In this document: one piece after another, positions 1 to 64,000 of the stretch | Numbering within the stretch: position 1 is the first letter of the stretch | Layout: each line of letters opens with the position of its first letter | From: Stenotrophomonas lactitubi | Lineage (GTDB): Bacteria; Pseudomonadota; Gammaproteobacteria; Xanthomonadales; Xanthomonadaceae | Assembly: GCF_002803515.1 (NCBI RefSeq) | Contig: NZ_PHQX01000001.1 | Location: 62,001-126,000 of the forward strand | DNA length: 64,000 nt | Direction of reading: 5' to 3' | The notes under the pieces: generated by a model | Databases searched by the model: none | Seen by the model: the letters and a program-made list of their open reading frames with translations, nothing else | What the model was told of the DNA's origin: nothing | Made by a program: the position numbers and the translations under genes

Positions 1-1893
1 CAGTTCCGCCACGATTCCAACCTGACCTGGAACGAAGGCGACGGCCGTCATTGGCAGAGCATCGCCACCTATGCGCAGCGCGGTATTCCGCAGGTGCGCG
101 GCATGCTCACCCTGGGTGAGGCCTACACCAGCGGCGAGCTGTTCGATTCGATCGGCTACCGCGGTGCCAGCCTGGCCAGCGACGATCGCATGCTGCCCGA
201 TTCGCTGCGCGGTTACGCGCCGATCGTGCGTGGCATCGCCGAGACCAATGCGCGCGTCGAAGTGCGCCAGAACCAGCAGCTGATCTATTCGGCCTCGGTG
301 TCGCCGGGCAACTTCGTGATCGACGACCTGTACCCGACCGGTTACGGCGGCGACCTGGAAGTGAGCGTGGTCGAAGCCGATGGCCGTCGCCGCGAGTTCA
401 AGGTTCCGTTCGGTTCGGTGCCGCAGATGCTGCGCGCCGGTGTATCCCGCTATGCGATTACTGCCGGCCAGGTCCGCAACAAGCAGCTGCGCGATGAGCC
501 GTGGCTGATGCAGGGCACCTATCAGCGCGGCATCGGCAACCAGCTGACCCTGTACGGTGGCAGCGCGTTGAGCGATGGCTACCTCTCGCTGCTGTACGGT
601 ATCGGCGTGTCCACGCCGCTGGGTGCCTTCGCCGCTGATGTCACCCATGCCCGTACCTCGTTCGATCATTACGGCAACAGCACCGGCGCCAGCGTGCGCC
701 TGAGCTACAGCAACATGATCGGCGAGACCGGCACCAACCTGACCCTGGCTGCTTACCGCTATTCCACTGAAGGCTTCTACAGCCTGCAGGATGCGCTGTA
801 TGCACGCGACGCCGATGATCGTGGCATCGATCCGAGCACCCGCGGCCGCCAGCGCAGCCAGTTCCAGCTGACCCTGAACCAGCCGCTCGGCCGTCGCTGG
901 GGCGCGCTGTACGTGACCGGCTCGGTGCGTGACTTCTATGATCGCCCCGGTACTGCCAAGCAGTACCAGGTGGGCTACAACAACGCCTGGCGCTCGGTGA
1001 ACTTCGGTTTCTCCGCACTGCGTACCGAAGAAGGTGCGCTGGGCCGTTCCGATACCCAGTACCTGTTGTCGATGAGCGTGCCGCTGGGCCGCGGAACCCG
1101 CCCGGTCTCGCTCAGTGCCGATGTCGGTGTGCGCGAACGCGGTGGCTACGACAGCAGTCGCGTAGGCATCACCGGCGCCGCAGGCGTGGACAACAACTTC
1201 AGCTACGGTGTGGCCCTGTCCGATACCCGCGACGGTGGCACCACCGCCGTCGGCAATGCCGAGTACCGCAGCCGCTACACCGCTTTGAACGCGACCTACG
1301 GCCATTCGCGTGACTTCCGCCAGGCATCGTTCGGTGCCAACGGCAGCCTGGTCATGCACCCGGGTGGCGTCACCTTCACCCCGCAGCGCGGTGAAACCAT
1401 GGTGCTCGTCGAGGCACCGGGTGCACGTGATGCCATGGTCAGCAACGCGCCTGGCCTGCGCATCGATGGTCGCGGTTACGCCGTGGTGCCCTACGTGTCG
1501 CCGTATCGTCTCAACACCGTGACCCTGGACCCGCAGGGCATGGCTCACGATGTCGAGCTGGAAAGCAGCAGCCAGTCGATCGCTCCGTTCGCCGGTGCCA
1601 TCAGCTACCTGCGCTTCGACACCCGCAAGGGCAACGCGTTGCTGATCCAGGTGCGCAACGCCGACGGCCGCACGCTGCCGTTCGGCGCGCAGGTCAAGGA
1701 CGAAACTGGCCAGCCGGTGGGCATGGTCAGCCAGGGCGGCCGCCTGTACGTGCGCAGCGAGAAGAACCAGGGCAGCCTGCAGGTTGAATGGGGCTCCGGT
1801 GCTGACCAGCGCTGCACGGTTGATTACCAGGTACCGGCGGGCGCCGATGCGTCCAAGACCGGCTTCATCCCGCTGGAGGCAGCATGCCGATGA
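1..1893 (+). CDS. Fimbrial outer-membrane usher (PapC/FimD family), 5' truncated by window edge
   Basis: The reading frame is open from base 1, so only the C-terminal 630 residues are visible. Ushers are outer-membrane beta-barrels that receive chaperone-subunit complexes and thread the growing pilus out. The stretch GELFDSIGYRGASLASDDRMLPDSL-like region near the start is the usual usher barrel segment (shared almost word for word with the complete usher at 23495-26011), followed by the plug-proximal RGYAPIV motif and, near residue 600, the cysteine-containing C-terminal domain (RCTVDYQVP). It overlaps the next gene by 10 bp, so the two are translated together. The order usher then tip adhesin resembles the SMF-1 operon of S. 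maltophilia, but that identity is inferred from context only because the pilin and chaperone lie outside the window. Confidence 0.93.
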   Translation, partial: QFRHDSNLTWNEGDGRHWQSIATYAQRGIPQVRGMLTLGEAYTSGELFDSIGYRGASLASDDRMLPDSLRGYAPIVRGIAETNARVEVRQNQQLIYSASVSPGNFVIDDLYPTGYGGDLEVSVVEADGRRREFKVPFGSVPQMLRAGVSRYAITAGQVRNKQLRDEPWLMQGTYQRGIGNQLTLYGGSALSDGYLSLLYGIGVSTPLGAFAADVTHARTSFDHYGNSTGASVRLSYSNMIGETGTNLTLAAYRYSTEGFYSLQDALYARDADDRGIDPSTRGRQRSQFQLTLNQPLGRRWGALYVTGSVRDFYDRPGTAKQYQVGYNNAWRSVNFGFSALRTEEGALGRSDTQYLLSMSVPLGRGTRPVSLSADVGVRERGGYDSSRVGITGAAGVDNNFSYGVALSDTRDGGTTAVGNAEYRSRYTALNATYGHSRDFRQASFGANGSLVMHPGGVTFTPQRGETMVLVEAPGARDAMVSNAPGLRIDGRGYAVVPYVSPYRLNTVTLDPQGMAHDVELESSSQSIAPFAGAISYLRFDTRKGNALLIQVRNADGRTLPFGAQVKDETGQPVGMVSQGGRLYVRSEKNQGSLQVEWGSGADQRCTVDYQVPAGADASKTGFIPLEAACR

Positions 1894-2918
1894 TTCTCTT
1901 CCGTGGCCGCAAGGCGCTGGCCACCCTGGCCGTGCTTGGCGGCGTGCTGCTGGCCGGCCCGGCGCTGGCCACCTGCTATATCACCCAGCAGGGGTTCGTC
2001 GCGCAGGACGTGCAGATGGACATGGGTCAGATCGTCATCCTGCCCAATCTGCCAGTCGGTGGTGTGATCAAGGAACTGATCGTGCCGATCAACCAGCGCG
2101 ACAACATTGGTTACTGTGATCGTTGGGGCGGCAGCGCCAACGGTCGCTTCGTGAACGCTGCGCAGCAGAGCGCTGTGCCAGGCTTCAGCAATGTCTATGC
2201 CACCGACGTAGCGGGTGTCGGTATTCGTGTCTATCGCGATTCGGGCTCCATCCAGACCTATTACCCCCACACCCTGCAATTGGGGGGCAACCGCAACTTG
2301 ACCCTCAATGGCGGCCGCTTCCGGGTGGAATTGATCAAGACTGCTGCGCAGACCGGTTCGGGCACCATCGCGCCCAATGGTCGTTTCACCACCTACTATC
2401 TTGATGGCGACGGTCCCGGCCGTCCGGAACTGACCTCCACCTTCAAGGGTTCGGGCACCACCGTGGTCAGCCCGACCTGCGAAGTACAGGCCGGCAGCCG
2501 CAACATCCCGGTGGATTTCGGCAGCGTGCCCAACACCAGCTTCACCGGCGTCGGCTCCAAGGCCGTCAACCGTGATTTCGACATCCGCCTGAACTGCCAG
2601 GGCAGCAACCTTGCGCAGTTCCAGAGCAAGGTCGGCATCCGCCTGGATGCCGACCAGGATGGTTCGAACATGCCGGGCGTGCTCAAGCTGAGCGCCGCTG
2701 CCAACAGCGCTACGCGCATCGGCATCCAGATGGTGCAGCGCGATGGCAGCAACGAGCGCGAAGTGCGTTTCGGCCAGACCATCAACGTCGGCACGACGAC
2801 GGTCGGCAGCTCTACGTTGAGCCTGCCGCTGCGCGCCCGCTACGTGCAGACCCAGGCCGGTACCGTGGGTGCCGGTATTGCAAACGGGCAGGCAACCTTC
2901 ACCATCCAGTACGAGTGA
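1884..2918 (+). CDS. Fimbrial tip adhesin / two-domain subunit
   Basis: 344 residues. A signal peptide (about 1-29, ending ALA) precedes a cysteine-bearing N-terminal domain, and the C-terminal half (from about residue 190, SPTCEVQAGSRNIPVDFG) is a typical incomplete-Ig pilin domain ending in FTIQYE, where the last beta strand interacts with the chaperone. Two-domain proteins of this length at the end of chaperone-usher operons are usually tip adhesins with an N-terminal receptor-binding lectin domain. It starts inside the usher stop region (10 bp overlap), so it is the last gene of that operon, and a palindromic repeat follows its stop. The receptor cannot be predicted. It is distantly similar in layout to the 332-aa protein at 22521-23498. 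Confidence 0.88.
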   Translation: MPMILFRGRKALATLAVLGGVLLAGPALATCYITQQGFVAQDVQMDMGQIVILPNLPVGGVIKELIVPINQRDNIGYCDRWGGSANGRFVNAAQQSAVPGFSNVYATDVAGVGIRVYRDSGSIQTYYPHTLQLGGNRNLTLNGGRFRVELIKTAAQTGSGTIAPNGRFTTYYLDGDGPGRPELTSTFKGSGTTVVSPTCEVQAGSRNIPVDFGSVPNTSFTGVGSKAVNRDFDIRLNCQGSNLAQFQSKVGIRLDADQDGSNMPGVLKLSAAANSATRIGIQMVQRDGSNEREVRFGQTINVGTTTVGSSTLSLPLRARYVQTQAGTVGAGIANGQATFTIQYE

Positions 2919-2935
2919 AGGCCACGCGGCATCGG

Positions 2936-3007
2936 GTAGTGCCGGCCGCTGGCCGGCAACTGCAGGATTCCCGAGGCATGTGAGGTTGCCGGCCAGCGGC
3001 CGGCAAC
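2936..3007. repeat. SMAG/REP palindrome pair (inverted dimer)
   Basis: Starts with GTAG and carries GCCGGCCGCTGGCCGGC, then about 33 bases later the inverted copy GTTGCCGGCCAGCGGCCGGC. It lies between two convergent genes. The GTAG end and genus context fit the SMAG family of S. maltophilia; as RNA the pair would fold into a strong hairpin that could stabilise or end both transcripts. Confidence 0.85.
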
Positions 3008-3017
3008 AGCCACCGGC

Positions 3018-4334
<1,317 letters not shown>

Positions 4335-4350
4335 GGGGTTCTCACGACAA

Positions 4351-4452
4351 TAAGGTGTCACGACCAACGGTCGTGACCTACCCAAATGCAGAACGTGGGT
4401 ACCGACCGTTGGTCGGTACGCCTTCCTTCACCACCAACGGTGGTGACCTATC
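4351..4452. repeat. Cluster of three SMAG-type palindromes
   Basis: Three short palindromes of the form CGACCAACGGTCG or its inverse sit 15-20 bases apart: TCACGACCAACGGTCGTGA (4358-4376), GTACCGACCGTTGGTCGGTAC (4399-4419) and TCACCACCAACGGTGGTGA (4428-4446). The first and third end in GTAG/ATAG on the minus strand. They fill the gap between ettA's terminator and the permease start. Confidence 0.8.
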
Positions 4453-4461
4453 TAAATGAGA

Positions 4462-4489
4462 AAGGCCGCGCGAGCGCGGCCTTTCCGGT
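4462..4489 (-). terminator. Rho-independent terminator of ettA
   Basis: The plus strand reads AAAGGCCGCGC-GAGC-GCGGCCTTT. On the minus strand this is a GC-rich stem followed by TTTCTCATTT, just downstream of the ettA stop codon at 4494. Confidence 0.8.
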
Positions 4490-4493
4490 TGCC

Positions 4494-6158
4494 TTACTTC
4501 AGCGCCTTGAAGCGCAGGCGCTTCGGCGCAGCGTCGTCGCCCATGCGGCGGCGCTTGTCTTCTTCGTACTCGCGGTAGTTGCCCTGGAAGAACTCCACGT
4601 GCGAATCGCCTTCGAACGCCAGGATGTGGGTCGCGATGCGATCCAGGAACCAGCGGTCATGCGAAATGACGAAGGTGTTGCCCGGGAACTCCAGCAGCGC
4701 ATCTTCCAGCGCACGCAGGGTTTCGATGTCCAGATCGTTGGACGGTTCATCGAGCAGCAGCACGTTGCCACCCTGCAGCAGGGTCTTGGCCATGTGCAGG
4801 CGGCCACGCTCACCACCGGACAGCGAACCGACCATCTTCTGCTGGTCCTGGCCCTTGAAGTTGAAGCGGCCGATGTAGGCGCGCGACTGGATCTCGATGC
4901 CGTTGATGTTGAGGATGTCCAGGCCGCCCGCGATTTCCTGGAACACGCTGTGGTTGCCTTCCAGCGCGTCACGGCTCTGGTCGACATAGGACAGCTGCAC
5001 GGTCGGGCCGACCACGATCTCGCCGGTGTCCGGCTTTTCCTTGCCGGTGATCATCTTGAACAGGGTCGACTTACCCGCACCGTTGGGGCCGATGATGCCG
5101 ACGATGGCGCCCGAGGGCACCAGGAAGTTCAGGTTGTCGAACAGCAGGCGGTCGCCGAACTTCTTGGAAACGTTCTTGAATTCCATCACCGCCTGGCCCA
5201 GGCGCTCGCCCGGCGGGATGAAGATTTCATTGGTCTCGTTGCGCTTCTGGTAATCGACCGACTGCAGCTCTTCCAGGCGGGCCAGACGGGCCTTGCCCTT
5301 GGTGCGGCCGCCCTTGGCGTTCTGGCGCGACCACTCCAGTTCCTTCTGGATGGCCTTCTGGCGGGACTTCTCCTGGTTGTCTTCCTGCTTCAGGCGCTCG
5401 TCCTTCTGGGTCAGCCAGTCGGTGTAGTTGCCCTTCCACGGAATGCCGCGGCCACGGTCCAGTTCCAGGATCCACTCGGCGGCGTTGTCCAGGAAGTAGC
5501 GATCATGGGTGACCGCCACGACGGTGCCGGTGTAGCGCGCCAGGAACTGTTCCAGCCATTCCACCGACTCGGCGTCGAGGTGGTTGGTCGGTTCATCGAG
5601 CAGCAGCATGTCCGGCTTCTGCAGCAGCAGGCGGCACAGCGCCACACGGCGCTTTTCACCACCGGACAGCTTGCCGACGATGGCCTCCCACGGCGGCAGG
5701 CGCAGCGCGTCGGCGGCCACGTCCAGCTGGTTTTCCAGGGTGTGCGCGTCACCGGCGGCGAGGATCGCCTCCAGGCGTTCCTGTTCCTTGGCCAGCGCGT
5801 CGAAATCAGCGCCTTCCTCGGCATAGGCGGCGTACACGGCGTCCAGTGCGGACTGCGCCTGCAGCACTTCGCCCACGCCTTCCTCCACCGCTTCACGCAC
5901 GGTCTTGGTCGGGTCCAGCTCCGGTTCCTGCGCCAGGTAGCCGACCTTGATGCCCGGCTGCGGACGGGCCTCGCCCTCGAAATCGGTGTCCACGCCGGCC
6001 ATGATCTTCAGCACGGTGGACTTGCCGGCGCCGTTCAGGCCCAGCAGGCCGATCTTCGCGCCCGGGAAGAAGGACAGCGAGATGTCCTTGATGATCTGCC
6101 GCTTGGGCGGGACCACCTTGGACACGCGGTTCATGGTGTAGATGTATTGCGAGGACAT
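4494..6158 (-). CDS. ettA: Energy-dependent translational throttle protein EttA (ABC-F ATPase)
   Basis: 554 residues, the usual EttA length (555 in E. coli). EttA binds the ribosomal E site and gates entry into elongation according to the ATP/ADP ratio. Two ABC cassettes are visible, with Walker A GLNGAGKST and GPNGAGKST, signatures LSGGEKRR and LSGGERGR, and Walker B LLLDEPTNHLD and LLLDEPSNDLD. The interdomain linker carries the KARLARLEEL arm, and the C-terminal tail ends YEEDKRRRMGDDA. The start MSSQYIYTMNRVSKVVPP is preceded by GGAGA and matches the family; the longer in-frame start at 6248 is not supported. No membrane segments, as expected for ABC-F. Confidence 0.97.
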   Translation of the reverse strand: MSSQYIYTMNRVSKVVPPKRQIIKDISLSFFPGAKIGLLGLNGAGKSTVLKIMAGVDTDFEGEARPQPGIKVGYLAQEPELDPTKTVREAVEEGVGEVLQAQSALDAVYAAYAEEGADFDALAKEQERLEAILAAGDAHTLENQLDVAADALRLPPWEAIVGKLSGGEKRRVALCRLLLQKPDMLLLDEPTNHLDAESVEWLEQFLARYTGTVVAVTHDRYFLDNAAEWILELDRGRGIPWKGNYTDWLTQKDERLKQEDNQEKSRQKAIQKELEWSRQNAKGGRTKGKARLARLEELQSVDYQKRNETNEIFIPPGERLGQAVMEFKNVSKKFGDRLLFDNLNFLVPSGAIVGIIGPNGAGKSTLFKMITGKEKPDTGEIVVGPTVQLSYVDQSRDALEGNHSVFQEIAGGLDILNINGIEIQSRAYIGRFNFKGQDQQKMVGSLSGGERGRLHMAKTLLQGGNVLLLDEPSNDLDIETLRALEDALLEFPGNTFVISHDRWFLDRIATHILAFEGDSHVEFFQGNYREYEEDKRRRMGDDAAPKRLRFKALK

Positions 6159-6247
6159 GAGGTCTCCGTAGGCGCGACCCTGCGCCCGGTCCGTCACGGG
6201 GAACTTCCCGTTGCGGCAGCGGGCACAGATTGAATTGAATACCCCCA

Positions 6248-6253
6248 ATTATA
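6248..6253 (-). promoter_or_regulatory. Candidate ettA -10 element
   Basis: A perfect TATAAT on the minus strand lies about 90 bases upstream of the ettA start. The matching -35 is poor, so this is a candidate only. Confidence 0.4.
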
Positions 6254-6410
6254 GCCGGAACCGGTTCCGGCCCGCGCTGGCCTGAGCGCCCGGGGCTGGC
6301 CGCGGCCTGAATACCCCGTCACAGTCCCGCAGCGGGAAGCGTTTCCAGCCGGAAACCGTTCAGATCGCATGCGCAAGATGGGATCACCACCCACCCAGCA
6401 GAGGTCTCCC

Positions 6411-6887
6411 ATGCAACTCCATCGACTCATGGCCGGCGCCGTGGCCTCCGTACTGGCGCTGGGTGCCATCGCCCCGGCCTTTGCCGACAACGACCACCGT
6501 GGCCGCGACCATGATCGCCGTGAGTGGCGCGAGGATCGCCGGGAATGGCGTCACGACCGTCGCGACTGGGAACGCGACCGCCGCGAAGCGCGCCGCGATT
6601 ACCGTCACGATCGCCGCTACGACCATGGCTACTACCGTCCGGCACCGCCGCCGCCGCGCGTGGTCTACAGCCCCGGCTACCGGCCCGGCCATGGCTATGG
6701 CTGGCAGCGCGGCCACCGCTACCGCGATTACTACCGTGGCCCGATCTACGTGGTGAACGACTACCCGCGCTACCAGCTGCGCCGCCCGCCGTACGGCCAC
6801 CAGTGGATCCGCGATGACCGCGGCAACATGCTGCTGGTGGCCATCGCCAGCGGCATCATCGCCGACTACATCGTCAGCAACCGCTGA
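6411..6887 (+). CDS. RcnB-family secreted protein rich in Asp-Arg
   Basis: 158 residues. The start is the ATG that follows GAGG and begins the signal peptide ([18 protein letters not shown]...AFA); a longer frame from 6369 lacks a signal. The mature N-terminus is a low-complexity stretch of repeated (H/W)DRR(E/D)W units, a highly charged segment, followed by a Pro/Tyr/Arg-rich middle and the conserved C-terminal block [22 protein letters not shown]. That ending is the hallmark of the RcnB family (periplasmic proteins; E. coli RcnB helps set nickel/cobalt homeostasis). Metal handling here is an inference; no metal transporter gene is adjacent. Confidence 0.75.
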
Positions 6888-6896
6888 TGCAGCGCC

Positions 6897-6935
6897 GGGG
6901 TCGGATCCCTTTCCGCAGGGAAGGGCTCTGACCCC
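6897..6935. repeat. GGGGTC...GACCCC hairpin repeat, copy 1
   Basis: GGGGTCGGATCCCTTT is followed by CCGCAGGG and AAGGGCTCTGACCCC, an imperfect palindrome of about 39 bases. Four more copies occur in this window (8335, 13650, 33580 and 40769), all at gene ends except the last. The stem sequence is not that of the GTAG-ended elements, so this is a second palindrome family. Confidence 0.8.
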
Positions 6936-6957
6936 ACAACGCCAATCGAAACCATAC

Positions 6958-6988
6958 GGGGCCGGATTCGTTCGTCGAATCCGGCCCC
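6958..6988 (+). terminator. Candidate terminator hairpin after the RcnB-like gene
   Basis: Perfect 13-bp stem (GGGGCCGGATTCG / CGAATCCGGCCCC) with a 5-base loop. The tract after it (GGTCGTTTCGG) is only weakly T-rich, so it may be a stabilising hairpin instead. Confidence 0.5.
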
Positions 6989-7071
6989 GGTCGTTTCGGC
7001 CCCAGCAGGCCGGGGCGGGGCTACAATCAAGGGCTGAGTCGTACCCCTTTCCCCGCCTGCTGGAGTACCCG

Positions 7072-8325
7072 ATGTTCCCGCGTGACGTCCGCATCGAAAC
7101 CTACGATCCCGAACTGGCCAAGGCCATCGCCGCTGAGACCCAGCGCCAGGAAGACCACGTCGAGCTGATCGCCAGCGAGAACTACACCAGCCCGGCGGTG
7201 ATGGAAGCACAGGGCAGCCAGCTGACCAACAAGTACGCCGAAGGCTACCCGGGCAAGCGCTACTACGGTGGCTGCGAATACGTGGACATCGCCGAGCAGC
7301 TGGCGATCGACCGCCTCAAGCAGCTGTTCGACGCGGACTATGCCAACGTGCAGCCGCACAGCGGCTCGCAGGCCAACCAGGCCGTGTACTTCGCGCTGCT
7401 GCAGCCGGGTGACACCATCCTCGGCATGAGCCTGGCCCACGGCGGCCACCTCACCCACGGCGCCAAGGTCAACGCCTCGGGCAAGCTGTTCAACGCCGTG
7501 CAGTACGGCGTCAACGACCAGGGCCTGATCGATTATGACGAAGTCGAGCGCCTGGCCCTGGAGCACAAGCCGAAGATGGTCGTGGCCGGCTTCTCGGCCT
7601 ACTCGCAGGTGATCGACTGGGCGCGCTTCCGCGCCATCGCCGACAAGGTCGGTGCCTACCTGTTCGTCGACATGGCGCACGTTGCCGGCCTGGTTGCCGC
7701 TGGGGTCTACCCGAGCCCGCTGGAACATGCCCACGTGGTCACCTCGACCACCCACAAGACCCTGCGCGGCCCGCGCGGCGGCATCATCGTCGCCAAGGGC
7801 GCCGACGAGGACCTGGTCAAGAAGCTGCAGTCGATCGTGTTCCCGGGCATCCAGGGCGGTCCGCTGATGCATGTCATCGCCGGCAAGGCCGTGGCCTTCA
7901 AGGAAGCACTGGAGCCTGGCTTCAAGACTTACCAGCAGCAGGTGGTGAAGAACGCCCAGGCGATGGCCAACACGCTGATCGCGCGCGGCTACAAGATCGT
8001 CTCCGGCGGCACCCAGAACCATCTGATGCTGGTCGACATGATCGGCAAGGACGTGTCCGGCAAGGACGCGGAAGCCGCGCTGGGCAAGGCCCATATCACC
8101 GTCAACAAGAACTCGGTGCCGAACGACCCGCGTTCGCCGTTCGTGACCTCGGGCCTGCGCCTGGGCACTCCGGCGGTGACCACTCGTGGTTATGTGGAAC
8201 AGGACTGCGTGGACCTGGCCAACTGGATCGCCGACGTGCTCGACGCGCCGGCCGATGAAGCCGTCATTGCCCGCGTGCGCGATGCCGTCAGCGCGCAGTG
8301 CCGCAAGTACCCGGTTTACGGTTGA
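7072..8325 (+). CDS. glyA: Serine hydroxymethyltransferase
   Basis: 417 residues, identical in length to E. coli GlyA. It converts serine and tetrahydrofolate to glycine and 5,10-methylene-THF, the main source of one-carbon units, using PLP in the cytoplasm. Visible signatures include the N-terminal [12 protein letters not shown], the GGHLTHG segment, [10 protein letters not shown], and the PLP-lysine motif [13 protein letters not shown]. The start [15 protein letters not shown] follows GGAG at 7062-7065; a longer frame from 6814 runs through the upstream gene. A TACAAT sequence at 7022-7027 is a plausible -10. Together with nrdR downstream this is the usual glyA-nrdR-rib neighbourhood, here interrupted by two small membrane genes. 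Confidence 0.98.
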
Positions 8326-8334
8326 TCGGGCACT

Positions 8335-8373
8335 GGGGTCGGATCCCTTCCTTGTGGGAAGGGCTCTGACCCC
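8335..8373. repeat. GGGGTC...GACCCC hairpin repeat, copy 2
   Basis: GGGGTCGGATCCCTTCC and GGGAAGGGCTCTGACCCC face each other around CTTGT directly after the glyA stop codon. It could serve as a transcript-end structure. Confidence 0.8.
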
Positions 8374-8392
8374 GGGCACCTGAGTACCGCGC

Positions 8393-8821
8393 ATGGATGA
8401 GCGCCGCCTTAAGTATCTCTATGCAGCGCTGGCGGTGCCGTTGGGTGCACCCAGCGTGCTGTTCGGCGGGGCGATGGCGGTGATCGGCATGGCGGGAAGC
8501 GTGCTTTCACTCGCCGACGGCACTGTCGATCTGCCCAGCCAGGCGTTGATGCTGGTGTGGGGATTGGCCGGCCTCGCCGGTTGCCTTGCTTGGCTCGATC
8601 TCAGTTGTGGATACCTGTTTGGAGGACGCAGCGCACTGCGCACCCGCAGCCGGGTGCAGTGGGGCGCGCTGCTGCTTGGCATGCTCGCGGCGCTGCCGCT
8701 GTTGGGCATGGGGCTGTGGCTGGGAATCACACACGGCGTTGAGGGATTGGGTCTGCTGCTGACGGGGCCTTCGCTGCTGGTTCCGGCCGCCATGCTTTTG
8801 TGGCTGCGACCGCGCGCTTGA
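8393..8821 (+). CDS. Small four-helix membrane protein, tandem paralogue 1
   Basis: 142 residues with four predicted membrane helices (about 10-35, 50-70, 85-110 and 115-138). It begins MDERRLKYLYAAL and is clearly related to the next gene (MDERLHKRLYIAQ): both share the N-terminus, a LAWL(D/W)LS(C/I)(G/R)Y segment around residue 65-70 and a C-terminal leucine-rich helix ending PAA(M/H)L. I do not recognise the family. No strong ribosome-binding site precedes it. Its stop codon lies inside the first copy of a 22-bp direct repeat. Confidence 0.7.
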   Translation: MDERRLKYLYAALAVPLGAPSVLFGGAMAVIGMAGSVLSLADGTVDLPSQALMLVWGLAGLAGCLAWLDLSCGYLFGGRSALRTRSRVQWGALLLGMLAALPLLGMGLWLGITHGVEGLGLLLTGPSLLVPAAMLLWLRPRA

Positions 8822-8857
8822 AGCGAGCGACCTTAGCGCTTGAAGCGAGCGACCTTA
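8814..8857. repeat. 22-bp perfect tandem duplication
   Basis: GCGCTTGAAGCGAGCGACCTTA occurs twice head to tail, with the first copy covering the stop codon of the upstream gene. It separates two paralogous genes. Confidence 0.9.
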
Positions 8858-8873
8858 AAAGAGATTCGAACGC

Positions 8874-9317
8874 ATGGATGAGCGTCTGCACAAACGCCTG
8901 TATATCGCCCAATGCCTGCTGCTGGGGCTGCCTGCGCTGGTGGCCGGTGGTGGCGTCGCCGGGTTCGGCATCTACACCTTCCTGGTCCGTCATGGACTGA
9001 TGCGCGGCGACGAAGGTGCCGTGCTGTTCCTGTGGGCGAGTGCCGGCATTGCCGGGTTGCTGGCATGGCTGTGGCTCAGCATCCGTTACCTGCGGCGGGG
9101 GCGCGATGGCGTGCGGCAGTCACCAGCGCTGCCATGGATCGGGCTGGTGCTTGGCGCCATCGCGGCACTGGCCGTGGTCGGCGTCGTGCTTTTCAGCCTG
9201 TTTGCCGGCAGCCCCTGGCAGGTGCTGGGGTATCTGGTGCTGGGCGTGCCACTGCTGCTGCCAGCGGCGCATCTGGGTTGGCTGCGTCGCGTCCCCGGCG
9301 TTGCCGAACAAGGCTGA
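8874..9317 (+). CDS. Small four-helix membrane protein, tandem paralogue 2
   Basis: 147 residues, four hydrophobic segments in the same positions as in the upstream paralogue, and a positively charged loop near residue 75-85 (RYLRRGRDGVRQSP). The pair probably arose by tandem duplication. The start is the ATG matching the paralogue's MDER N-terminus; upstream sequence AAAAGAGA offers a weak ribosome-binding site. No function can be assigned. It precedes nrdR by about 95 bases, a gap that holds a hairpin. Confidence 0.7.
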   Translation: MDERLHKRLYIAQCLLLGLPALVAGGGVAGFGIYTFLVRHGLMRGDEGAVLFLWASAGIAGLLAWLWLSIRYLRRGRDGVRQSPALPWIGLVLGAIAALAVVGVVLFSLFAGSPWQVLGYLVLGVPLLLPAAHLGWLRRVPGVAEQG

Positions 9318-9365
9318 TTGCAGCCGGCATTTGCTGGGAAAGCCCTTCTCAGGTACCGTTGCGAC

Positions 9366-9385
9366 GCTGCCACGACCGTGGCAGC
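9366..9385 (+). terminator. Possible terminator hairpin before nrdR
   Basis: GCTGCCAC-GACC-GTGGCAGC is a perfect 8-bp stem followed by AGGTATTTT. It may end the transcript of the membrane-protein pair. Confidence 0.45.
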
Positions 9386-9411
9386 AGGTATTTTCCTGAG
9401 CCAGGCGTTCA

Positions 9412-9933
9412 ATGCATTGCCCCTTCTGCCAGCATGCCGATACACGGGTCATCGACTCGCGCGTCTCCGAAGACGGCGCGACGATTCGTCGTCGGCGTGA
9501 GTGCGAGTCGTGCAACGAACGCTTCAGTACGTTGGAAACCGTTGAACTGAAGCTGCCGGCCATCGTCAAGAGCGATGGCACCCGCGAAGCCTTCGATGCC
9601 CGCAAGGTCCGTGCCGGCTTCGACCGTGCGCTGCAGAAGCGTGCGGTGCCGGAAGAGAAGATCGAAGCGGCGGTACGCGCGGTGGTGCATCAGCTGCGTA
9701 TCAGCGGCGAACGCGAAGTGCCCTCGATCAAGGTCGGCGAGTTCGTGATGAATGAACTGCGCAAGCTCGACCATGTTGGTTATGTGCGTTTCGCCTCGGT
9801 CTACCGCAGCTTCGAGGACGTGGCCGATTTCCGCGAGGAGATCGAGAAGCTCGAACGCGACCTGCCGTCGAGCACCGAACAATTGCAGTTGCTGGGCGAT
9901 GTGATCGCCCTGACCAAGAAGAAGAAGGGCTGA
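9412..9933 (+). CDS. nrdR: Transcriptional repressor NrdR
   Basis: 173 residues. NrdR binds NrdR boxes upstream of ribonucleotide reductase genes and represses them when dATP is bound. An N-terminal zinc ribbon (CPFC at residues 3-6, CESC near 31-34) is followed by the ATP-cone domain (about 49-139, starting [24 protein letters not shown]). The C-terminal tail ends in lysines. Its position directly before ribD is the conserved gammaproteobacterial order nrdR-ribD. The gene is intact and ordinary. Confidence 0.97.
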
Positions 9934-9947
9934 CGCCCGTTGCTCTG

Positions 9948-10061
9948 GTAGATGCCAACCTTGGTTGGCGCGTTGCCGCCATCCACGCATGGCGTGGATC
10001 TACTGGACTCTGCCAACCTTGGCTGGCGTCGTGCCGTCCATCCACGCATGGCGTGGATCCG
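9948..10061. repeat. SMAG palindrome array between nrdR and ribD
   Basis: Four palindromes lie in 114 bases: GCCAACCTTGGTTGGC at 9954, ATCCACGCATGGCGTGGAT at 9980, GCCAACCTTGGCTGGC at 10012 and ATCCACGCATGGCGTGGAT at 10040. The first is preceded by GTAG and the second followed by CTAC, giving the GTAG termini typical of SMAG elements. The two subtypes alternate. Confidence 0.85.
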
Positions 10062-10085
10062 TACCAACGGCGCTACCATGGCGGC

Positions 10086-11171
10086 ATGAGCACATCGTTC
10101 ACCGTCCTTGACCACCTGCACATGGCCACCGCATTGCGGCTTGCCGAGCGTGGTGCGTATACCACCCGCCCCAACCCGATGGTCGGCTGTGTGATCGCCC
10201 ATGGCGAGCGCGTGGTCGGGCAGGGCTGGCACCAGCGTGCCGGCGGCCCGCACGCCGAAGTGTTCGCATTGCGCGAGGCCGGCAGCGAAGCGCGTGGTGC
10301 CACCGCCTACGTCACCCTGGAACCGTGCGCGCATTACGGACGCACGCCGCCGTGCGCATTGGCGCTGATCGATGCCGGCGTGTCGCGCGTTGTTGCCGCG
10401 ATGCGCGACCCGTTCCCGAAAGTGGATGGCGGTGGTTTCGATCTGCTGCGCGAAGCCGGAATCGAGGTCGCCGAGGGCCTGATGGCCGCGCAGGCGCGCG
10501 AACTCAACAAGGGCTTCCTGTCGCGCGTGGAGCGCGGTCGTCCGTGGCTGCGGGTGAAGCTGGCGGCCAGCCTGGATGGCCGTACTGCGATGGCTGACGG
10601 CAGCTCGAAGTGGATCACCGGCCCCGCCGCGCGCGAGGATGTGCAGCACTGGCGCGCTCGCGCCGGCGCGATCCTCACCGGTGCCGACACCGTGATCGCC
10701 GACGACCCGATGCTGACCGTGCGCTTGACCGACACCGAGGTGATGCCACCACTGCGCGTGGTGCTGGATTCGCGCCTGCGCTCGCTGGAATGCAGCCGTG
10801 TGCGCGAGGGTGGGGCGCACACGCTGTACCTGTACGATGCGATGATCAGCCCGCCCGACGCAGCCGACGCGGCATTCGCCAGCGTGGCCGTGCGTCACGG
10901 CCGCCTGGATCTGGGCGCGGTTCTGGCGCTGCTGGCCGAACGCGGCATCAACGAAGTGCATACCGAAGCCGGCGCGACGCTGGCCGGTGCGCTGCTGCGC
11001 GGTGGCTGGGTGGACGAGCTGCTGCTGTACCAGGCGCCGACCCTGCTCGGCGACAGCGGCCGCCCGCTGCTGGCTGGTCTTGGGATCGACGCGATGGACC
11101 AGCAGCGCCGCCTGCGCGTGGTCGATCAGCGCCAGGTGGGTGAGGATCTGCGTCTGCTGCTGCGCCCCTGA
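10086..11171 (+). CDS. ribD: Bifunctional pyrimidine deaminase/reductase RibD
   Basis: 361 residues, normal for RibD. It deaminates and then reduces the pyrimidine intermediate in riboflavin synthesis (steps 2 and 3). The N-terminal cytidine-deaminase-like domain shows the zinc motif HAE (GGPHAEVFALRE) and PCAHYGRTPPC; the C-terminal reductase domain starts near residue 150 (RVKLAASLDGRTAM) and includes ITGPAAREDVQHWRA. The start MSTSFTVLDHLHMATAL is chosen over an ATG 33 bases upstream that lies in the repeat array. It is not in the FMN-riboswitch unit: about 2.6 kb and three minus-strand genes separate it from ribE. Confidence 0.96.
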   Translation: MSTSFTVLDHLHMATALRLAERGAYTTRPNPMVGCVIAHGERVVGQGWHQRAGGPHAEVFALREAGSEARGATAYVTLEPCAHYGRTPPCALALIDAGVSRVVAAMRDPFPKVDGGGFDLLREAGIEVAEGLMAAQARELNKGFLSRVERGRPWLRVKLAASLDGRTAMADGSSKWITGPAAREDVQHWRARAGAILTGADTVIADDPMLTVRLTDTEVMPPLRVVLDSRLRSLECSRVREGGAHTLYLYDAMISPPDAADAAFASVAVRHGRLDLGAVLALLAERGINEVHTEAGATLAGALLRGGWVDELLLYQAPTLLGDSGRPLLAGLGIDAMDQQRRLRVVDQRQVGEDLRLLLRP

Positions 11172-11236
11172 AAAAGGGACGGAGGGGATTAAGTCGTTTA
11201 TGCCACAAACGACTTAATCCCCTCCGTCCCTTTTTC
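11170..11236. terminator. Bidirectional terminator with 30-bp perfect stem
   Basis: A perfect inverted repeat, 30 bases on each side (GAAAAAGGGACGGAGGGG... and its complement) around the 7-base loop ATGCCAC. It is flanked by A5 and T5 in both directions, so it can terminate transcripts from either side. The TGA stops of ribD (11169-11171) and of the convergent gene (11235-11237) overlap its two ends. Confidence 0.92.
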
Positions 11237-11867
11237 AATTCGGCAGGTGCTCGTTCCACTCGAAGAACGGCAGGAACGCATCCGCTAGTCCGCTCATCAG
11301 CGGCGTTGGGTTCTGCATGCGCCAGGCACCACCGTCAAGGTCGCGATGGAACGACACCGTGATGATCCTTTCCCGGTCCGGTACTACGGCGATCATCTGC
11401 GTATATGCCGTCGCCAGTTCACTTGCCATCTGCGGCGGATGCGGCCCATTGAACGGCACGCGATGCTGTCGATACACGGGCAGCAGTGCCGACAGGTCGG
11501 GCAGGTGGCAGCGATAGTCGACGTCGGCGCTGTCGGTCTGAGGATGGCGCACGCTGTCGGTGGCGCAATGCGCCGAGGCCTGCCGCTTGCGTAGCGCCGC
11601 CGCGGCCTTCGGCCAATCAGCCAGTTCGGGCGCCTCGTCCAGATGGCTTGCGCCCGCCAATGCCGCGGCGAAGGCAGCCCCGTTGTCGGTATCGAGATAG
11701 CGGGCCAGCGTTGCCTGTGCTGCTGCATCGCCGTGCACGATCACCTGTGCATACAGGTCGAATACCTGCACGGGCGTCAGCGCAGGTGCCGACGCCAGTG
11801 CAGTACCAGGGGCCAGCAGCGCTGCCAGCCCCAGTCGTTTCAGCGCAGTGATCTCACGCGCACTCAT
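11235..11867 (-). CDS. Secreted protein of unknown function, paralogue B
   Basis: 210 residues with a signal peptide (about 1-25, ALASA). The mature protein starts LTPVQVFDLYAQ and shares with the next upstream gene a (L/A)TP.Q.FDLYA motif, a conserved cysteine pair (HCATDS near 105 and RCHLPDL near 127), an AYT segment and a C-terminal FF/FEEW motif. I do not recognise the family. It overlaps the 293-aa gene by 14 bases and is the second gene of a two-gene unit. A short paralogue of this kind often arises by duplication; the cysteines suggest a disulfide in the periplasm. Confidence 0.72.
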   Translation of the reverse strand: MSAREITALKRLGLAALLAPGTALASAPALTPVQVFDLYAQVIVHGDAAAQATLARYLDTDNGAAFAAALAGASHLDEAPELADWPKAAAALRKRQASAHCATDSVRHPQTDSADVDYRCHLPDLSALLPVYRQHRVPFNGPHPPQMASELATAYTQMIAVVPDRERIITVSFHRDLDGGAWRMQNPTPLMSGLADAFLPFFEWNEHLPN

Positions 11868-12735
11868 CGGTCCACATCATCTCGGCCATCGGACGCAGCG
11901 ACTTGCACTCCTGCGTCATCTCCTCGGCCGACATCACCTGCGTCTTCGCCTTCAGCTCTTCGGCCATCGCATCAACACCGCTGATCTGGTCCGGCGCAAT
12001 TTTCGCCACGCAGCTGCGGTGCTGCTGCAGCAGCAGGTCGCAGGCCGGCACGCCGGTCACCTTCGGTGCCTTGGCCGCTTCAACGTCCTGGATCCATTCT
12101 TCGAACGGCGCCAGCGCACCCAGCACCGGGCCGACCAGATCGTCGAAGTTGCTGCTGTACCAGTAGCCCTTGTCCTTGGCGGTGTACAGGGTGAGGGTGC
12201 CGGTCACTGCCTTGCGCGGGCCAGTCTGCAGGGCCTTGGTATAGGCCTCGGTGAAGCGCGTGCGGGTAGCCTGCACATCACTGGTCAGGCTGGCAGTGAA
12301 CAACGGATGCACGCTGGCCAGGTCGGCCAGCTGGCAGCTGAAATCGACCTTGGCGATCTTCTGGTCGTCCACGTACTCGTTGTCTTCCACCGAACTGCGC
12401 GTGGCACGGCACTGCGAGGCCTTCAGCGCCTTGGCGTACATTGCTTCCGCCGCTGCAGGATCGCCTTTCACGCCGGCCACGGCCAGCACCGTCTGCCACG
12501 GTTCTGCCAGGGCCTGCGCCATCATGCCCGGCACCGGCGTTACCGAGTCCTGGCCGTCGAAGGCCGGCTTCAGCGCGTCGTTGAGCGTGCGCGTGGCGGC
12601 GGTATCGTCTTCCAGCAATGCGCGTGCATAGAGGTCGAAGGTCTGTTCCGGCGTCAGCTGCGCAGGTGCAGCAGCGGCGAACAACGGGGCGCACAGCAGT
12701 GCGGTGGCCAGCAGGCCGCGGATCGGGGTCTTCAT
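11854..12735 (-). CDS. Secreted protein of unknown function, paralogue A
   Basis: 293 residues with a clear signal peptide (MKTPIRGLLATALLCAPLFAAAA). Mature start AQLTPEQTFDLYARALLEDD is the motif shared with the downstream gene, as are SQCRATRSS / FSCQLADLASVHPLF and the AYTKAL and PFEEW segments. It has an extra C-terminal region of about 80 residues carrying further cysteines (ACDLLLQQHRSC near 230-245, ECKS and DEC near the end). It has no membrane segments after the signal. No assigned function; likely periplasmic or exported. First gene of the pair, transcribed leftward. Confidence 0.75.
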   Translation of the reverse strand: MKTPIRGLLATALLCAPLFAAAAPAQLTPEQTFDLYARALLEDDTAATRTLNDALKPAFDGQDSVTPVPGMMAQALAEPWQTVLAVAGVKGDPAAAEAMYAKALKASQCRATRSSVEDNEYVDDQKIAKVDFSCQLADLASVHPLFTASLTSDVQATRTRFTEAYTKALQTGPRKAVTGTLTLYTAKDKGYWYSSNFDDLVGPVLGALAPFEEWIQDVEAAKAPKVTGVPACDLLLQQHRSCVAKIAPDQISGVDAMAEELKAKTQVMSAEEMTQECKSLRPMAEMMWTDECA

Positions 12736-12831
12736 GACGGTGTTCCTGTTCCAGAGGGCGGCAAGCCTAGCGCAATTGCCATGGCATTCGATGGTGCGCG
12801 ACAGCCAAGCGTGTTGCGCGCGGCGGCCAAC

Positions 12832-12859
12832 AAAAAACGGGCCCCTTGCGGGACCCGTT
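12832..12859 (-). terminator. Terminator of the Ax21-family gene
   Basis: On the minus strand AACGGGTCCC-GCAA-GGGGCCCGTT is followed by TTTTTG. It lies 25 bases past the stop of the gene at 12885. Confidence 0.8.
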
Positions 12860-12884
12860 CGATCACACGACGAGGATCGGGCAA

Positions 12885-13508
12885 TCAGAAGCTGGCGCGC
12901 ACGCCGGCCGAGTACTGGGTGACGTCGCGGTAGCCGGAGATCTCACCGACCAGGCCCCAGGTACGGGTGAAGTTGATCTGGCCGCCGACGGTGCCGACCC
13001 AGGTGCCCTTGAACTCGTTGCCGCCGTCCATGTAACCGGCCTTGATCCAGGCTTCGGTCATGCGCGAAGGCTTGCCACGCAGGCCCATGGTGGCACGCAC
13101 CAGGTTGGTGTGGTCCTTGATGGTGAAGCGGCCGTAGTCCACGTCCTTGACGGTCACTTCCGCCTGCTGGCGGACCCAGGCAATGTCAGCGGTGTAATCG
13201 ACGCGATCACTGAAGGGCATGTGGTAGCCGACGCCCAGCTCCGGCTGGTTCAACTTCAGCTTCATCGAGCCGTAGTCGTAGTCGTACGACTTGCTGCCGT
13301 AGTTCCAGCCGCCGAACACGTGCACCTGCTCGGCCAGCGCGATCGAACCGCGCACATAGCCACCATCGACCTTCGGGTCGTTGAATGCTTCGTCATCGGT
13401 CTTGACCTGGGTCCAGCCGCCTTCGACGTAGGTGTAGCTCAGGGCGTCGGCCGAGGCCGAGAACGGGGCGGCGGCCAGCAGGGCGGCCACGATCAGGATC
13501 TTGCGCAT
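12885..13508 (-). CDS. Ax21-family outer-membrane beta-barrel protein
   Basis: 207 residues. The signal peptide (MRKILIVAALLAAAPFSASA) is followed by DALSYTYVEGGWTQV, the family's conserved N-terminus, and by alternating hydrophobic/polar strands ending in a C-terminal phenylalanine (GVRASF), as in Omp-type barrels. The protein is exported by the general secretion route and found in the outer membrane or vesicles in xanthomonads. Claims that Ax21 acts as a quorum signal were withdrawn, so no signalling role is assigned. It is monocistronic with its own terminator. An A/T-rich block about 80-105 bases upstream of the start contains a possible -10 (TAAAAT). Confidence 0.85.
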   Translation of the reverse strand: MRKILIVAALLAAAPFSASADALSYTYVEGGWTQVKTDDEAFNDPKVDGGYVRGSIALAEQVHVFGGWNYGSKSYDYDYGSMKLKLNQPELGVGYHMPFSDRVDYTADIAWVRQQAEVTVKDVDYGRFTIKDHTNLVRATMGLRGKPSRMTEAWIKAGYMDGGNEFKGTWVGTVGGQINFTRTWGLVGEISGYRDVTQYSAGVRASF

Positions 13509-13649
13509 GGGAATTCCTGTGAATTTCAGTCCATTGGCGGTCCACCTGTGCGGCAGTCCGTGGCGACCTCATGTCGTCCGAGCGCCGATTTTAATGAAAG
13601 TTTTACGAAATGCGAGCGACGGCCGTCACAGGCCAGGGCACGCCCGGGC

Positions 13650-13690
13650 GGGGTCGGATCCGTTTCCCATCGGGAAACGGCTCTGACCCC
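13650..13690. repeat. GGGGTC...GACCCC hairpin repeat, copy 3
   Basis: GGGGTCGGATCCGTTTCCC and GGGAAACGGCTCTGACCCC flank ATC just before the riboswitch. The central arms differ between copies but stay complementary, which suggests selection on the hairpin. Confidence 0.8.
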
Positions 13691-13755
13691 ATGGCATCCG
13701 ACCCCGTTCAGCCCGGGCTGTTACACTTGGCGGGCCGGTTCGCCGGTACACAAAC

Positions 13756-13893
13756 GTCTTCAGGGCGGGGTGCAATTCCCCACCGGCGGTAGGTGCGCAA
13801 GCACGAGCCCGCGAGCGCCCCGGCCTTACCGTCGGGGGTCAGCAGATCCGGTCCAATGCCGGAGCCGACGGTCATAGTCCGGATGAAAGAAGA
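13756..13893 (+). ncRNA. FMN riboswitch (RFN element)
   Basis: All conserved blocks are present in order: CTTCAGGGCGGGGTGCAATTC, CCCACCGGCGGTA, AGCCCGCGAGCG, GGTCAGCAGATCCGGT, GCCGGAGCCGACGGTCATAGTCCGGATGAAAGAAG. It binds FMN and turns down the riboflavin genes that follow. The downstream sequence (13904-13955) can form CAGGGCC-TAT-GCGGCCCTG before the ribE ribosome-binding site, so control may be at termination or at translation. A possible -10 (TACACT) is at 13722. This is a clear match, although no covariance search was run. Confidence 0.96.
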
Positions 13894-13975
13894 CGGTGCC
13901 ACAGGGCCTATGCGGCCCTGCGCCCGCCTGTTTGCCTTGCGGCGTTTTTCGCTCACTTTTCGCGGAGAACGTTAC

Positions 13976-14638
13976 TTGTTTACTGGAATCATCGAAGGCG
14001 TCGGCCGTCTGGCCGCTCGCGAATCCATCGGCGGCGATGTCCGCTTCACCTTCAATGTCGGGAATCTGCCGTTCGACAACGTGCAGATGGGCGAGAGCAT
14101 CGCCATCAACGGCGTCTGCCTCACCGTCATCGCGTTTGACGCCGGCAGCTTCCAGGCCGATGCGTCCACCGAGACCCTGGGCCTGACCACGCTGGGCCAG
14201 CTGGCCGAAGGTGCTGTGATCAACCTCGAACGTGCCATGCGCCCGACCGACCGCCTCGGCGGCCATCTGGTCAGCGGCCACGTTGATGGCCTCGGCCAGG
14301 TGCTGTCCATCCACGAAGATGCCCGCGCGCAGCGCTGGCGTTTCGCCGCGCCGGCCGCGCTGCGCCGCTACATCGCCAAGAAGGGCTCCATCTGCGTGGA
14401 CGGCGTCAGCCTCACCGTCAACGAAGTGGACGACGAAGGCTTTGAAGTGGCGCTGATCCCGCACACCGTGGCCAATACCGCGTTCTCCGCCACCGGCGTG
14501 GGCAGCGCGATCAATCTTGAAATCGATCTGGTTGCTCGTTATGTCGAGCGGCTGATCAGTGTGCCGACCAACGGTCTGCACCCACAGGGAGATGCCGTGC
14601 CGACCAACGGTCAGCACCCACAGGGAGATACCCCATGA
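13976..14638 (+). CDS. ribE: Riboflavin synthase, alpha subunit
   Basis: 220 residues starting at TTG (CGGAG lies 10 bases upstream); this matches the family start FTGIIEGVG. Two lumazine-binding repeats are visible (GESIAINGVCLTV near 40 and KKGSICVDGVSLTV near 140), each with the conserved SGHVDG or HTVANT motif. It converts two 6,7-dimethyl-8-ribityllumazine molecules to riboflavin. Normal synthases end near residue 195; here the last 25 residues are two copies of VPTNGxHPQGD, encoded by repeat DNA (see 14561-14632). The stop overlaps the next start by 4 bases (ATGA). Confidence 0.95.
   Translation: MFTGIIEGVGRLAARESIGGDVRFTFNVGNLPFDNVQMGESIAINGVCLTVIAFDAGSFQADASTETLGLTTLGQLAEGAVINLERAMRPTDRLGGHLVSGHVDGLGQVLSIHEDARAQRWRFAAPAALRRYIAKKGSICVDGVSLTVNEVDDEGFEVALIPHTVANTAFSATGVGSAINLEIDLVARYVERLISVPTNGLHPQGDAVPTNGQHPQGDTP
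14561..14632. repeat. Two 36-bp direct repeats in the 3' end of ribE
   Basis: GTGCCGACCAACGGT is followed by CTGCACCCACAGGGAGAT in copy one; copy two differs at three bases. The first 15 bases equal the arm of the palindrome at 15745. Both copies are read in frame as VPTNG(L/Q)HPQGD, and the CAGGGAGA of copy two supplies the ribosome-binding site of the next gene. Confidence 0.85.
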
Positions 14639-15735
14639 ACTTCGCCCCCATCCCCGACATCCTGGAAGACATCCGCCTCGGCCGCATGGTCGTCATCGTC
14701 GATGACGAAGACCGCGAGAACGAAGGCGACCTGATCATGGCGGCCGAGCTGGTCAAGGCCAGCGACATCAACTTCATGGTCACCCACGGCCGTGGCCTGG
14801 TGTGCCTGCCGCTGACCCGCACCCGCGCCGCCGACCTCGGCCTGGCGCCGATGGTGCAGGCCAATACCGCGCAGTTCCAGACCAACTTCACCGTCAGCAT
14901 CGAGGCCGCCGAAGGTGTCACCACCGGCATCTCGGCGCATGACCGCGCGCACACCATCCGCACCGCGGTGAAGCCCAACGCCAAGCCGGCCGACCTGCAC
15001 CAGCCGGGCCACATCTTCCCGCTGATCGCCCAGCCGGGTGGCGTGCTGACCCGCGCCGGCCACACCGAAGCTGGCGTCGACCTGGCGATGCTGGCCGGGC
15101 TGGAACCGGCCGGCGTGCTGGTGGAGATCCTCAACCCCGACGGCAGCATGGCGCGCCGCCCGGAACTGGAAGTGTTCGCCCGCGAGCACGGCCTGAAGAT
15201 GGGCTCCATCGCCGATCTGATCGCCTATCGCCTGGCCACCGAAAAGACCGTCGAGCGCGTCGATGAGCGCGAGATCGAGACCGAATTCGGCCCGTTCAAG
15301 CTGGTCACCTACCGCGACCGCATCGCCCACGACCTGCATTTCGCCCTGGTCCGTGGCACCCCGGATGCCGATACCCCGACCCTGGTGCGCGTGCAGGTGG
15401 AAAACCCGCTGGCCGACCTGCTGCACTGGCGTCGCGACGACTTCGGCGTGGCCGCCACCGATGCCCTGCGTGCCATCGATGCCGAGGGCAGTGGCGTGAT
15501 GGTCGTGTTGCAGGCCCCGCGCGACGGCGAAGGCCTGCTGGCCCGCCTGCGCCAGCAGCCGGCGCCGGTGGTGCCGGGCAAGGACAAGGACGTGAGCCAG
15601 TGGCGCCGCAACGGTGCCGGTGCGCAGATCCTGTCCGACCTGGGCCTGGGCAAGCTGCGCGTGCTGGGCACTCCGCGCCGCCAGATCGGCCTGGCCGGGT
15701 ACGGCCTGGAAGTGGTGGAGACGGTCACCCCGTAA
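14635..15735 (+). CDS. ribB: 3,4-Dihydroxy-2-butanone-4-phosphate synthase with degenerate GTP cyclohydrolase II-like domain
   Basis: 366 residues. The N-terminal domain (about 1-205) has the RibB signatures DDEDRENEGDLI, HGRGLVCLPL, TGISAHDRAHTIR and HIFPLIAQPGGVLTRAGHTEAGVDL, so it makes the four-carbon unit from ribulose 5-phosphate. The C-terminal domain (about 210-366) has the fold outline of RibA, including GPFKLVTYRD and GAGAQILSDLGL, but where RibA has Cys-x10-Cys-x-Cys for its catalytic zinc this protein reads VRVQVENPLADLLHWRRDD with no cysteines. It is therefore unlikely to have cyclohydrolase II activity, and a separate ribA is expected elsewhere. Often labelled ribBA. It is translated from a 4-base overlap with ribE. 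Confidence 0.93.
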   Translation: MNFAPIPDILEDIRLGRMVVIVDDEDRENEGDLIMAAELVKASDINFMVTHGRGLVCLPLTRTRAADLGLAPMVQANTAQFQTNFTVSIEAAEGVTTGISAHDRAHTIRTAVKPNAKPADLHQPGHIFPLIAQPGGVLTRAGHTEAGVDLAMLAGLEPAGVLVEILNPDGSMARRPELEVFAREHGLKMGSIADLIAYRLATEKTVERVDEREIETEFGPFKLVTYRDRIAHDLHFALVRGTPDADTPTLVRVQVENPLADLLHWRRDDFGVAATDALRAIDAEGSGVMVVLQAPRDGEGLLARLRQQPAPVVPGKDKDVSQWRRNGAGAQILSDLGLGKLRVLGTPRRQIGLAGYGLEVVETVTP

Positions 15736-15743
15736 CCCCCTTG

Positions 15744-15811
15744 GCGTGCCGACCAACGGTCGGCACCCACCGTCTGCCCTCTGGTGGGTGCCGACCGTTG
15801 GTCGGCACGCC
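15744..15811. repeat. SMAG-type palindrome pair after ribB
   Basis: GTGCCGACCAACGGTCGGCAC and its inverse GTGCCGACCGTTGGTCGGCAC face each other across about 25 bases, making a large hairpin in the gap to ribH. The same arm is found inside ribE. Confidence 0.85.
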
Positions 15812-15884
15812 TCCAGGCCCCCGCCAGCCACGGCCGGGGCCCATCCACGGTAGAATTACCCCTTAATCGAATCCCAAGCCGCAT

Positions 15885-16352
15885 ATGAGCCACTACGAAG
15901 GCGATCTTCGCACTCCCGAATCGGCGCGCTTCGCCATCCTGGCCAGCCGCTGGAATGCCCGCATCACCGACGTGCTGGTTGCTGGCGCCCGCCAGAGCCT
16001 GGCCGGCAACGGCATTGCCGAAGCCAACATCGACGTGATCCGCGTGCCGGGTGCCTGGGAACTGCCGCTGGTTGCCGCGCGCCTGGCCGCCGCCCACGAA
16101 CACGCCGCCATCCTCACCCTGGGCTGCGTGATCCGCGGCGACACCCGCCATTACGAACACGTGGCCGACCGTTGTGCCGAAGGCCTGATGCGCGTGCAGC
16201 TGGACTTCGGCGTGCCGGTGCTGAACGGCGTGCTGGCAGTGGAACGTGTGGAAGATGCCGAGGCCCGCGCAGGCGGCAGCCACGGCAACAAGGGCGAGGA
16301 AGTCGCACTCGCCGCATTGGAAATGGTCAACCTTCTGGAGCAGCTGCCATGA
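15885..16352 (+). CDS. ribH: 6,7-Dimethyl-8-ribityllumazine synthase
   Basis: 155 residues, typical of the family. It condenses the pyrimidine with the four-carbon unit from RibB to give lumazine, forming a pentameric or icosahedral shell. Conserved motifs include [40 protein letters not shown] and FGVLT-like [11 protein letters not shown]; the catalytic histidine sits in HYEHV. The stop TGA overlaps the nusB start (ATGA), so the two are coupled. A TAGAAT at 15851 could be a -10 giving the operon a second promoter. The inferred C-terminal end ([12 protein letters not shown]) is normal. Confidence 0.97.
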
Positions 16353-16828
16353 ACAAGAACACCCAGGGCAAGCCCTCCGGTAAACCCGTCCGCCGCGATG
16401 GCATCGATCCGGTGCTGCGCTCGCGCGCGCGCCGTCGTGCCGTGCAGGCCATCTACGCCTGGCAGATCTCCGGTGGCAACGGCCAGTCGCTGATCGCCCA
16501 GTTCGCCCACGAGCAGGCCCGCGAAATCGCCGACCTGGCGTACTTCGAAGCGCTGGTGCATGGCGTGCTCGACAACCGTCGCGACATCGACGAAGCCTTC
16601 GGCCCGTACCTGGACCGCAGCATCGACGAGGTGGACGCGATCGAACGTGCGGTGCTGCGCCTGGCCGGTTACGAACTGCGTTACCGCCTGGACGTGCCGT
16701 ACCGCGTGGTCATCAACGAAGCCATTGAATCGGCCAAGCGCTTCGGTTCCGAACATGGCCACACCTACGTCAACGGCGTGCTGGATCGTGCCGCCGTGGA
16801 ATGGCGCAAGGTCGAATCGGGTCACTGA
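16349..16828 (+). CDS. nusB: Transcription antitermination factor NusB
   Basis: 159 residues. NusB pairs with NusE (S10) at boxA RNA to prevent premature termination in rRNA operons. Family motifs are [16 protein letters not shown] near the N-terminus, the central [21 protein letters not shown] and the C-terminal [27 protein letters not shown]. The start lies 4 bases inside the ribH stop. Its location after ribH is the common gammaproteobacterial arrangement. The gene is complete and normal in length. Confidence 0.97.
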
Positions 16829-16836
16829 CCCGACTT

Positions 16837-16935
16837 CTGTAGAGCCGAGCCATGCTCGGCTCACCGTGCAGCGCACGGTTGCGTCCGGCAGTGCGGCGCG
16901 TGATCGAACTGCAGCCGAGCATGGCTCGGCTCTAC
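16837..16935. repeat. SMAG palindrome pair with GTAGAG / CTCTAC ends
   Basis: TGTAGAGCCGAGCCATGCTCGGCT is answered about 50 bases later by AGCCGAGCATGGCTCGGCTCTACA. The pair spans the nusB-thiL gap, and thiL's ATG lies only about 20 bases after it. Confidence 0.88.
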
Positions 16936-16953
16936 AAGAAAGCAGAACGCCCC

Positions 16954-17919
16954 ATGTCCCTGGCCGAATTCACCCTCATCGACCGCATCCGCGCCCGCAC
17001 CGTCGAGCGCGACGACATCGTGCTCGGCATCGGCGATGACGCTGCACTGCTGCAGCCGCGCCCGAACGAACAGCTGGTGGTCACCGCCGACACGCTCAAC
17101 AGCGGCGTGCATTTCCCGGCAGAAACCCCGGCGTTCGACATCGGCTGGAAGACGCTGGCCGTCAACCTGTCCGACCTCGCCGCGATGGGCGCGCGCCCCG
17201 CATGGTGCACGCTTGCACTTTCGCTGCCGGAAGCCAGCGAAGACTGGATCGACGCGTTCGCCGACGGTTTCTTCGCACTGGCCGACCAGCACGACATCGC
17301 GCTGATTGGTGGTGACACCACGCGTGGCCCGCTGTCGCTGTCGGTCACCGCGATGGGTCAGGTCTCACGTGGCCAGGCGCTGCGTCGTGATCGCGCACAG
17401 ATTGGCGATGACATCTGGGTCAGCGGCACCCTCGGCGACGCTGCCGGCGCGCTGCGGCTGTGGCAGCAGGGCGCATTGAACGTGACCGCCGCCACGCTGC
17501 TGGCCGACTACGAAACCCTGCGCCTGCGCCTGCTGCGTCCCACCCCGCGCGTCACCCTCGGCCTGCGCCTGCGTGCATTCGCGCATGCCGCCGTGGATAT
17601 CTCCGATGGGTTGCTGGCCGACCTTGGCCACATTGCTGCCCGCAGCGGCGTGCGCGCCGAAGTCGATGCCGATGCGTTGCCGATGTCAGCGGCGCTGCGC
17701 GAACTACTGGGCCGCGATGCTGCCCGTGAGTGCGCTCTGCATGGTGGCGACGATTACGAACTGTGCTTCACCGCCGCCGCCGACCAGCGCGACGCGTTGC
17801 ACTTCGTTGCCGAATCGCTGGATCTGCCGATCACCCGCATCGGCCGGATCATGGAAGGGCAGGGCGTGCATACCGAAGGCCACGACGGCCCGAGCGGGTA
17901 CGAGCACTTCGCCGGCTGA
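16954..17919 (+). CDS. thiL: Thiamine-monophosphate kinase
   Basis: 321 residues. It phosphorylates thiamine monophosphate to thiamine diphosphate. The start MSLAEFTLIDRI matches the family N-terminus; an in-frame ATG at 16852 lies in the upstream palindrome and is rejected. Features include GIGDDAAL near residue 28, VTADTLNSGVHFP, SDLAAMGARP near 75, GGDTTRGPLSL, and GHIAARSGVRAEVD. Last gene of the ribE-ribB-ribH-nusB-thiL unit, whose stop lies just before the convergent kinase gene. Confidence 0.96.
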   Translation: MSLAEFTLIDRIRARTVERDDIVLGIGDDAALLQPRPNEQLVVTADTLNSGVHFPAETPAFDIGWKTLAVNLSDLAAMGARPAWCTLALSLPEASEDWIDAFADGFFALADQHDIALIGGDTTRGPLSLSVTAMGQVSRGQALRRDRAQIGDDIWVSGTLGDAAGALRLWQQGALNVTAATLLADYETLRLRLLRPTPRVTLGLRLRAFAHAAVDISDGLLADLGHIAARSGVRAEVDADALPMSAALRELLGRDAARECALHGGDDYELCFTAAADQRDALHFVAESLDLPITRIGRIMEGQGVHTEGHDGPSGYEHFAG

Positions 17920-17929
17920 GCACACCACG

Positions 17930-20923
17930 TCATGCCCGCTGTTGCGCGGCAACCTGTCGTTCGATGCTCGCCGCGATCAACGCGATAGCTTCAACGACGG
18001 TTGCCTTCGACGTCGCATCTGTCACACCGGCGCTGTGCAGGGCCTGCTCGGCCTGTTGGCAGCTGCGCGCCGCCTGGGTCTCCCCCAGAAATGCCAGCGC
18101 GCCGGCAAAGCTGTGCAGCAGATCGATCAGGGCCGGTGCATCGGCGCTGTCCAGCGCCTGGATCAGCGCCGTGTAATCACGATGCGCGGTTTGCAGGAAC
18201 GCCTCGCGCATCTGCCGCTGAACCACCTCGCTTACTGCCGGGGGTAACGTTGGCCGGATCGTGCGATCAAGATCGAATCCGTGCAGCGCGGCCTCCAGCG
18301 AGGGCAGGTCGAGTGGCTTCAGCAGCAGGGTGGACATGCCTGCTTCGCGTACGCGTCGCGCATCTTCGGGCATCGCGTTGGCGGTGAGCGCCACGATGGG
18401 GATGGAGGGATCGTCCGCACGCAGCTTCCGGGCCAGCCCGTATCCGTCCATGCGTGGCATGTTCAGATCGGTCAGCACGATATCGAACCGGTCCTCGCGC
18501 CAGCGCTGCCACGCCTCCTCTCCGTCGGCCGCGAGGGTGACCTGCCAGCCGAGTGCACGCAGCTGTCCCAGCGTCACGTCACGACTGATCACGCTGTCAT
18601 CCACCAGCAACGCGTGGCCGCGCGAGGGATGCGCGCGCTCGACAGGCGCCGGCCGTGGCAGCGCGTCTGCCACGGCGGTGGTCCGGCCTGCCGGAATGTC
18701 CGCGTGGAAAACGCTGCCGTTGCCCGGCGTGCTGCGCACGCCGATGGTGCCGCCCAGCAGTTCGGTGAAGCGCTGGCACAAGGCCAGCCCTAGGCCGCTG
18801 CCGCCGTGCTGCCGTGCCGAGCCGGCACCGACCTGCACGAACGGCTTGAACAGCTTGTCCTGCGCCTCGGCATCGATGCCCGGGCCCGTATCGCGGACCT
18901 CCACGTGCAGCCATTCCGTGCCATCAGGCCGCACCGAGGCATCAACGCTGACCGCCACCATTCCCGATGCCGTGAACTTCACTGCATTGCCAACCAGGTT
19001 GTTGATCACCTGCGCCAAGCGGCCTGCGTCGGCTACGTAGGCGGGTCCCAGCGCATCGCCCGTGTGCAGCTCCAGGCGCAGGCCCTTCGCGCTGGCCTGT
19101 GGTTCGAACAGCGTCGCAGTCTGCTGCAGCAGCGCACGCGGATTGAAAGGTGCCGGCTCCAGCGTCATCAGCCCGGCTTCGATGCGGGAAAGGTCCAGGG
19201 TGTCGTTCACCAGCCCCTGCAGCACATCAGCGGCACTGCGCGCACGCGTGACATGCGCGTGCGACGCCGGTGGCATGGCCTGGTGCGCAAGCAGTTCAAG
19301 ATGGCCGAGCACGCCGCTCAAGGGGGTGCGTATTTCGTGGCTGATCATCGCCACGAAGGCGGTCTTGGCGTGGTCCGCAGCCTCGGCATCGTGCTGGGCT
19401 CGTTCGGCATGCCGGCGTGCATCCAGCAGGCGCTGCTGGGTTTCCTTCTGCGCGGTCACATCGGTTACCGCGGAGACCCAGATCGCCCGCCGCTGGTAGC
19501 GCGAGGCGGCCACGATGGACTGCAGGTAGCGCGGGGAGCCTTGCTCATCCGAGGAGGGTGCCTCGAACAGCTGGCCGTGCACCTGGCCGTCAACGCGTTG
19601 CACCAGGCGGCCGACCAGCACGTCCATCAGGTTGCCGGCGGCGTCGCCGATCAACTGCTCCAGTGCCTGGTTATGCAGGATCACCTGCCCGCTCTGCTGG
19701 TCGAGCAGGCACAGGCCCACCGGCGAGGTTTCGATCAGCGTGCGGCTCAGCGCTTCGCTTTCATGCACCCGTGCGGCTTCCTCCAGCGCCGGCCGCAGCA
19801 CGCGCCGGTCCACCAGCAGCAACAGCGTCCACAGCGCGGCCAGCAACGCTGCCAGGGCCAGCCCACCGCCGAGCAGATAGATCCGCTGCGCCGCCCAGAT
19901 GTCGCTCCAGCGGTAGAGCCGCAGCAGTGTCCAGTCGATGCCATGCAATGGCGTGGATACCACGAAGGCACAGCCGTCAGGCAGTGCCAGCATCGTAGGC
20001 CGGGGCGATGGCACGGCGCGCAGCGCAGGCCCGGAAATTGCAGCGTCCACCGCGCTGCGCAGAACATCGTTCTGCTGGCGGTCCAGCACCACCCACGTGC
20101 CCGGGCTGGCCTCCTCCAACCGCTCGCGCAGGCCTTGCAGAGGTTCAAACGTCAGCCGGTTGATGAAGGGGGTACCGTTGCTGCGCAGACGCATCTGGGT
20201 GACCAGCGCATCCTCGCCGGTGAAGGGATTGCGGCCGAAGTAGGCGCGCAGCCAACCGCTGGCCAGTTGAAGCTCGGAGTCCGCACCCGCCGACTGCCAG
20301 CCCGCATCGGCGGTCTGGACCAGCACGGCCAGCGCCTGCTCACGGCTCTGCACCTTCATGAGCTGCAGCAGCTGCGCTTCATCATGCAGTCCAGCAATCG
20401 CAAACAGGCGGCCTTCCGGTTCGAAGGCGAAGGAGATCAAGGAGGTGGGCGAATCCTGCGCCGCCACGGTTGCGGCCATGTACGCCGAATAAGTCTGCAC
20501 CATGCCCAGGTACGCCGCCTCCGCCTGGGGCGGAAGACGGCCATCGCGCGGGGACAGCGCCAGCCAGGGGACGGACAGGGCGCCCGGTGCCATGACGCCT
20601 GCGGCGCCCTCCTGTGCCGAAAAGCGCTCACTGATGGACATGCCTCCGGCCACCAGCGCGGGCTGCTGGGTGGCCCACAACGTGGCGTTGGTGTTCAAGC
20701 TGGCCACGTAGGCCCGCCTGCGCTCGCCGATGTAGCGATCCACCGTCTGCTGGCCGCGTCGTAGTGCTTCGCGCTCGTTGATATGCACGGTTTCCAGGCG
20801 CAGCCACAGCGCCGCGCAGCCGGCAGCCAGCAGCAGCAGGGTCAGGATGGCACCGCCGCCGAACAGCAGCCGGCGCTGCAATCGTTGCAGGGTGGCCAGC
20901 ACGGAGCCCGAGGGTGACGCCAT
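17930..20923 (-). CDS. Unorthodox hybrid sensor histidine kinase with receiver and Hpt domains
   Basis: 997 residues. Order of domains: membrane helix (about 20-42), periplasmic sensor region (about 45-335), second membrane helix (about 345-372), PAS (about 395-490), HisKA with phospho-acceptor H529 in ISHEIRTPLSG, HATPase (N box NLVGNAVKF, G box DTGPGID), receiver with phospho-acceptor D819 in LTDLNMP, and a C-terminal Hpt with H937 in LLHSFAGAL. This is a BvgS/EvgS-like phosphorelay in which the signal passes H to D to H and then to a separate response regulator; no such regulator gene is in the window. It is co-directional with and downstream of the chaperone, suggesting it acts on this fimbrial locus. 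The periplasmic region has no recognised family. Confidence 0.92.
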   Translation of the reverse strand: MASPSGSVLATLQRLQRRLLFGGGAILTLLLLAAGCAALWLRLETVHINEREALRRGQQTVDRYIGERRRAYVASLNTNATLWATQQPALVAGGMSISERFSAQEGAAGVMAPGALSVPWLALSPRDGRLPPQAEAAYLGMVQTYSAYMAATVAAQDSPTSLISFAFEPEGRLFAIAGLHDEAQLLQLMKVQSREQALAVLVQTADAGWQSAGADSELQLASGWLRAYFGRNPFTGEDALVTQMRLRSNGTPFINRLTFEPLQGLRERLEEASPGTWVVLDRQQNDVLRSAVDAAISGPALRAVPSPRPTMLALPDGCAFVVSTPLHGIDWTLLRLYRWSDIWAAQRIYLLGGGLALAALLAALWTLLLLVDRRVLRPALEEAARVHESEALSRTLIETSPVGLCLLDQQSGQVILHNQALEQLIGDAAGNLMDVLVGRLVQRVDGQVHGQLFEAPSSDEQGSPRYLQSIVAASRYQRRAIWVSAVTDVTAQKETQQRLLDARRHAERAQHDAEAADHAKTAFVAMISHEIRTPLSGVLGHLELLAHQAMPPASHAHVTRARSAADVLQGLVNDTLDLSRIEAGLMTLEPAPFNPRALLQQTATLFEPQASAKGLRLELHTGDALGPAYVADAGRLAQVINNLVGNAVKFTASGMVAVSVDASVRPDGTEWLHVEVRDTGPGIDAEAQDKLFKPFVQVGAGSARQHGGSGLGLALCQRFTELLGGTIGVRSTPGNGSVFHADIPAGRTTAVADALPRPAPVERAHPSRGHALLVDDSVISRDVTLGQLRALGWQVTLAADGEEAWQRWREDRFDIVLTDLNMPRMDGYGLARKLRADDPSIPIVALTANAMPEDARRVREAGMSTLLLKPLDLPSLEAALHGFDLDRTIRPTLPPAVSEVVQRQMREAFLQTAHRDYTALIQALDSADAPALIDLLHSFAGALAFLGETQAARSCQQAEQALHSAGVTDATSKATVVEAIALIAASIERQVAAQQRA

Positions 20924-21022
20924 GGTGCGAACCTGCGACGTGCGGGTGTGGACTACAGCCTGCCGCGCGGGCCGCCCTCAATGCAAGCAGTCGCCGATGC
21001 AGTGCGTAAGCGCAGTTTGCGC

Positions 21023-21745
21023 CTACCGTCCAACGCGCGCTTCGGCTTCGCGCGGCGTGCCGTAATCATCCAGCCACTTGAATGCCACCGTCGCTGGCAT
21101 CGTGGCACCCTCCGGCAGCGCATAACGCACCTGTGCCCCCGGCGCAATCATGTCCACCTCCACGCTGCTTCCATCGGCCAGCGTCAACGTGCTCAACGTC
21201 ACGTGGTACGCGCTCGGGTTGCGTACCTGCAGGGTATCGCCATCGGCAGACCACTGCAGCGTGGCTGCTGCGTCGCGCGCATTGCCCGGCAGTCCGGCGG
21301 GGCGATGGAACAGCTTCACCCGCGTACGCACCGCGAACTGCAGCAGGTTCTTGCCGCTGGCATCGCTGGGCTTGGGCGGAATGTCCAGCAGATTGAAATA
21401 GAACACCGATTCGCGATCGGTCGGCAGCGGCGCCTCCGATGGGCGCGGTGCGTAGGTGACGCGATATGCCTGGCCCTGCTTCGGCTGCAGCAGGCGTGGC
21501 TCGGCCGGTGTCAGCCTGAAGGGAGTGCGCACGTTCTCCGGGCGCGACTGGCTGTCGCCGTCGTCGATCCACACCTGCGTCATCGCCGGCAACTCGCCCA
21601 CGTTGCTGGCCTTGACCGTCACGTCGCGGCCCTTGCTGGCGTCGTGCACGATGCGCGTGCCCTGCAGTGTCACCGCGGCCGATGCCGGCGGCGCCACCGA
21701 CACGGCCAGCAGCGCGCATATCCACGCCTCGGCGCGTAGTTTCAT
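21023..21745 (-). CDS. Periplasmic fimbrial chaperone (PapD/FimC family)
   Basis: 240 residues with a signal peptide (about 1-24, ending ASA). PapD-like chaperones donate a beta strand to pilin subunits in the periplasm and deliver them to the usher. The N-terminal Ig domain carries TLQGTRIV, VDVKASN-like VTVKASN, the conserved FRLTPAEPRLL and the SVFYFNLLDIPP motif with the subunit-binding loop near residues 103-115. The C-terminal domain follows. I placed the start at the ATG with GAGG upstream (MKLRAEAW); an in-frame ATG 12 bases earlier (21757) is the alternative. It lies between the pilin and the kinase gene. Confidence 0.92.
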   Translation of the reverse strand: MKLRAEAWICALLAVSVAPPASAAVTLQGTRIVHDASKGRDVTVKASNVGELPAMTQVWIDDGDSQSRPENVRTPFRLTPAEPRLLQPKQGQAYRVTYAPRPSEAPLPTDRESVFYFNLLDIPPKPSDASGKNLLQFAVRTRVKLFHRPAGLPGNARDAAATLQWSADGDTLQVRNPSAYHVTLSTLTLADGSSVEVDMIAPGAQVRYALPEGATMPATVAFKWLDDYGTPREAEARVGR

Positions 21746-21805
21746 GGTCAACCTCATTCAAGGGTGCAGGCCAGCACAGCGTGGCGCTGGCCTGCCGGAA
21801 GTGGA

Positions 21806-22318
21806 TTACTTGTAGAGCACCACGAAGTCGCCCGAGGCATTGGCGGTGCCTGCCTGCGCGTTCTGCGCCGGTGAGGCGTACCACGCGCTGTAGTCCAGCT
21901 GGCCGCTGCCACCGGCGGCGATGGTCACCCACACCGCCGGATCTTCACCGATCTTCTGCTGGTTGCCCGCGGCGTCGTAGAGGGCCACGCCAACATTGGC
22001 TGCAGAAGACGCTGCCGTCAGTGCCAGGTTGCCGGTACTGCCATCGGGCGTACCGCCGAAGCGCACACCCACATCCTGTGATGCACCCGAGCCGGAGCAA
22101 TCCAGCGCGATGGTGAAGTTCTTCTGGCCGGCGCGGGTGCTGGCGTTGACCGAGGCCAGATCGACCTTGCCCATCGGCACGGTGATGGTGCCGCCGGTGG
22201 AGCCCACCGAGCAGGTGGAAGTCATCAGTTCACCAGTGATTTCCAGCGTTTCGGCAGATACCGACGGCGCGACGACGGTGAGGGCGGAAAGCGACAGGAG
22301 GCGGAGTGTGAGTGGCAT
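21806..22318 (-). CDS. Fimbrial major pilin-type subunit
   Basis: 170 residues. Signal peptide (MPLTLRLLSLSALTVVAPSVSA) then a mature pilin with the usual N-terminal donor strand (LEITGELMTSTCSVG) and the disulfide cysteines near residues 38 and 76 (STCSVG, ALDCSGSG). It ends VLYK, with the common penultimate aromatic residue. Its place as the first gene of the minus-strand unit (pilin-chaperone-kinase) makes it the likely major subunit of the fimbria served by the usher at 23495. It has no RGD-like or other adhesive motif. Confidence 0.9.
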   Translation of the reverse strand: MPLTLRLLSLSALTVVAPSVSAETLEITGELMTSTCSVGSTGGTITVPMGKVDLASVNASTRAGQKNFTIALDCSGSGASQDVGVRFGGTPDGSTGNLALTAASSAANVGVALYDAAGNQQKIGEDPAVWVTIAAGGSGQLDYSAWYASPAQNAQAGTANASGDFVVLYK

Positions 22319-22429
22319 GACAGTTCTCTGTAGTGGAATGGAGGCACGCGGTGACCGCCCATGGCAGTCAGCCCGGGTAGTTTCGATGCGCGCGTCAGGC
22401 TGCGGTATGCAACAAGTTGTAAAAGCGCG

Positions 22430-22449
22430 TTGACGTTCGCGAACTGCAA
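22430..22449. promoter_or_regulatory. 20-bp dyad between divergent fimbrial operons
   Basis: TTGAC-GTTCGCGAAC-TGCAA: a perfect 10-bp palindrome GTTCGCGAAC with imperfect outer arms, in the 200-base intergenic region between the pilin (-) and adhesin (+) starts. A dyad of this size is typical of a dimeric-regulator operator. A second small dyad, CAAC-AA-GTTG, is at 22410-22419. No strong sigma-70 -35/-10 pair is evident. Confidence 0.5.
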
Positions 22450-22520
22450 TTAATCCGATAGGAAGTGGCAGTGCCGCTGCCTAGACTGCGCGGCCTCGAT
22501 TGGTTGTCGAAGGACTTGAA

Positions 22521-23498
22521 TTGGTACTCCGCCGAAACTACTGGCGCGCGCTGTCATGGCGATTGCTGCTGTTGGCACCGGCAGCGCTGTTGCTGGCATC
22601 TCCGGCTGTCGCCTGCCAGCGACTGGTCCTCGGTGATCAAACCTTGGACGACAACATTACGATGCCCAATCTGGACCTGCCAGACCGTTACTACCGTGGC
22701 ACGGGGGGCTACCTGACCGATGCGTACGAGTGCCCGGCGGGAACGGCCGAGTTCGTGGTGGATGTATCTCTGGCAGGCCTGACCTATGTGCGCGACATCG
22801 TCTATGACGGCATGGTATGGGCAGCCTACGGATTCAGCGATCGCTCGCCGTTGATTGGCATGGTGTACCAGCTGACTGGCAGCTCAAACCAACCATTGCA
22901 CCCTGGGCAGCGCATCACCCTTGATGCTTCCGTTACGAGCAACGGCAAGAAGAATGCTGGTGTGATCATCCGGTACTTCTTTCGGGGGGGCGCCATGGAA
23001 AGCGTGCCCTACAGGCATCTCGGCACAGTCGAAGCCTGGCCGGTGAGTGATCCCAGTCAACGCCTGCTTTCGCCCATCGCGCTGGGTTTTACCGTTCCCC
23101 CCGTCACCTGCACCCTTGCCAACGCCTCCCACACTCTCGACGACGTTCTCGCCAACGAACTCGCCGCCAGCGGCAGCAACGCGAAGGAATCCAGCTTCGA
23201 CGTCGCGATGAACTGCCCGATGGACAACATCGACGTGCAGCTGTCGCTGGCCGACGCGAATGATCCAGGCAGCAGCAACGGCCAGCTTGCCCCAGCCCCC
23301 GGTGCCACCGCTGGCGGCGTGCAGGTGCAGCTGCTGCGTGGTGGCCAGCCGGTGCAGTTCGGCCAGGCGTGGTCGCACGGCTGGTCCAGCAAGGGCCAGC
23401 AGGCCATTCCGTTCAGTGCGCGCTATCTGCGTACGGCCGACCCGCTGGTGCCCGGCGACGTCAAAGGCGAGGCGGTGCTGACCGCTGACTACCGATGA
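22521..23498 (+). CDS. Fimbrial tip adhesin / two-domain subunit of the divergent locus
   Basis: 325 residues from the TTG start preceded by AAGGA (an alternative TTG at 22500 adds 7 residues). A signal segment (about 1-32, ending SPAVA) leads to a two-domain protein: N-terminal about 33-190 with cysteines near 33 and 72, C-terminal pilin domain from about 193 (VPPVTCTLANASHTLDDV) to the end (VLTADYR). Its length and the position directly upstream of the usher match tip adhesins. The stop overlaps the usher start (ATGA). Compared with the 344-aa protein at 1884-2918, only the C-terminal domain is clearly alike, so the receptor-binding domains may differ. Confidence 0.85.
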   Translation: MVLRRNYWRALSWRLLLLAPAALLLASPAVACQRLVLGDQTLDDNITMPNLDLPDRYYRGTGGYLTDAYECPAGTAEFVVDVSLAGLTYVRDIVYDGMVWAAYGFSDRSPLIGMVYQLTGSSNQPLHPGQRITLDASVTSNGKKNAGVIIRYFFRGGAMESVPYRHLGTVEAWPVSDPSQRLLSPIALGFTVPPVTCTLANASHTLDDVLANELAASGSNAKESSFDVAMNCPMDNIDVQLSLADANDPGSSNGQLAPAPGATAGGVQVQLLRGGQPVQFGQAWSHGWSSKGQQAIPFSARYLRTADPLVPGDVKGEAVLTADYR

Positions 23499-26011
23499 TT
23501 GCCGTTGGCCATGCCCGAGCCGTCACGCGATCGCTCTGCGGCGCCATCGGTGCGGTGTTGTCGACGGGGCTGGCGTTCGATGCCGCCGCCGCGCCGGTCG
23601 AGTTCAGCGAAGGCTTCCTGATTGGCGGCGAAGCCATCGACATGGCGCGCTATGCCAACGGCAATCCGTTGCCGGCTGGCGATTACGCGGTGGACGTGCA
23701 CGTGAACGGCGAGTACCTGCGCAGCGAGGACATCCGCTTCGTCATTGAAGACGATCCGCAGATTGCGGTGGCGTGCCTGACACCGGCGCTGGTGCGTGGG
23801 CTGCCGTTGAAGCCTGCGTTCCTGGAGGCACTGCCGGCCGAAGAAAGCACTTGTGTGGATCTTCCAGCGCTGGTGGCGGGCGCCAGCACCACCTTCGACA
23901 GCGGCGAACTGCAGTTGTCCCTCAGCATTCCGCAAGCGGCGCAAGCCATCGCCGCGCGCGGCTTCGTGGCGCCGGAACTGCGCGACGACGGCATCACCGC
24001 TGCCTTCATCGATTACAGCGCCAACCATTACCGCAGCCAGGGCAACGACAGCAGCTACCTCGGCCTGCAGGCGGGCTTGAACCTGGGCGCATGGCGCCTG
24101 CGCCACCGCGCGTCGCTCACCCATGGCAGCCAGGGCACCCGCCACCAGGTCATCAGCAGCCACCTGCAGCGCGACATTCCGCGCTGGAACAGCCAGCTGC
24201 TGCTGGGCCAAGGCAACACCGGTGGCGAGCTGTTCGAAAGCGTGCCGTTCACCGGTGTGCGCGTGGCCAGCGACGAACGCATGCTGCCCGATTCACTGCG
24301 TGGCTATGCACCGGTAGTGCAGGGCATTGCCGAAGGCAACGCGGTGGTCACCATCCGCCAGAACGGCAACATCATCCACGAGAGCAACGTCGCGCCCGGT
24401 CCGTTCACCATCGAGGATCTCTACCCCACCAACTTCGGCGGCGACCTGGACGTCAGCGTCACCGAAGCCGATGGGCGCGTGCAGCGCTTCAGCGTCAATT
24501 TCTCCGCCGTGCCGCAGGCGTTGCGTGCCGGGTCGTCGCGCTTTGCGGTCACCGCCGGCGAGCTGCGCGACACCGGCAATACGCTGCAGGCGCTGCGCTT
24601 CACCGAAGGTACCTACGCGCGCGGCGTGAACAACCGGCTTACCGTGCTGGGTGGCGCGCAGCTGGGTGAGGACTATCGCGCGCTGCTCACCGGTGCCGCG
24701 GTCAACACGGCCATCGGTGCGTTCGGTGCCGATGTGACCCATTCGCGCGCGCGCCTGCGCGGCAGCGAGACGGTCACCGGCAACAGCTTCCGCTTGAATT
24801 ATCAGCGCTACGTGGCGCGCACCGGTACCAACTTCGGCCTGGCCGCGTACCGCTACAGCACGCGTGGCTTCCTCAGCCTCAACGACGTGGCGCGTGCGCA
24901 GAACGACGACTGGGGCTATGGCCAGCGCGCCCGCCAGCGCTACCAGGTGAACTTCTCGCAGAAGGTGGGGCAGCGCAGCAACCTGTATCTCAGCGGCGGC
25001 CACGTGGCGTACTGGGACAGTGCGCGACGCCGCAACGATTTCCAGCTGGGCTTCCAGAGCACGTTGGGGCGGGTCAACTATGGCGTGTCGGCACTGCGCT
25101 ACCGCTTGGGCGATGGCCGCCAGGACACGCGCTATGCGTTCACCCTCAGCGTGCCGCTGGGCCGCAGTGCCAACGCACCGCGTGCCAGCACCCAGCTCAG
25201 CCAGGCCGACAGTGGGCGGCAATCGCAGCTGGGCATCAGCGGCAGCCTGGGTGAGTCACGTGCGCTCAGCTACAGCCTGTCCGGCGCGCAGGGCAACGGA
25301 CAGAACAGCCACAGTGCCTATGCCGCGTGGCAGGGCAGCCGTGGCAACCTCAACGCCGGCTACAGCCGCAGCGGCGACTACAGCAGCCTGTCGCTGGGTG
25401 CGTCCGGCAGCGTGGTGCTGCATGGCGGTGGCCTCAACCTGGGCGCGCCGGTGGGCGAGGGCTTCGCGCTGGTGCAGGCGCCAGGTGCGCAGGGCGCGCG
25501 CATCGGCAGCAGTACCGACCTGCGCGTTGCGCGCAATGGCTACGCGTTGCTGCCGCACATCAGCCCCTATCGCTGGAACACCATTGATCTGGATCCCTCC
25601 GGTCTGCCGATCGAGGTGGAGCTGCTGCAGACCTCGCAGCGTGTGGCGCCCACCGCCGGTGGCATCGTGCGCGTGCCGTTCCAGGTGCGTCGCGAACGCA
25701 CGCTGTTCATCGACGCCACCGATGCCTTGGGCCAGCCGCTGCCGTTTGCCGCGGTGGTGCAGACCGAAGACGGTACGCCGGCCGGTGCGGTGGGGCAGGG
25801 CGGGGTGATCCAGCTGCGGGGTGCACAGGACAGTGGCGCGTTGATTGTCGACCCCGATGGCAAGCGACGCTGCCGCATCGACTACCGCATGCCCGATGCA
25901 CCGGACGCCTACGGCCTGTCATGGAGCCAGACGGTGTGCGTGCCGCAGCCGTTGCCGCCGGAGAGCCAGCAGGCGGGCACGCCGGAGCGGGAAGAGGGCG
26001 CCGCCCCATGA
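23495..26011 (+). CDS. Fimbrial outer-membrane usher (PapC/FimD family)
   Basis: 838 residues, the usual usher size. A signal peptide ends near residue 32 (DAAAA), then the N-terminal chaperone-binding domain (FSEGFLIGGEAIDMARYANG), the barrel with plug (ELFESVPFTGVRVASDERMLP, EDLYPTNFGGDLDVSVTEADG) and the C-terminal domains with the cysteine pair (RRCRIDYRMP, QTVCVPQP). It overlaps the adhesin by 4 bases and the downstream subunit gene nearly directly. It is paralogous to the truncated usher at the window start. Together with the chaperone on the other strand this completes a full chaperone-usher set. Confidence 0.95.
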   Translation: MIAVGHARAVTRSLCGAIGAVLSTGLAFDAAAAPVEFSEGFLIGGEAIDMARYANGNPLPAGDYAVDVHVNGEYLRSEDIRFVIEDDPQIAVACLTPALVRGLPLKPAFLEALPAEESTCVDLPALVAGASTTFDSGELQLSLSIPQAAQAIAARGFVAPELRDDGITAAFIDYSANHYRSQGNDSSYLGLQAGLNLGAWRLRHRASLTHGSQGTRHQVISSHLQRDIPRWNSQLLLGQGNTGGELFESVPFTGVRVASDERMLPDSLRGYAPVVQGIAEGNAVVTIRQNGNIIHESNVAPGPFTIEDLYPTNFGGDLDVSVTEADGRVQRFSVNFSAVPQALRAGSSRFAVTAGELRDTGNTLQALRFTEGTYARGVNNRLTVLGGAQLGEDYRALLTGAAVNTAIGAFGADVTHSRARLRGSETVTGNSFRLNYQRYVARTGTNFGLAAYRYSTRGFLSLNDVARAQNDDWGYGQRARQRYQVNFSQKVGQRSNLYLSGGHVAYWDSARRRNDFQLGFQSTLGRVNYGVSALRYRLGDGRQDTRYAFTLSVPLGRSANAPRASTQLSQADSGRQSQLGISGSLGESRALSYSLSGAQGNGQNSHSAYAAWQGSRGNLNAGYSRSGDYSSLSLGASGSVVLHGGGLNLGAPVGEGFALVQAPGAQGARIGSSTDLRVARNGYALLPHISPYRWNTIDLDPSGLPIEVELLQTSQRVAPTAGGIVRVPFQVRRERTLFIDATDALGQPLPFAAVVQTEDGTPAGAVGQGGVIQLRGAQDSGALIVDPDGKRRCRIDYRMPDAPDAYGLSWSQTVCVPQPLPPESQQAGTPEREEGAAP

Positions 26012-26049
26012 GTTTCGTCTTTCCTTTCATCGTTCACAGGAGTCCAGCC

Positions 26050-26559
26050 ATGTCCCGTTCCCTTCTTCAGTTGATCGGGGGGCCGATGCTGTGCCTGATC
26101 GCGTCGGCCGCAGGTGCGCAGGCCACCCTCACCATCAGCGGTCGCGTGCTGCCGGGCACCTGCACGCTTGCAGCCCCGGCGATCGCGCTGGACCCGGTGA
26201 AGGCCGATGAGATGACGCCAGGTGCCGCCAACAGCGTGAAGGCAGGTGCGTTGAACTTCACCGGCTGCGTGGGCGTCAGCCGCGCGCGCCTGTCGTTCGA
26301 TGGCACGGCCGCCGACGGCGACCCGGAGCGCTGGAAGAACACTGCCGCCGCCACGCCAGCAACGGGTGTGACGGTCGCGCTGCTGGCTGGCGCGACCGGC
26401 AACACGTACCTGAAGAAAGGCGACGCCGACATTCCGGTGGCGGTTTCTGGTGCCACGGCCTCTTATCCGCTGCGGGCGGGCTACTTCATCCCCAACACCA
26501 GTGGCATCAACGCCGGCAACATTTCCACCGAGATCGTGGTAACAGCTGCCTACGATTGA
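26050..26559 (+). CDS. Fimbrial subunit (minor pilin)
   Basis: 169 residues. The start MSRSLLQLIGG is supported by AGGAG eight bases upstream, better than the ATG at 26008 that overlaps the usher stop. A signal peptide (about 1-23, AGA|QA) is followed by TLTISGRVLPGTCTLAAPAI, the typical donor-strand/first-cysteine block, a second cysteine in FTGCVGV and a C-terminal VVTAAYD ending, the beta-strand used by the chaperone. It could be a tip or rod subunit; third gene of the adhesin-usher-subunit unit. Confidence 0.85.
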   Translation: MSRSLLQLIGGPMLCLIASAAGAQATLTISGRVLPGTCTLAAPAIALDPVKADEMTPGAANSVKAGALNFTGCVGVSRARLSFDGTAADGDPERWKNTAAATPATGVTVALLAGATGNTYLKKGDADIPVAVSGATASYPLRAGYFIPNTSGINAGNISTEIVVTAAYD

Positions 26560-26574
26560 TCGCCGATCCGGCCC

Positions 26575-26646
26575 TGTAGAGCCGAGCCATGCTCGGCTGC
26601 TCTTCGATCAGGATCCAGGCAAGCCGAGCATGGGCTCGGCTCTACA
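26575..26646. repeat. SMAG palindrome pair
   Basis: TGTAGAGCCGAGCCATGCTCGGCT and the inverse AGCCGAGCATGGGCTCGGCTCTACA lie between two convergent genes. Confidence 0.88.
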
Positions 26647-26653
26647 AGTGCCG

Positions 26654-27064
26654 CTAAGCAGCCCGCAACTGCACATCCACATACTCGGCCAGCCCACGGC
26701 AGGCCAGCAGCAATCCCTCACGCACGTCATCGCCTACCTGCTGCCCCTCGTCGCCATCCACGCGCACACGCTCGATGGCGTGCAGCAGTTCCAGCAGCAG
26801 TGTCAGCCCGGCATTGGCGCGGTCGATGCGTGCCATCGCGATGCCATGGCCCTGATTGCGGGCTTTCCAAGGCCAAGGGCGTCCGTCGGCGGCCTCCACG
26901 TGGCGAATGCGCTGCAGGCAGCCGAGCAGGGTGATGCCTTCGTCGGCGTGGGCGCCCATCGTGCTGCCCAGGGTGGTTTCCAATGCCTTTGCCAGGTCGT
27001 CCGGCAGGCGTTCGACGGCGTCGCCCAGGGTGGCGAACAGATAGGGATAGAGTGAAGAAGTCAT
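26654..27064 (-). CDS. Small protein of unknown function with structured leader
   Basis: 136 residues, no signal peptide or membrane segment; predicted mostly helical. The start MTSSLYPYLFATLGDAVERL is preceded by AAGGA and is chosen because the longer in-frame ATG at 27295 would translate through three hairpins. I do not recognise the family. Sequence is acidic, with helical DAVERLPDDLAKALETTLGS and LELLHAIERVRVDG segments. It sits alone between a palindrome pair and a structured intergenic region (see 27093-27330). Confidence 0.7.
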   Translation of the reverse strand: MTSSLYPYLFATLGDAVERLPDDLAKALETTLGSTMGAHADEGITLLGCLQRIRHVEAADGRPWPWKARNQGHGIAMARIDRANAGLTLLLELLHAIERVRVDGDEGQQVGDDVREGLLLACRGLAEYVDVQLRAA

Positions 27065-27092
27065 GGCGGCGTCCTTGAGTGCGAAGCAAGGG

Positions 27093-27310
27093 GCCGCCCT
27101 CGCGCTGGGCGAGGGCGGCGGACGGTGCGTGGTTGCAATACCGGTGGCAAAAACGCGAAACGCCGGCGGGCACGAAGCCCCCACGCACCGCCCGCCATAG
27201 ATGCACGGACGGATTGCCTGCCGACGCCGCCCAACAAGGAAAGAGCGACGCCGACAGGCAAGCGTAAACAACGTCTTTGCCAAACGGGATTGCAAGCCCG
27301 TGCCACCCGT
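27093..27310 (-). ncRNA. Candidate structured 5' leader RNA (unrecognised)
   Basis: Consecutive stems on the minus strand directly upstream of the 136-aa gene: an 11-bp perfect stem (27093-27103/27109-27119, loop 5); a 16-bp stem with one mismatch (27117-27132/27181-27196) enclosing a small GGGC/GCCC hairpin; a 7-bp stem TTGCCTG/CAGGCAA (27214-27220/27255-27261); and ACGGG/CCCGT (27284-27288/27297-27301). No known riboswitch consensus is seen. The first stem ends about 17 bases before the ribosome-binding site. Confidence 0.4.
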
Positions 27311-27448
27311 TGTCGGTGGCGCGCCATGATGTGCACGGAAGTGCTGCTATACCAATCAGAAAAGTTTCAATTTCGAAAACGTTGCAGATTCACTGAGCAT
27401 GCAATGCGCGAAGCCAGGTTCACATCGGCGTGGCAGTTGCGACACTTC
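27311..27448. other. Intergenic stretch with no recognised gene
   Basis: Between the structured leader and the next palindrome pair the sequence is AT-richer than its surroundings (AAAAGTTTCAATTTCGAAAACG). It may hold the promoter for the leader. I see no coding signal. Confidence 0.5.
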
Positions 27449-27518
27449 TGTAGAGCCGAGCCCATGCTCGGCTCACCGCGTTCTATCGAAAAGCAGCCGA
27501 GCATGGCTCGGCTCTACA
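27449..27518. repeat. SMAG palindrome pair
   Basis: TGTAGAGCCGAGCCCATGCTCGGCT and AGCCGAGCATGGCTCGGCTCTACA, inverted, about 25 bases apart, before the terminator of the autotransporter gene. Confidence 0.88.
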
Positions 27519-27529
27519 GAAAGCAGAGC

Positions 27530-27562
27530 ACGGCGCCGGAATCATCCGGCGCCGTGCGTGTT
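27530..27562 (-). terminator. Terminator of the minus-strand autotransporter
   Basis: GCACGGCGCCGG-AATCAT-CCGGCGCCGTGC is a perfect 12-bp stem; on the minus strand it is followed by TCTGCTTT. It lies just downstream of the stop codon at 27569. Confidence 0.75.
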
Positions 27563-27568
27563 TCTACT

Positions 27569-29956
27569 TCACCACTTGTACGCAACACTCAGATTGGCAG
27601 TCGCCTCGCGGTAACCATGGTCACCGCGCATCACACCGAAGCCACCCCATGCGCTCAGGCCCGAACGGAAGTCCACGCGTGCACCGGCATTCAACTCGTA
27701 GCGGTTGGGCGGCACGCTGGCCTTCAACGCTTCATCGTCAAACGCCATGCCGTTGCTGGCGCCATCGCGGTACCAGTTGGCCACCACGTAGGGGCTGACC
27801 GAGGCGCCGGCGGCACTGTGGCCTTCACCCTGCAGGCGCAGGCCCGCACGGCCTGACAGGCCACTGTCGCCCAGGCTGCGCACCACGGTGCCGTTGGCTT
27901 CTGCGTGGCGGTCGGTGTTGGCGTCGGTGTACACCAGCTGCAATTCCGGCTGCAGGCTCAGCGCGGTGCTGCCGATCGCACCGATACCGATGCGGTAACC
28001 GGCCTCCAACGACGACTGCCACAGACCCGAGTCGTAACGCTCTTCGGCCAGGCCTTCGCCCTGCACGCGGTTGCGGAACTGGCCACGCTGCACGCTGGCA
28101 TCCACATACAACGCATCGCTGTTCCAGTTGCCGTACACGCCCAGCGCGCCGCCTTCCACCTTGCCGCGTGCGCTGTAGCCGGTCAGCTGCGAGCGCGAAG
28201 TGGCACTGGATTGCGCGACGGTACCCATCACGCCCACACGGCCACGGCCGTTGTCGAACACGCCGATGTCCGCGCCCAGCTGCAGGCGCGAGCGGTCCAC
28301 GCGCAGGTCGAGCTGGTCATCCACTGCGCCCAGTTTGCTCTGGGTAGCGTCAACACGGGCCCAGCCACGGACGCCATCCGCTGCAGCGGCGCCGCCCTGG
28401 CGGTCGCGCCAGCCATGACGCAGCAGCTGGTCCAGCGCGAACTGGTTGGCCAGGTAGGCGCCGGTCTCCGGGCGCAGCACCGGGATGGGATCGATCGGGT
28501 CCACCGGGTCGATCGGATCCACGATCGGCTTGCACTGCGGCAGGGTCGGGTCGGCCAGGCACGGGTCCGGCGCGGTGGCCAGCTCCGAACGCAGATACCA
28601 GCCGCCGTTGGTCGCATCCTTGAACAGGAAGTACTCGTACTGCCCACCCACGGCGCGGCCGCTCAGGTCGAACTGCGCATTGGACGCACCGCCCACGCGG
28701 ATCAGCTCGATGCCCTTGTCGGTCTTCGCACCGGCACCGCCGGCGTTGAGCACGCGCACGTTGGCCTGGCCATTGGCATCACCGGCGATGATCAGCTTGT
28801 CGGTGGCCGAGGCGTCATCGCCCAGCACGGTGTTGAAGCCCAGCGTGCCGCCATTGCCGGTGAAGGTATCCACGCTGAGGGTGTTGAAGGTGCTGCCATC
28901 GCCCAGCGCCACGGTACCGGTGCCGCCCAGGGTGAGGTGGCCGACGTTGCTGTCGCCGGTCATCAGCCAGGCGCTGTCGGTGTCGATGGTGGCGCTGGTG
29001 ACGTTGAGGAAGCGGCCATTGATCTGCGCCTTGTTGCGCAGGGCTACGTTCAATTCCCCGAGCGTGGTAGCAGTATCGAAGTTGACGTTACCGATCAATC
29101 GCGCGTCATCCACGGTGAAATTGACCGTGCCTTCGCCGGCACCCACTGCCGGATTGGAGGTGCGGAGCAGCAGCAGGTTGCCGTCACCGGAGATCAGCTG
29201 CGAGCCGTTGGTCACGGTGATGTCGTACCGCGCGTCCGGAGTCAGCGAGAACGGAACCACACGAATGGCAGCACCTGTATCGGACTTCAGTACCGAGTTG
29301 TCGACGCGGACCGCAATAACGCCGGTGAAGCCGGGCAGATCACTTCGAGCGGCAAGGTAGGCCGCCGTGTTGCCACCCTCGATGCGGGATCCGTTCTGGA
29401 TGGTCATGCTGCCGAAGAACATCCGAATGCCATGTCCATTGTTCAAGTCGGGTGCACCGGCGGTCTGTTCGGCGCGGACGAAGCTGGAATCGATGATGGC
29501 GGATGCGTTGGATGTACTCCCACTGGAGCTCTGAGTAAGGTCAACGCCTATAAATCTGGAGCTGGTGATCCTGCTGCCCACGATGTTTGCGGACGCCGTT
29601 TCGTAGAGGCTGACAGTGCCGTCGCGCACGAAGGAGCCGGACATTTTCAGATGAGAGTTGCCCCTCATCTGCACCAGGGCGCGGTCACCCGCGGTGGTCG
29701 AGGCGATCGTCGCGCCATTGAGGTTTACCACCGAGTCGAAGCTATTGATGGAGTCGGCCTGCGCGCCGTTGACCGTCAGCGTCGAGCCGTTGATCAGCTT
29801 CCAGACTTCCACTAGGTCGCCGGCAACCACCTCGGCGGTCTGTCCATCAAGATCACCGGCGGTAACTGCGCCCACCGGTGCAACAGCGAGGGCCAACAGG
29901 AGGCCACGCGCCAAGGGACGCAGTGCGGGCAGGCTTCGGGGAAGGGAGTGAGTCAT
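27569..29956 (-). CDS. Autotransporter (type Va), pertactin-like
   Basis: 795 residues. The start MTHSLPRSLPAL has AAAGGA upstream; a longer frame from 30130 is rejected. Signal peptide (about 1-33, ending AVTA), a beta-helix passenger (about 34-500) of short repeated strands, then the linker with DPIDPVDPIDP near 500 and the LRPETGAYLANQF motif. The C-terminal barrel covers about the last 270 residues and ends SVAYKW, with the terminal aromatic. Such proteins are exported by Sec and the barrel carries the passenger to the cell surface. The passenger resembles pertactin-type folds but no enzyme or adhesin motif is visible. The paralogous gene at 30313 runs away from it. Confidence 0.9.
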   Translation of the reverse strand: MTHSLPRSLPALRPLARGLLLALAVAPVGAVTAGDLDGQTAEVVAGDLVEVWKLINGSTLTVNGAQADSINSFDSVVNLNGATIASTTAGDRALVQMRGNSHLKMSGSFVRDGTVSLYETASANIVGSRITSSRFIGVDLTQSSSGSTSNASAIIDSSFVRAEQTAGAPDLNNGHGIRMFFGSMTIQNGSRIEGGNTAAYLAARSDLPGFTGVIAVRVDNSVLKSDTGAAIRVVPFSLTPDARYDITVTNGSQLISGDGNLLLLRTSNPAVGAGEGTVNFTVDDARLIGNVNFDTATTLGELNVALRNKAQINGRFLNVTSATIDTDSAWLMTGDSNVGHLTLGGTGTVALGDGSTFNTLSVDTFTGNGGTLGFNTVLGDDASATDKLIIAGDANGQANVRVLNAGGAGAKTDKGIELIRVGGASNAQFDLSGRAVGGQYEYFLFKDATNGGWYLRSELATAPDPCLADPTLPQCKPIVDPIDPVDPIDPIPVLRPETGAYLANQFALDQLLRHGWRDRQGGAAAADGVRGWARVDATQSKLGAVDDQLDLRVDRSRLQLGADIGVFDNGRGRVGVMGTVAQSSATSRSQLTGYSARGKVEGGALGVYGNWNSDALYVDASVQRGQFRNRVQGEGLAEERYDSGLWQSSLEAGYRIGIGAIGSTALSLQPELQLVYTDANTDRHAEANGTVVRSLGDSGLSGRAGLRLQGEGHSAAGASVSPYVVANWYRDGASNGMAFDDEALKASVPPNRYELNAGARVDFRSGLSAWGGFGVMRGDHGYREATANLSVAYKW

Positions 29957-30312
29957 GGTGGGTCCTTTGGCTGGAAACGGCTGGGGACACCTCAACGTTC
30001 GACAACACCCCTGTTCAGGCAGATGGATATGATCATCACATCGTGAAATTCTTGTGAAGTTCCGGGCGAGATACGAACGGCTGTGTCCTGATCGGCCGCC
30101 AGTGTCCAACTCCGCCCCGGCAGTTCCCATGCAATTAGTTGCAAAGGCCGCTTCTTACCCAGGGCGATATGGGAAGGGTTAAGCCCGGATCAACGTGTGG
30201 CCGGACACGGCACGGTCGCCTGCGACAATGGAGCGCAGGTGCGATTGCAAGCAATTCGATGGTGTGCGGTACCGCAAGGCGGGAGCCTGTGCCCCCCGCT
30301 CAGGAGCCCCCC
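29957..30312. promoter_or_regulatory. Divergent promoter region between two autotransporters
   Basis: 356 bases without a gene. It contains small dyads TGCAA-TTAG-TTGCA (30130-30143) and ATTGC-AA-GCAAT (30244-30255), both of the TTGC/GCAA type, and an A/T-rich block near 30030-30060. I cannot place -35/-10 boxes with confidence. Neighbouring genes must share control sites here. Confidence 0.4.
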
Positions 30313-33300
30313 ATGCATACCGCACCTCTTCATCGCCACCGCTTGGCTACTGCCCTGGCAGGTGCCCTTATTGCTTCGCCAACCGTGCTTGCGCAACAGG
30401 TGGTGGCCGACGGCGACCTGCAGCAGCCGCCCGCTGGCGAGTACCACACCACCGATCCGGTCCTGCCTGGTGACCCGGCCGGTTATGTCTTCCATGCGCT
30501 CAATGGTGGCCGCATCGAAGCGATGGATGCCATTTCGCTGCGCTCCGAAGGTGCGGGTGCCGCGGCCGTCCGGTTGGAGAACAGCGGAACTACTGTCGAC
30601 CTGATGGGGTATGCGGAAATCGTCACAGTGGGTGATGGTGCTGCAGGCATTTCGGTGCAGGATCGCGCACAGTTGCGTGCTGAGAACGTACGCATCGATA
30701 CCCAAGGTGTGAACAGCCACGGTATCGAGGCCGACGCTGGAGTCGCGGGCGTAAGCGCGGGCGACATCATCACCCGTGGGCAAGGTGCGCATGGTCTGAC
30801 CGCCAGCAGTGGCGGTTACATCAATCTGCTCGGCGGGACCGTGGTTGCCGAAGGTGCCAACGCACATGCTGCAGTGGCCAGTGGTGCACGCAGCATCGTG
30901 CATGTTGAATCGGCAACCTTGACCACTCGCGCCGCCGGCGCCACGACCGCACTGGCGACGCTGGGCGGCACGCTGGAGCTGCGTGACACCCGGGTGGTGA
31001 ACGAGCGCAACGGCTTTGGCGTGATCGTCCACGCGGGCAGTCAAGCCACGTTGAACAACGTCGATATCCTCATGCAGGGCGACAATTCCTTTGGCCTGTC
31101 AGGTGGTGGCGAGATTGTCATGACCGGCGGATCGATCACCGCGCTGGGTGCGGGCAGTACAGCGGTGAGCCTCAACGAGGGGCAGGCGCGTGTGGAAAAC
31201 GTGCAGGTGCAGGGAACCAACGGCATCCTCCTGCACGAGCGGAGCCGCCTGGATCTGGTCGGGAGCACGGTGATGTCCAGTGGGGTGGCGTTGGACATCA
31301 ACGGCATGGGCAACGTAGTGAACGTGCAGGACTCCATCCTGCACAGCACGGGCAACGCCGCAGCCGGCATCCAGATCTACCAGTCGTCCACCCTGGACAT
31401 GACCAACAGTACGATCCGTACCGAGGGTGACCGAGCAGTGGGGATCGATAACCGGGCGGGCGAGGTGACACTGCAGAGTGTCGATGTGCAGACCGGAGGC
31501 GTGTCAAGCCATGGCCTGTATTCGGAGTTCGCCGGTTTTGGCAGCCGCCCACGGATCCAGGCCGCCGAATCCCGCATCGCGACTTCCGGTGCGAACGCTG
31601 TTGGCGCTCTTGCCCGCAACGGGGGCTCGCTTGAACTGTTGGAAAGTCAGGTGCTGACCCAGGGAGCCGGTGCGCATGGTGTGCTGGCCGGTGGCAGCGG
31701 CACCTTGGGGCTGGTCGGCACCCATGTGCGTACCGAAGGTGAAGGTGCCTGGGCCGCAGTGATCAACGACAACGGCCGCATGACCATCGACGGAGGCTCG
31801 CTGGTCAGCGCCCGGCATGGCGGCGTGTGGCTGCGCAGCAGCCGCGATCCGGGCCTGACCTTGAGCAACGGCGCGGTGGTATCGGGCGGCAACGGCATTG
31901 GCCTGGCATTGGATGCTGCCGTGGCCGGGCGCTTCGATGTGGCGTTGGAGGGACGTTCGCAGCTGTTGGGCGACATCGTCATCACCCCGGCAGACGAGGA
32001 TGCGGGTCTGGTACCGCAGTCGGACGTGCATGTGCGGTTGGCCGACGGTTCCTTGTGGGCGGGTACGTCCGATCTGGTGCAGACCCTGGCGCTGGAAGGC
32101 GGCAGCCAGTGGACGTTGACCGGTGACGCCACCGTGGGCGAGCTGCAGGCGCGCGACAGCGTGGTGGCGTTGTCCGATGGCAGCGGCCGCTTCAATACGC
32201 TTACCGTGGACGGTGATCTGCACAGTGAGGGCGCGCTGTTCCTGTTCCAGGGTGCGCTGGCTGGTGATGATTCGGCCATCGACCACCTGCATGTGCGTGG
32301 CGATACTTCCGGTGATGCCTTGATTGCGGTGAACAACATCGGTGGTGTGGGCGCGCCCACTGTGGATGGCATCCAGCTCATCGAGGTGGAGGGTGCATCG
32401 CTGGCAAGCTACACGCTGACCGGGCGTGCCGTGGGTGGTTCGTATGAGTACTTCCTGTTCCAGGGCGGCATGACCGATCCGAACGATGGCCACTGGTACC
32501 TGCGCTCGCAGTGGTTCGATGTCTGCGAGGACGACCCGGCGGCGCCGGGCTGTGCGGTTGATCCGGGCCCGGGCCCGGGGCCTGATCCGGGTGAAGGCGG
32601 TGAAGGTGGGGAGGGCATCGGTCCGGTCGATCCGATCCGGCCACCGCCGGTGTTGCGCCCGGAGGCTGGCGCTTACCTGGCCAACCAGTCGGCGGCGGTG
32701 AACATGTTCGCCCATCGCCTGAGCGATCGGACCGGTGCACTGAACAGTGGCGACGGGCGGAATGCCTGGGCCCGCGTGGGCCGCCAGCAGGCTGACTTCA
32801 GCGCGGTGGGCGGGCAGCTGAGCGTGGATGGTTCGACGTCGGTGCTGCAGATCGGCAGTGACCTGCTGCGTCGCGGTGACGTGGTGTTCGGTGTGATGCT
32901 GGGCAGTGGTCGCGCCGACAGCAGCGTGGTTTCGCAGCTGACCGGCTATGGCGCCAAGGGCCGCGTGCGCGGCAACGCTGTGGGCGTGTACGGCACCTGG
33001 CTGCAGAACGGCGGCGGGGAAGAGGGGGCGTACGTGGATGCCAACGTGCAGGTGGGGCGTTTCGACAACCGCGTGCACGGTGTCGGGCTGGAGCGCGAGA
33101 ATTACGACGCGCGCATGACCAGTGCGTCGCTGGAAAGTGGCTATACCATCAACGCGTGGCAGGGGGCATCGTCAGCGCTGTACCTGCAGCCGCAGCTGCA
33201 GCTGTCCTACCTGGATTTCCGGGCCGGCCGTCACGTGGAAAGCAACGGAACGGTGGTCGATGGCAGTGATGCAGGCGGTCTGAGCAGCCGCCTGGGTGTG

Positions 33301-33567
33301 CGCGTGTTCGGCCGAAGCACGGTGGACGGCAACGTGGTGCAGCCCTATCTGGGCGTGAACTGGTTGCACAGCAGCGGCACCAGTACGTTGGATTTCAATG
33401 GACAGACGCTGGGTGCGGATGTGCCGCGCAATCGCTATGAAGTGCAGGCCGGTGCCGAGCTGAAGCTGGGCCAGCGCTGGGGCGTGTGGGGCGGAATGAC
33501 CGTGCAGCACGGTGACCATGGCTACCGCAACGTGGGTGGTCAGGTGGGTATGCGCGTGGCCTGGTAA
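30313..33567 (+). CDS. Autotransporter (type Va) with long beta-helix passenger
   Basis: 1084 residues. The start MHTAPLHRHRLATAL is backed by AGGAG; the signal peptide ends near residue 28 (TVLAQQ). A long passenger (about 30-740) repeats a pattern of roughly 20-45 residues, with T/V-rich strands such as GGTLELRDTRV and GGSLELLESQV alternating with loops such as GANAHA and GVSSHGL, as expected of a right-handed beta helix. A Pro/Gly/Glu linker follows (DPGPGPGPDP, then PVLRPEAGAYLANQS), and the last 270 residues are the outer-membrane barrel ending VGMRVAW. It is related to the divergent gene (shared GRAVGGSYEYFLFQ-type and barrel blocks). Probably a surface adhesin or biofilm factor; no enzymatic motif seen. 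Confidence 0.9.
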   Translation: MHTAPLHRHRLATALAGALIASPTVLAQQVVADGDLQQPPAGEYHTTDPVLPGDPAGYVFHALNGGRIEAMDAISLRSEGAGAAAVRLENSGTTVDLMGYAEIVTVGDGAAGISVQDRAQLRAENVRIDTQGVNSHGIEADAGVAGVSAGDIITRGQGAHGLTASSGGYINLLGGTVVAEGANAHAAVASGARSIVHVESATLTTRAAGATTALATLGGTLELRDTRVVNERNGFGVIVHAGSQATLNNVDILMQGDNSFGLSGGGEIVMTGGSITALGAGSTAVSLNEGQARVENVQVQGTNGILLHERSRLDLVGSTVMSSGVALDINGMGNVVNVQDSILHSTGNAAAGIQIYQSSTLDMTNSTIRTEGDRAVGIDNRAGEVTLQSVDVQTGGVSSHGLYSEFAGFGSRPRIQAAESRIATSGANAVGALARNGGSLELLESQVLTQGAGAHGVLAGGSGTLGLVGTHVRTEGEGAWAAVINDNGRMTIDGGSLVSARHGGVWLRSSRDPGLTLSNGAVVSGGNGIGLALDAAVAGRFDVALEGRSQLLGDIVITPADEDAGLVPQSDVHVRLADGSLWAGTSDLVQTLALEGGSQWTLTGDATVGELQARDSVVALSDGSGRFNTLTVDGDLHSEGALFLFQGALAGDDSAIDHLHVRGDTSGDALIAVNNIGGVGAPTVDGIQLIEVEGASLASYTLTGRAVGGSYEYFLFQGGMTDPNDGHWYLRSQWFDVCEDDPAAPGCAVDPGPGPGPDPGEGGEGGEGIGPVDPIRPPPVLRPEAGAYLANQSAAVNMFAHRLSDRTGALNSGDGRNAWARVGRQQADFSAVGGQLSVDGSTSVLQIGSDLLRRGDVVFGVMLGSGRADSSVVSQLTGYGAKGRVRGNAVGVYGTWLQNGGGEEGAYVDANVQVGRFDNRVHGVGLERENYDARMTSASLESGYTINAWQGASSALYLQPQLQLSYLDFRAGRHVESNGTVVDGSDAGGLSSRLGVRVFGRSTVDGNVVQPYLGVNWLHSSGTSTLDFNGQTLGADVPRNRYEVQAGAELKLGQRWGVWGGMTVQHGDHGYRNVGGQVGMRVAW

Positions 33568-33579
33568 GCGGCGAATGCC

Positions 33580-33619
33580 GGGGTCGGATCCCATTGCGAA
33601 GGCAATGGGCTCTGACCCC
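33580..33619. repeat. GGGGTC...GACCCC hairpin repeat, copy 4
   Basis: GGGGTCGGATCCCATTGC and GCAATGGGCTCTGACCCC around GAAG, just after the autotransporter stop codon. Confidence 0.8.
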
Positions 33620-33642
33620 AACCACTCCTGCACACGGACTTC

Positions 33643-33770
33643 TGTAGAGCCGAGCCCATGCTCGGCTCACCGCGCGAAGCGCGGGTGCATCGTGATCTGA
33701 ACGGAGAGCAGCCGAGCATGGGCTCGGCTCTACAGGTGCGCGCCCCGGTAGCGCCGGGCCATGCCCGGCG
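33643..33770. repeat. SMAG palindromes after the autotransporter
   Basis: A TGTAGAGCCGAGCCC... / AGCCGAGCATGGGCTCGGCTCTACA pair (33643-33735), followed by a third element GGTAGCGCCGGGCCATGCCCGGCG at 33747-33770. All are in the gap before the oxidase stop. Confidence 0.85.
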
Positions 33771-33774
33771 GGTG

Positions 33775-35160
33775 TCACACCGGCGGCAGCACCTTGCCCG
33801 GGTTGAGAATCCCATCCGGGTCCAGCGCGTGCTTGATCGCGCGCATCGCCGCCAGCGTCGCCGGGGTAAATGCTTGGGCCATGAAATCGCGCTTGGCCAG
33901 GCCAATCCCGTGTTCGCCCGACAACGTGCCACCCAATGCCAGCGTCAGTTCGAAGATCTTCGGCAGCGCCGCATGTGCGCGTGCGTTCTCGTCGGCGTCG
34001 TCCGGGTGGTAGAGGATGTTGACGTGTAGGTTGCCGTTGCCGGCATGGCCGAAGGTGACGATGGTGAGCGTGTACTCGCGCGCCAATGCCTGCACGCCGG
34101 ATACGAGTTCCGGAATGCGCGACACCGGTACCACCACGTCTTCGTTGATCTTGCCCGGGGCGACGCTGCGCAGCGCGGGCGACAGCGCCTTGCGTGCGGC
34201 CCACAACTGATCGCGCGCACGGCCTTCCATCGCCACGTCCAGCTCGATCATGCCGTCGCCCTCGGCGGCGTTGGCCAGTGCCTGCAGCAGGTAGGGCAGA
34301 GTGTCGTGGTCGCCATCGGCCTCGACCAGCAGCATCGCACCGGCTTCCGGCACGTCGGCACCGTTGAGGCGCAACAGCTGCAGGCTGCGTGCGTCCATGA
34401 ATTCCAATCGAGTCGGAACCACGGGTTGCGACATCAGCCGCGACACTGCAGCGGCGGCCGCATCGGCATCGCGGTACAGCACGCGCAGGCCAGCCTGGCT
34501 GACCGGCAGCGGGGTCAGCTTCAGCGTCGCTTCCACGATCAGTGCCAGCGTGCCTTCGCTGCCTACCAGCAGGTGGGTGAGGTCGTAACCGGTGGCGTCC
34601 TTGGTGTAGGCGCCGCCGCAGCGGATCACCTCACCGGTACCGGTCACCGCCACCAGGCCCAGCACGTTGTCGCGGCTGGTGCCGTACTTCACCGCGCGCG
34701 GGCCGCCGGCATTGCAGGCGAGGTTGCCGCCGATGCTGCAGATCTCCGCGCTGGAAGGATCGGGCGCCCAGAACAGGCCGTGCGGCGCCAGCGCCTGCTG
34801 CAGCGTTCCATTGAGTACGCCTGGCTGCACCACCGCGCAGCGGTCACCGGCGCGGATCTCGAGGATGCGGTCCATGCGGGTGAACGACAGCACGATGCTG
34901 CCGGGCAATGGCACCGCCGCACCGGTGGTGCCGGTGCCGGCTCCACGTGCGACCAGTGCCACGCCATGCGTACGGCAGGCGCGCACCAGCGCCTGCACCT
35001 GTTCGACATCTGCCGGCAGTGCCACGGCTGCCGGGCGCTGGTGGCGCCAGGAGTTGTCCTGCGCGTTCGCTTCCAGTGCGCCGTCATCCATGCGCCAGCC
35101 ACCGGCACCCAGCAGGGCGGACAGTTCGGCAACCAATGCGGCGGGCAGGGCAGTACTCAT
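33775..35160 (-). CDS. FAD-linked oxidase (GlcD/D-lactate dehydrogenase-like)
   Basis: 461 residues. The N-terminal PCMH-type FAD-binding domain (about 40-215) has VALVARGAGTGTTGAAVP and the pyrophosphate-binding PDPSSAEICSIGGNLACNAGG; the C-terminal domain (about 225-460) has the conserved metal-site motif GHAGNGNLHVN and ends DPDGILNPGKVLP. Members oxidise D-2-hydroxy acids such as D-lactate, glycolate or 2-hydroxyglutarate and pass electrons to the respiratory chain. The substrate is not fixed by sequence. The start MSTALPAALV follows the family; an upstream in-frame ATG at 35232 is inside a repeat. Monocistronic. Confidence 0.9.
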   Translation of the reverse strand: MSTALPAALVAELSALLGAGGWRMDDGALEANAQDNSWRHQRPAAVALPADVEQVQALVRACRTHGVALVARGAGTGTTGAAVPLPGSIVLSFTRMDRILEIRAGDRCAVVQPGVLNGTLQQALAPHGLFWAPDPSSAEICSIGGNLACNAGGPRAVKYGTSRDNVLGLVAVTGTGEVIRCGGAYTKDATGYDLTHLLVGSEGTLALIVEATLKLTPLPVSQAGLRVLYRDADAAAAAVSRLMSQPVVPTRLEFMDARSLQLLRLNGADVPEAGAMLLVEADGDHDTLPYLLQALANAAEGDGMIELDVAMEGRARDQLWAARKALSPALRSVAPGKINEDVVVPVSRIPELVSGVQALAREYTLTIVTFGHAGNGNLHVNILYHPDDADENARAHAALPKIFELTLALGGTLSGEHGIGLAKRDFMAQAFTPATLAAMRAIKHALDPDGILNPGKVLPPV

Positions 35161-35191
35161 GACGGATCTCGTGGGGCAGCAGGGAATCAGT

Positions 35192-35248
35192 TGGTAGATG
35201 CCAACCTTGGTTGGCATAACGGCGCCGACCAAGGTCGGCCTCTACCAA
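35192..35248. repeat. SMAG-type palindromes
   Basis: GTAGATGCCAACCTTGGTTGGC and, about 10 bases on, CGACCAAGGTCGGCCTCTAC. The two units are of different subtypes in opposite orientation. Confidence 0.75.
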
Positions 35249-35284
35249 AGCGGGGCACCACCGCGTGGGTGATGATGGAAGGCA

Positions 35285-35653
35285 TCAGTAGTCATCCAGC
35301 CGGAACGCATCCCGCAGCCAATGCAGCTGCGGCGGATCACCGGTAGCTTCAACCACATCAAAGCGGCAGGGCGCATTGGCCACGGCGGGATGTTCCTGCA
35401 GGTACAGCTGTGCGGCATGCACCAGCCGTCGGCATTTGCGTGGATCGACCGAGGCCGCGCCGCCACCGAAGTCCTGTCGTGCGCGGTAGCGCACTTCCAC
35501 GAAGACCACGGTGCCGGCGTCATCCATCACCAGATCCAGTTCACCGCCGCGATAACGCACGTTGCGTGCGCGCGGCTGCAAGCCGGCCTGCTGCAGATGC
35601 TGCTCGGCGGCGGTTTCCACCGCCGAGCCACGTTGCAGGTGCTCAGCGACCAC
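35285..35653 (-). CDS. UPF0102 protein YraN family
   Basis: 122 residues from the GTG start at 35653, which lies 11 bases inside the lpoA coding end. The long ORF upstream in this frame is a shadow of lpoA. Family signatures are [12 protein letters not shown] near the start, [19 protein letters not shown] and a C-terminal RFDVVE block; the acidic and lysine positions match a PD-(D/E)XK nuclease-like fold. Molecular role unknown (YraN homologues are conserved, often beside lpoA and rsmI). The overlap with lpoA implies translational coupling. Confidence 0.88.
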
Positions 35654-37364
35654 CGGCGATCGGCATCGGCCGGCCACCGCTGAAGGTCGACCATGCCGGC
35701 TGGCGCAGGATGTTGCCGTTGCTGTCCAGGTACAGCGTGCCGGTGGCGCCGTCCAGGCCGCCTTCGGTGGCCAGCTTGTCCAGGTAGGAACTGATCTTCC
35801 AGGCATCGGCGCCGAAGGCGAACAGTCGGCTGGCCGCGCCGCGCGCACTGGGCAGGGTCTGAGCGACCTGGGCAGCGGACGGCACGCCGGACACGCTGCG
35901 CACGTTCCAGGCTTCGTTCGGGTAGATGATGCCGTCCAGCGCCACGTCTTCTTCGACCTTGCCGCTGCCGGTGGTCAGCTGCGACGTGCCCACGCGGGTG
36001 GCACCACCGGCACCGGCCAGCGCCAGCTGCGGCGCCAGCAGGCGGGCCTGCGGTGCACGTACGGCCAGGAACACGGCATCGACGGCGCCGGCGTTGCGCA
36101 CCTGCGCGCTGACATCACCCACCGTTTCGCTGACAGCAATGGTGGCGGCGACGCTGCCGCCACGCTGGGCAAAGCGCTGTGCGAATGCGGCAGCGGCGCG
36201 GCGGCCGGTGTCGTCGCTGCTGTTGATCACCAGCGCCTTGCTGCGCTCGCGGCCACGCATGTATTCGGCGGCGACGATGCCGTCGTCTTCCGGCGCCAGC
36301 GAGAAACCGGCACTGCCGGCCGGCGGCGCATCCTTGCCGCGGTTCAGGCCCAGCACCGGTACCGGCAGCTGCTGGCGGCCATACACGGCATCCACCTCGT
36401 CGCGGCCGAGCGGGCCGACCACGAAGTCGGCGCCGGACGCCACGGCCTTGTCATACGCGGCCAGCGCACCGGCCGGGGTACCGGCGGTGTCGAAGAAGTT
36501 GACCTCCGGACGACGACGGGTTTCGCCGTAGTACGCGCTGAGCAGGCCATCGCGCACTGGCTGCGCGGCCGTGGCCAGGCGGCCGCTGAGCGGCAGCAGC
36601 ACGGCCAGCTTGGCCGGCGGGCGGTAGCCATCGCTCATCGCCGGCGGGCGCTTGCTGGTGTCGAACTGGGCGGCGCCATCGCGATCGAACGGGCGCGGCA
36701 GCGGCAGGCCACGGGCGATCAGCGCGCGGCCAGCGAAGTTGTACAGCGGGTCATTGGCCGGCAATGCAGCGGCACGACTGCGCAGGGTGGCATCGTCGAG
36801 GGTGCCGAGCAGACCGGAGATGGCCGCCTGGTTCTCGCTGCGCGCAGCGCCGGCCAGACCGGCATGTGCACGGGCGCGTTCGGTGGCGGCGCCGAACGCG
36901 TCGCCGGTGGCCTGCAGGGCATTGGCGCGGGCCAAGAACCAGCGCGTGCGCAGGCTCGGGTGCACGTTGTCGCCATGATCCTTCAGCAGGGCCAGCGCCT
37001 GCGCCGGCTGCTTGTCGGCCAGCGCCAGTTCGGCACTGGCCAGCTGGTAGCGCTGCAGGCTGGCGCCGTTCACCTGGCGGGCGGTCACCTGGCCCAGCAG
37101 GCTGCGCGCGCGGGCGCTGTCACCGGCCAGATGCCAGGCCCAGGCCGCATCGGCCAGGGCGTTGCTGCGGGCACCACCACGCAGGGTGGCGGCCAGCGCT
37201 TCCAGTTGCAGGGCGGCGTCGCGCGGCTTGCCTTGTTCGATCAGCGCCAACGCCTGGCTCTGGGCCGGCGATTCGGGCGCGCTGACGAGGCTGGTGGTGG
37301 CACAACCGGCCAGCAGCATCAACGACAGCGACAGGGCAGAGATGCGTGCGGCGGGCTTGTTCAT
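35643..37364 (-). CDS. lpoA: Penicillin-binding protein activator LpoA (LppC family lipoprotein)
   Basis: 573 residues. The lipoprotein signal is visible: LMLLAGC with lipid-carrying Cys21. An N-terminal helical TPR region (about 25-250) is followed by a periplasmic-binding-protein fold (about 255-570) with [14 protein letters not shown] and FNDYGR-like segments. LpoA activates PBP1A from the outer membrane for peptidoglycan synthesis. I placed the start at MNKPAARIS, preceded by GGA; the ATG 12 bases earlier is the alternative. Order rsmI (divergent)-lpoA-yraN is as in E. coli. It is longer upstream of the yraN overlap than any frame-shift would allow, so intact. Confidence 0.92.
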
Positions 37365-37445
37365 GATCGGGTCCATGCGATGAGGGCAGCGGCCTTGGCC
37401 AGGTACACGCTAGGATTCTACCCTTGCCCCGTGAGTACCGCTGAA

Positions 37446-38264
37446 ATGAGTGTCCCAACCCTGTATGTCGTCGCCACGCCGATCGGCAACCTGGCCGATC
37501 TGAGCCCGCGCGCGCAGGAAGTGCTGCGTTCGGTGGCGGCCATCTGCGCCGAGGACACCCGCCGCAGCGGCCAGCTGCTGTCCCATTTCGGCATCCAGCA
37601 GCCGCTGGTGGCCCTGCACGAGCACAACGAAGAGGCCCTGGCCCAGCGCCTGGTGGCACGCCTGCAGGCCGGCGAGTCGCTGGCGCTGGTCAGCGATGCC
37701 GGCACCCCGCTGGTCAGCGATCCGGGCTTCCGCCTGGTGCGCGCGGCGCGCGCGGCCGGCATCAAGGTCAGCCCGATTCCCGGCGCCTGCGCCGCCATTG
37801 CCGCGTTGAGCGTGGCCGGACTGCCCAGCGACCGCTTTACGTTCGAGGGCTTCCTGCCGGCCAAGGCCAGCGGCCGCCGCGACCGCCTGCAGGGGCTGGC
37901 CGGCGAAGTGCGCACGATGGTGTTCTACGAATCCTCGCACCGCATCACCGAATCCCTGGCCGACATGGCGGCGATCTTTGGCGGCGAGCGCCCGGCCGTG
38001 CTGGCGCGTGAGCTGACCAAGCTGTTCGAGACCGTGCTGGACGGCGACCTGGCCGGGCTGCTGGCGCAGGTGGAAGCGGACGACAACCAGCGCAAGGGCG
38101 AGTTCGTGGTGATGGTGCAGGGCGCTGGTGATGATGCCGAGGCGCAGCTGGCGCACGGCCGCCAGGTCTACGCCAAGCTGAGCGAGCACCTGCCGCCGTC
38201 GACCGCGGCCAAGCTGGCCGCCGAGTTGACCGGTGCACCGCGCAAGGCGTTGTACGGCAGTTGA
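37446..38264 (+). CDS. rsmI: 16S rRNA 2'-O-ribose C1402 methyltransferase RsmI
   Basis: 272 residues. Transferred methyl goes to C1402 in the decoding centre. Signatures are PTLYVVATPIGNLADLSPRA at the N-terminus, AEDTRRSGQLL, SDAGTPLVSDPG, FEGFLPAKASGRR and the C-terminal LTKLFETV. Start ATG at 37446; a GTG at 37431 is an in-frame alternative and neither has a strong ribosome-binding site. A very long frame from 35562 is a shadow of the yraN/lpoA region. It is divergent from lpoA, with about 80 bases between. Confidence 0.96.
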   Translation: MSVPTLYVVATPIGNLADLSPRAQEVLRSVAAICAEDTRRSGQLLSHFGIQQPLVALHEHNEEALAQRLVARLQAGESLALVSDAGTPLVSDPGFRLVRAARAAGIKVSPIPGACAAIAALSVAGLPSDRFTFEGFLPAKASGRRDRLQGLAGEVRTMVFYESSHRITESLADMAAIFGGERPAVLARELTKLFETVLDGDLAGLLAQVEADDNQRKGEFVVMVQGAGDDAEAQLAHGRQVYAKLSEHLPPSTAAKLAAELTGAPRKALYGS

Positions 38265-38284
38265 TCGAGGTTGGGTGAATCGCA

Positions 38285-38366
38285 GCCACGCATGGCGTGG
38301 CTCTACTGCGGTGCGGCGGGATCCACCCCATTGCGCGTGCACGGTAGATCCACGCCATGCGTGGAT
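38285..38366. repeat. SMAG-type palindromes between rsmI and the PDZ gene
   Basis: GCCACGCATGGCGTGGCTCTAC (38285-38306) and GTAGATCCACGCCATGCGTGGAT (38344-38366), inverted, with CTAC/GTAG at facing ends. Confidence 0.85.
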
Positions 38367-38391
38367 GAAGAAACCGCAGACAAGGACGAAA

Positions 38392-39195
38392 ATGATGTCG
38401 GCAAAAGGATTTTCACTGGTGTTGGCCATGGCGGTTTCCGCCCACGCGTGGGCGGGCGAGGAGATCCGCCCCTCCGAGCTGGGGCCTGGCTTCACCGGCT
38501 ATGCGCTGTTCGATCCTGGCCTGGTGCAGCTGCAGCAGGGGCCGTATGTGGAAGGCAACCACGCGATGGTCATCTACACCGCGGCGCGCGAAGCAGTAGA
38601 CCTGGCCGAGGGCTGCCCGCAGGTGGATCCCGCCGCGCGCGAAGAGATCGAGCAGGCCTACCAGCAGATGGCGGCCGACCAGCACAGGTATGTCAGTGCG
38701 CGCCAGTGGACGCAGTTGCGTCGAGCGCTGCACGGCAGCTACAAACAACCGCCGCTGCGTGGCGTGCTGGAATGTGGCGCCTTTGCCTTGCAGGCGCCGC
38801 ATTTCGATGAACGGCTGGAGGGGCGCCTGCTCGCCCACACCGAGATGTCGCGCTCTGCCAACGGCGCCGTCGATGATCGCGCCGACGCCTTGCGTCCGGC
38901 GTTGGGGCTGGGAATGGCGGGAGGAACGCTGGTCAATCACGTGCTCAGCGGCAGCAACGCCGAGCGGGCCGGCCTGCGCGCCAATGACGTGGTGCTGTCG
39001 GTGCAGGGCACCGCCGTGGCGACGACCTACGGCATCGAACAGGTCCTTCGCGCATATGCGCCTGGTGACCGCGTACAGCTGAAGGTGCGCCGCACGGTGC
39101 TGGATCTGGCAACCGGTGCCTCGTCGCAGGCGCTGGAGATCGCGCTGGTGCTGGAATCACGGGCGGCGTTGCTGACGCCTGCGCAGGCGCGTTAA
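38392..39195 (+). CDS. Secreted PDZ-domain protein
   Basis: 267 residues starting at the ATG that follows AAGGA (a second ATG three bases later is possible). A signal peptide (about 1-24, AWAG) precedes a region rich in charged helices and a PDZ domain (about 160-245), with GMAGGTLVNHVLSGSNAERAGLRANDVVLSVQGTAVATT as the core. PDZ domains bind C-termini or anchor proteases; no protease domain is present. It has cysteines near 80 and 128 that could form a disulfide. I do not recognise the N-terminal family. Confidence 0.75.
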   Translation: MMSAKGFSLVLAMAVSAHAWAGEEIRPSELGPGFTGYALFDPGLVQLQQGPYVEGNHAMVIYTAAREAVDLAEGCPQVDPAAREEIEQAYQQMAADQHRYVSARQWTQLRRALHGSYKQPPLRGVLECGAFALQAPHFDERLEGRLLAHTEMSRSANGAVDDRADALRPALGLGMAGGTLVNHVLSGSNAERAGLRANDVVLSVQGTAVATTYGIEQVLRAYAPGDRVQLKVRRTVLDLATGASSQALEIALVLESRAALLTPAQAR

Positions 39196-39213
39196 GCCTG
39201 CAGGTGGCCTGTG

Positions 39214-39239
39214 CAGCCACGCATGGCGTGGCTCTACTG
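39214..39239. repeat. SMAG palindrome, single unit
   Basis: GCAGCCACGCATGGCGTGGC followed by TCTAC, 18 bases after the PDZ gene stop. Confidence 0.8.
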
Positions 39240-39295
39240 CCGGGATGGATGAACCGCGCGCCGTAATCAACCCGGCAGGGCAGGTCCACGTGCGG

Positions 39296-39301
39296 TAGAA
39301 T
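39296..39301 (+). promoter_or_regulatory. rnpB -10 element (candidate)
   Basis: TAGAAT lies about 9 bases before the start of RNase P RNA. No good -35 is present at the usual distance. Confidence 0.5.
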
Positions 39302-39308
39302 GCGCGCG

Positions 39309-39660
39309 GCGGAGTCGGCCAGACAGTCGCGTCATCCCTTCGGGGGTGCCGAGGAAAGTCCGGGCTCCATAGGGCAAGGTGCCAGGTAACGCCTGGGCGG
39401 CGCAAGCCGACGGAAAGTGCAACAGAAAGATACCGCCTACGTCTTCTTCGGAAGGCCGGTAAGGGTGAAATGGTGCGGTAAGAGCGCACCGCGAGTCTGG
39501 CAACAGACCGGTACGGCAAACCCCACCTGGAGCAAGACCAAATAGGGATCCATTGGCGCGGCCCGCGTTGGATCCGGGTAGGTTGCTTGAGCGTTGCGGC
39601 GACGTAACGCCTAGAGGAATGACTGTCCACGACAGAACCCGGCTTATCGGCCGGCTCCGC
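39309..39660 (+). ncRNA. rnpB: RNase P RNA component, class A
   Basis: About 350 bases with all the conserved blocks: GAGGAAAGTCCGGGCTCC, CAAGCCGACGGAAAGTGCAAC followed by AGAAAGATACCGCC, AGGGTGAAATGGTGCGGTAA, and AGAGGAATGACTGTCCACGA followed by ACCCGGCTTA. P1 is formed by GGAGTCGGCC (39311-39320) and GGCCGGCTCC (39649-39658). It matures the 5' end of tRNAs. The gene is preceded by TAGAAT and followed by palindromes that may help end the transcript. No tRNA lies nearby. Confidence 0.97.
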
Positions 39661-39671
39661 CCCTTCATTCC

Positions 39672-39721
39672 ATCCACGCATGGCGTGGATCTACCAGGTA
39701 GTGCCGGCCGCTGGCCGGCAC
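39672..39721. repeat. Two SMAG units after rnpB
   Basis: ATCCACGCATGGCGTGGATCTAC (39672-39694) and GTAGTGCCGGCCGCTGGCCGGC (39698-39719), facing inverted with adjacent CTAC and GTAG ends. Confidence 0.85.
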
Positions 39722-39740
39722 CCGGAATCACCTGCCGGCC

Positions 39741-40220
39741 TCAGCCCGGCTTCCGGTACTGCCCGGCGGAAATGAACTGCGAGAAGCGCTCGCACCACAC
39801 CACCACGGTGGTGAACTCATCCACGTCCACATCGGCCGGCACATCCACCAGGAAGCGGTTGAAGGTCTTGACCTCGCCGATGCGCTGGGCCTTGTCCTTG
39901 ATCTTCAGGAAGTCGGCCTTGTTGTCGACGAAGTCGCGGACCAGGTAGACCTTGTAGTCCGGGCCCGGGCCCATCTTGCCGTCGAAGGCGACCTGGCGGG
40001 CGCTGACGCTGACCTTGCCATCGGCCCAATGCACCGCGTCACTGCCTTTGAGGTCGCGGCGGAAGGTGGTGCGGTAAGTAGCGTCGGCCATCGCGGTCTG
40101 TACCTGCTCGACCGGCGGATCGTCGGGGGCGATCAGGATGGGCAGGAAATACACGCCCAGGCCGAAGCCAAGGCCGAGGGTGAGTGCGTGGGTGGCGAGC
40201 AGGATGAGGATGCGGCGCAT
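39741..40220 (-). CDS. Membrane-anchored DM13-domain-like protein
   Basis: 159 residues. The start MRRILILLATHALTLGLG has a strong AAGGAGG at the right distance; the longer frame upstream to 40622 is not coding. One N-terminal membrane anchor (about 5-28) and a soluble domain (about 55-155): GKVSVSARQVAFDGKMGPGPDYKVYLV, GEVKTFNRFLVDVP and VVVWCERFSQFISAGQY match the DM13 pattern, a domain proposed to handle electron transfer through its cysteine (here the single mature Cys near residue 146). An internal membrane-attached position is likely. A TATAAA on the minus strand near 40290 may be its -10. Confidence 0.78.
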   Translation of the reverse strand: MRRILILLATHALTLGLGFGLGVYFLPILIAPDDPPVEQVQTAMADATYRTTFRRDLKGSDAVHWADGKVSVSARQVAFDGKMGPGPDYKVYLVRDFVDNKADFLKIKDKAQRIGEVKTFNRFLVDVPADVDVDEFTTVVVWCERFSQFISAGQYRKPG

Positions 40221-40456
40221 GGGGCCTCCTTGTGGGTGTGGATCGCGCGGCATGGCGCCGGGCAGGACCACCTTGGGAGGCTGGGGGCGACATTTATAGA
40301 CACAGTGCCGAAGGCGAAAAGGGCACAGCGGGGTGTCTGTGGTGCTGTAGCCCTTGTGGCAGAGGCGGGTATTGGTCGCGCCCTGAAGCTGAATGACGCG
40401 TTTGGTCTGTCCCGTCGACGGCCCATTTGATGGAGAACACGACACGCGGGGCGCTG
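40221..40456. other. Intergenic region upstream of the DM13-like gene
   Basis: It holds the ribosome-binding site and a possible TATAAA promoter on the minus strand. I see no other gene or RNA. Confidence 0.5.
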
Positions 40457-40532
40457 GTAGTGCCGGCCGCTGGCCGGCAGGCACGTGACCTGCCCGTAGG
40501 TGCAGAGGTTGCCGGCCAGCGGCCGGCACTAC
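40457..40532. repeat. SMAG palindrome pair
   Basis: GTAGTGCCGGCCGCTGGCCGGC and the inverse GCCGGCCAGCGGCCGGCACTAC, about 30 bases apart, just before the stop of the next gene (-). Confidence 0.88.
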
Positions 40533-40536
40533 CGGG

Positions 40537-41313
40537 TCAGAAAATGACGTGACTCTGTCCGCTGGGTACGCCTTGCGGTCCAAAGCGGCGTTCATGGATT
40601 TCGCCGTGGCCGTTCGCGTCAATCAGCAGCACGGTGCTGGCGCGGGTGCCGTAATCGTCGCCACGGATGAAGGCGGGGCTGAGCCAGCGTTCGCGCTCCA
40701 TGCCGATGCCGGTATCGGGCAGGTCGCTGTCGGCCGGGCGATGTTCGTCGGCCAGGGCGTTCCACAGTGGGGTCAGATCCCTTTCCCCTTGGGAACGGGA
40801 TCTGACCCCGTCCTGTTCCAGCCAAGCGGAAAGGGCGTCCATCAACCGCCGGGTCTTCGGCCAGGGCGCGTCGATGGCGCCATTGGACATGCCATGTACG
40901 CCCGGGCCAAGCGTCTGTCGCTCGGCCGGGTGGTTGCCCAGGTATTCCAGGCTGTGGCCATCGGCCAGCAGCAGGTTGAACGGTGCGTAGGCAGCGGAGA
41001 TTCCGGCCAGACGTTCTATATGCGTACCCGCCGGATCGCGGCCACGCAGGTAGTCGGCTACCAGCGCACCACGTGACGGCCCGGTCTGGGCAGCCTGCGG
41101 ATCGCGGACGTTGGTCACCACCGCCATCCTGCCGCCGGCACCGACGCCGGCCCAGCCGCCGCCGGAGCGCAGGTCGCGCCCGCCGATGACGGACGTCTCA
41201 TCCTGCCAGGGGGCCAGGGCCGCAGTCGGGCGGGCGTGGAACTCATCACGGTTGCCGGCCATGACCAACCGCCAGCGCGGGTGGTGCAGCCAGCCAAGAG
41301 CAAGCAGGCACAT
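40537..41313 (-). CDS. NRDE / TANGO2-family protein
   Basis: 258 residues. The N-terminus MCLLALGWLHHPRWRLVMAGNRDEFHARPT carries the GNRDE motif with Cys2 that names the family; the start is unambiguous. Further family blocks are GGRDLRSGGGWAGV, FNLLLADG, and HGMSNG with a late DYGTRASTVLLID. TANGO2-like proteins occur in bacteria and in mitochondria/cytosol; a haem-related role has been proposed but is not settled. A GGGGTC...GACCCC palindrome lies within the gene (40769-40809) and is read in frame as GVRSRSQGERDLTP; see findings. The gene stands alone, divergent from the mraZ unit. Confidence 0.9.
   Translation of the reverse strand: MCLLALGWLHHPRWRLVMAGNRDEFHARPTAALAPWQDETSVIGGRDLRSGGGWAGVGAGGRMAVVTNVRDPQAAQTGPSRGALVADYLRGRDPAGTHIERLAGISAAYAPFNLLLADGHSLEYLGNHPAERQTLGPGVHGMSNGAIDAPWPKTRRLMDALSAWLEQDGVRSRSQGERDLTPLWNALADEHRPADSDLPDTGIGMERERWLSPAFIRGDDYGTRASTVLLIDANGHGEIHERRFGPQGVPSGQSHVIF
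40769..40809. repeat. GGGGTC...GACCCC hairpin repeat, copy 5, inside a coding region
   Basis: GGGGTCAGATCCC and GGGATCTGACCCC are a perfect 13-bp stem in the TANGO2-like gene; the four other copies lie in intergenic sequence. No frame is broken. Confidence 0.85.
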
Positions 41314-41449
41314 GGGGCCATTGTGCCCGGTTTGCGCAGAGTGGCGTCGCTTTCGGCCCGTTCTGGATGAATGCGCAGGCCATGTTTCACGCGCCCTCCA
41401 CACCCCTGAACTTCCGTTCAATCTCAAAAATTGAGACGGATCAGCAACT

Positions 41450-41458
41450 TGTGGATAA
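41450..41458 (-). promoter_or_regulatory. DnaA-box-like site upstream of mraZ
   Basis: TGTGGATAA on the plus strand is the exact complement of the consensus DnaA box TTATCCACA. It is about 180 bases before mraZ; a weaker match TGTGGATTT is at 41584. Single boxes also occur by chance. Confidence 0.4.
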
Positions 41459-41528
41459 ACCTTGAACAACTCTCTAAACATTGGCGCAAGCCATTGATGC
41501 GGCTGGCGATTTCCCTGCTGAAAAGTTG

Positions 41529-41556
41529 TTGACAACCCTTTGGCCGCTGCTAAGGT
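41529..41556 (+). promoter_or_regulatory. mraZ (dcw) sigma-70 promoter
   Basis: TTGACA at 41529-41534 and TAAGGT at 41551-41556 with a 16-base spacer. The predicted start point is near 41563, within the operator boxes. This promoter would drive the whole dcw cluster. Confidence 0.6.
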
Positions 41557-41600
41557 GGGCATCAGAGGGAAATCCGGGTGTTTTGTGGATTTTCGTGGTT
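41556..41600. promoter_or_regulatory. MraZ operator, five boxes at 10-bp period
   Basis: TGGGC (41556), AGGGA (41566), GGGTG (41576), TGGAT (41586) and TGGTT (41596) each begin exactly 10 bases apart, in a run that covers the transcription start. MraZ is known to bind repeated (T)GGG-type boxes with 5-base gaps and repress its own operon. Confidence 0.75.
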
Positions 41601-41637
41601 CAATGTTTCACCGGGCGAAGGATAAGGTGCAGGCGTC

Positions 41638-42084
41638 GTGTTCCAGGGCGAGACGGCCATCACAGTTGACGACAAAGGACGCATGGCGGTTCCCACCGCT
41701 CACCGCGACCTCGTTGCGCGCGTCAGCAACAACCGTCTCGTGTTGACCTACAACCCCTTCGAATCGGGCTGCCTGTGGCTGTATGCCGAGTCGGAATGGG
41801 AGCGGGTACGCGACGACGTCATGTCCAAACCCAACACACAGCGCGTCGTACGTCTGCTGCAGCAGAAGCTGGTCGGTTCAGCCGCCCACCTGGAGCTGGA
41901 CGGCAACGGTCGCATCAGCATTCCCGCCAGCCACCGCGGTGCGGTGGGCATTGAGAAGAAGGCGGTATTGCTCGGTATGGGCGACAAATTCGAATTGTGG
42001 AGCGAGCAGGCGCATCGGGCCCTGATCCAGCAGACGTTGTCTGATGAGGATCTGGGTGATGGGTTGCTCGACCTGAAGTTGTGA
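41638..42084 (+). CDS. mraZ: Transcriptional regulator MraZ
   Basis: 148 residues from a GTG start; AAGG lies 10 bases before. Two SpoVT/AbrB-like halves are visible ([18 protein letters not shown] near 1-20 and the second half with the matching D(G/K)xGRISIP at about 82-90). MraZ binds DNA as a ring and represses the dcw operon. The stop TGA overlaps the rsmH GTG. The operator boxes upstream match its known binding mode, supporting self-repression. Length is normal. Confidence 0.95.
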
Positions 42085-43067
42085 GCCGGGGTGCCCGGAT
42101 GCGCCCAGAAGCGCAGACCGGTCACCTTCCGGTGTCGCAGTCGCCGGCGGTGCATCTGCCGGTCCTGTACACCCAGGTCCTGGAAGGCCTGAGGGTGATC
42201 GAAAACGGACGTTATCTGGATGGCACGTTCGGTCGTGGCGGTCATGCACGTGGCGTGCTCACCCAGCTCGGTCCCGAGGGACGCCTGCTGGTCATGGACA
42301 AGGATCCGGAAGCCATTGCCGTTGCCGAGCGCGATTTCGCGCCGGACCCGCGCGTGTCGATCTTCCGCGGCAGCTTCGCCCAGCTGCTGCAGTGGAACGA
42401 GACCGCCGAAGGCCTGGATGGCGTGCTGTTCGACCTTGGCGTGTCCTCGCCGCAGCTGGATGTCGCCGAGCGGGGTTTCAGCTTCGGCAAGGACGGCCCG
42501 CTGGACATGCGCATGGACCCTGACAGCGGCGAAAGCGCTGCGCAGTGGATCAACCGCGTTGAAGAGCGCGAGCTGATGGACGTGCTGTGGACCTATGGCG
42601 AAGAGCGGCAGGGCCGACGTATCGCCAAGGCCATCGTGGCCCGCCGGGACAAGCAGCCGTTCTCGCGTACTGCAGAACTGGCCGAGTTGATCGCCTCCGT
42701 GATGCCGCGTGGCAAGGACAAGATCCACCCGGCCACGCGCAGCTTCCAGGCCATCCGCATCCACATCAACCGCGAACTGGCCGATCTCGAAGCCGGGCTC
42801 GATGCGGCCGTGCAGCGGCTCAAGCCCGGTGGCCGGCTGGCGGTCATCAGCTTCCACTCGCTGGAAGACCGCATCGTCAAGCAGTACATGAACCGCCTGG
42901 CCAAGGCGCCGCCGGCCAACCGCCGGCTGCCCGAGGCGCAGGTGTTCGTGCCGACGCTGGACCTGATCGGTGGCGCCATCAAGGCCACTGACGAAGAGCT
43001 GGCGATGAACCCGCGCGCCCGCAGCGCCGTGCTGCGTGTTGCCCAGAAGCGGGAGGCCGATGCATGA
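42081..43067 (+). CDS. rsmH: 16S rRNA m4C1402 methyltransferase RsmH (MraW)
   Basis: 328 residues from a GTG at 42081 overlapping mraZ's stop; an ATG at 42099 is the alternative and closer to typical homologues. It N4-methylates C1402, the base whose ribose RsmI methylates (gene at 37446). Signatures: [94 protein letters not shown]. The C-terminal end touches ftsL (ATGA overlap). Cytoplasmic. Confidence 0.96.
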
Positions 43068-43327
43068 GCCGGCTGTTGCTGATCATCCTGTTGGCCTGCA
43101 CCGTGGCCTCGGCGATCGGCGTCGTGTTCGTGCGTCATCGTCACCGGCAGACGTTCATCGAGCTGTCGCGCGCCGAGCGTGCGCGTGATGACCTGAACAT
43201 CGAATTCGGCCGCCTGCAGCTGGAGCAGGCGACCCTGGCCGAAGCCAACCGCGTGGACAGCATCGCCCGCGAAAAGCTCGGCATGAAGTTCCCCGAGGCC
43301 GCCGACGTCGTGGTGGTGCGCCCATGA
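43064..43327 (+). CDS. ftsL: Cell division protein FtsL
   Basis: 87 residues: short cytoplasmic tail, membrane helix (about 3-24), then a periplasmic coiled coil (about 27-80) with heptad-like [23 protein letters not shown]. FtsL joins FtsQ and FtsB to activate FtsWI. The protein is small and poorly conserved, but its position between rsmH and ftsI and its one-helix plus coiled-coil form are decisive. It overlaps both neighbours by 4 bases, so translation is coupled. Confidence 0.92.
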
Positions 43328-45168
43328 GCAAGACCGGCCGCAACCGTCCCCGCAACGCCTTCAACCTGCGCCAGCGCCTGCGCTGGGTGGCCCTGGCACT
43401 CGGCCTGTGCTCGGTGTCGCTGGTCGGTCGTGCCGCCTACGTGCAGATCATCAACAGCGACTTCTACCAGCGCCAGGGTGAAGCACGTTACCTGCGCGAA
43501 CTGCCGATCAAGACTTCGCGCGGCATGATCACCGACCGCAACGGCGAGCCGTTGGCCGTGTCCACGCCGGTCGCTTCGATCTGGGTGAATCCGCAGGACC
43601 TGCTGCGTTCGCCCGAGCGCATCCCCGAGCTGGCACAGGCGGTGGGCATGTCGGTGGACGAGCTGAGCAGCCGCCTGTCGCAGAAGTCGGACAAGGAATT
43701 CATGTACCTGCGTCGCCGGATCAATCCGGACGAGGCAGAGCGCGTGGTTGCCCTGAAGATTCCGGGCGTGGCGGCACAGCGCGAGTTCCGCCGCTTCTAC
43801 CCGCAGGGTGAGGCGATGGCGCACGTGCTGGGCTTCACCAACATCGATGACCGTGGCCAGGAAGGCCTGGAGCTGGCCTTCGACGAATGGCTGCGCGGCA
43901 AGCCCGGCGGCAAGCGGGTGATCCGCAACCGCAAGGGCGAGACGGTCGAGAGCGATCTGCTGCGTGCCGCCGAGCCGGGCAAGGACCTGACCCTCAGCAT
44001 CGACCGCCGCATCCAGTACCTGGCCTTCAAGGAACTGCGCAACGCGCTGGTCGCCAACAAGGCGGCAGGCGGTTCGATGGTGATCATGGACGTGACCACC
44101 GGCGAGATCCTGGCCATGGTCAACCTGCCGACCTACAACCCGAATTCGGTGGGCGGCGCGGCCCCGGACACGCGCCGCAACCGCGCGGTGACCGATCTGG
44201 TCGAGCCGGGTTCGACGATGAAGCCGTTGACCATCGCCACCGCGCTGCAGGCCGGTGCGGTGACCAAGGACACCGTCATCGACACCAACCCGGGCTACAT
44301 GACCCTGGGTCGTTTCACCATCCGCGACGTGCCGCGCAACAACGGCGTGCTGAACGTCACCGGCGTGATCACCCGCAGCTCGAACGTGGGTGCGGCCAAG
44401 GTCGCGGCGAAGATGCCCGACCAGGTGTTCTACGACGGTGTGCGCCGCTTCGGCTACGGCTCGGTACCGCATAGCGGCTTCCCGGGCGAGTCGGGTGGCG
44501 TGGTGCTGCGTCCGGCCCGCTGGTCGGGCACCACCAAGACCACCATGTCCTACGGCTATGGCCTGAATGTCACACCGCTGCAGATCGCTACCGCGTATTC
44601 GGCCTTGGCTAACGGCGGCAAGCTGATCGCGCCGACGTTCGTCAAGGGCCAGCGCAACGAAGGTCAGCAGATCATCGACGAGAACGTCGCCAAGCAGGTG
44701 GTGGCGATGATGGAAACGGTGGTCACCCAGGGCGGCGCCAAGCAGGCGGCGGTGCTGGGCTATCGCGTGGCCGGCAAGACCGGTACCGCGCGCAAGACCG
44801 GCCCTGGCGGTTACGAGCGTGGCCACTACAACGCGCTCTTCGCCGGCGTGGTGCCGGCCACCAATCCGCGGTTTGCCACCGTCATCGTCATCAACGATCC
44901 GCAGGGCGGCAAGTTCTACGGCGGCCTGGTGTCGGCGCCGGTCTATCACAACGTGATGGAAGGCACCCTGCGCCTGATGGACGTGCCGCTGGACGACCTG
45001 CAGTCGTGGTTGGCGGCGCAGCAGTCCGGAAAGATCGGCCATTCGGCGTCGGTACTGCCGGTGCCGCCGGCCGAAGCCGCACTGCCGGTGGATGCCGCCG
45101 CTGAATTCGATGCCGCGCTGCCGAGCGCGCAATCCCATGTGCCACCCGCTACGGGAGGCACGCAATGA
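43324..45168 (+). CDS. ftsI: Peptidoglycan transpeptidase FtsI (PBP3)
   Basis: 614 residues. Short cytoplasmic N-terminus with a membrane helix (about 22-40), a pedestal domain ([17 protein letters not shown] near 65), and a transpeptidase domain with the three active-site motifs S297-T-M-K, S352-S-N and K485-T-G-T. It crosslinks septal peptidoglycan and is the target of several beta-lactams. The C-terminal tail after about residue 575 is Ala/Pro-rich and longer than in E. coli. It overlaps ftsL and murE by 4 bases each. Confidence 0.97.
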
Positions 45169-46724
45169 GTCCTTCGATGTTGCTTTCGCAGTTGCTTCCG
45201 GACGTGGCCCTGGCGGGCCATGATCCCGTTCTGACCGGCCTGGTGCTGGACAGCCGTGCCGTGCGCCCCGGCAATGCCTTCGTCGCCATCGCCGGTTTCG
45301 GCGCGCATGGCCTGGGCTTTGTCGAGCAGGCGCGCGCCGCCGGTGCCGGCGCGATCCTGTTCGAAGCGCCGGCGCCCGCCGAACTGCCTGCACCGGCCGA
45401 TGCCATCGCCGTGCCGGGCCTGCGCGCGCGGCTGGGTGCGATGGCCGACCAGTTCCATGGCGCGCCTTCGCGGGCGATGACCATGGTTGGCGTGACCGGC
45501 ACCAACGGCAAGACCTCCACCGTGCAGCTGCTGGCCCAGGCCTGGCATCTGCTCGGTACGCCCAGTGGCAGTATCGGCACGTTGGGCGCCGGACTTTATG
45601 GTGCCGTCGAGCCGACCGGTTTCACCACCCCGCTGGTGCTGCAGATGCATGCGCTGCTGGCACAGCTGCGCGACGACGGCGCGCGTGCGGTGGCGATGGA
45701 AGTCAGCTCGCACGCACTGGACCAGGGCCGCGTGGATGCCGTGCACTACGACGTGGCGGTGTTCACCAATCTCACCCGCGATCACCTTGATTACCACGGC
45801 GACATGGCCAGCTACGGCGCGGCCAAGGCGCGGTTGTTCCATCGTCCGGGCCTGAAGGCGGCGGTGATCAATCTTGACGATGCGTTCGGTCGCCAGCTGT
45901 TCGCCGGCCTGCCGGCGGGCGTGCAGGCGATCGGCCTGAGCTCGCGCGGTGCCGACGGCGCCAACGTGCGCGCAGACGCACTGCAGCTGGATGGCCGCGG
46001 CATCGGTTTCGAGCTGGTCATCGACGGCCAGCGCGCTGCGGTGCAGTCGCCGCTGCTGGGCCGCTTCAACGTGGACAACCTGCTGGCCGTGGCCGGCAGC
46101 CTGCATGCGCTGGGGCATCCGCTGCCGCGCATCGCCGAGGTGCTGTCGGCGCTGCAGCCGATCCGTGGCCGCATGAACCGCCTCGGCGGCGAAGACGGCC
46201 TGCCGACCGTGGTGGTCGACTATGCACACACCCCCGACGCGCTGGAACAGGCGCTGGACAGCCTGCACGGCCACCTGCAGGGCACGCTGTTCTGCGTGTT
46301 CGGCTGCGGTGGCGAGCGCGATACCGGCAAGCGCCCGCAGATGGCTGCGATTGCCGAACGCCTGGCCAACCAGGTCATCGTCACCGACGACAACCCGCGT
46401 GGCGAAGATGGCGACGTGATCGTGGCCGATATCCTGGCCGGCTTCGCTGATGCCTCCACCGTGACCGTGCAGCGCAACCGCGCGCGCGCGATCGGCCTGG
46501 CGGTGAAGCGCGCTGGTGACGGCGACATCATCCTGATTGCCGGCAAGGGCCATGAGCCGTACCAGGAAGTGAATGGGGTGCGCCATGACTTCGACGACAC
46601 CGAAGTGGCCGCTGCTGCACTGGCCGCCAAGGTCGGTGTGCTGGCGGCGACGCGCATGGATGCGCTAGTGGCCCGGCCGCAGGACGCGGAAGAGGGCCCG
46701 CAGGCAGGGGAGGGCGCGGCATGA
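45165..46724 (+). CDS. murE: UDP-MurNAc-L-Ala-D-Glu:meso-diaminopimelate ligase MurE
   Basis: 519 residues. ATP-grasp motif [11 protein letters not shown], the N-terminal [19 protein letters not shown] with substrate-binding residues, and the DNPR motif in [12 protein letters not shown], which selects meso-diaminopimelate over lysine. Adds the third residue of the stem peptide. The C-terminal end ([10 protein letters not shown]) is an Ala/Gly tail slightly longer than in many homologues. It overlaps murF by 4 bases. Confidence 0.96.
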
Positions 46725-48115
46725 AGCGCACCCTGCTTTCGCTGATCGCCCACTGGGCCGGTGGCGAAATCCACGGCGACGACGTGGCCATCGACGCCAT
46801 CAGCAACGATACCCGCAGCCTTGGCCCGGGCAGCCTGTATGTGGCGCTGCGTGGCGAACGCTTCGACGGCCATGACTTCGCCGCTGACGCGCAGGCACGT
46901 GGCGCCAGCGCGCTGCTGGTCGAGCGCTTGCTGCCGCTGGACCTGCCGCAGGTGCTGGTGGCCGACAGCGAGCGCGCGCTGGCGAAGATCGCCGCCGGCA
47001 TGCAGCGCGACCGTGCGACCGAACTGTTCGCCATCACCGGCAGCAACGGCAAGACCAGCGTGAAGAGCCTGCTGCTGGCGATCCTGCAGCAGGTGGCCCA
47101 GCACGCGCACAAGGTGGTCTACGCCAACCCGGGCAACCGCAACAACGAGATCGGCCTGCCGCTGGCAGTGATCGACGCACCGGAAGATGCCGACTACGCC
47201 GTCTACGAGATGGGCGCCGGCAAGCCGGGCGACATCGCCTACCTGACCGACATCGCGCGCCCGCGCTATGCCCTGGTCAACAACATCGCCCCGGCGCACC
47301 TGGAGCGGATGGGTAGCCTGCTCGGCGTGGCGGTGACCAAAGGCGCGATCTACGCCGCGCTGCCGGCCGATGGCGTGGCGGTGATCAATGTCGACGATGC
47401 CTACGGGCGCTGGTTCGAACAGCATTTCATCGGTACCCCGGCACGTTGCCGGGTGCTGCGCTATGGCCTGGAACACACTGCCGACGTCACCGCGCGCGAC
47501 ATCCGCGCCGGTGCGCAGGGCAGCCGCTTCACCCTGGTCACGCCGATGGGCGAGGCGGGCGTGGTGCTGGGTCTGCCGGGCCGCCACAACATCAGCAATG
47601 CACTGGCCGCCGCCAGCCTGGCGCTTGCCGCCGGCATCGAGCTGTCACTGGTGGCTACCGGCCTGGCTGAAGCACAGCCGGTGCCGGGCCGCCAGATCGC
47701 CCATCAGCTGCACAACGGCGCGGTGCTGGTGGACGACAGCTACAACGCCAATCCCGGTTCGCTGGCCGCTGCCATCGACGCGCTGGCCGCCGCACCGGAA
47801 GAGGGCTGGCTGGTGCTGGGCGACATGCGCGAGCTGGGCCCCGATGCCGAGGCGCTGCATGCACAGGCGGGCATCCGCGCGCGTGCTGCCGGCCTCAAGC
47901 GCCTGTATGCACTGGGCCCGCTCAGTGCCGCCGCTGCCGCCGCGTTTGGCGAGGGCGGACGCCATTTCACCACCCATGACGCGCTGTCGCAGGCGCTGAA
48001 GGACGAGCTGCACGCCGGCGTGCGCTGCCTGGTCAAGGGTTCCCGTGGCAGCGCCATGGACACGATTGTCAAAGCGCTGCTGGCGCAAGGAGAGGAATCC
48101 CCGCATGTTGTATGA
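46721..48115 (+). CDS. murF: UDP-MurNAc-tripeptide:D-Ala-D-Ala ligase MurF
   Basis: 464 residues. Walker-type [14 protein letters not shown], then [11 protein letters not shown], and the domain-3 segment [21 protein letters not shown] characteristic of MurF. It attaches the D-Ala-D-Ala dipeptide. The start ATGAAGCGC overlaps murE's stop; the stop lies 11 bases into mraY. The ordinary gene order is kept up to this point. Confidence 0.97.
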
Positions 48116-49190
48116 ACTGGCTCGATGGTTGCAGCAGTTGGAGAGCCTGTTCGGGCTGTTCAACTACCAGACGTTCCGCGCCATCCTTGCCGCGTTGACG
48201 GCGCTGTTCCTGTCGCTGTGGCTCGGCCCGGCGATGATCCGCAAGCTTGCCCAGTTCAAGGGTGGCCAGCCGATCCGCAAGGACGGCCCGCAGACCCATT
48301 TCTCCAAGGCCGGTACGCCGACCATGGGCGGTTCGCTGATCCTGCTCACCGTCACCCTGTCGGTGCTGATGTGGGCTGACCTGCGCAACCGCTACGTGTG
48401 GCTGGTGCTGGCGGTGATGCTGTGCTTCGGCGCCATCGGCTGGTACGACGACTGGATCAAGATCGTCCGTCGCGACCCGAACGGCCTGAAGTCGCGCTGG
48501 AAGTACCTGCTGCAGTCGATCTTCGGTCTGGCTGCGGGCATCTTCCTGCTGCAGACCGCGGATGTGCCGGCGGCGTTGACCTTCTATATCCCGATGTTCA
48601 AGTCGGTGGCGCTGCCGTTGGCTGGTGTCGGCTTTGTGGCCATCGCCTACTTCTGGATCGTCGGCTTCTCCAACGCGGTCAACCTGACCGATGGCCTGGA
48701 CGGCTTGGCGATCATGCCCACCGTACTTGTGGCTTGCGGCCTGGGCGTGTTCGCCTATGCCTCGGGCAACGTGGTGTTCGCCAACTACCTGCAGATCCCG
48801 CAGATTCCGGGCGCCGGCGAGCTGGTCATCATCTGCGCCGCGATTGCGGGTGCAGGCCTTGGCTTCCTCTGGTTCAACACCTATCCGGCCATGGTGTTCA
48901 TGGGCGATATCGGCGCGCTGTCGCTGGGCGCGGTGCTGGGCACCATCGCGGTGATCACCCGCCAGGAACTGGTGCTGGTGATCATGGGCGGCGTGTTCGT
49001 GATCGAAACGCTGTCGGTGATGATCCAGGTCGCCTCGTTCAAGCTGACCGGCAAGCGCGTGTTCCGCATGGCGCCGATCCACCACCACTTCGAGCTGAAG
49101 GGCTGGCCGGAGCCGCGCGTGATCGTGCGCTTCTGGATCATCTCCGTCGTGCTGGTGCTGATCGGCCTGGCCACGTTGAAGGTACGCTGA
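48105..49190 (+). CDS. mraY: Phospho-N-acetylmuramoyl-pentapeptide-transferase MraY
   Basis: 361 residues with about 10 membrane helices. Signatures: [26 protein letters not shown], the DD motif in YDDWIK with K nearby, [14 protein letters not shown] and the HHHFE motif near the C-terminus ([13 protein letters not shown]). It makes lipid I by moving the phospho-MurNAc-pentapeptide to undecaprenyl phosphate. The start MLYELARWL lies within the murF coding end; a longer frame upstream is rejected. The next gene is ftsW, where most proteobacteria have murD. Confidence 0.97.
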
Positions 49191-50509
49191 TGAATGACCT
49201 GTCGCACCAGGCAACACGCCTTGAGGCCATCGGTGGCAGCTACGACAAGTGGCTGCTCGGCGCGATGATCGCGCTCACCGGGCTGGGCGTGGTGATGGTC
49301 GCGTCCAGTTCGATCGCGTTGATGAGCAGCCCGTTCTACTACCTCAACCGCCACCTGATCTTCCTGGCGGTCGGCATCGTGCTGGCCATCATGGCTGCGC
49401 GCACCGAGCTGAAGACCATCGAGCAGTACAACCAGATGCTGCTGCTGGGCTGCTTCGCGCTGCTGGTGGTGGTGTTCGTTCCCGGCCTGGGCAGCAGCGT
49501 CAACGGCGCCCGCCGCTGGATCAACCTGGGCATCTCCAAGTTCCAGACGGTCGAAGCGGTGAAGGTGCTCTACATCGTCTGGCTGTCCAGCTACCTGGTG
49601 CGCTTCCGCGACGAGGTCAACGCCACCTGGCCGGCGATGCTCAAGCCGCTGGGCGTGGCCGGTGCGCTGGTGGTGCTGCTGCTGCTGCAGCCCGACTTCG
49701 GTTCGTCCACGCTGTTGCTGGCGATCACCGCCGGCATGCTGGTGCTGGGCGGGGTGAACATGCCGCGCATGTCGATGCCGGTGGTGATCGGCCTGGTCGG
49801 CATGAGCGCGCTGGCGATCATCGAGCCGTACCGCATGCGCCGCATCACCTCCTTCCTCGACCCGTGGGCCGACCAGCAGGGCGACGGCTACCAGCTGTCC
49901 AACGCGCTGATGGCGGTGGGCCGCGGCGAGTGGACCGGCGTCGGCCTGGGCAATTCGGTGCAGAAGCTGTACTACCTGCCCGAGGCGCACACCGATTTCA
50001 TCTTCTCGGTCACCGCCGAGGAATTCGGCTTCCTCGGCACCTGCACGATCGTGGCCCTGTACGCGCTGCTGGTCGGCCGTACGTTCTGGCTGGGTATGCG
50101 CTGCGTGGAAATGAAGCGCCACTTCTCCGGCTACATCGCCTTCGGCATCGGCCTGTGGATCAGCATGCAGACCTTCGTGTCGATCGGCGTGAACCTGGGC
50201 ATCCTGCCGACCAAGGGCCTGACCCTGCCGCTGATTTCGTCGGGTGGTTCGTCGGTGCTGATGACCTGCGTGGCGATGGGCCTGCTGCTGCGTGTCTCCT
50301 ATGAACTGAAGCGTGCCGAACGCCGCCAGGCCGTGCGCATGGGCGCTGCTGATGAAGTTGCTGGCCCGGCTCCGGCCGATGCGCCGTCCGCACCGGCGGC
50401 AAAAAACGTGCCGATGGCTGCCGAACCGGCCGCTGCCGAGTCGGCCGCCGTGCGCGGCACCAGCCGCCTGCAGTCGCGCGTCGAACCTACCTTCGGGAGG
50501 CTCGGATGA
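49190..50509 (+). CDS. ftsW: Peptidoglycan glycosyltransferase FtsW
   Basis: 439 residues, SEDS family with ten membrane helices. Signatures are [60 protein letters not shown] and [13 protein letters not shown]. It polymerises lipid II at the septum with FtsI. The start is the ATG overlapping mraY's TGA (TGATG). The C-terminal 60 residues are a hydrophilic Ala-rich tail longer than E. coli's, carrying [12 protein letters not shown]. Confidence 0.96.
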
Positions 50510-51594
50510 GCGCGGCCCAGAACAACGCCCGGCCGGTGATGATCCTGGCCGGTGGTACCGGCGGGCATATCTTCCCGGGCCTGGCCGTGGCCCGCGTGCT
50601 GCGCGCGCGTGGCGTGCCGGTCACCTGGATGGGCGCCGCTGGTGCGATGGAAACCCGTCTGGTTCCGCAGCACGACATCCACATCGATACGCTGGCCATC
50701 ACCGGTCTGCGCGGCAAGGGCAAGCTGGCCCTGCTGGCCGCACCCTGGCGCCTGATGCGCGCGCTGCGTGCCGCCGGCCTGATCATCCGTGATCGCCAGC
50801 CGCGTGCGGTGGTTGCTTTCGGTGGCTTCGCCTCCGGCCCCGGTGGCATGGCCGCGCGCCTGCACGGCCTGCCGTTGATCGTGCACGAACAGAACCGCGC
50901 GCCGGGCCTGACCAACCGCATCCTGTCGCGCTACGCGCGCCGCCTGCTGACTGGTTTCCCGGGCACCTTCGCTGCACGCGAGGAATTCGTGGGCAACCCG
51001 GTGCGTGCCGAAATCGCCGCCGTCGCGCCGCCGCAACAGCGGCTGGCTGATCGCAGCGGTCCGCTGCGCCTGCTGGTACTGGGCGGCAGCCAGGGCGCAC
51101 GCGCCCTCAACAGTGGCGTGCCGCAGGCACTGGCCGCGCTCGGTGCGCAGGTGCCGGTGGTGGTGCGTCACCAGAGTGGCGAGAAGCTGCATGCCGAAGC
51201 GGTGGAGGCCTATGCCAAGGCCGGCGTGCAGGGCGAAGTGACGCCGTTCATCGCCGACATGGCCGAAGCCTTCGCCTGGGCCGACCTGGTGGTGTGCCGT
51301 TCCGGCGCATCCACGCTGGCCGAGCTCTGTGCGGTCGGCATCGGCAGCGTGCTGGTGCCATTCCCCGCTGCTGTCGACGATCACCAGACCCGCAATGCGG
51401 AGTATCTGGTCGAGCGCGACGCGGCCGTATTGCTGAAGCAGGACGAAACGCTGGCAGACGGCATTGCCGCGCTGCTGCGTGATCTGTCCGAAAATCCCGC
51501 CCGCCGCATGCAGATGGCGCAAGCCGCGCGTGCCCTGGCCAAGGTCGATGCCGCCGAGCGCATCGCCGATATCATTCTCGAGGAAGCTGTATGA
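50506..51594 (+). CDS. murG: UDP-GlcNAc transferase MurG
   Basis: 362 residues. Signatures: [16 protein letters not shown] at the N-terminus, [38 protein letters not shown] and [13 protein letters not shown]. It adds GlcNAc to lipid I to make lipid II at the inner face of the membrane. It overlaps ftsW by 4 bases. The last residues (IILEEAV) and stop lead to murC about 40 bases on. Confidence 0.97.
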
Positions 51595-51634
51595 AGAAGG
51601 CACGCTCCAGCGCCTGCCCTGCGCGAGGCCGCGC

Positions 51635-53071
51635 ATGATCCGCCGCCTGCATGACACCAACGATCTGGTGCGCGCATTCCCGCGCGTGCATTTCGTCGGC
51701 ATCGGCGGCACCGGCATGAGCGGCATCGCCGAAGTGATGCTGACGCTGGGCTATGAAGTGTCCGGTTCGGACAACGCCGACAACGCTGCCACCCGCCGCC
51801 TGGCCGGCCTGGGCGCGCGCATCATGCGCGGCCATTCCGCCGCCAATGTGCTGGGCACCGACTGCGTGGTGGTCTCCAGCGCGATCCGCGAAGACAACCC
51901 GGAGCTGATGGAAGCGCGCAGCCAGCGCATCCCGATCATGCCGCGCGCGGCGATGCTGGCCGAACTGATGCGCTTCCGCCGCGGCATCGCCGTGGCCGGT
52001 ACCCATGGCAAGACCACCACCACCAGCCTGACCGCTGCGGTGCTGAGCGAAGGCGGGCTGGACCCGACCTTCGTAATCGGTGGCCAGCTGCTGGCGGCAG
52101 GTGCCAACGCCAAGCTCGGCGGAGGCCAGTGGCTGGTGGCCGAGGCCGACGAGAGCGATGGCAGCTTCCTGCGCCTGAATCCGTTGATGTCGATCATCAC
52201 CAACATCGATTCCGATCATCTGGAGAACTACGGCAACGACTTCGCCCGCGTGCAGGCGGCGTTCGCCGAGTTCCTGCAGCGCCTGCCGTTCTACGGCCTG
52301 GCGGTGCTATGCATCGACGACCCGGAAGTGGCCGCACTGGCCGCCAAGACCCCGCGCCACGTGATGAGCTACGGCATGAGCCCGCAGGCCGACGTGCGCG
52401 CTGAGAACGTGGTGCAGGAAGGTTCGCGCATGCGCTTCACCCTGCGTCTGCCGCAGGGCACCAGCCAGGAAGTGGTGCTGGCGCTGCCGGGCAAGCACAA
52501 CGTGCTCAATGCGCTGGCCGCTGCGGCGGTGGGTTGGCAGCTGGGTGTGTCTCCGGACACGATCGCGCGTGCGCTGGCCAGCTTCGCTGGCGTCGGCCGC
52601 CGCTTCAACGATCTGGGCGAAGTGACCACCGCCACTGGTGCAAAGGTCCGCATCATCGACGACTACGGTCACCATCCGAGCGAACTGGAAGCCGTGTTCG
52701 CCGCCGCCCGTGGCGGCTGGGCCGACAAGCGCCTGGTGGTGGCCTTCCAGCCGCACCGCTACAGCCGTACCCGCGATCAGTTCGACAAGTTCGCAGCGGT
52801 GCTGTCGAGCGTCGATGCGCTGGTGCTGAGCGAGGTCTACCCGGCCGGCGAAGAGCCGATCGCCGGCGCCGATTCGCATGCGCTGGCCCGCGCCATCCGT
52901 GCGCGTGGCCGCAGCGAGCCGGTGGTGGTCGGCAAGGCGTCCGAGCTGGCAACCGTGCTGCCGGACGTACTGCAGGACGGCGATCTGCTGCTGATGATGG
53001 GTGCGGGCGACATCGGCGCCGTCGCCAGCCACATTGCAGTGGAAGGTTTCAAGGCGGAGGGCGAGGCGTGA
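51635..53071 (+). CDS. murC: UDP-MurNAc:L-alanine ligase MurC
   Basis: 478 residues from the ATG after the short gap (the upstream in-frame extension to 51464 is murG's shadow). Motifs: [59 protein letters not shown] and the C-terminal MGAGDIG. Adds the first residue of the peptide stem. The gap before it is the longest in the cluster (about 40 bases), with no terminator. Confidence 0.97.
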
Positions 53072-54030
53072 GCACGCTGACCTTCCCGTCGCTGCGCAGC
53101 ACCGATCCGGCCATGTTCGGCCGCGTCGCCGTGCTGCTCGGTGGCAGCTCCAGCGAACGCGAAGTGTCGCTGGATTCGGGCCGCAACGTACTCGAAGCCC
53201 TGCAGTCGCGTGGTGTCGATGCGATCGCCATCGATGGCATTCCGGCGCTGGCCAAGGCGCTGGCGGCCGGCGGCATCGATCGCGTGTTCAACATCCTGCA
53301 CGGCCACAACGGTGGTGGTGAGGATGGCATCGTGCAGGGCCTGATGGACGCGTTCGGCGTGCCCTACACCGGTTCCAACGTGCTGGGCTCGGCCTTGAGC
53401 ATGGACAAGATCCGCACCAAGCAGGTGTGGCTGTCGCTGGGCCTGCCGACCCCGCAGTACCGGAAGGTCGATGCCTCCACGGTGCATGCGCTGGCGGCCG
53501 AGCTCGGCCTGCCGGTGGTGGTCAAGCCGGCCAACGAAGGCTCCAGCGTGGGCATCAGCCGGGTCACCGACGACGCCGGCCTGGACGAAGCGGTGGCCCT
53601 GGCCGCGCGCTACGACGGCCAGCTGCTGATGGAACAGATGGTGGTCGGCGATGAACTGACCGTGGCCATCCTGGGTGATGTCGCGCTGCCGTCGATCCGC
53701 ATCGTGCCCAAGGGCCAGTGGTACGACTACAACGCCAAGTACATCGCCGAAGACACCCAGTACCTGTGCCCGGGCCTGGATGGTGATGACGAAGAAGAGA
53801 TCCGCCGCATCGCGCTGGCCGCCTTCCGCGCCGCCGGTTGCCGTGGCTGGGGTCGCGTCGATGTGATGCGTGATCGCGCCAGCGGCCGCTTCTTCCTGCT
53901 GGAAGTGAACACCGCGCCGGGCATGACCAGCCATTCGCTGGTGCCCAAGGCGGCCGGGCAGGCCGGCATCAGCTTCGAGGAGCTGGTGTGGCGCGTGCTG
54001 GAACAGACCCTGGAGGCATCGCACGCATGA
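53068..54030 (+). CDS. ddl: D-alanine:D-alanine ligase
   Basis: 320 residues from a GTG overlapping the murC stop; an ATG at 53113 is an alternative. Motifs: [60 protein letters not shown], and the metal site [19 protein letters not shown]. It makes the dipeptide used by MurF. The first 15 residues before the conserved core are unusually long, which is why the second start is possible. Overlaps ftsQ by 4 bases. Confidence 0.96.
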
Positions 54031-54776
54031 ACGCGGTGCTGCGCATCTTCGTCTGGCTGTTGGCACTGTCGGTGGTTGCACTGCCGGTAGTGGCCGTGGT
54101 CAATGGCTGGGTCGGCGCCGAGCGCTGGCCGCTGGCGAAGCTGCGCGTGCACGGTGAGTTCAAGCGGGTGCCGCCGGAACAGCTGCAGCAGGTGCTGCTG
54201 CCGTATGCACATGCCGGCTTCTTCGCGGTCAAGCTGCAGGACGCGCAGGACGCTCTGGAAAAGCTGCCGTGGGTGGAAAGCGCGCAGGTGCGCAAGCAGT
54301 GGCCGGACGTGCTGGAAGTGACGCTGGTCGAGCACAAGCCGTTCGCGCGCTGGGGCGAAGGTCGCCTGCTGTCCGAGCAGGGCAAGCTGTTCCCCACGCC
54401 GAAGAAGCTGGCCGACCTGCAGCTGCCCGAGCTGGATGGCCCGGACAGCCAGACCGAAGAAGTGGTCAAGCTCTACAACGATTCGCGCGCGCTGTTCGCG
54501 CCGGCTGGCGTCGATGTGCGCCGGCTGACCATGGACGCGCGCGGCAGCTGGTCGCTGCTGCTGAGCAACGGCACTGAAGTGGTGGTCGGCCGCGATGATG
54601 CGCGTTCGCGCCTGCAGCGCTTCGTGCGCGTGCTGCCGCAGCTGGCCAACCAGGCCGCGCCGATCGAGCGCGCCGACCTCCGATATACCAATGGTTTCAC
54701 GCTGAGCTGGGGCACTCCGGCCGCCCCCGCCAATGCACCGGGCACCCCGGCAAGAAGGACGCAGGAAAGAACATGA
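54027..54776 (+). CDS. ftsQ: Cell division protein FtsQ
   Basis: 249 residues. One membrane helix (about 4-26), then a POTRA domain (about 38-110, [22 protein letters not shown]) and the FtsQ beta domain to about 235 ([22 protein letters not shown]). The C-terminal tail is Pro/Ala-rich. FtsQ links FtsL/FtsB with the other divisome proteins. It overlaps ftsA by 4 bases. Confidence 0.93.
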
Positions 54777-56008
54777 ATCGCAAGGGTGACAAATCGCTGA
54801 TCGTCGGCCTGGATATCGGCACCTCCAAGGTGGTGGCGCTGGTGGGCGAGTATTCGCCGGGCAACCCGATCGAAGTGATCGGCATCGGCTCCCATGAGTC
54901 GCGCGGCCTCAAGCGCGGCGTGGTGGTGGATATCGAATCGACCGTGCAGTCGATCCAGCGCGCGGTCGAAGAAGCCGAGCTGATGGCCGGCTGCGAGATC
55001 CGCTCGGTGTACGCCTCCATCTCCGGCAATCACGTGCAGTGCAAGAACTCGCCCGGCATCGTGCCGATCCGCGACGGCGAAGTGACCTGGGGCGACCTGG
55101 ATCGCGTGCTCGATGCGGCCAAGGCGGTGGCGATTCCGGCCGACCAGAAGATCCTGCATGCGATCCCGCGCGAGTACGTGCTGGACGACTCGCAGGAAGG
55201 CATCCGCAACCCCGTCGGCATGACAGGCGTGCGCCTGGAGGTGCATGCGCACCTGGTGGTGTGCGCGCAGTCGGCCGCCGCCAACATCAGCAAGTGCGTG
55301 CAGCGCTGCGGCCTGCAGGTGGACGACCTGGTGCTGTCCTCGCTGGCCTCCAGCGTGGCGGTGCTGACCGCCGACGAGCGCGAGCTGGGCGTGGTGCTGG
55401 TCGACATGGGCGCCGGCACCACCGACATCGCAGTGTTCGTGCAGGGTGCGATCTGCCACACCGCCTCGCTGCCGATCGCCGGCGACCACGTGACCAACGA
55501 CATCGCGCACATGCTGCGTACGCCGACCCCGGAAGCCGAGCAGATCAAGGTGCGCTACGCGTGTGCCCTGGCCCAGCTGGCCACCGCCGAGGAAAGCATC
55601 CAGGTGCCGTCGGTCGGTGATCGTCCGCCGCGCCGCATGCCGCGCCACGCGCTGGCGCAGGCCGTGCAGGGCCGCTACGAAGAGATCTTCGAAATGGTGC
55701 AGGCCGAACTGCGCCGCTCCGGCTTCGAGGAACTGGTGCGCGCCGGCATGGTGCTGACCGGTGGTGCCTCGAAGATGGAAGGCGTGGTCGAACTGGCCGA
55801 GGAAATGCTGCAGATGCCGGTGCGCGTGGGCATCCCGCAGCACGTCACCGGGCTGGGCGAAGTGGTGGGCAACCCGGTGCACGCCACCGGCGTGGGCCTG
55901 CTGCTGATGGGCAGCCAGATCGAGCATCCGCGCCGGCCGTCGCTGCCGACTGGCCGCGCTGGAAGCATGTTCAAGAAACTCAAGACCTGGTTCCGCGGCG
56001 AATTCTGA
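54773..56008 (+). CDS. ftsA: Cell division protein FtsA
   Basis: 411 residues, actin-like. Motifs [17 protein letters not shown], the SHEFTS-like 1C domain region ([20 protein letters not shown]), [15 protein letters not shown] and [17 protein letters not shown] [17 protein letters not shown]. The C-terminal amphipathic helix ([13 protein letters not shown]) anchors FtsZ rings to the membrane. The start is the ATG overlapping ftsQ. The downstream gap of 161 bases before ftsZ holds repeats. Confidence 0.97.
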
Positions 56009-56169
56009 CGCGGAACCTGCACCACCCGGGCTCGCCCGGTTGCAACACCTGCAACACGACGCAACACCGGCAACACATAACCCACACAGCCGCAACGACG
56101 GCATGCAGCACGAAGGCAGGACGCCCGAAGGCCCATGCAATCGAAAGCGGATACAACGAGGACACGGAC
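56009..56169. promoter_or_regulatory. ftsA-ftsZ gap with four GCAACAC repeats
   Basis: GCAACAC occurs at 56042, 56051, 56061 and 56070, 9 or 10 bases apart, which puts all four on one face of the helix. A SD-like GAGGACACGG precedes ftsZ. A clear sigma-70 promoter is not seen. The repeats may bind a protein that sets ftsZ output, or be a chance repeat. Confidence 0.45.
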
Positions 56170-57405
56170 ATGGCGCATTTTGAACTGATCGAAAAGATGG
56201 CACCCAATGCGGTGATCAAGGTTGTTGGCGTGGGCGGCGGCGGCGGCAATGCCGTGGCGCACATGGTCAACTCGGCAGTGGATGGCGTGGAATTCATCAC
56301 CGCCAACACCGACTCGCAGGCCATCAAGAATTGTGGTGCCAAGCTGCAGCTGCAGCTGGGTACCAATGTCACCAAGGGCCTGGGCGCAGGCGCGAATCCG
56401 GAAGTCGGCCGCCAGGCTGCGCTGGAAGACCGTGAGCGCATCATGGACGCGCTGCAGGGTGCGGACATGGTGTTCATCACCGCTGGCATGGGCGGTGGCA
56501 CCGGTACCGGCGCTGCGCCGGTGGTGGCACAGCTGGCCAAGGAAATGGGCATCCTGACCGTGGCCGTGGTCACCAAGCCGTTCCCGTTCGAAGGCCGTCG
56601 CCGCATGCAGGTCGCGCTGAAGGGCATCGAAGAACTGAGCCAGCACTGCGACTCGCTGATCACCATCCCCAACGAGAAGCTGATCACCGTGCTGGGTCGC
56701 AACGCGACCATGATCCAGGCCTTCCGTGCCGCCAACGACGTGCTGCAGGGCGCCGTGCAGGGCATCGCCGACCTGATCGTGCGTCCGGGCCTGATCAACG
56801 TCGACTTCGCCGACGTGCGCACCGTCATGTCCGAAATGGGCCTGGCGATGATGGGCACCGGTACCGCCCGCGGCGATGACCGCGCGCAGGCCGCGGCCGA
56901 GTCGGCCATCCAGAACCCGCTGCTGGACGATGTGAACCTGGCCGGTGCCAACGGCATCCTGGTCAACATCACCGCCGGTGCCGACTTCACCATGGCCGAG
57001 TTCGACGAGATCGGCCGCACCATCGACGGCTTCGCTTCGGAAGACGCGACCGTGGTGGTGGGTACCGTGCTCGATCCGGACATGCAGGACGAAGTGCGCG
57101 TGACCGTGGTCGCCACGGGCCTGAACCGCGTCTCGGCCAGCAAGACCCAGCGTCCGGGCGAGCGTGCACCGATCAAGCTGGTCCGCAACGCCACCACCGG
57201 CCAGCCGGAGTTCGGCGAGTTCGACAACGGCGGCGATGCGGTGTCCAAGGCTGTCGGCGGCATGGGCCTGGGCCTGCGTCGGGCCAGCAGCGACAGCGTG
57301 GCGGCTTCCACCCCGTCGGCTCCGGCCTCCTCGGCCCCGGCCGCGGCGGAACTGCCGAACGATTACCTGGACATCCCGGCGTTCCTGCGCCGCCAGGCGG
57401 ACTGA
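56170..57405 (+). CDS. ftsZ: Cell division GTPase FtsZ
   Basis: 411 residues. The tubulin-like core has [11 protein letters not shown], the signature GGGTGTGA in [12 protein letters not shown], and the synergy loop [12 protein letters not shown] region; it polymerises into the Z ring. The C-terminal conserved peptide [14 protein letters not shown], which binds FtsA and ZipA, is intact. The linker (about 325-390) is Ala/Ser-rich. The start ATG is followed by [15 protein letters not shown]. Last core divisome gene before lpxC. Confidence 0.98.
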
Positions 57406-57598
57406 TCGACGCTGCCCGGGGCTTGTCCCCCCCGGGTTGCGCCACCATGTCCTGAAAACGCGGGCGCCGGGCCAGGATGGGCCCGGCCGCCCTGCTTCAC
57501 GCGCGTCCTACCGGCGCGCCGGTGTGTCCTGCCGGCGTTTCAGCCGGGGTAGGGGACCCTGCGTGTTAATCTAATGTGTCACTTCCGGTCGTCCCCCC

Positions 57599-58510
57599 AT
57601 GATCCAGCAACGCACCCTCAAGAACACGATCCGCGCCACCGGCGTAGGCCTGCACAGCGGCGACAAGGTCTACATGACCCTGCGTCCGGCGCCGGTCAAC
57701 CATGGCATCGTGTTCCGGCGCGTGGACCTGGACCCGGTGGTGGAAGTACCTGCGAAGGCCGAGCTGGTCACCGAAGTGACCCTGTGCACCGGCCTGACCT
57801 GCAACGACGCCAAGATCCAGACCGTCGAGCACCTGATGTCGGCCCTGGCCGGCCTGGGTGTGGACAACATCATCGTCGAACTGTCCTCGGCCGAGCTGCC
57901 GATCATGGACGGTTCGTCCGGCCCGTTCGTGTTCCTGCTGCAGTCGGCAGGCATCGTGGAACAGGATGCGCCCAAGCGCTTCATCCGCGTGCTGAAGACC
58001 GTGGAAGTGACCGAGGGCGACAAGGTGGCCCGCTTCACCCCGTATGAGGGGTACAAGCTGGGCTTCACCATCCAGTTCGACCACCCGATGATCCCGGCCA
58101 AGCAGTCGCGCCAGGAAATCGAGTTCTCGACGATGGCCTACACCAAGGAAATTTCCCGCGCGCGCACCTTTGGCTTCATGCGCGACCTGGAATACATGCG
58201 CGAGCGCAACCTCGGCCTGGGCGGTTCGATGGACAACGCCATCGTGCTCGATGAGTTCCGCGTGCTCAACGAAGACGGGCTGCGCTACGCCGACGAATTC
58301 GTGCGCCACAAGATCCTCGATGCGATCGGCGACCTTTATCTGGCCGGCGGCCAGGTGCTGGGCGCCTACGAGGGCTTCAAGTCCGGCCACGCGCTCAACA
58401 ACAAGTTGGTGCGGGCGCTGATGGCAGATGCCACTGCCTGGGAATGGGTCACCTACGACTCGCCGGCGGTGCCGGACCCGGTTGTGTACGCCACGCCGGC
58501 CTATGCCTGA
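57599..58510 (+). CDS. lpxC: UDP-3-O-acyl-N-acetylglucosamine deacetylase LpxC
   Basis: 303 residues. First committed step of lipid A synthesis. The zinc ligands are in VEHLMSAL (His79-like) and the C-terminal [12 protein letters not shown]; other blocks are [17 protein letters not shown] and [16 protein letters not shown]. It lies after ftsZ, as in E. coli, and ends the cluster with its own terminator. A TAATCT sequence about 30 bases before the start may be a -10 of a separate promoter. Confidence 0.97.
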
Positions 58511-58537
58511 TTCCATAGGCTATTGATTTGAAAGAAA

Positions 58538-58569
58538 AAAACGCCGCCTTTCTGGGCGGCGTTTGCGTT
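58538..58569 (+). terminator. Rho-independent terminator of the dcw cluster
   Basis: AACGCCGCC-TTTCT-GGGCGGCGTT forms a strong stem followed by TGCGTTT, about 28 bases after the lpxC stop. Confidence 0.85.
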
Positions 58570-58790
58570 TCCGACCTTAGTTAAGGCCCTGGCGCAGTGG
58601 GTGACGCGACGGCCGGGCCGAGGTCACGGTTTTGTGAACCTGTTGGATCGGAAGCCTGAATTTAACGTTGTTTTAACAACAATCTAACGACTGCCCCACC
58701 GGGGCCAGCTAGGATGCGACCCGGCCCCCGAAATGTTTCACGCTGCGGTGACACGCGCGACGGGGAGTGGAGCAGGACGCTCCGCTGCTT
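58570..58790. other. Intergenic stretch between lpxC and dciA
   Basis: About 220 bases with no gene seen on either strand. An AT-rich patch AATTTAACGTTGTTTTAACAACAATCTAAC lies near 58660-58690, with a GTTGTT/AACAAC inverted repeat. Function unknown. Confidence 0.5.
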
Positions 58791-59240
58791 TCAGGTTTCC
58801 CGCTTCGGTTTCGAAGGAAGGTCCTGCAGAGCTGCCAAGGCGTCGCGTAGCCCTTTGTGCGTGGCGGCTGAAACTGCGTGGGGTCCATTCCGGTTGTCGA
58901 GCGCTGGGGAGCGCGTGGGAGTGGGAGACGCAGTCTTGACGGTCACCTTTGTGGCCTTCAGCCCGATGGACCGGGCCGCGTCGAGCAACTGGGCTTCGGC
59001 AAGCCGCAACTTGGCATGCCAGACCGGGGATTCGACGAGAAAAACGAGGTGTTCCCCGTCCACATTGGCCAGCCGGCAACGGCTGCGCAGAGGTGGCGGC
59101 AACTGGGGGCGCAACTGACGGTCCAGCGCGTCGAGCCATAGGGCACGCCGCAGCGGGTTCCCGCTTTTGTCCGCCATCACTACATCCAGGGCCGGTTTCG
59201 GTCTGGATGCGGGACGAACGCTGGATTTCGGCTCAGACAT
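58791..59240 (-). CDS. DciA (DUF721) replicative-helicase loading protein
   Basis: 149 residues. The N-terminal half (about 30-105) has the DUF721/DciA core with ALWLDALDRQLRPQLPPPLRSRC, VDGEHLVFLVESPVWHAKLRLAEAQLLDAARSIG; the C-terminal tail is low complexity. DciA helps place DnaB on DNA in bacteria lacking DnaC/DnaI. The start is 12 bases from the plus-strand M23 gene, so the two divergent promoters must lie inside each other's coding sequence or just beyond. Confidence 0.85.
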   Translation of the reverse strand: MSEPKSSVRPASRPKPALDVVMADKSGNPLRRALWLDALDRQLRPQLPPPLRSRCRLANVDGEHLVFLVESPVWHAKLRLAEAQLLDAARSIGLKATKVTVKTASPTPTRSPALDNRNGPHAVSAATHKGLRDALAALQDLPSKPKRET

Positions 59241-59252
59241 GAAAACTCACTG

Positions 59253-60206
59253 ATGGCATTCAAAAAGATCGTAATCAAAACGCGTGAAGGACAGGCCAAA
59301 TCGGCGCTCACGCGTTTGCGGTTCTACTTCGAGGACCGCCCCCGAGCCCTGCTGGGCAGCGTGCTCGGCGCAGGTTGCATTATCGGCCTTGCCGGCGGCA
59401 TTGGCGCCAGTGCGCTCAATGATTCGCGCCTGCAGGCCAAGGTCGACCGCCAGGAGGCGGAGCTGGCCAAGGTCCAGCGCGATGCGCAGACCCAGGTCAA
59501 CGCGCTGGCCGCCCGCCTCGGCGAGCTGCAGGCACAGGCCACCCGCCTGAACGCCCTGGGCGAGCGGCTGACCCAGATGGGCAAGCTGGAAGACGGCGAA
59601 TTCGACTTCAACGAGACCCCCGGCCTCGGTGACGGCGATGCCGGCGGCCCGACCGCCGACATCCCGGTGAAGGACGTCAACGCCGACTTACAGATGCTGG
59701 AGCAGCGCTTCGCTGCTTCAGGCCGCCAGTTGTCGGTGATGGAATCGCTGATGTTCGACCACCAGCTGCAGCAGAACGCCGTGCCCTCGCGCATGCCGAT
59801 CCGCAACAGCTATGTCACTTCCGGCTTCGGTACCCGCGCCGACCCGTTCGGTCGCGGTGCCGCTACCCACAAGGGCATGGACTTCCACGCCCGCGTCGGT
59901 GACCCGGTGATGTCGGTGGCCGACGGCGTGGTCAGCTTCTCCGGGGTCAAGGGCGGCTACGGCAACGTGGTCGATGTCGACCACGGCAATGGCTACGTCA
60001 CCCGCTACGCGCACAATTCGCGCCTGGTGGTGAAGGTCGGCGACCTCGTCCGTGCCGGCCAGGAAGTGGCCAAGGCCGGTTCCACCGGTCGTTCGACCGG
60101 CGCCCACGTGCACTTCGAGGTGTGGGAGAACGGCAACGTGGTCAACCCGCGCAAGTTCCTCGGCGATGGCGGCAATACCCCGGTCGGGCGCATCACCCGC
60201 GGTTGA
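59253..60206 (+). CDS. M23-family metallopeptidase (LytM domain)
   Basis: 317 residues. One N-terminal membrane helix (about 32-52), a coiled coil (about 58-110) with DRQEAELAKVQRDAQTQV, then the M23 domain (about 190-305): YVTSGFGTRADPFGRGAATHKGMDFHARVGDPV, ADGVVSFSGVKGGYGNVVDV, and HVHFEVWENG with the HxH zinc ligands. Members cut or regulate cutting of peptidoglycan in the periplasm. The position between dciA and secA is typical of this family in gammaproteobacteria. Confidence 0.9.
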   Translation: MAFKKIVIKTREGQAKSALTRLRFYFEDRPRALLGSVLGAGCIIGLAGGIGASALNDSRLQAKVDRQEAELAKVQRDAQTQVNALAARLGELQAQATRLNALGERLTQMGKLEDGEFDFNETPGLGDGDAGGPTADIPVKDVNADLQMLEQRFAASGRQLSVMESLMFDHQLQQNAVPSRMPIRNSYVTSGFGTRADPFGRGAATHKGMDFHARVGDPVMSVADGVVSFSGVKGGYGNVVDVDHGNGYVTRYAHNSRLVVKVGDLVRAGQEVAKAGSTGRSTGAHVHFEVWENGNVVNPRKFLGDGGNTPVGRITRG

Positions 60207-60212
60207 TGCCAA

Positions 60213-60279
60213 CGCCGGGCATGGCCCGGCGCTACCGGGACGCCGTCGGATCCCGGCGGTAGCGCGGGGCCATGCCCCG
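60213..60279. repeat. SMAG-type palindromes before secA
   Basis: GCCGGGCATGGCCCGGCGCTAC and GTAGCGCGGGGCCATGCCCCGC, inverted, about 20 bases apart; a different subtype from those with GAGCC arms. Confidence 0.82.
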
Positions 60280-60365
60280 CGAGCGCGAAGCGCGGCCGCC
60301 AGGACCCCGGTCCCGGCCGCCTAGACGACCGCAAAGGGTTGAAACCCCTGCCGCCCATCCCAAGC

Positions 60366-60406
60366 TACAATGGGTGTTGCCATCGACAGGGCGCCAGGCG
60401 CCCTGT
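60366..60406 (+). promoter_or_regulatory. secA leader: -10 candidate and hairpin
   Basis: TACAAT at 60366-60371, then a perfect 9-bp stem ACAGGGCGC-CAG-GCGCCCTGT (60386-60406) followed by TTCGTTT. The -35 is poor. The stem lies about 65 bases before secA and could act as a regulatory or stabilising structure. Confidence 0.45.
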
Positions 60407-60470
60407 TTCGTTTGCGGCGGACGGATCCTCCCGGAGCCGTGCGGCATTCCCATCCAACCCGGTTCCTTCA

Positions 60471-63188
60471 ATGATCAACAGCCTGCTTACCCGCGTATTT
60501 GGCAGTCGTAATGAACGACAGCTGCGCCAGCTCAACCGCATCGTCGCCAAGATCAATGCGCTGGAGCCGGAGATCGAGAAGCTTTCCGACGAGCAGCTGC
60601 AGGCCAAGACGCCGGAATTCAAGCAGCGCATCGCCGGTGGTGAAGCCCTGGACAAGGTGTTGCCGGAAGCCTTCGCGGTCTGCCGCGAGGCCGGTCGCCG
60701 CGTGCTGGGCATGCGCCACTACGACGTGCAGCTGATCGGCGGCATGGTGCTTCACCTGGGCAAGATCGCAGAAATGCGCACCGGTGAAGGCAAGACCCTG
60801 GTGGCGACCCTGCCGGTGTACCTCAATGCGCTGGAAGGCAAGGGCGTGCACGTGGTCACCGTGAACGACTACCTGGCCCGCCGCGATGCCGCGCAGATGG
60901 GCAAGCTGTACAACTGGCTGGGCCTGAGCGTGGGCGTGGTCTACCCGGGCATGCCGCACAGCGACAAGCGTGAAGCCTATGGTTCGGACATCACCTACGG
61001 CACCAACAACGAATTCGGTTTCGACTACCTGCGCGACAACATGGCGCTGTCCAAGGCTGACCGCTACCAGCGCGGCCTGCACTACGCCATCGTCGACGAA
61101 GTCGACTCCATCCTGATCGACGAAGCGCGCACCCCGCTGATCATCTCCGGCCCGGCCGACGATTCCCCGGAGCTGTACATCCGCGTCAACCGCATCGTGC
61201 CGAACCTGGTCAAGCAGGAAGCGGAAGACGGTGAGGGTGACTTCTGGGTCGATGAGAAGGGCAAGCAGGTGCACCTGTCCGAAGCGGGCATGGAGCACGC
61301 CGAGCAGCTGCTGGTCGAAGCGGGCATCCTCGATGCCGAGACCGAAGGCCTGTACGCCGCGCAGAACCTGACCGTGGTCCACCACCTCAACGCCGCGCTG
61401 CGCGCGCACGCCATCTACCAGCGTGATGTGGACTACATCGTGCGCGATGGCGAAGTGGTCATCGTCGACGAATTCACTGGCCGTACCCTGGCCGGCCGCC
61501 GCTGGTCCGATGGCTTGCACCAGGCGGTGGAAGCGAAGGAAGGCGTGCCGGTCCAGCGCGAGAACCAGACGCTGGCCAGCATCACCTTCCAGAACCTGTT
61601 CCGCATGTACAAGAAGCTGTCCGGCATGACCGGTACGGCCGATACCGAAGCGTTCGAGTTCCAGAGCATCTACGGCCTGGAAGTGGTGGTGATCCCGACC
61701 AACCGTCCGACCATCCGCAAGGACAGCCCGGACCAGGTGTTCCTCAACCGCAAGGGCAAGTTCAATGCGGTGCTGGCCGACATCGAAGAGTGCGCCAAGC
61801 GCGGCCAGCCGGTGCTGGTGGGTACCACCTCGATCGAAACCTCGGAAATGCTGTCCGAGCACCTGCGCAAGGCGGGTGTGAAGCACGAAGTACTCAACGC
61901 CAAGCAGCACGACCGCGAAGCGACCATCGTCGCCAACGCCGGTCGTCCGGCGGCCGTGACCATCGCCACCAACATGGCAGGTCGTGGTACCGACATCGTG
62001 CTGGGTGGTTCGCTGGAAGCGGAAATCCACGAGCTGGGCGAAGGTGCGACCGACGAACAGAAGGCCGCGATCAAGGCCGAATGGCAGAAGCGCCATGACG
62101 CGGTCAAGGCTGCGGGCGGCCTGCACATCGTCGGCACCGAGCGCCACGAATCGCGTCGTATCGACAACCAGCTGCGTGGCCGTTCGGGCCGCCAGGGTGA
62201 CCCGGGTTCGTCCCGCTTCTACCTGTCGCTGGAAGACAACCTGATGCGCATCTTCGCCTCCGACTGGGTGCAGAAGGCCATGCGCATGATGGGCATGAAG
62301 GAAGACGACGTCATCGAGGACCGCCTGGTCAGCCGCCAGATTGAAAAGGCGCAGCGCAAGGTCGAGGCCCACAACTTCGACATCCGCAAGAACCTGCTGG
62401 ATTTCGACGACGTCAACAACGACCAGCGCAAGGTGATCTACGCCCAGCGCGATGAACTGCTTGACGCTGAGTCGGTGAAGGACAACGTCGATGGCATCCG
62501 CGACGACGTGATCTTCGACATCGTCGCCCGCTTCGTGCCGCCGAACTCGGTGGACGAACAGTGGGACTTGCGTGGCCTGGAAGCCACCCTGCAGTCGGAC
62601 TTCGGCGTGGACATGTCGCTGACCGATCTGGTCAAGTCGCACGAGGAACTGGACGCCGAAGGCATCACCGCCAAGGTGCAGGAACGCATCAACCAGCACT
62701 TCGCCGAGAAGGAAGCGGGTGTGGGCGAAGAGACCATGCGCGCACTGGAGAAGCACGTGATGCTGACCGTGCTCGACCAGAGCTGGAAGGAGCACCTGGC
62801 GCGCATGGATTACCTGCGCCAGGGCATCTACCTGCGCGGTTATGCGCAGAAGCAGCCGAAGCAGGAATACAAGAAGGAAGCCTTCGAGCTGTTCTCGGAC
62901 ATGCTGGAGAACGTCAAGCGCGAAGTGGTGACCCTGCTGGCTCGTGTGCGCATCCGCAGCGACGAGGAAGTGCAGGCACTGGAAGCGGCCGAGCGCCAGC
63001 AGGTGGAAGCCCGCCTGAAGCAGTCGCAGTTCCAGCACCAGGACGCAGGCGGCTACAGCGCCGACGAGGAAGCGGCGCAGGTCGAAGCCGCCCAGCTGCA
63101 GCGTGACGAGCCGAAGATCGGTCGCAACGATCCGTGCCCGTGCGGCAGCGGCAAGAAGTACAAGCACTGCCACGGCCAGCTGAGCTGA
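60471..63188 (+). CDS. secA: Preprotein translocase ATPase SecA
   Basis: 905 residues, normal length. Walker A is MRTGEGKT at residues 102-109; the DEAD-like motif is [17 protein letters not shown]2 has [14 protein letters not shown] and the [22 protein letters not shown] stretch. The C-terminal zinc motif [14 protein letters not shown] is intact and binds SecB and ribosomes. It drives Sec-dependent export of the fimbrial, autotransporter and other secreted proteins in this window. The start [12 protein letters not shown] follows CGGTTCC; a longer frame from 60339 is rejected. secM is not seen upstream. Confidence 0.98.
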
Positions 63189-63197
63189 CCCCCGGAG

Positions 63198-63222
63198 AGC
63201 CCCGCGAAAGCGGGGCTTTCCT
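63198..63222 (+). terminator. Terminator after secA
   Basis: AGCCCCGC-GAAA-GCGGGGCT followed by TTCCTGTT, a tight stem with a stable GAAA loop. Confidence 0.85.
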
Positions 63223-63284
63223 GTTATGGGCCTTGAAGCGTTCGGCGATTGCGCCGGTGCCCCGGTTTTCGGCATGCTCCCCCC

Positions 63285-64000
63285 ATGCCTTCCCCGAAAC
63301 GATCGATCCACGTCGTAGCCGCCGTCATCACTGACGCCCGCGGCCGCATCCTGCTCAACCGCCGTACCGAAAGCCGCGACATGGCCGGCCTCTGGGAATT
63401 CCCGGGCGGCAAGCGCGAGCCCGGTGAGACCTCCGAGCAGGCGCTGGCGCGTGAACTGCACGAGGAACTGGGCATCGAGGCCGAGGTGGGCGAGTGGGTC
63501 ATGGACGTGCCGCAGCGCTACCCGGACAAGGACCTGACCCTGGAAGTGCGGCACGTACGCAGTTGGAAGGGCACCCCGCGCGGACGCGAGGGCCAGGCCA
63601 TCACCTGGGTGGCGCCGGACAAGCTGGTCCGCTATTCCATGCCACCGGCCGACCTGCCGGTGGTGGCCGTACTGCGCCAGCCGGACTGCTACCTGATCAC
63701 CCCAGCGCCGGACACGGATGAAGGTGCCCTGCAGCGCTGGCACGGCCAGCTGCAGCAGGCGGTCGCATCGGGTCAGCAACGCATCCAGCTGCGCCTGCCG
63801 GCCGAGCATCCGCAGCGGCAGGGCATGATCGAGCAGGCCGTGCGCGCGCATCGACGTGGTGTGCAGTGGTTGCTCAACCGCGATATCGAACTGGCGCGCA
63901 CCCTGGGCGTCGGCGTGCACCTGGGCAGCGAGCAGCTGCAGTCACTGCAGGAACGGCCGCTGCCGGCCGGGCAGCTGGTCGCCGCCTCCTGCCACGACCT
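63285..64000 (+). CDS. Nudix hydrolase with a ThiE-like C-terminal domain (3' truncated)
   Basis: 239 residues visible; the frame is still open at the window end. The N-terminal Nudix domain (about 1-135) carries the Nudix box GGKREPGETSEQALARELHEELG and IHVVAAVITD, as in MutT-type 8-oxo-dGTP cleaners. After a linker, residues from about 140 (LPVVAVLRQPDCYLI) to the edge (RAHRRGVQWLLNRDIELARTLGVGVHLGSEQL) match the N-terminal part of thiamine-phosphate synthase/TenI-like barrels. Such fusions are known in proteobacteria; the second domain often lacks synthase activity. The start is the ATG at 63285 (no strong ribosome-binding site). Confidence 0.85.
   Translation, partial: MPSPKRSIHVVAAVITDARGRILLNRRTESRDMAGLWEFPGGKREPGETSEQALARELHEELGIEAEVGEWVMDVPQRYPDKDLTLEVRHVRSWKGTPRGREGQAITWVAPDKLVRYSMPPADLPVVAVLRQPDCYLITPAPDTDEGALQRWHGQLQQAVASGQQRIQLRLPAEHPQRQGMIEQAVRAHRRGVQWLLNRDIELARTLGVGVHLGSEQLQSLQERPLPAGQLVAASCHD

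Follow-up and report, generated by a model that had tools for sequence, protein, structure and literature searches.

What is the role of the strongly folded RNA that precedes a small gene on the minus strand, and how could it act on that gene? In the window (the whole stretch of 64,000 nucleotides analysed here), positions 27060-27330 of the minus strand are predicted to fold at -156 kcal/mol, compared to -118.7 kcal/mol (sd 5.0) when the sequence is shuffled with its dinucleotides kept (z = -7.5; none of 200 shuffles as stable). The initial annotation had described a structured leader with an 11-bp and a 16-bp stem ahead of an unknown 136-aa gene, and the fold, both stems (H3, 27119-27093, and H2, 27261-27214) and the gene (27064-26654, minus strand) were all recovered. 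We consider the leader to be a C4-derived antisense cassette that would control its own downstream gene, and give the joint model, including processing, feedback and the off state, a probability of roughly 0.55. The parts, in 5' to 3' order, are the following:

27352..27370, minus strand: block TTGAAACTTTTCTGATTGG upstream of the leader, a candidate promoter region
27302..27320, minus strand: H1 hairpin, GCCACC-GACAACG-GGTGGC, at the leader start; 99.0% of cells paired in 50 leaders
27285..27299, minus strand: b1, the target of C4 segment b'; b1:b' 100% paired in 25 leaders
27272..27281, minus strand: a1, the locus-specific target of C4 loop a'; a1:a' 88% paired in 25 leaders
27272..27299, minus strand: a1b1, the whole target, complementary to both C4 loops
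27214..27261, minus strand: H2, a 17-bp hairpin (the 16-bp stem described before) between target and C4; 97.9% paired
27111..27202, minus strand: C4 antisense RNA, Rfam RF01695, 66.1 bits against a gathering cut-off of 45
27117..27196, minus strand: C4 core with stems P1, P2 and P3, within the RF01695 match
27146..27155, minus strand: a' loop of C4, pairing with a1
27131..27143, minus strand: b' segment of C4, pairing with b1
27093..27119, minus strand: H3 hairpin (the 11-bp stem described before), overlapping the 3' end of C4
27073..27091, minus strand: small hairpin CCTTG..CAAGG, able to hide the SD-like AAGGA
26654..27064, minus strand: gene of the 136-aa protein, a member of an unnamed paralogous family, predicted to be helical

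Blocks like TTGAAACTTTTCTGATTGG were spotted by eye in many, but not all, of 48 upstream regions, and a sigma-70 promoter scan of 26550-27560 gave no promoter-like site. REP-like palindromes with GTAGAGCCGAGC, which we take to be SMAG elements, occur at 16838-16936, 26575-26648 and 27449-27522, and one of them flanks the C4 cassette on each side.

It had been stated that no known riboswitch or leader fits the region, which the C4 match contradicts. Besides C4, an FMN riboswitch and an RNase P RNA (plus strand, 13752-13898 and 39311-39662, respectively) were the sole matches above cut-off in the whole window, both distant, and permissive Rfam matches near the leader fell below their cut-offs and were taken as chance. 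The C4 RNA lying between the two stems and its long-range pairing with a target were absent from the initial annotation. Its suggestion of an undescribed regulatory RNA is upheld by relatives and covariation as regards a conserved structured leader ahead of a small unknown gene, but fails for the core, which is already known as C4.

Direct translational control by the 11-bp stem had also been proposed, the stem lying about 17 bases from the ribosome-binding site. The spacing agrees well enough (15 bases from H3 to the SD-like CAAGGA at 27077-27072), but the control finds little backing: predicted access to the SD and start codon barely shifts between the two main states of the leader (0.40 vs 0.35 unpaired, mean of 50 leaders), and the covariation of H3 is weak. 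The 5' arm of H3 combines the final 3 bases of P1 of C4 with the purine-C-C (RCC) tail that follows; its 6-bp core, GCC[AG]CC/GG[TC]GGC, is mostly conserved and its outer part is not. Taken together over 50 rows, H3 and the SD hairpin were 78.7% paired with 20 cells changed on both sides compared to 10.0 in shuffles (0/500), these being confined to 2 pairs, where the shuffled mean is 3.0 and 499 of 500 shuffles reach that number. The SD hairpin was 92.6% paired in 25 window-like leaders and 78.9% in the 50.

Covariation is stronger in the rest of the structure. The stems of H1, H2 and C4 were 97.0% paired over 50 leaders, and 57 cells changed on both sides were counted against 17.4 in shuffles, none of the 500 reaching 57. 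Both-side changes affected two of the six pairs of H1 and seven of the 17 pairs of H2. The C4 stems P1, P2 and P3 had 99.2%, 96.0% and 85.2% of their cells paired, so that all three stems of the family are present, and P3 contained no both-side change among the 50 leaders. The pairing between a1b1 and a'b' was counted on 25 window-like leaders picked from the 50, since alignment of the a' loop between subfamilies is poor. In these, 94.8% of cells were paired and 100 were changed on both sides compared to 34.3 in shuffles (0/500); the number of pairs changed on both sides was 11, which 7 of 500 shuffles also reached. Such changes were found in 9 of the 10 a-pairs and in 2 of the 12 b1:b' pairs, the other 10 being invariant. 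In a separate count of all 50 rows, on a gappier alignment, 74% of a and 85% of b were paired.

The same cassette is repeated in the genome from which the window comes. C4 was matched there 19 times, 16 times above the cut-off, and 17 of the 19 matches have the cassette form; among 13 other cassette loci scanned, only L024 fails the RF01695 cut-off. Downstream of 14 of the 17 cassettes lies a gene for a paralogous protein of about 118-142 aa, and the most diverged members checked fit the family profile (probability 96.5 for L014 and 97.8 for L018). L019 and L024 have other small genes downstream, that of L024 unrelated by profile, and L022 has no family gene there. These copies establish that the same cassette precedes paralogous genes dispersed over the genome. 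The remaining two of the 19 matches, L025 and L026, are long near-perfect palindromes below the C4 cut-off and without a cassette; they were dropped and are probably an unrelated repeat. A tRNA gene lies close behind the cassettes L010 and L018, but proximity to tRNA genes was rejected as a general feature, being found in these 2 of the 17 own cassette loci and in none of 35 scanned among the 80 loci of named genomes described below.

Such a set of copies allows specificity to be compared between them. Over 57 cassettes, the mean duplex energy was -33.2 kcal/mol for cognate pairs of target and C4 and -21.4 kcal/mol otherwise, and the own pair was the best of its row in 37; with the a segments only, the cognate C4 was the best binder in 28. 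Within the own genome, cognate a-duplexes of the 17 cassettes had -17.0 vs -8.4 kcal/mol (0/20,000 permutations), and the cognate C4 was the best binder for 11 of 17 targets with the a segments and for 9 of 17 with wider segments, in which the long-looped C4 of L018 often outcompetes the cognate one. The difference recurred in 64 distinct named loci, a set overlapping in part with the genomes used before (-34.3 vs -23.7; 0/5,000 permutations). Sites in 11 genomes that correspond by their flanks to the cassette site in the window (15 rows, of which 4 repeat the same genomes) carried nine different a1 sequences, each with a complementary a' (-13.7 to -22.2 kcal/mol); ten of the genomes were matched by the upstream flank and L161 by 527 bases of the downstream flank only, at 79.5%. 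These sequence comparisons demonstrate that a1b1 is complementary to both C4 loops of the same leader and changes in step with them, and the covariation supports pairing between a1b1 and C4.

The presence of many copies with variable a' loops resembles the situation in Acinetobacter baumannii (PMC5320573, in the passages compared), and the C4 RNAs could in principle act mainly in trans on other genes, the downstream gene being a passenger. This is very unlikely, as the a' loops as a set match the a1 segments of their own leaders and the protein family is tied to C4. A profile scan of named genomes retained 80 of 92 relatives among the matches listed (596 stretches), 76 of them in Stenotrophomonas and 4 in [Pseudomonas] hibiscicola. 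All 80 have a C4-like motif upstream of the homologous gene: 75 by pattern within 420 bases, compared to 1 of 320 control windows, and the other 5 by eye.

The C4 immunity system of P1 and P7 belongs to phage or prophage DNA and precedes icd/ant, and the target of its RNA overlaps the site where ribosomes bind to the gene under control. Like P1/P7 C4, the cassette has the RNA fold with a score above the cut-off, two loops (a' and b') complementary to a target of their own operon (here the upstream a1b1) and RNase P-type ends, known here from sequence. To see where the cassette departs from this scheme, it can be set beside 31 phage-type loci (29 distinct), a label that rests on locus layout; they come from other genera, with 4 from same-genus genomes that have one or two copies, and L127 was excluded because its match was off-centre. 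An upstream target was detected both in the phage-type loci (-33.1 vs -25.2; 0/5,000) and in 52 distinct cassettes (-34.3 vs -23.6; 0/5,000). The 29 phage-type loci also have a target further on, at the ribosome-binding site (-27.65 vs -24.05; 0/5,000), whereas none was found in the 52 cassettes (cognate -21.8 vs -22.0; 3,444/5,000 permutations). A T-run of at least 5, taken as a proxy for an intrinsic terminator, lies between target and C4 in 22 of 29 phage-type loci and in none of the 52 cassettes, all of which have runs of 4 or fewer. H2 occupies the place of the terminator in phage-type loci. According to this comparison, the cassette has kept one half of the device, with H2 at the place of the terminator and without the target at the ribosome-binding site. 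It differs from P1/P7 C4 also in its many chromosomal copies with non-phage neighbours among the proteins tested, and in a downstream gene family that is absent from the libraries searched.

The same comparison bears on premature termination of the kind caused by the CI RNA of phage P4, in which C4 would act on the upstream target without RNase P-coupled feedback. The CI RNA has two pairing partners, seqA on its upstream and seqC on its downstream side, and causes termination (PMC4825925, in the passages compared), and a1b1 has the position of seqA. However, no sign of an intrinsic terminator is seen between a1b1 and C4 in any of the 52 cassettes, the leader in the window has no terminator-like site that we could find, and the downstream target is missing from the cassettes, which makes this explanation rather doubtful.

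We favour the antisense cassette coupled to processing. In this model, RNase P would excise C4 from the leader, and the free C4 would anneal to a1b1 in fresh transcripts from that locus. An a1b1 occupied in trans could no longer capture, in cis, the C4 loops of its own transcript, and this new C4 would then fold and be excised too, leaving the mRNA separated or destabilised. The gene would be off when C4 is present; when C4 is scarce, pairing of a1b1 with C4 in cis would keep the transcript whole and the gene expressed. Free C4 would promote the release of the next C4, as in a self-reinforcing switch, and locus-specific a1/a' pairs would limit cross-regulation among copies. The direction of control, off when C4 is bound, is our presumption, and sequence does not fix the outcome.

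A self-reinforcing switch is favoured because of the folding predictions and the RCC tail. When a1b1 was left free in 50 leaders, it was predicted to capture the C4 loops, with a mean P1 probability of 0.27; the value was below 0.2 in 32 leaders and above 0.8 in 9, and capture in cis is not predicted for all. When a1b1 was blocked, mimicking C4 bound in trans, the mean rose to 0.89, with 41 of 50 leaders above 0.8. The RCC tail after P1 is present in 57 of 57 cassettes, and such a tail has a role for RNase P. The C4 core starts with GG, which is partly imposed by the search pattern; the excerpt of PMC5320573 gives GG as a motif at the processed 5' end of C4-like RNAs. These ends suggest that RNase P may cut at the 5' end of P1.

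Could the cis pairing instead silence the mRNA, to be opened by an RNA binding in trans? The Gifsy-1 IsrK locus works through alternative structures, the long-range paired one being inactive, and is switched on by its short RNA (PMC4825925, in the passages compared), and it shares with the cassette a layout in which an upstream element is complementary to a later region. Such a translational lock is unlikely here, as the predicted access to the SD and start codon is nearly equal between the states and there is no sign of a terminator yielding a short a1b1 RNA. As judged from the same passages, IsrK and the SeqA-CI-SeqC system of P4 are like the cassette in having an upstream segment complementary to a later structured RNA, with pairing possible in cis and in trans; the cassettes are unlike both in that no T-run follows the upstream segment and a seqC-like target is missing downstream (PMC4825925).

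Among 61 related genomes, 23 have C4 and 19 have the window protein; each of the 19 has C4 as well, which leaves 4 with C4 and without the protein. In 37 genomes of the same genus, 18 had 8-26 C4 matches, 4 had one or two and 15 had none. Counts elsewhere are lower bounds, with 14 or 11 candidates scored per genome: the maximum per genome was at least 5 in other Xanthomonadaceae (sample of 297 genomes), and class-wide C4 occurred in at least 24 of 369 genomes with a maximum outside the genus of at least 6. Genome G029 had 19 C4 matches and no match to the window protein.

The fuller layout of phage-type C4 loci in related genomes, together with copies that seem frameshifted or stopped (G019 and G001, where the match is split, and G017, which has a TAA), might suggest that the cassettes are decaying prophage remnants without present function. 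This is hardly credible, as pairing is maintained through many compensatory changes and dN/dS against the window gene is low, 0.13-0.16 for the two closest homologues and 0.27-0.34 for five more distant ones; the window gene looks to be under purifying selection. In addition, all six proteins tested from the neighbourhood are of the fimbrial, usher or autotransporter kind, thus not the phage setting before icd/ant, and no relatives of the window protein were found in viral contigs, phage records or plasmids.

The protein itself gave one weak Pfam match below the cut-off and none in NCBIfam or PHROGs, and 21 family members gave weak, scattered matches in NCBIfam and PHROGs and none in PADLOC. 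A sequence search of the PDB returned a single match with an E value of 0.18. The AlphaFold model is helical with a mean pLDDT of 82.5; no Foldseek match reached E 0.001, and the highest Z from VIA-align, 7.3, is within the range that the tool calls common for helical models. Outside the genus, relatives were detected in five of the 297 genomes, four from a single genus and the fifth from a different one. Of the four out-of-genus relatives, two (G232 and G310) lie directly behind a phage-type C4, and a further ORF behind a phage-type C4, in L130, aligns to the family profile with a probability of 93.5. Based on these relatives, the cassette gene probably descends from an ORF that was under C4 control in a phage-type locus.

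Genes behind phage-type C4 also give a hint of what the protein may do. In three phage-type loci (L129, L134 and L147), Pfam assigns the gene immediately after C4 to the SymE-type toxins; seven proteins were scanned, among them one from a cassette (L125). The set to which these three loci belong has a C4 target where ribosomes bind, and SymE would here be under C4 in place of SymR, its usual antisense RNA. In P1, icd is a small ORF of the C4-controlled immI region and encodes a 73-aa division inhibitor, according to the excerpts of PMC11897509 and PMC8201110. By analogy with icd and the SymE-type toxins, it is plausible that the cassette proteins affect growth.

The RNA family is thus the known C4, and what is unusual is a locus-specific target upstream of C4 with none found at the ribosome-binding site. 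The c4-a1b1 motif of Weinberg et al. 2010, listed for gamma-Proteobacteria and phages, implies by its name a1 and b1 segments beside C4, as far as its table row can be compared (PMC2864571). Multiplication of C4 as such is not new, because 21 chromosomal C4-like sRNAs (Group 1) occur in one genome of A. baumannii; like the cassettes they are multi-copy with variable a' loops, whereas the passages compared report neither a linked gene family nor a matching target within one leader, and propose control by two separate antisense sRNAs (PMC5320573). In the parts of the open-licence papers searched, the cassette arrangement was not found described, and no literature linking Stenotrophomonas to C4 antisense RNA was found among such papers.

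The many C4 units, most with their own pair, suggest that a phage immunity device has been turned into host gene switches. We tentatively propose, as a possibility rather than an expectation, that the host adopted an immunity RNA from a phage and expanded it genome-wide into some fifteen antisense switches, which recognise themselves and are largely orthogonal, each guarding one member of a growth-affecting protein family; the specificity at a given locus would turn over without loss of complementarity. Comparable turnover with complementarity kept is familiar from the heteroimmunity of P1 and P7, and if the proposal is true, a heteroimmunity of that type exists inside one host genome. A textbook phage antisense RNA would be tied to a family of chromosomal genes in the Stenotrophomonas maltophilia group (the group judged from relatives), with a handle on an unnamed protein family that has distant relatives under C4 control in phage-type loci. 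The genome offers a natural set of paired RNA specificities, and therefore cross-talk, antisense/target co-evolution and the domestication of phage immunity become directly testable.

Some loci of the wider survey vary in layout. The profile marks the protein downstream of L125 as a distant relative (probability 90.6). In L244 and L246, an a1b1-like segment, as seen by eye, stands almost directly before a relative of the cassette protein with no C4 between. In genome G608, which is of 1.5 Mb, four C4 matches lie within 1.4 kb (C9:1700-3092), apparently as a tandem array.
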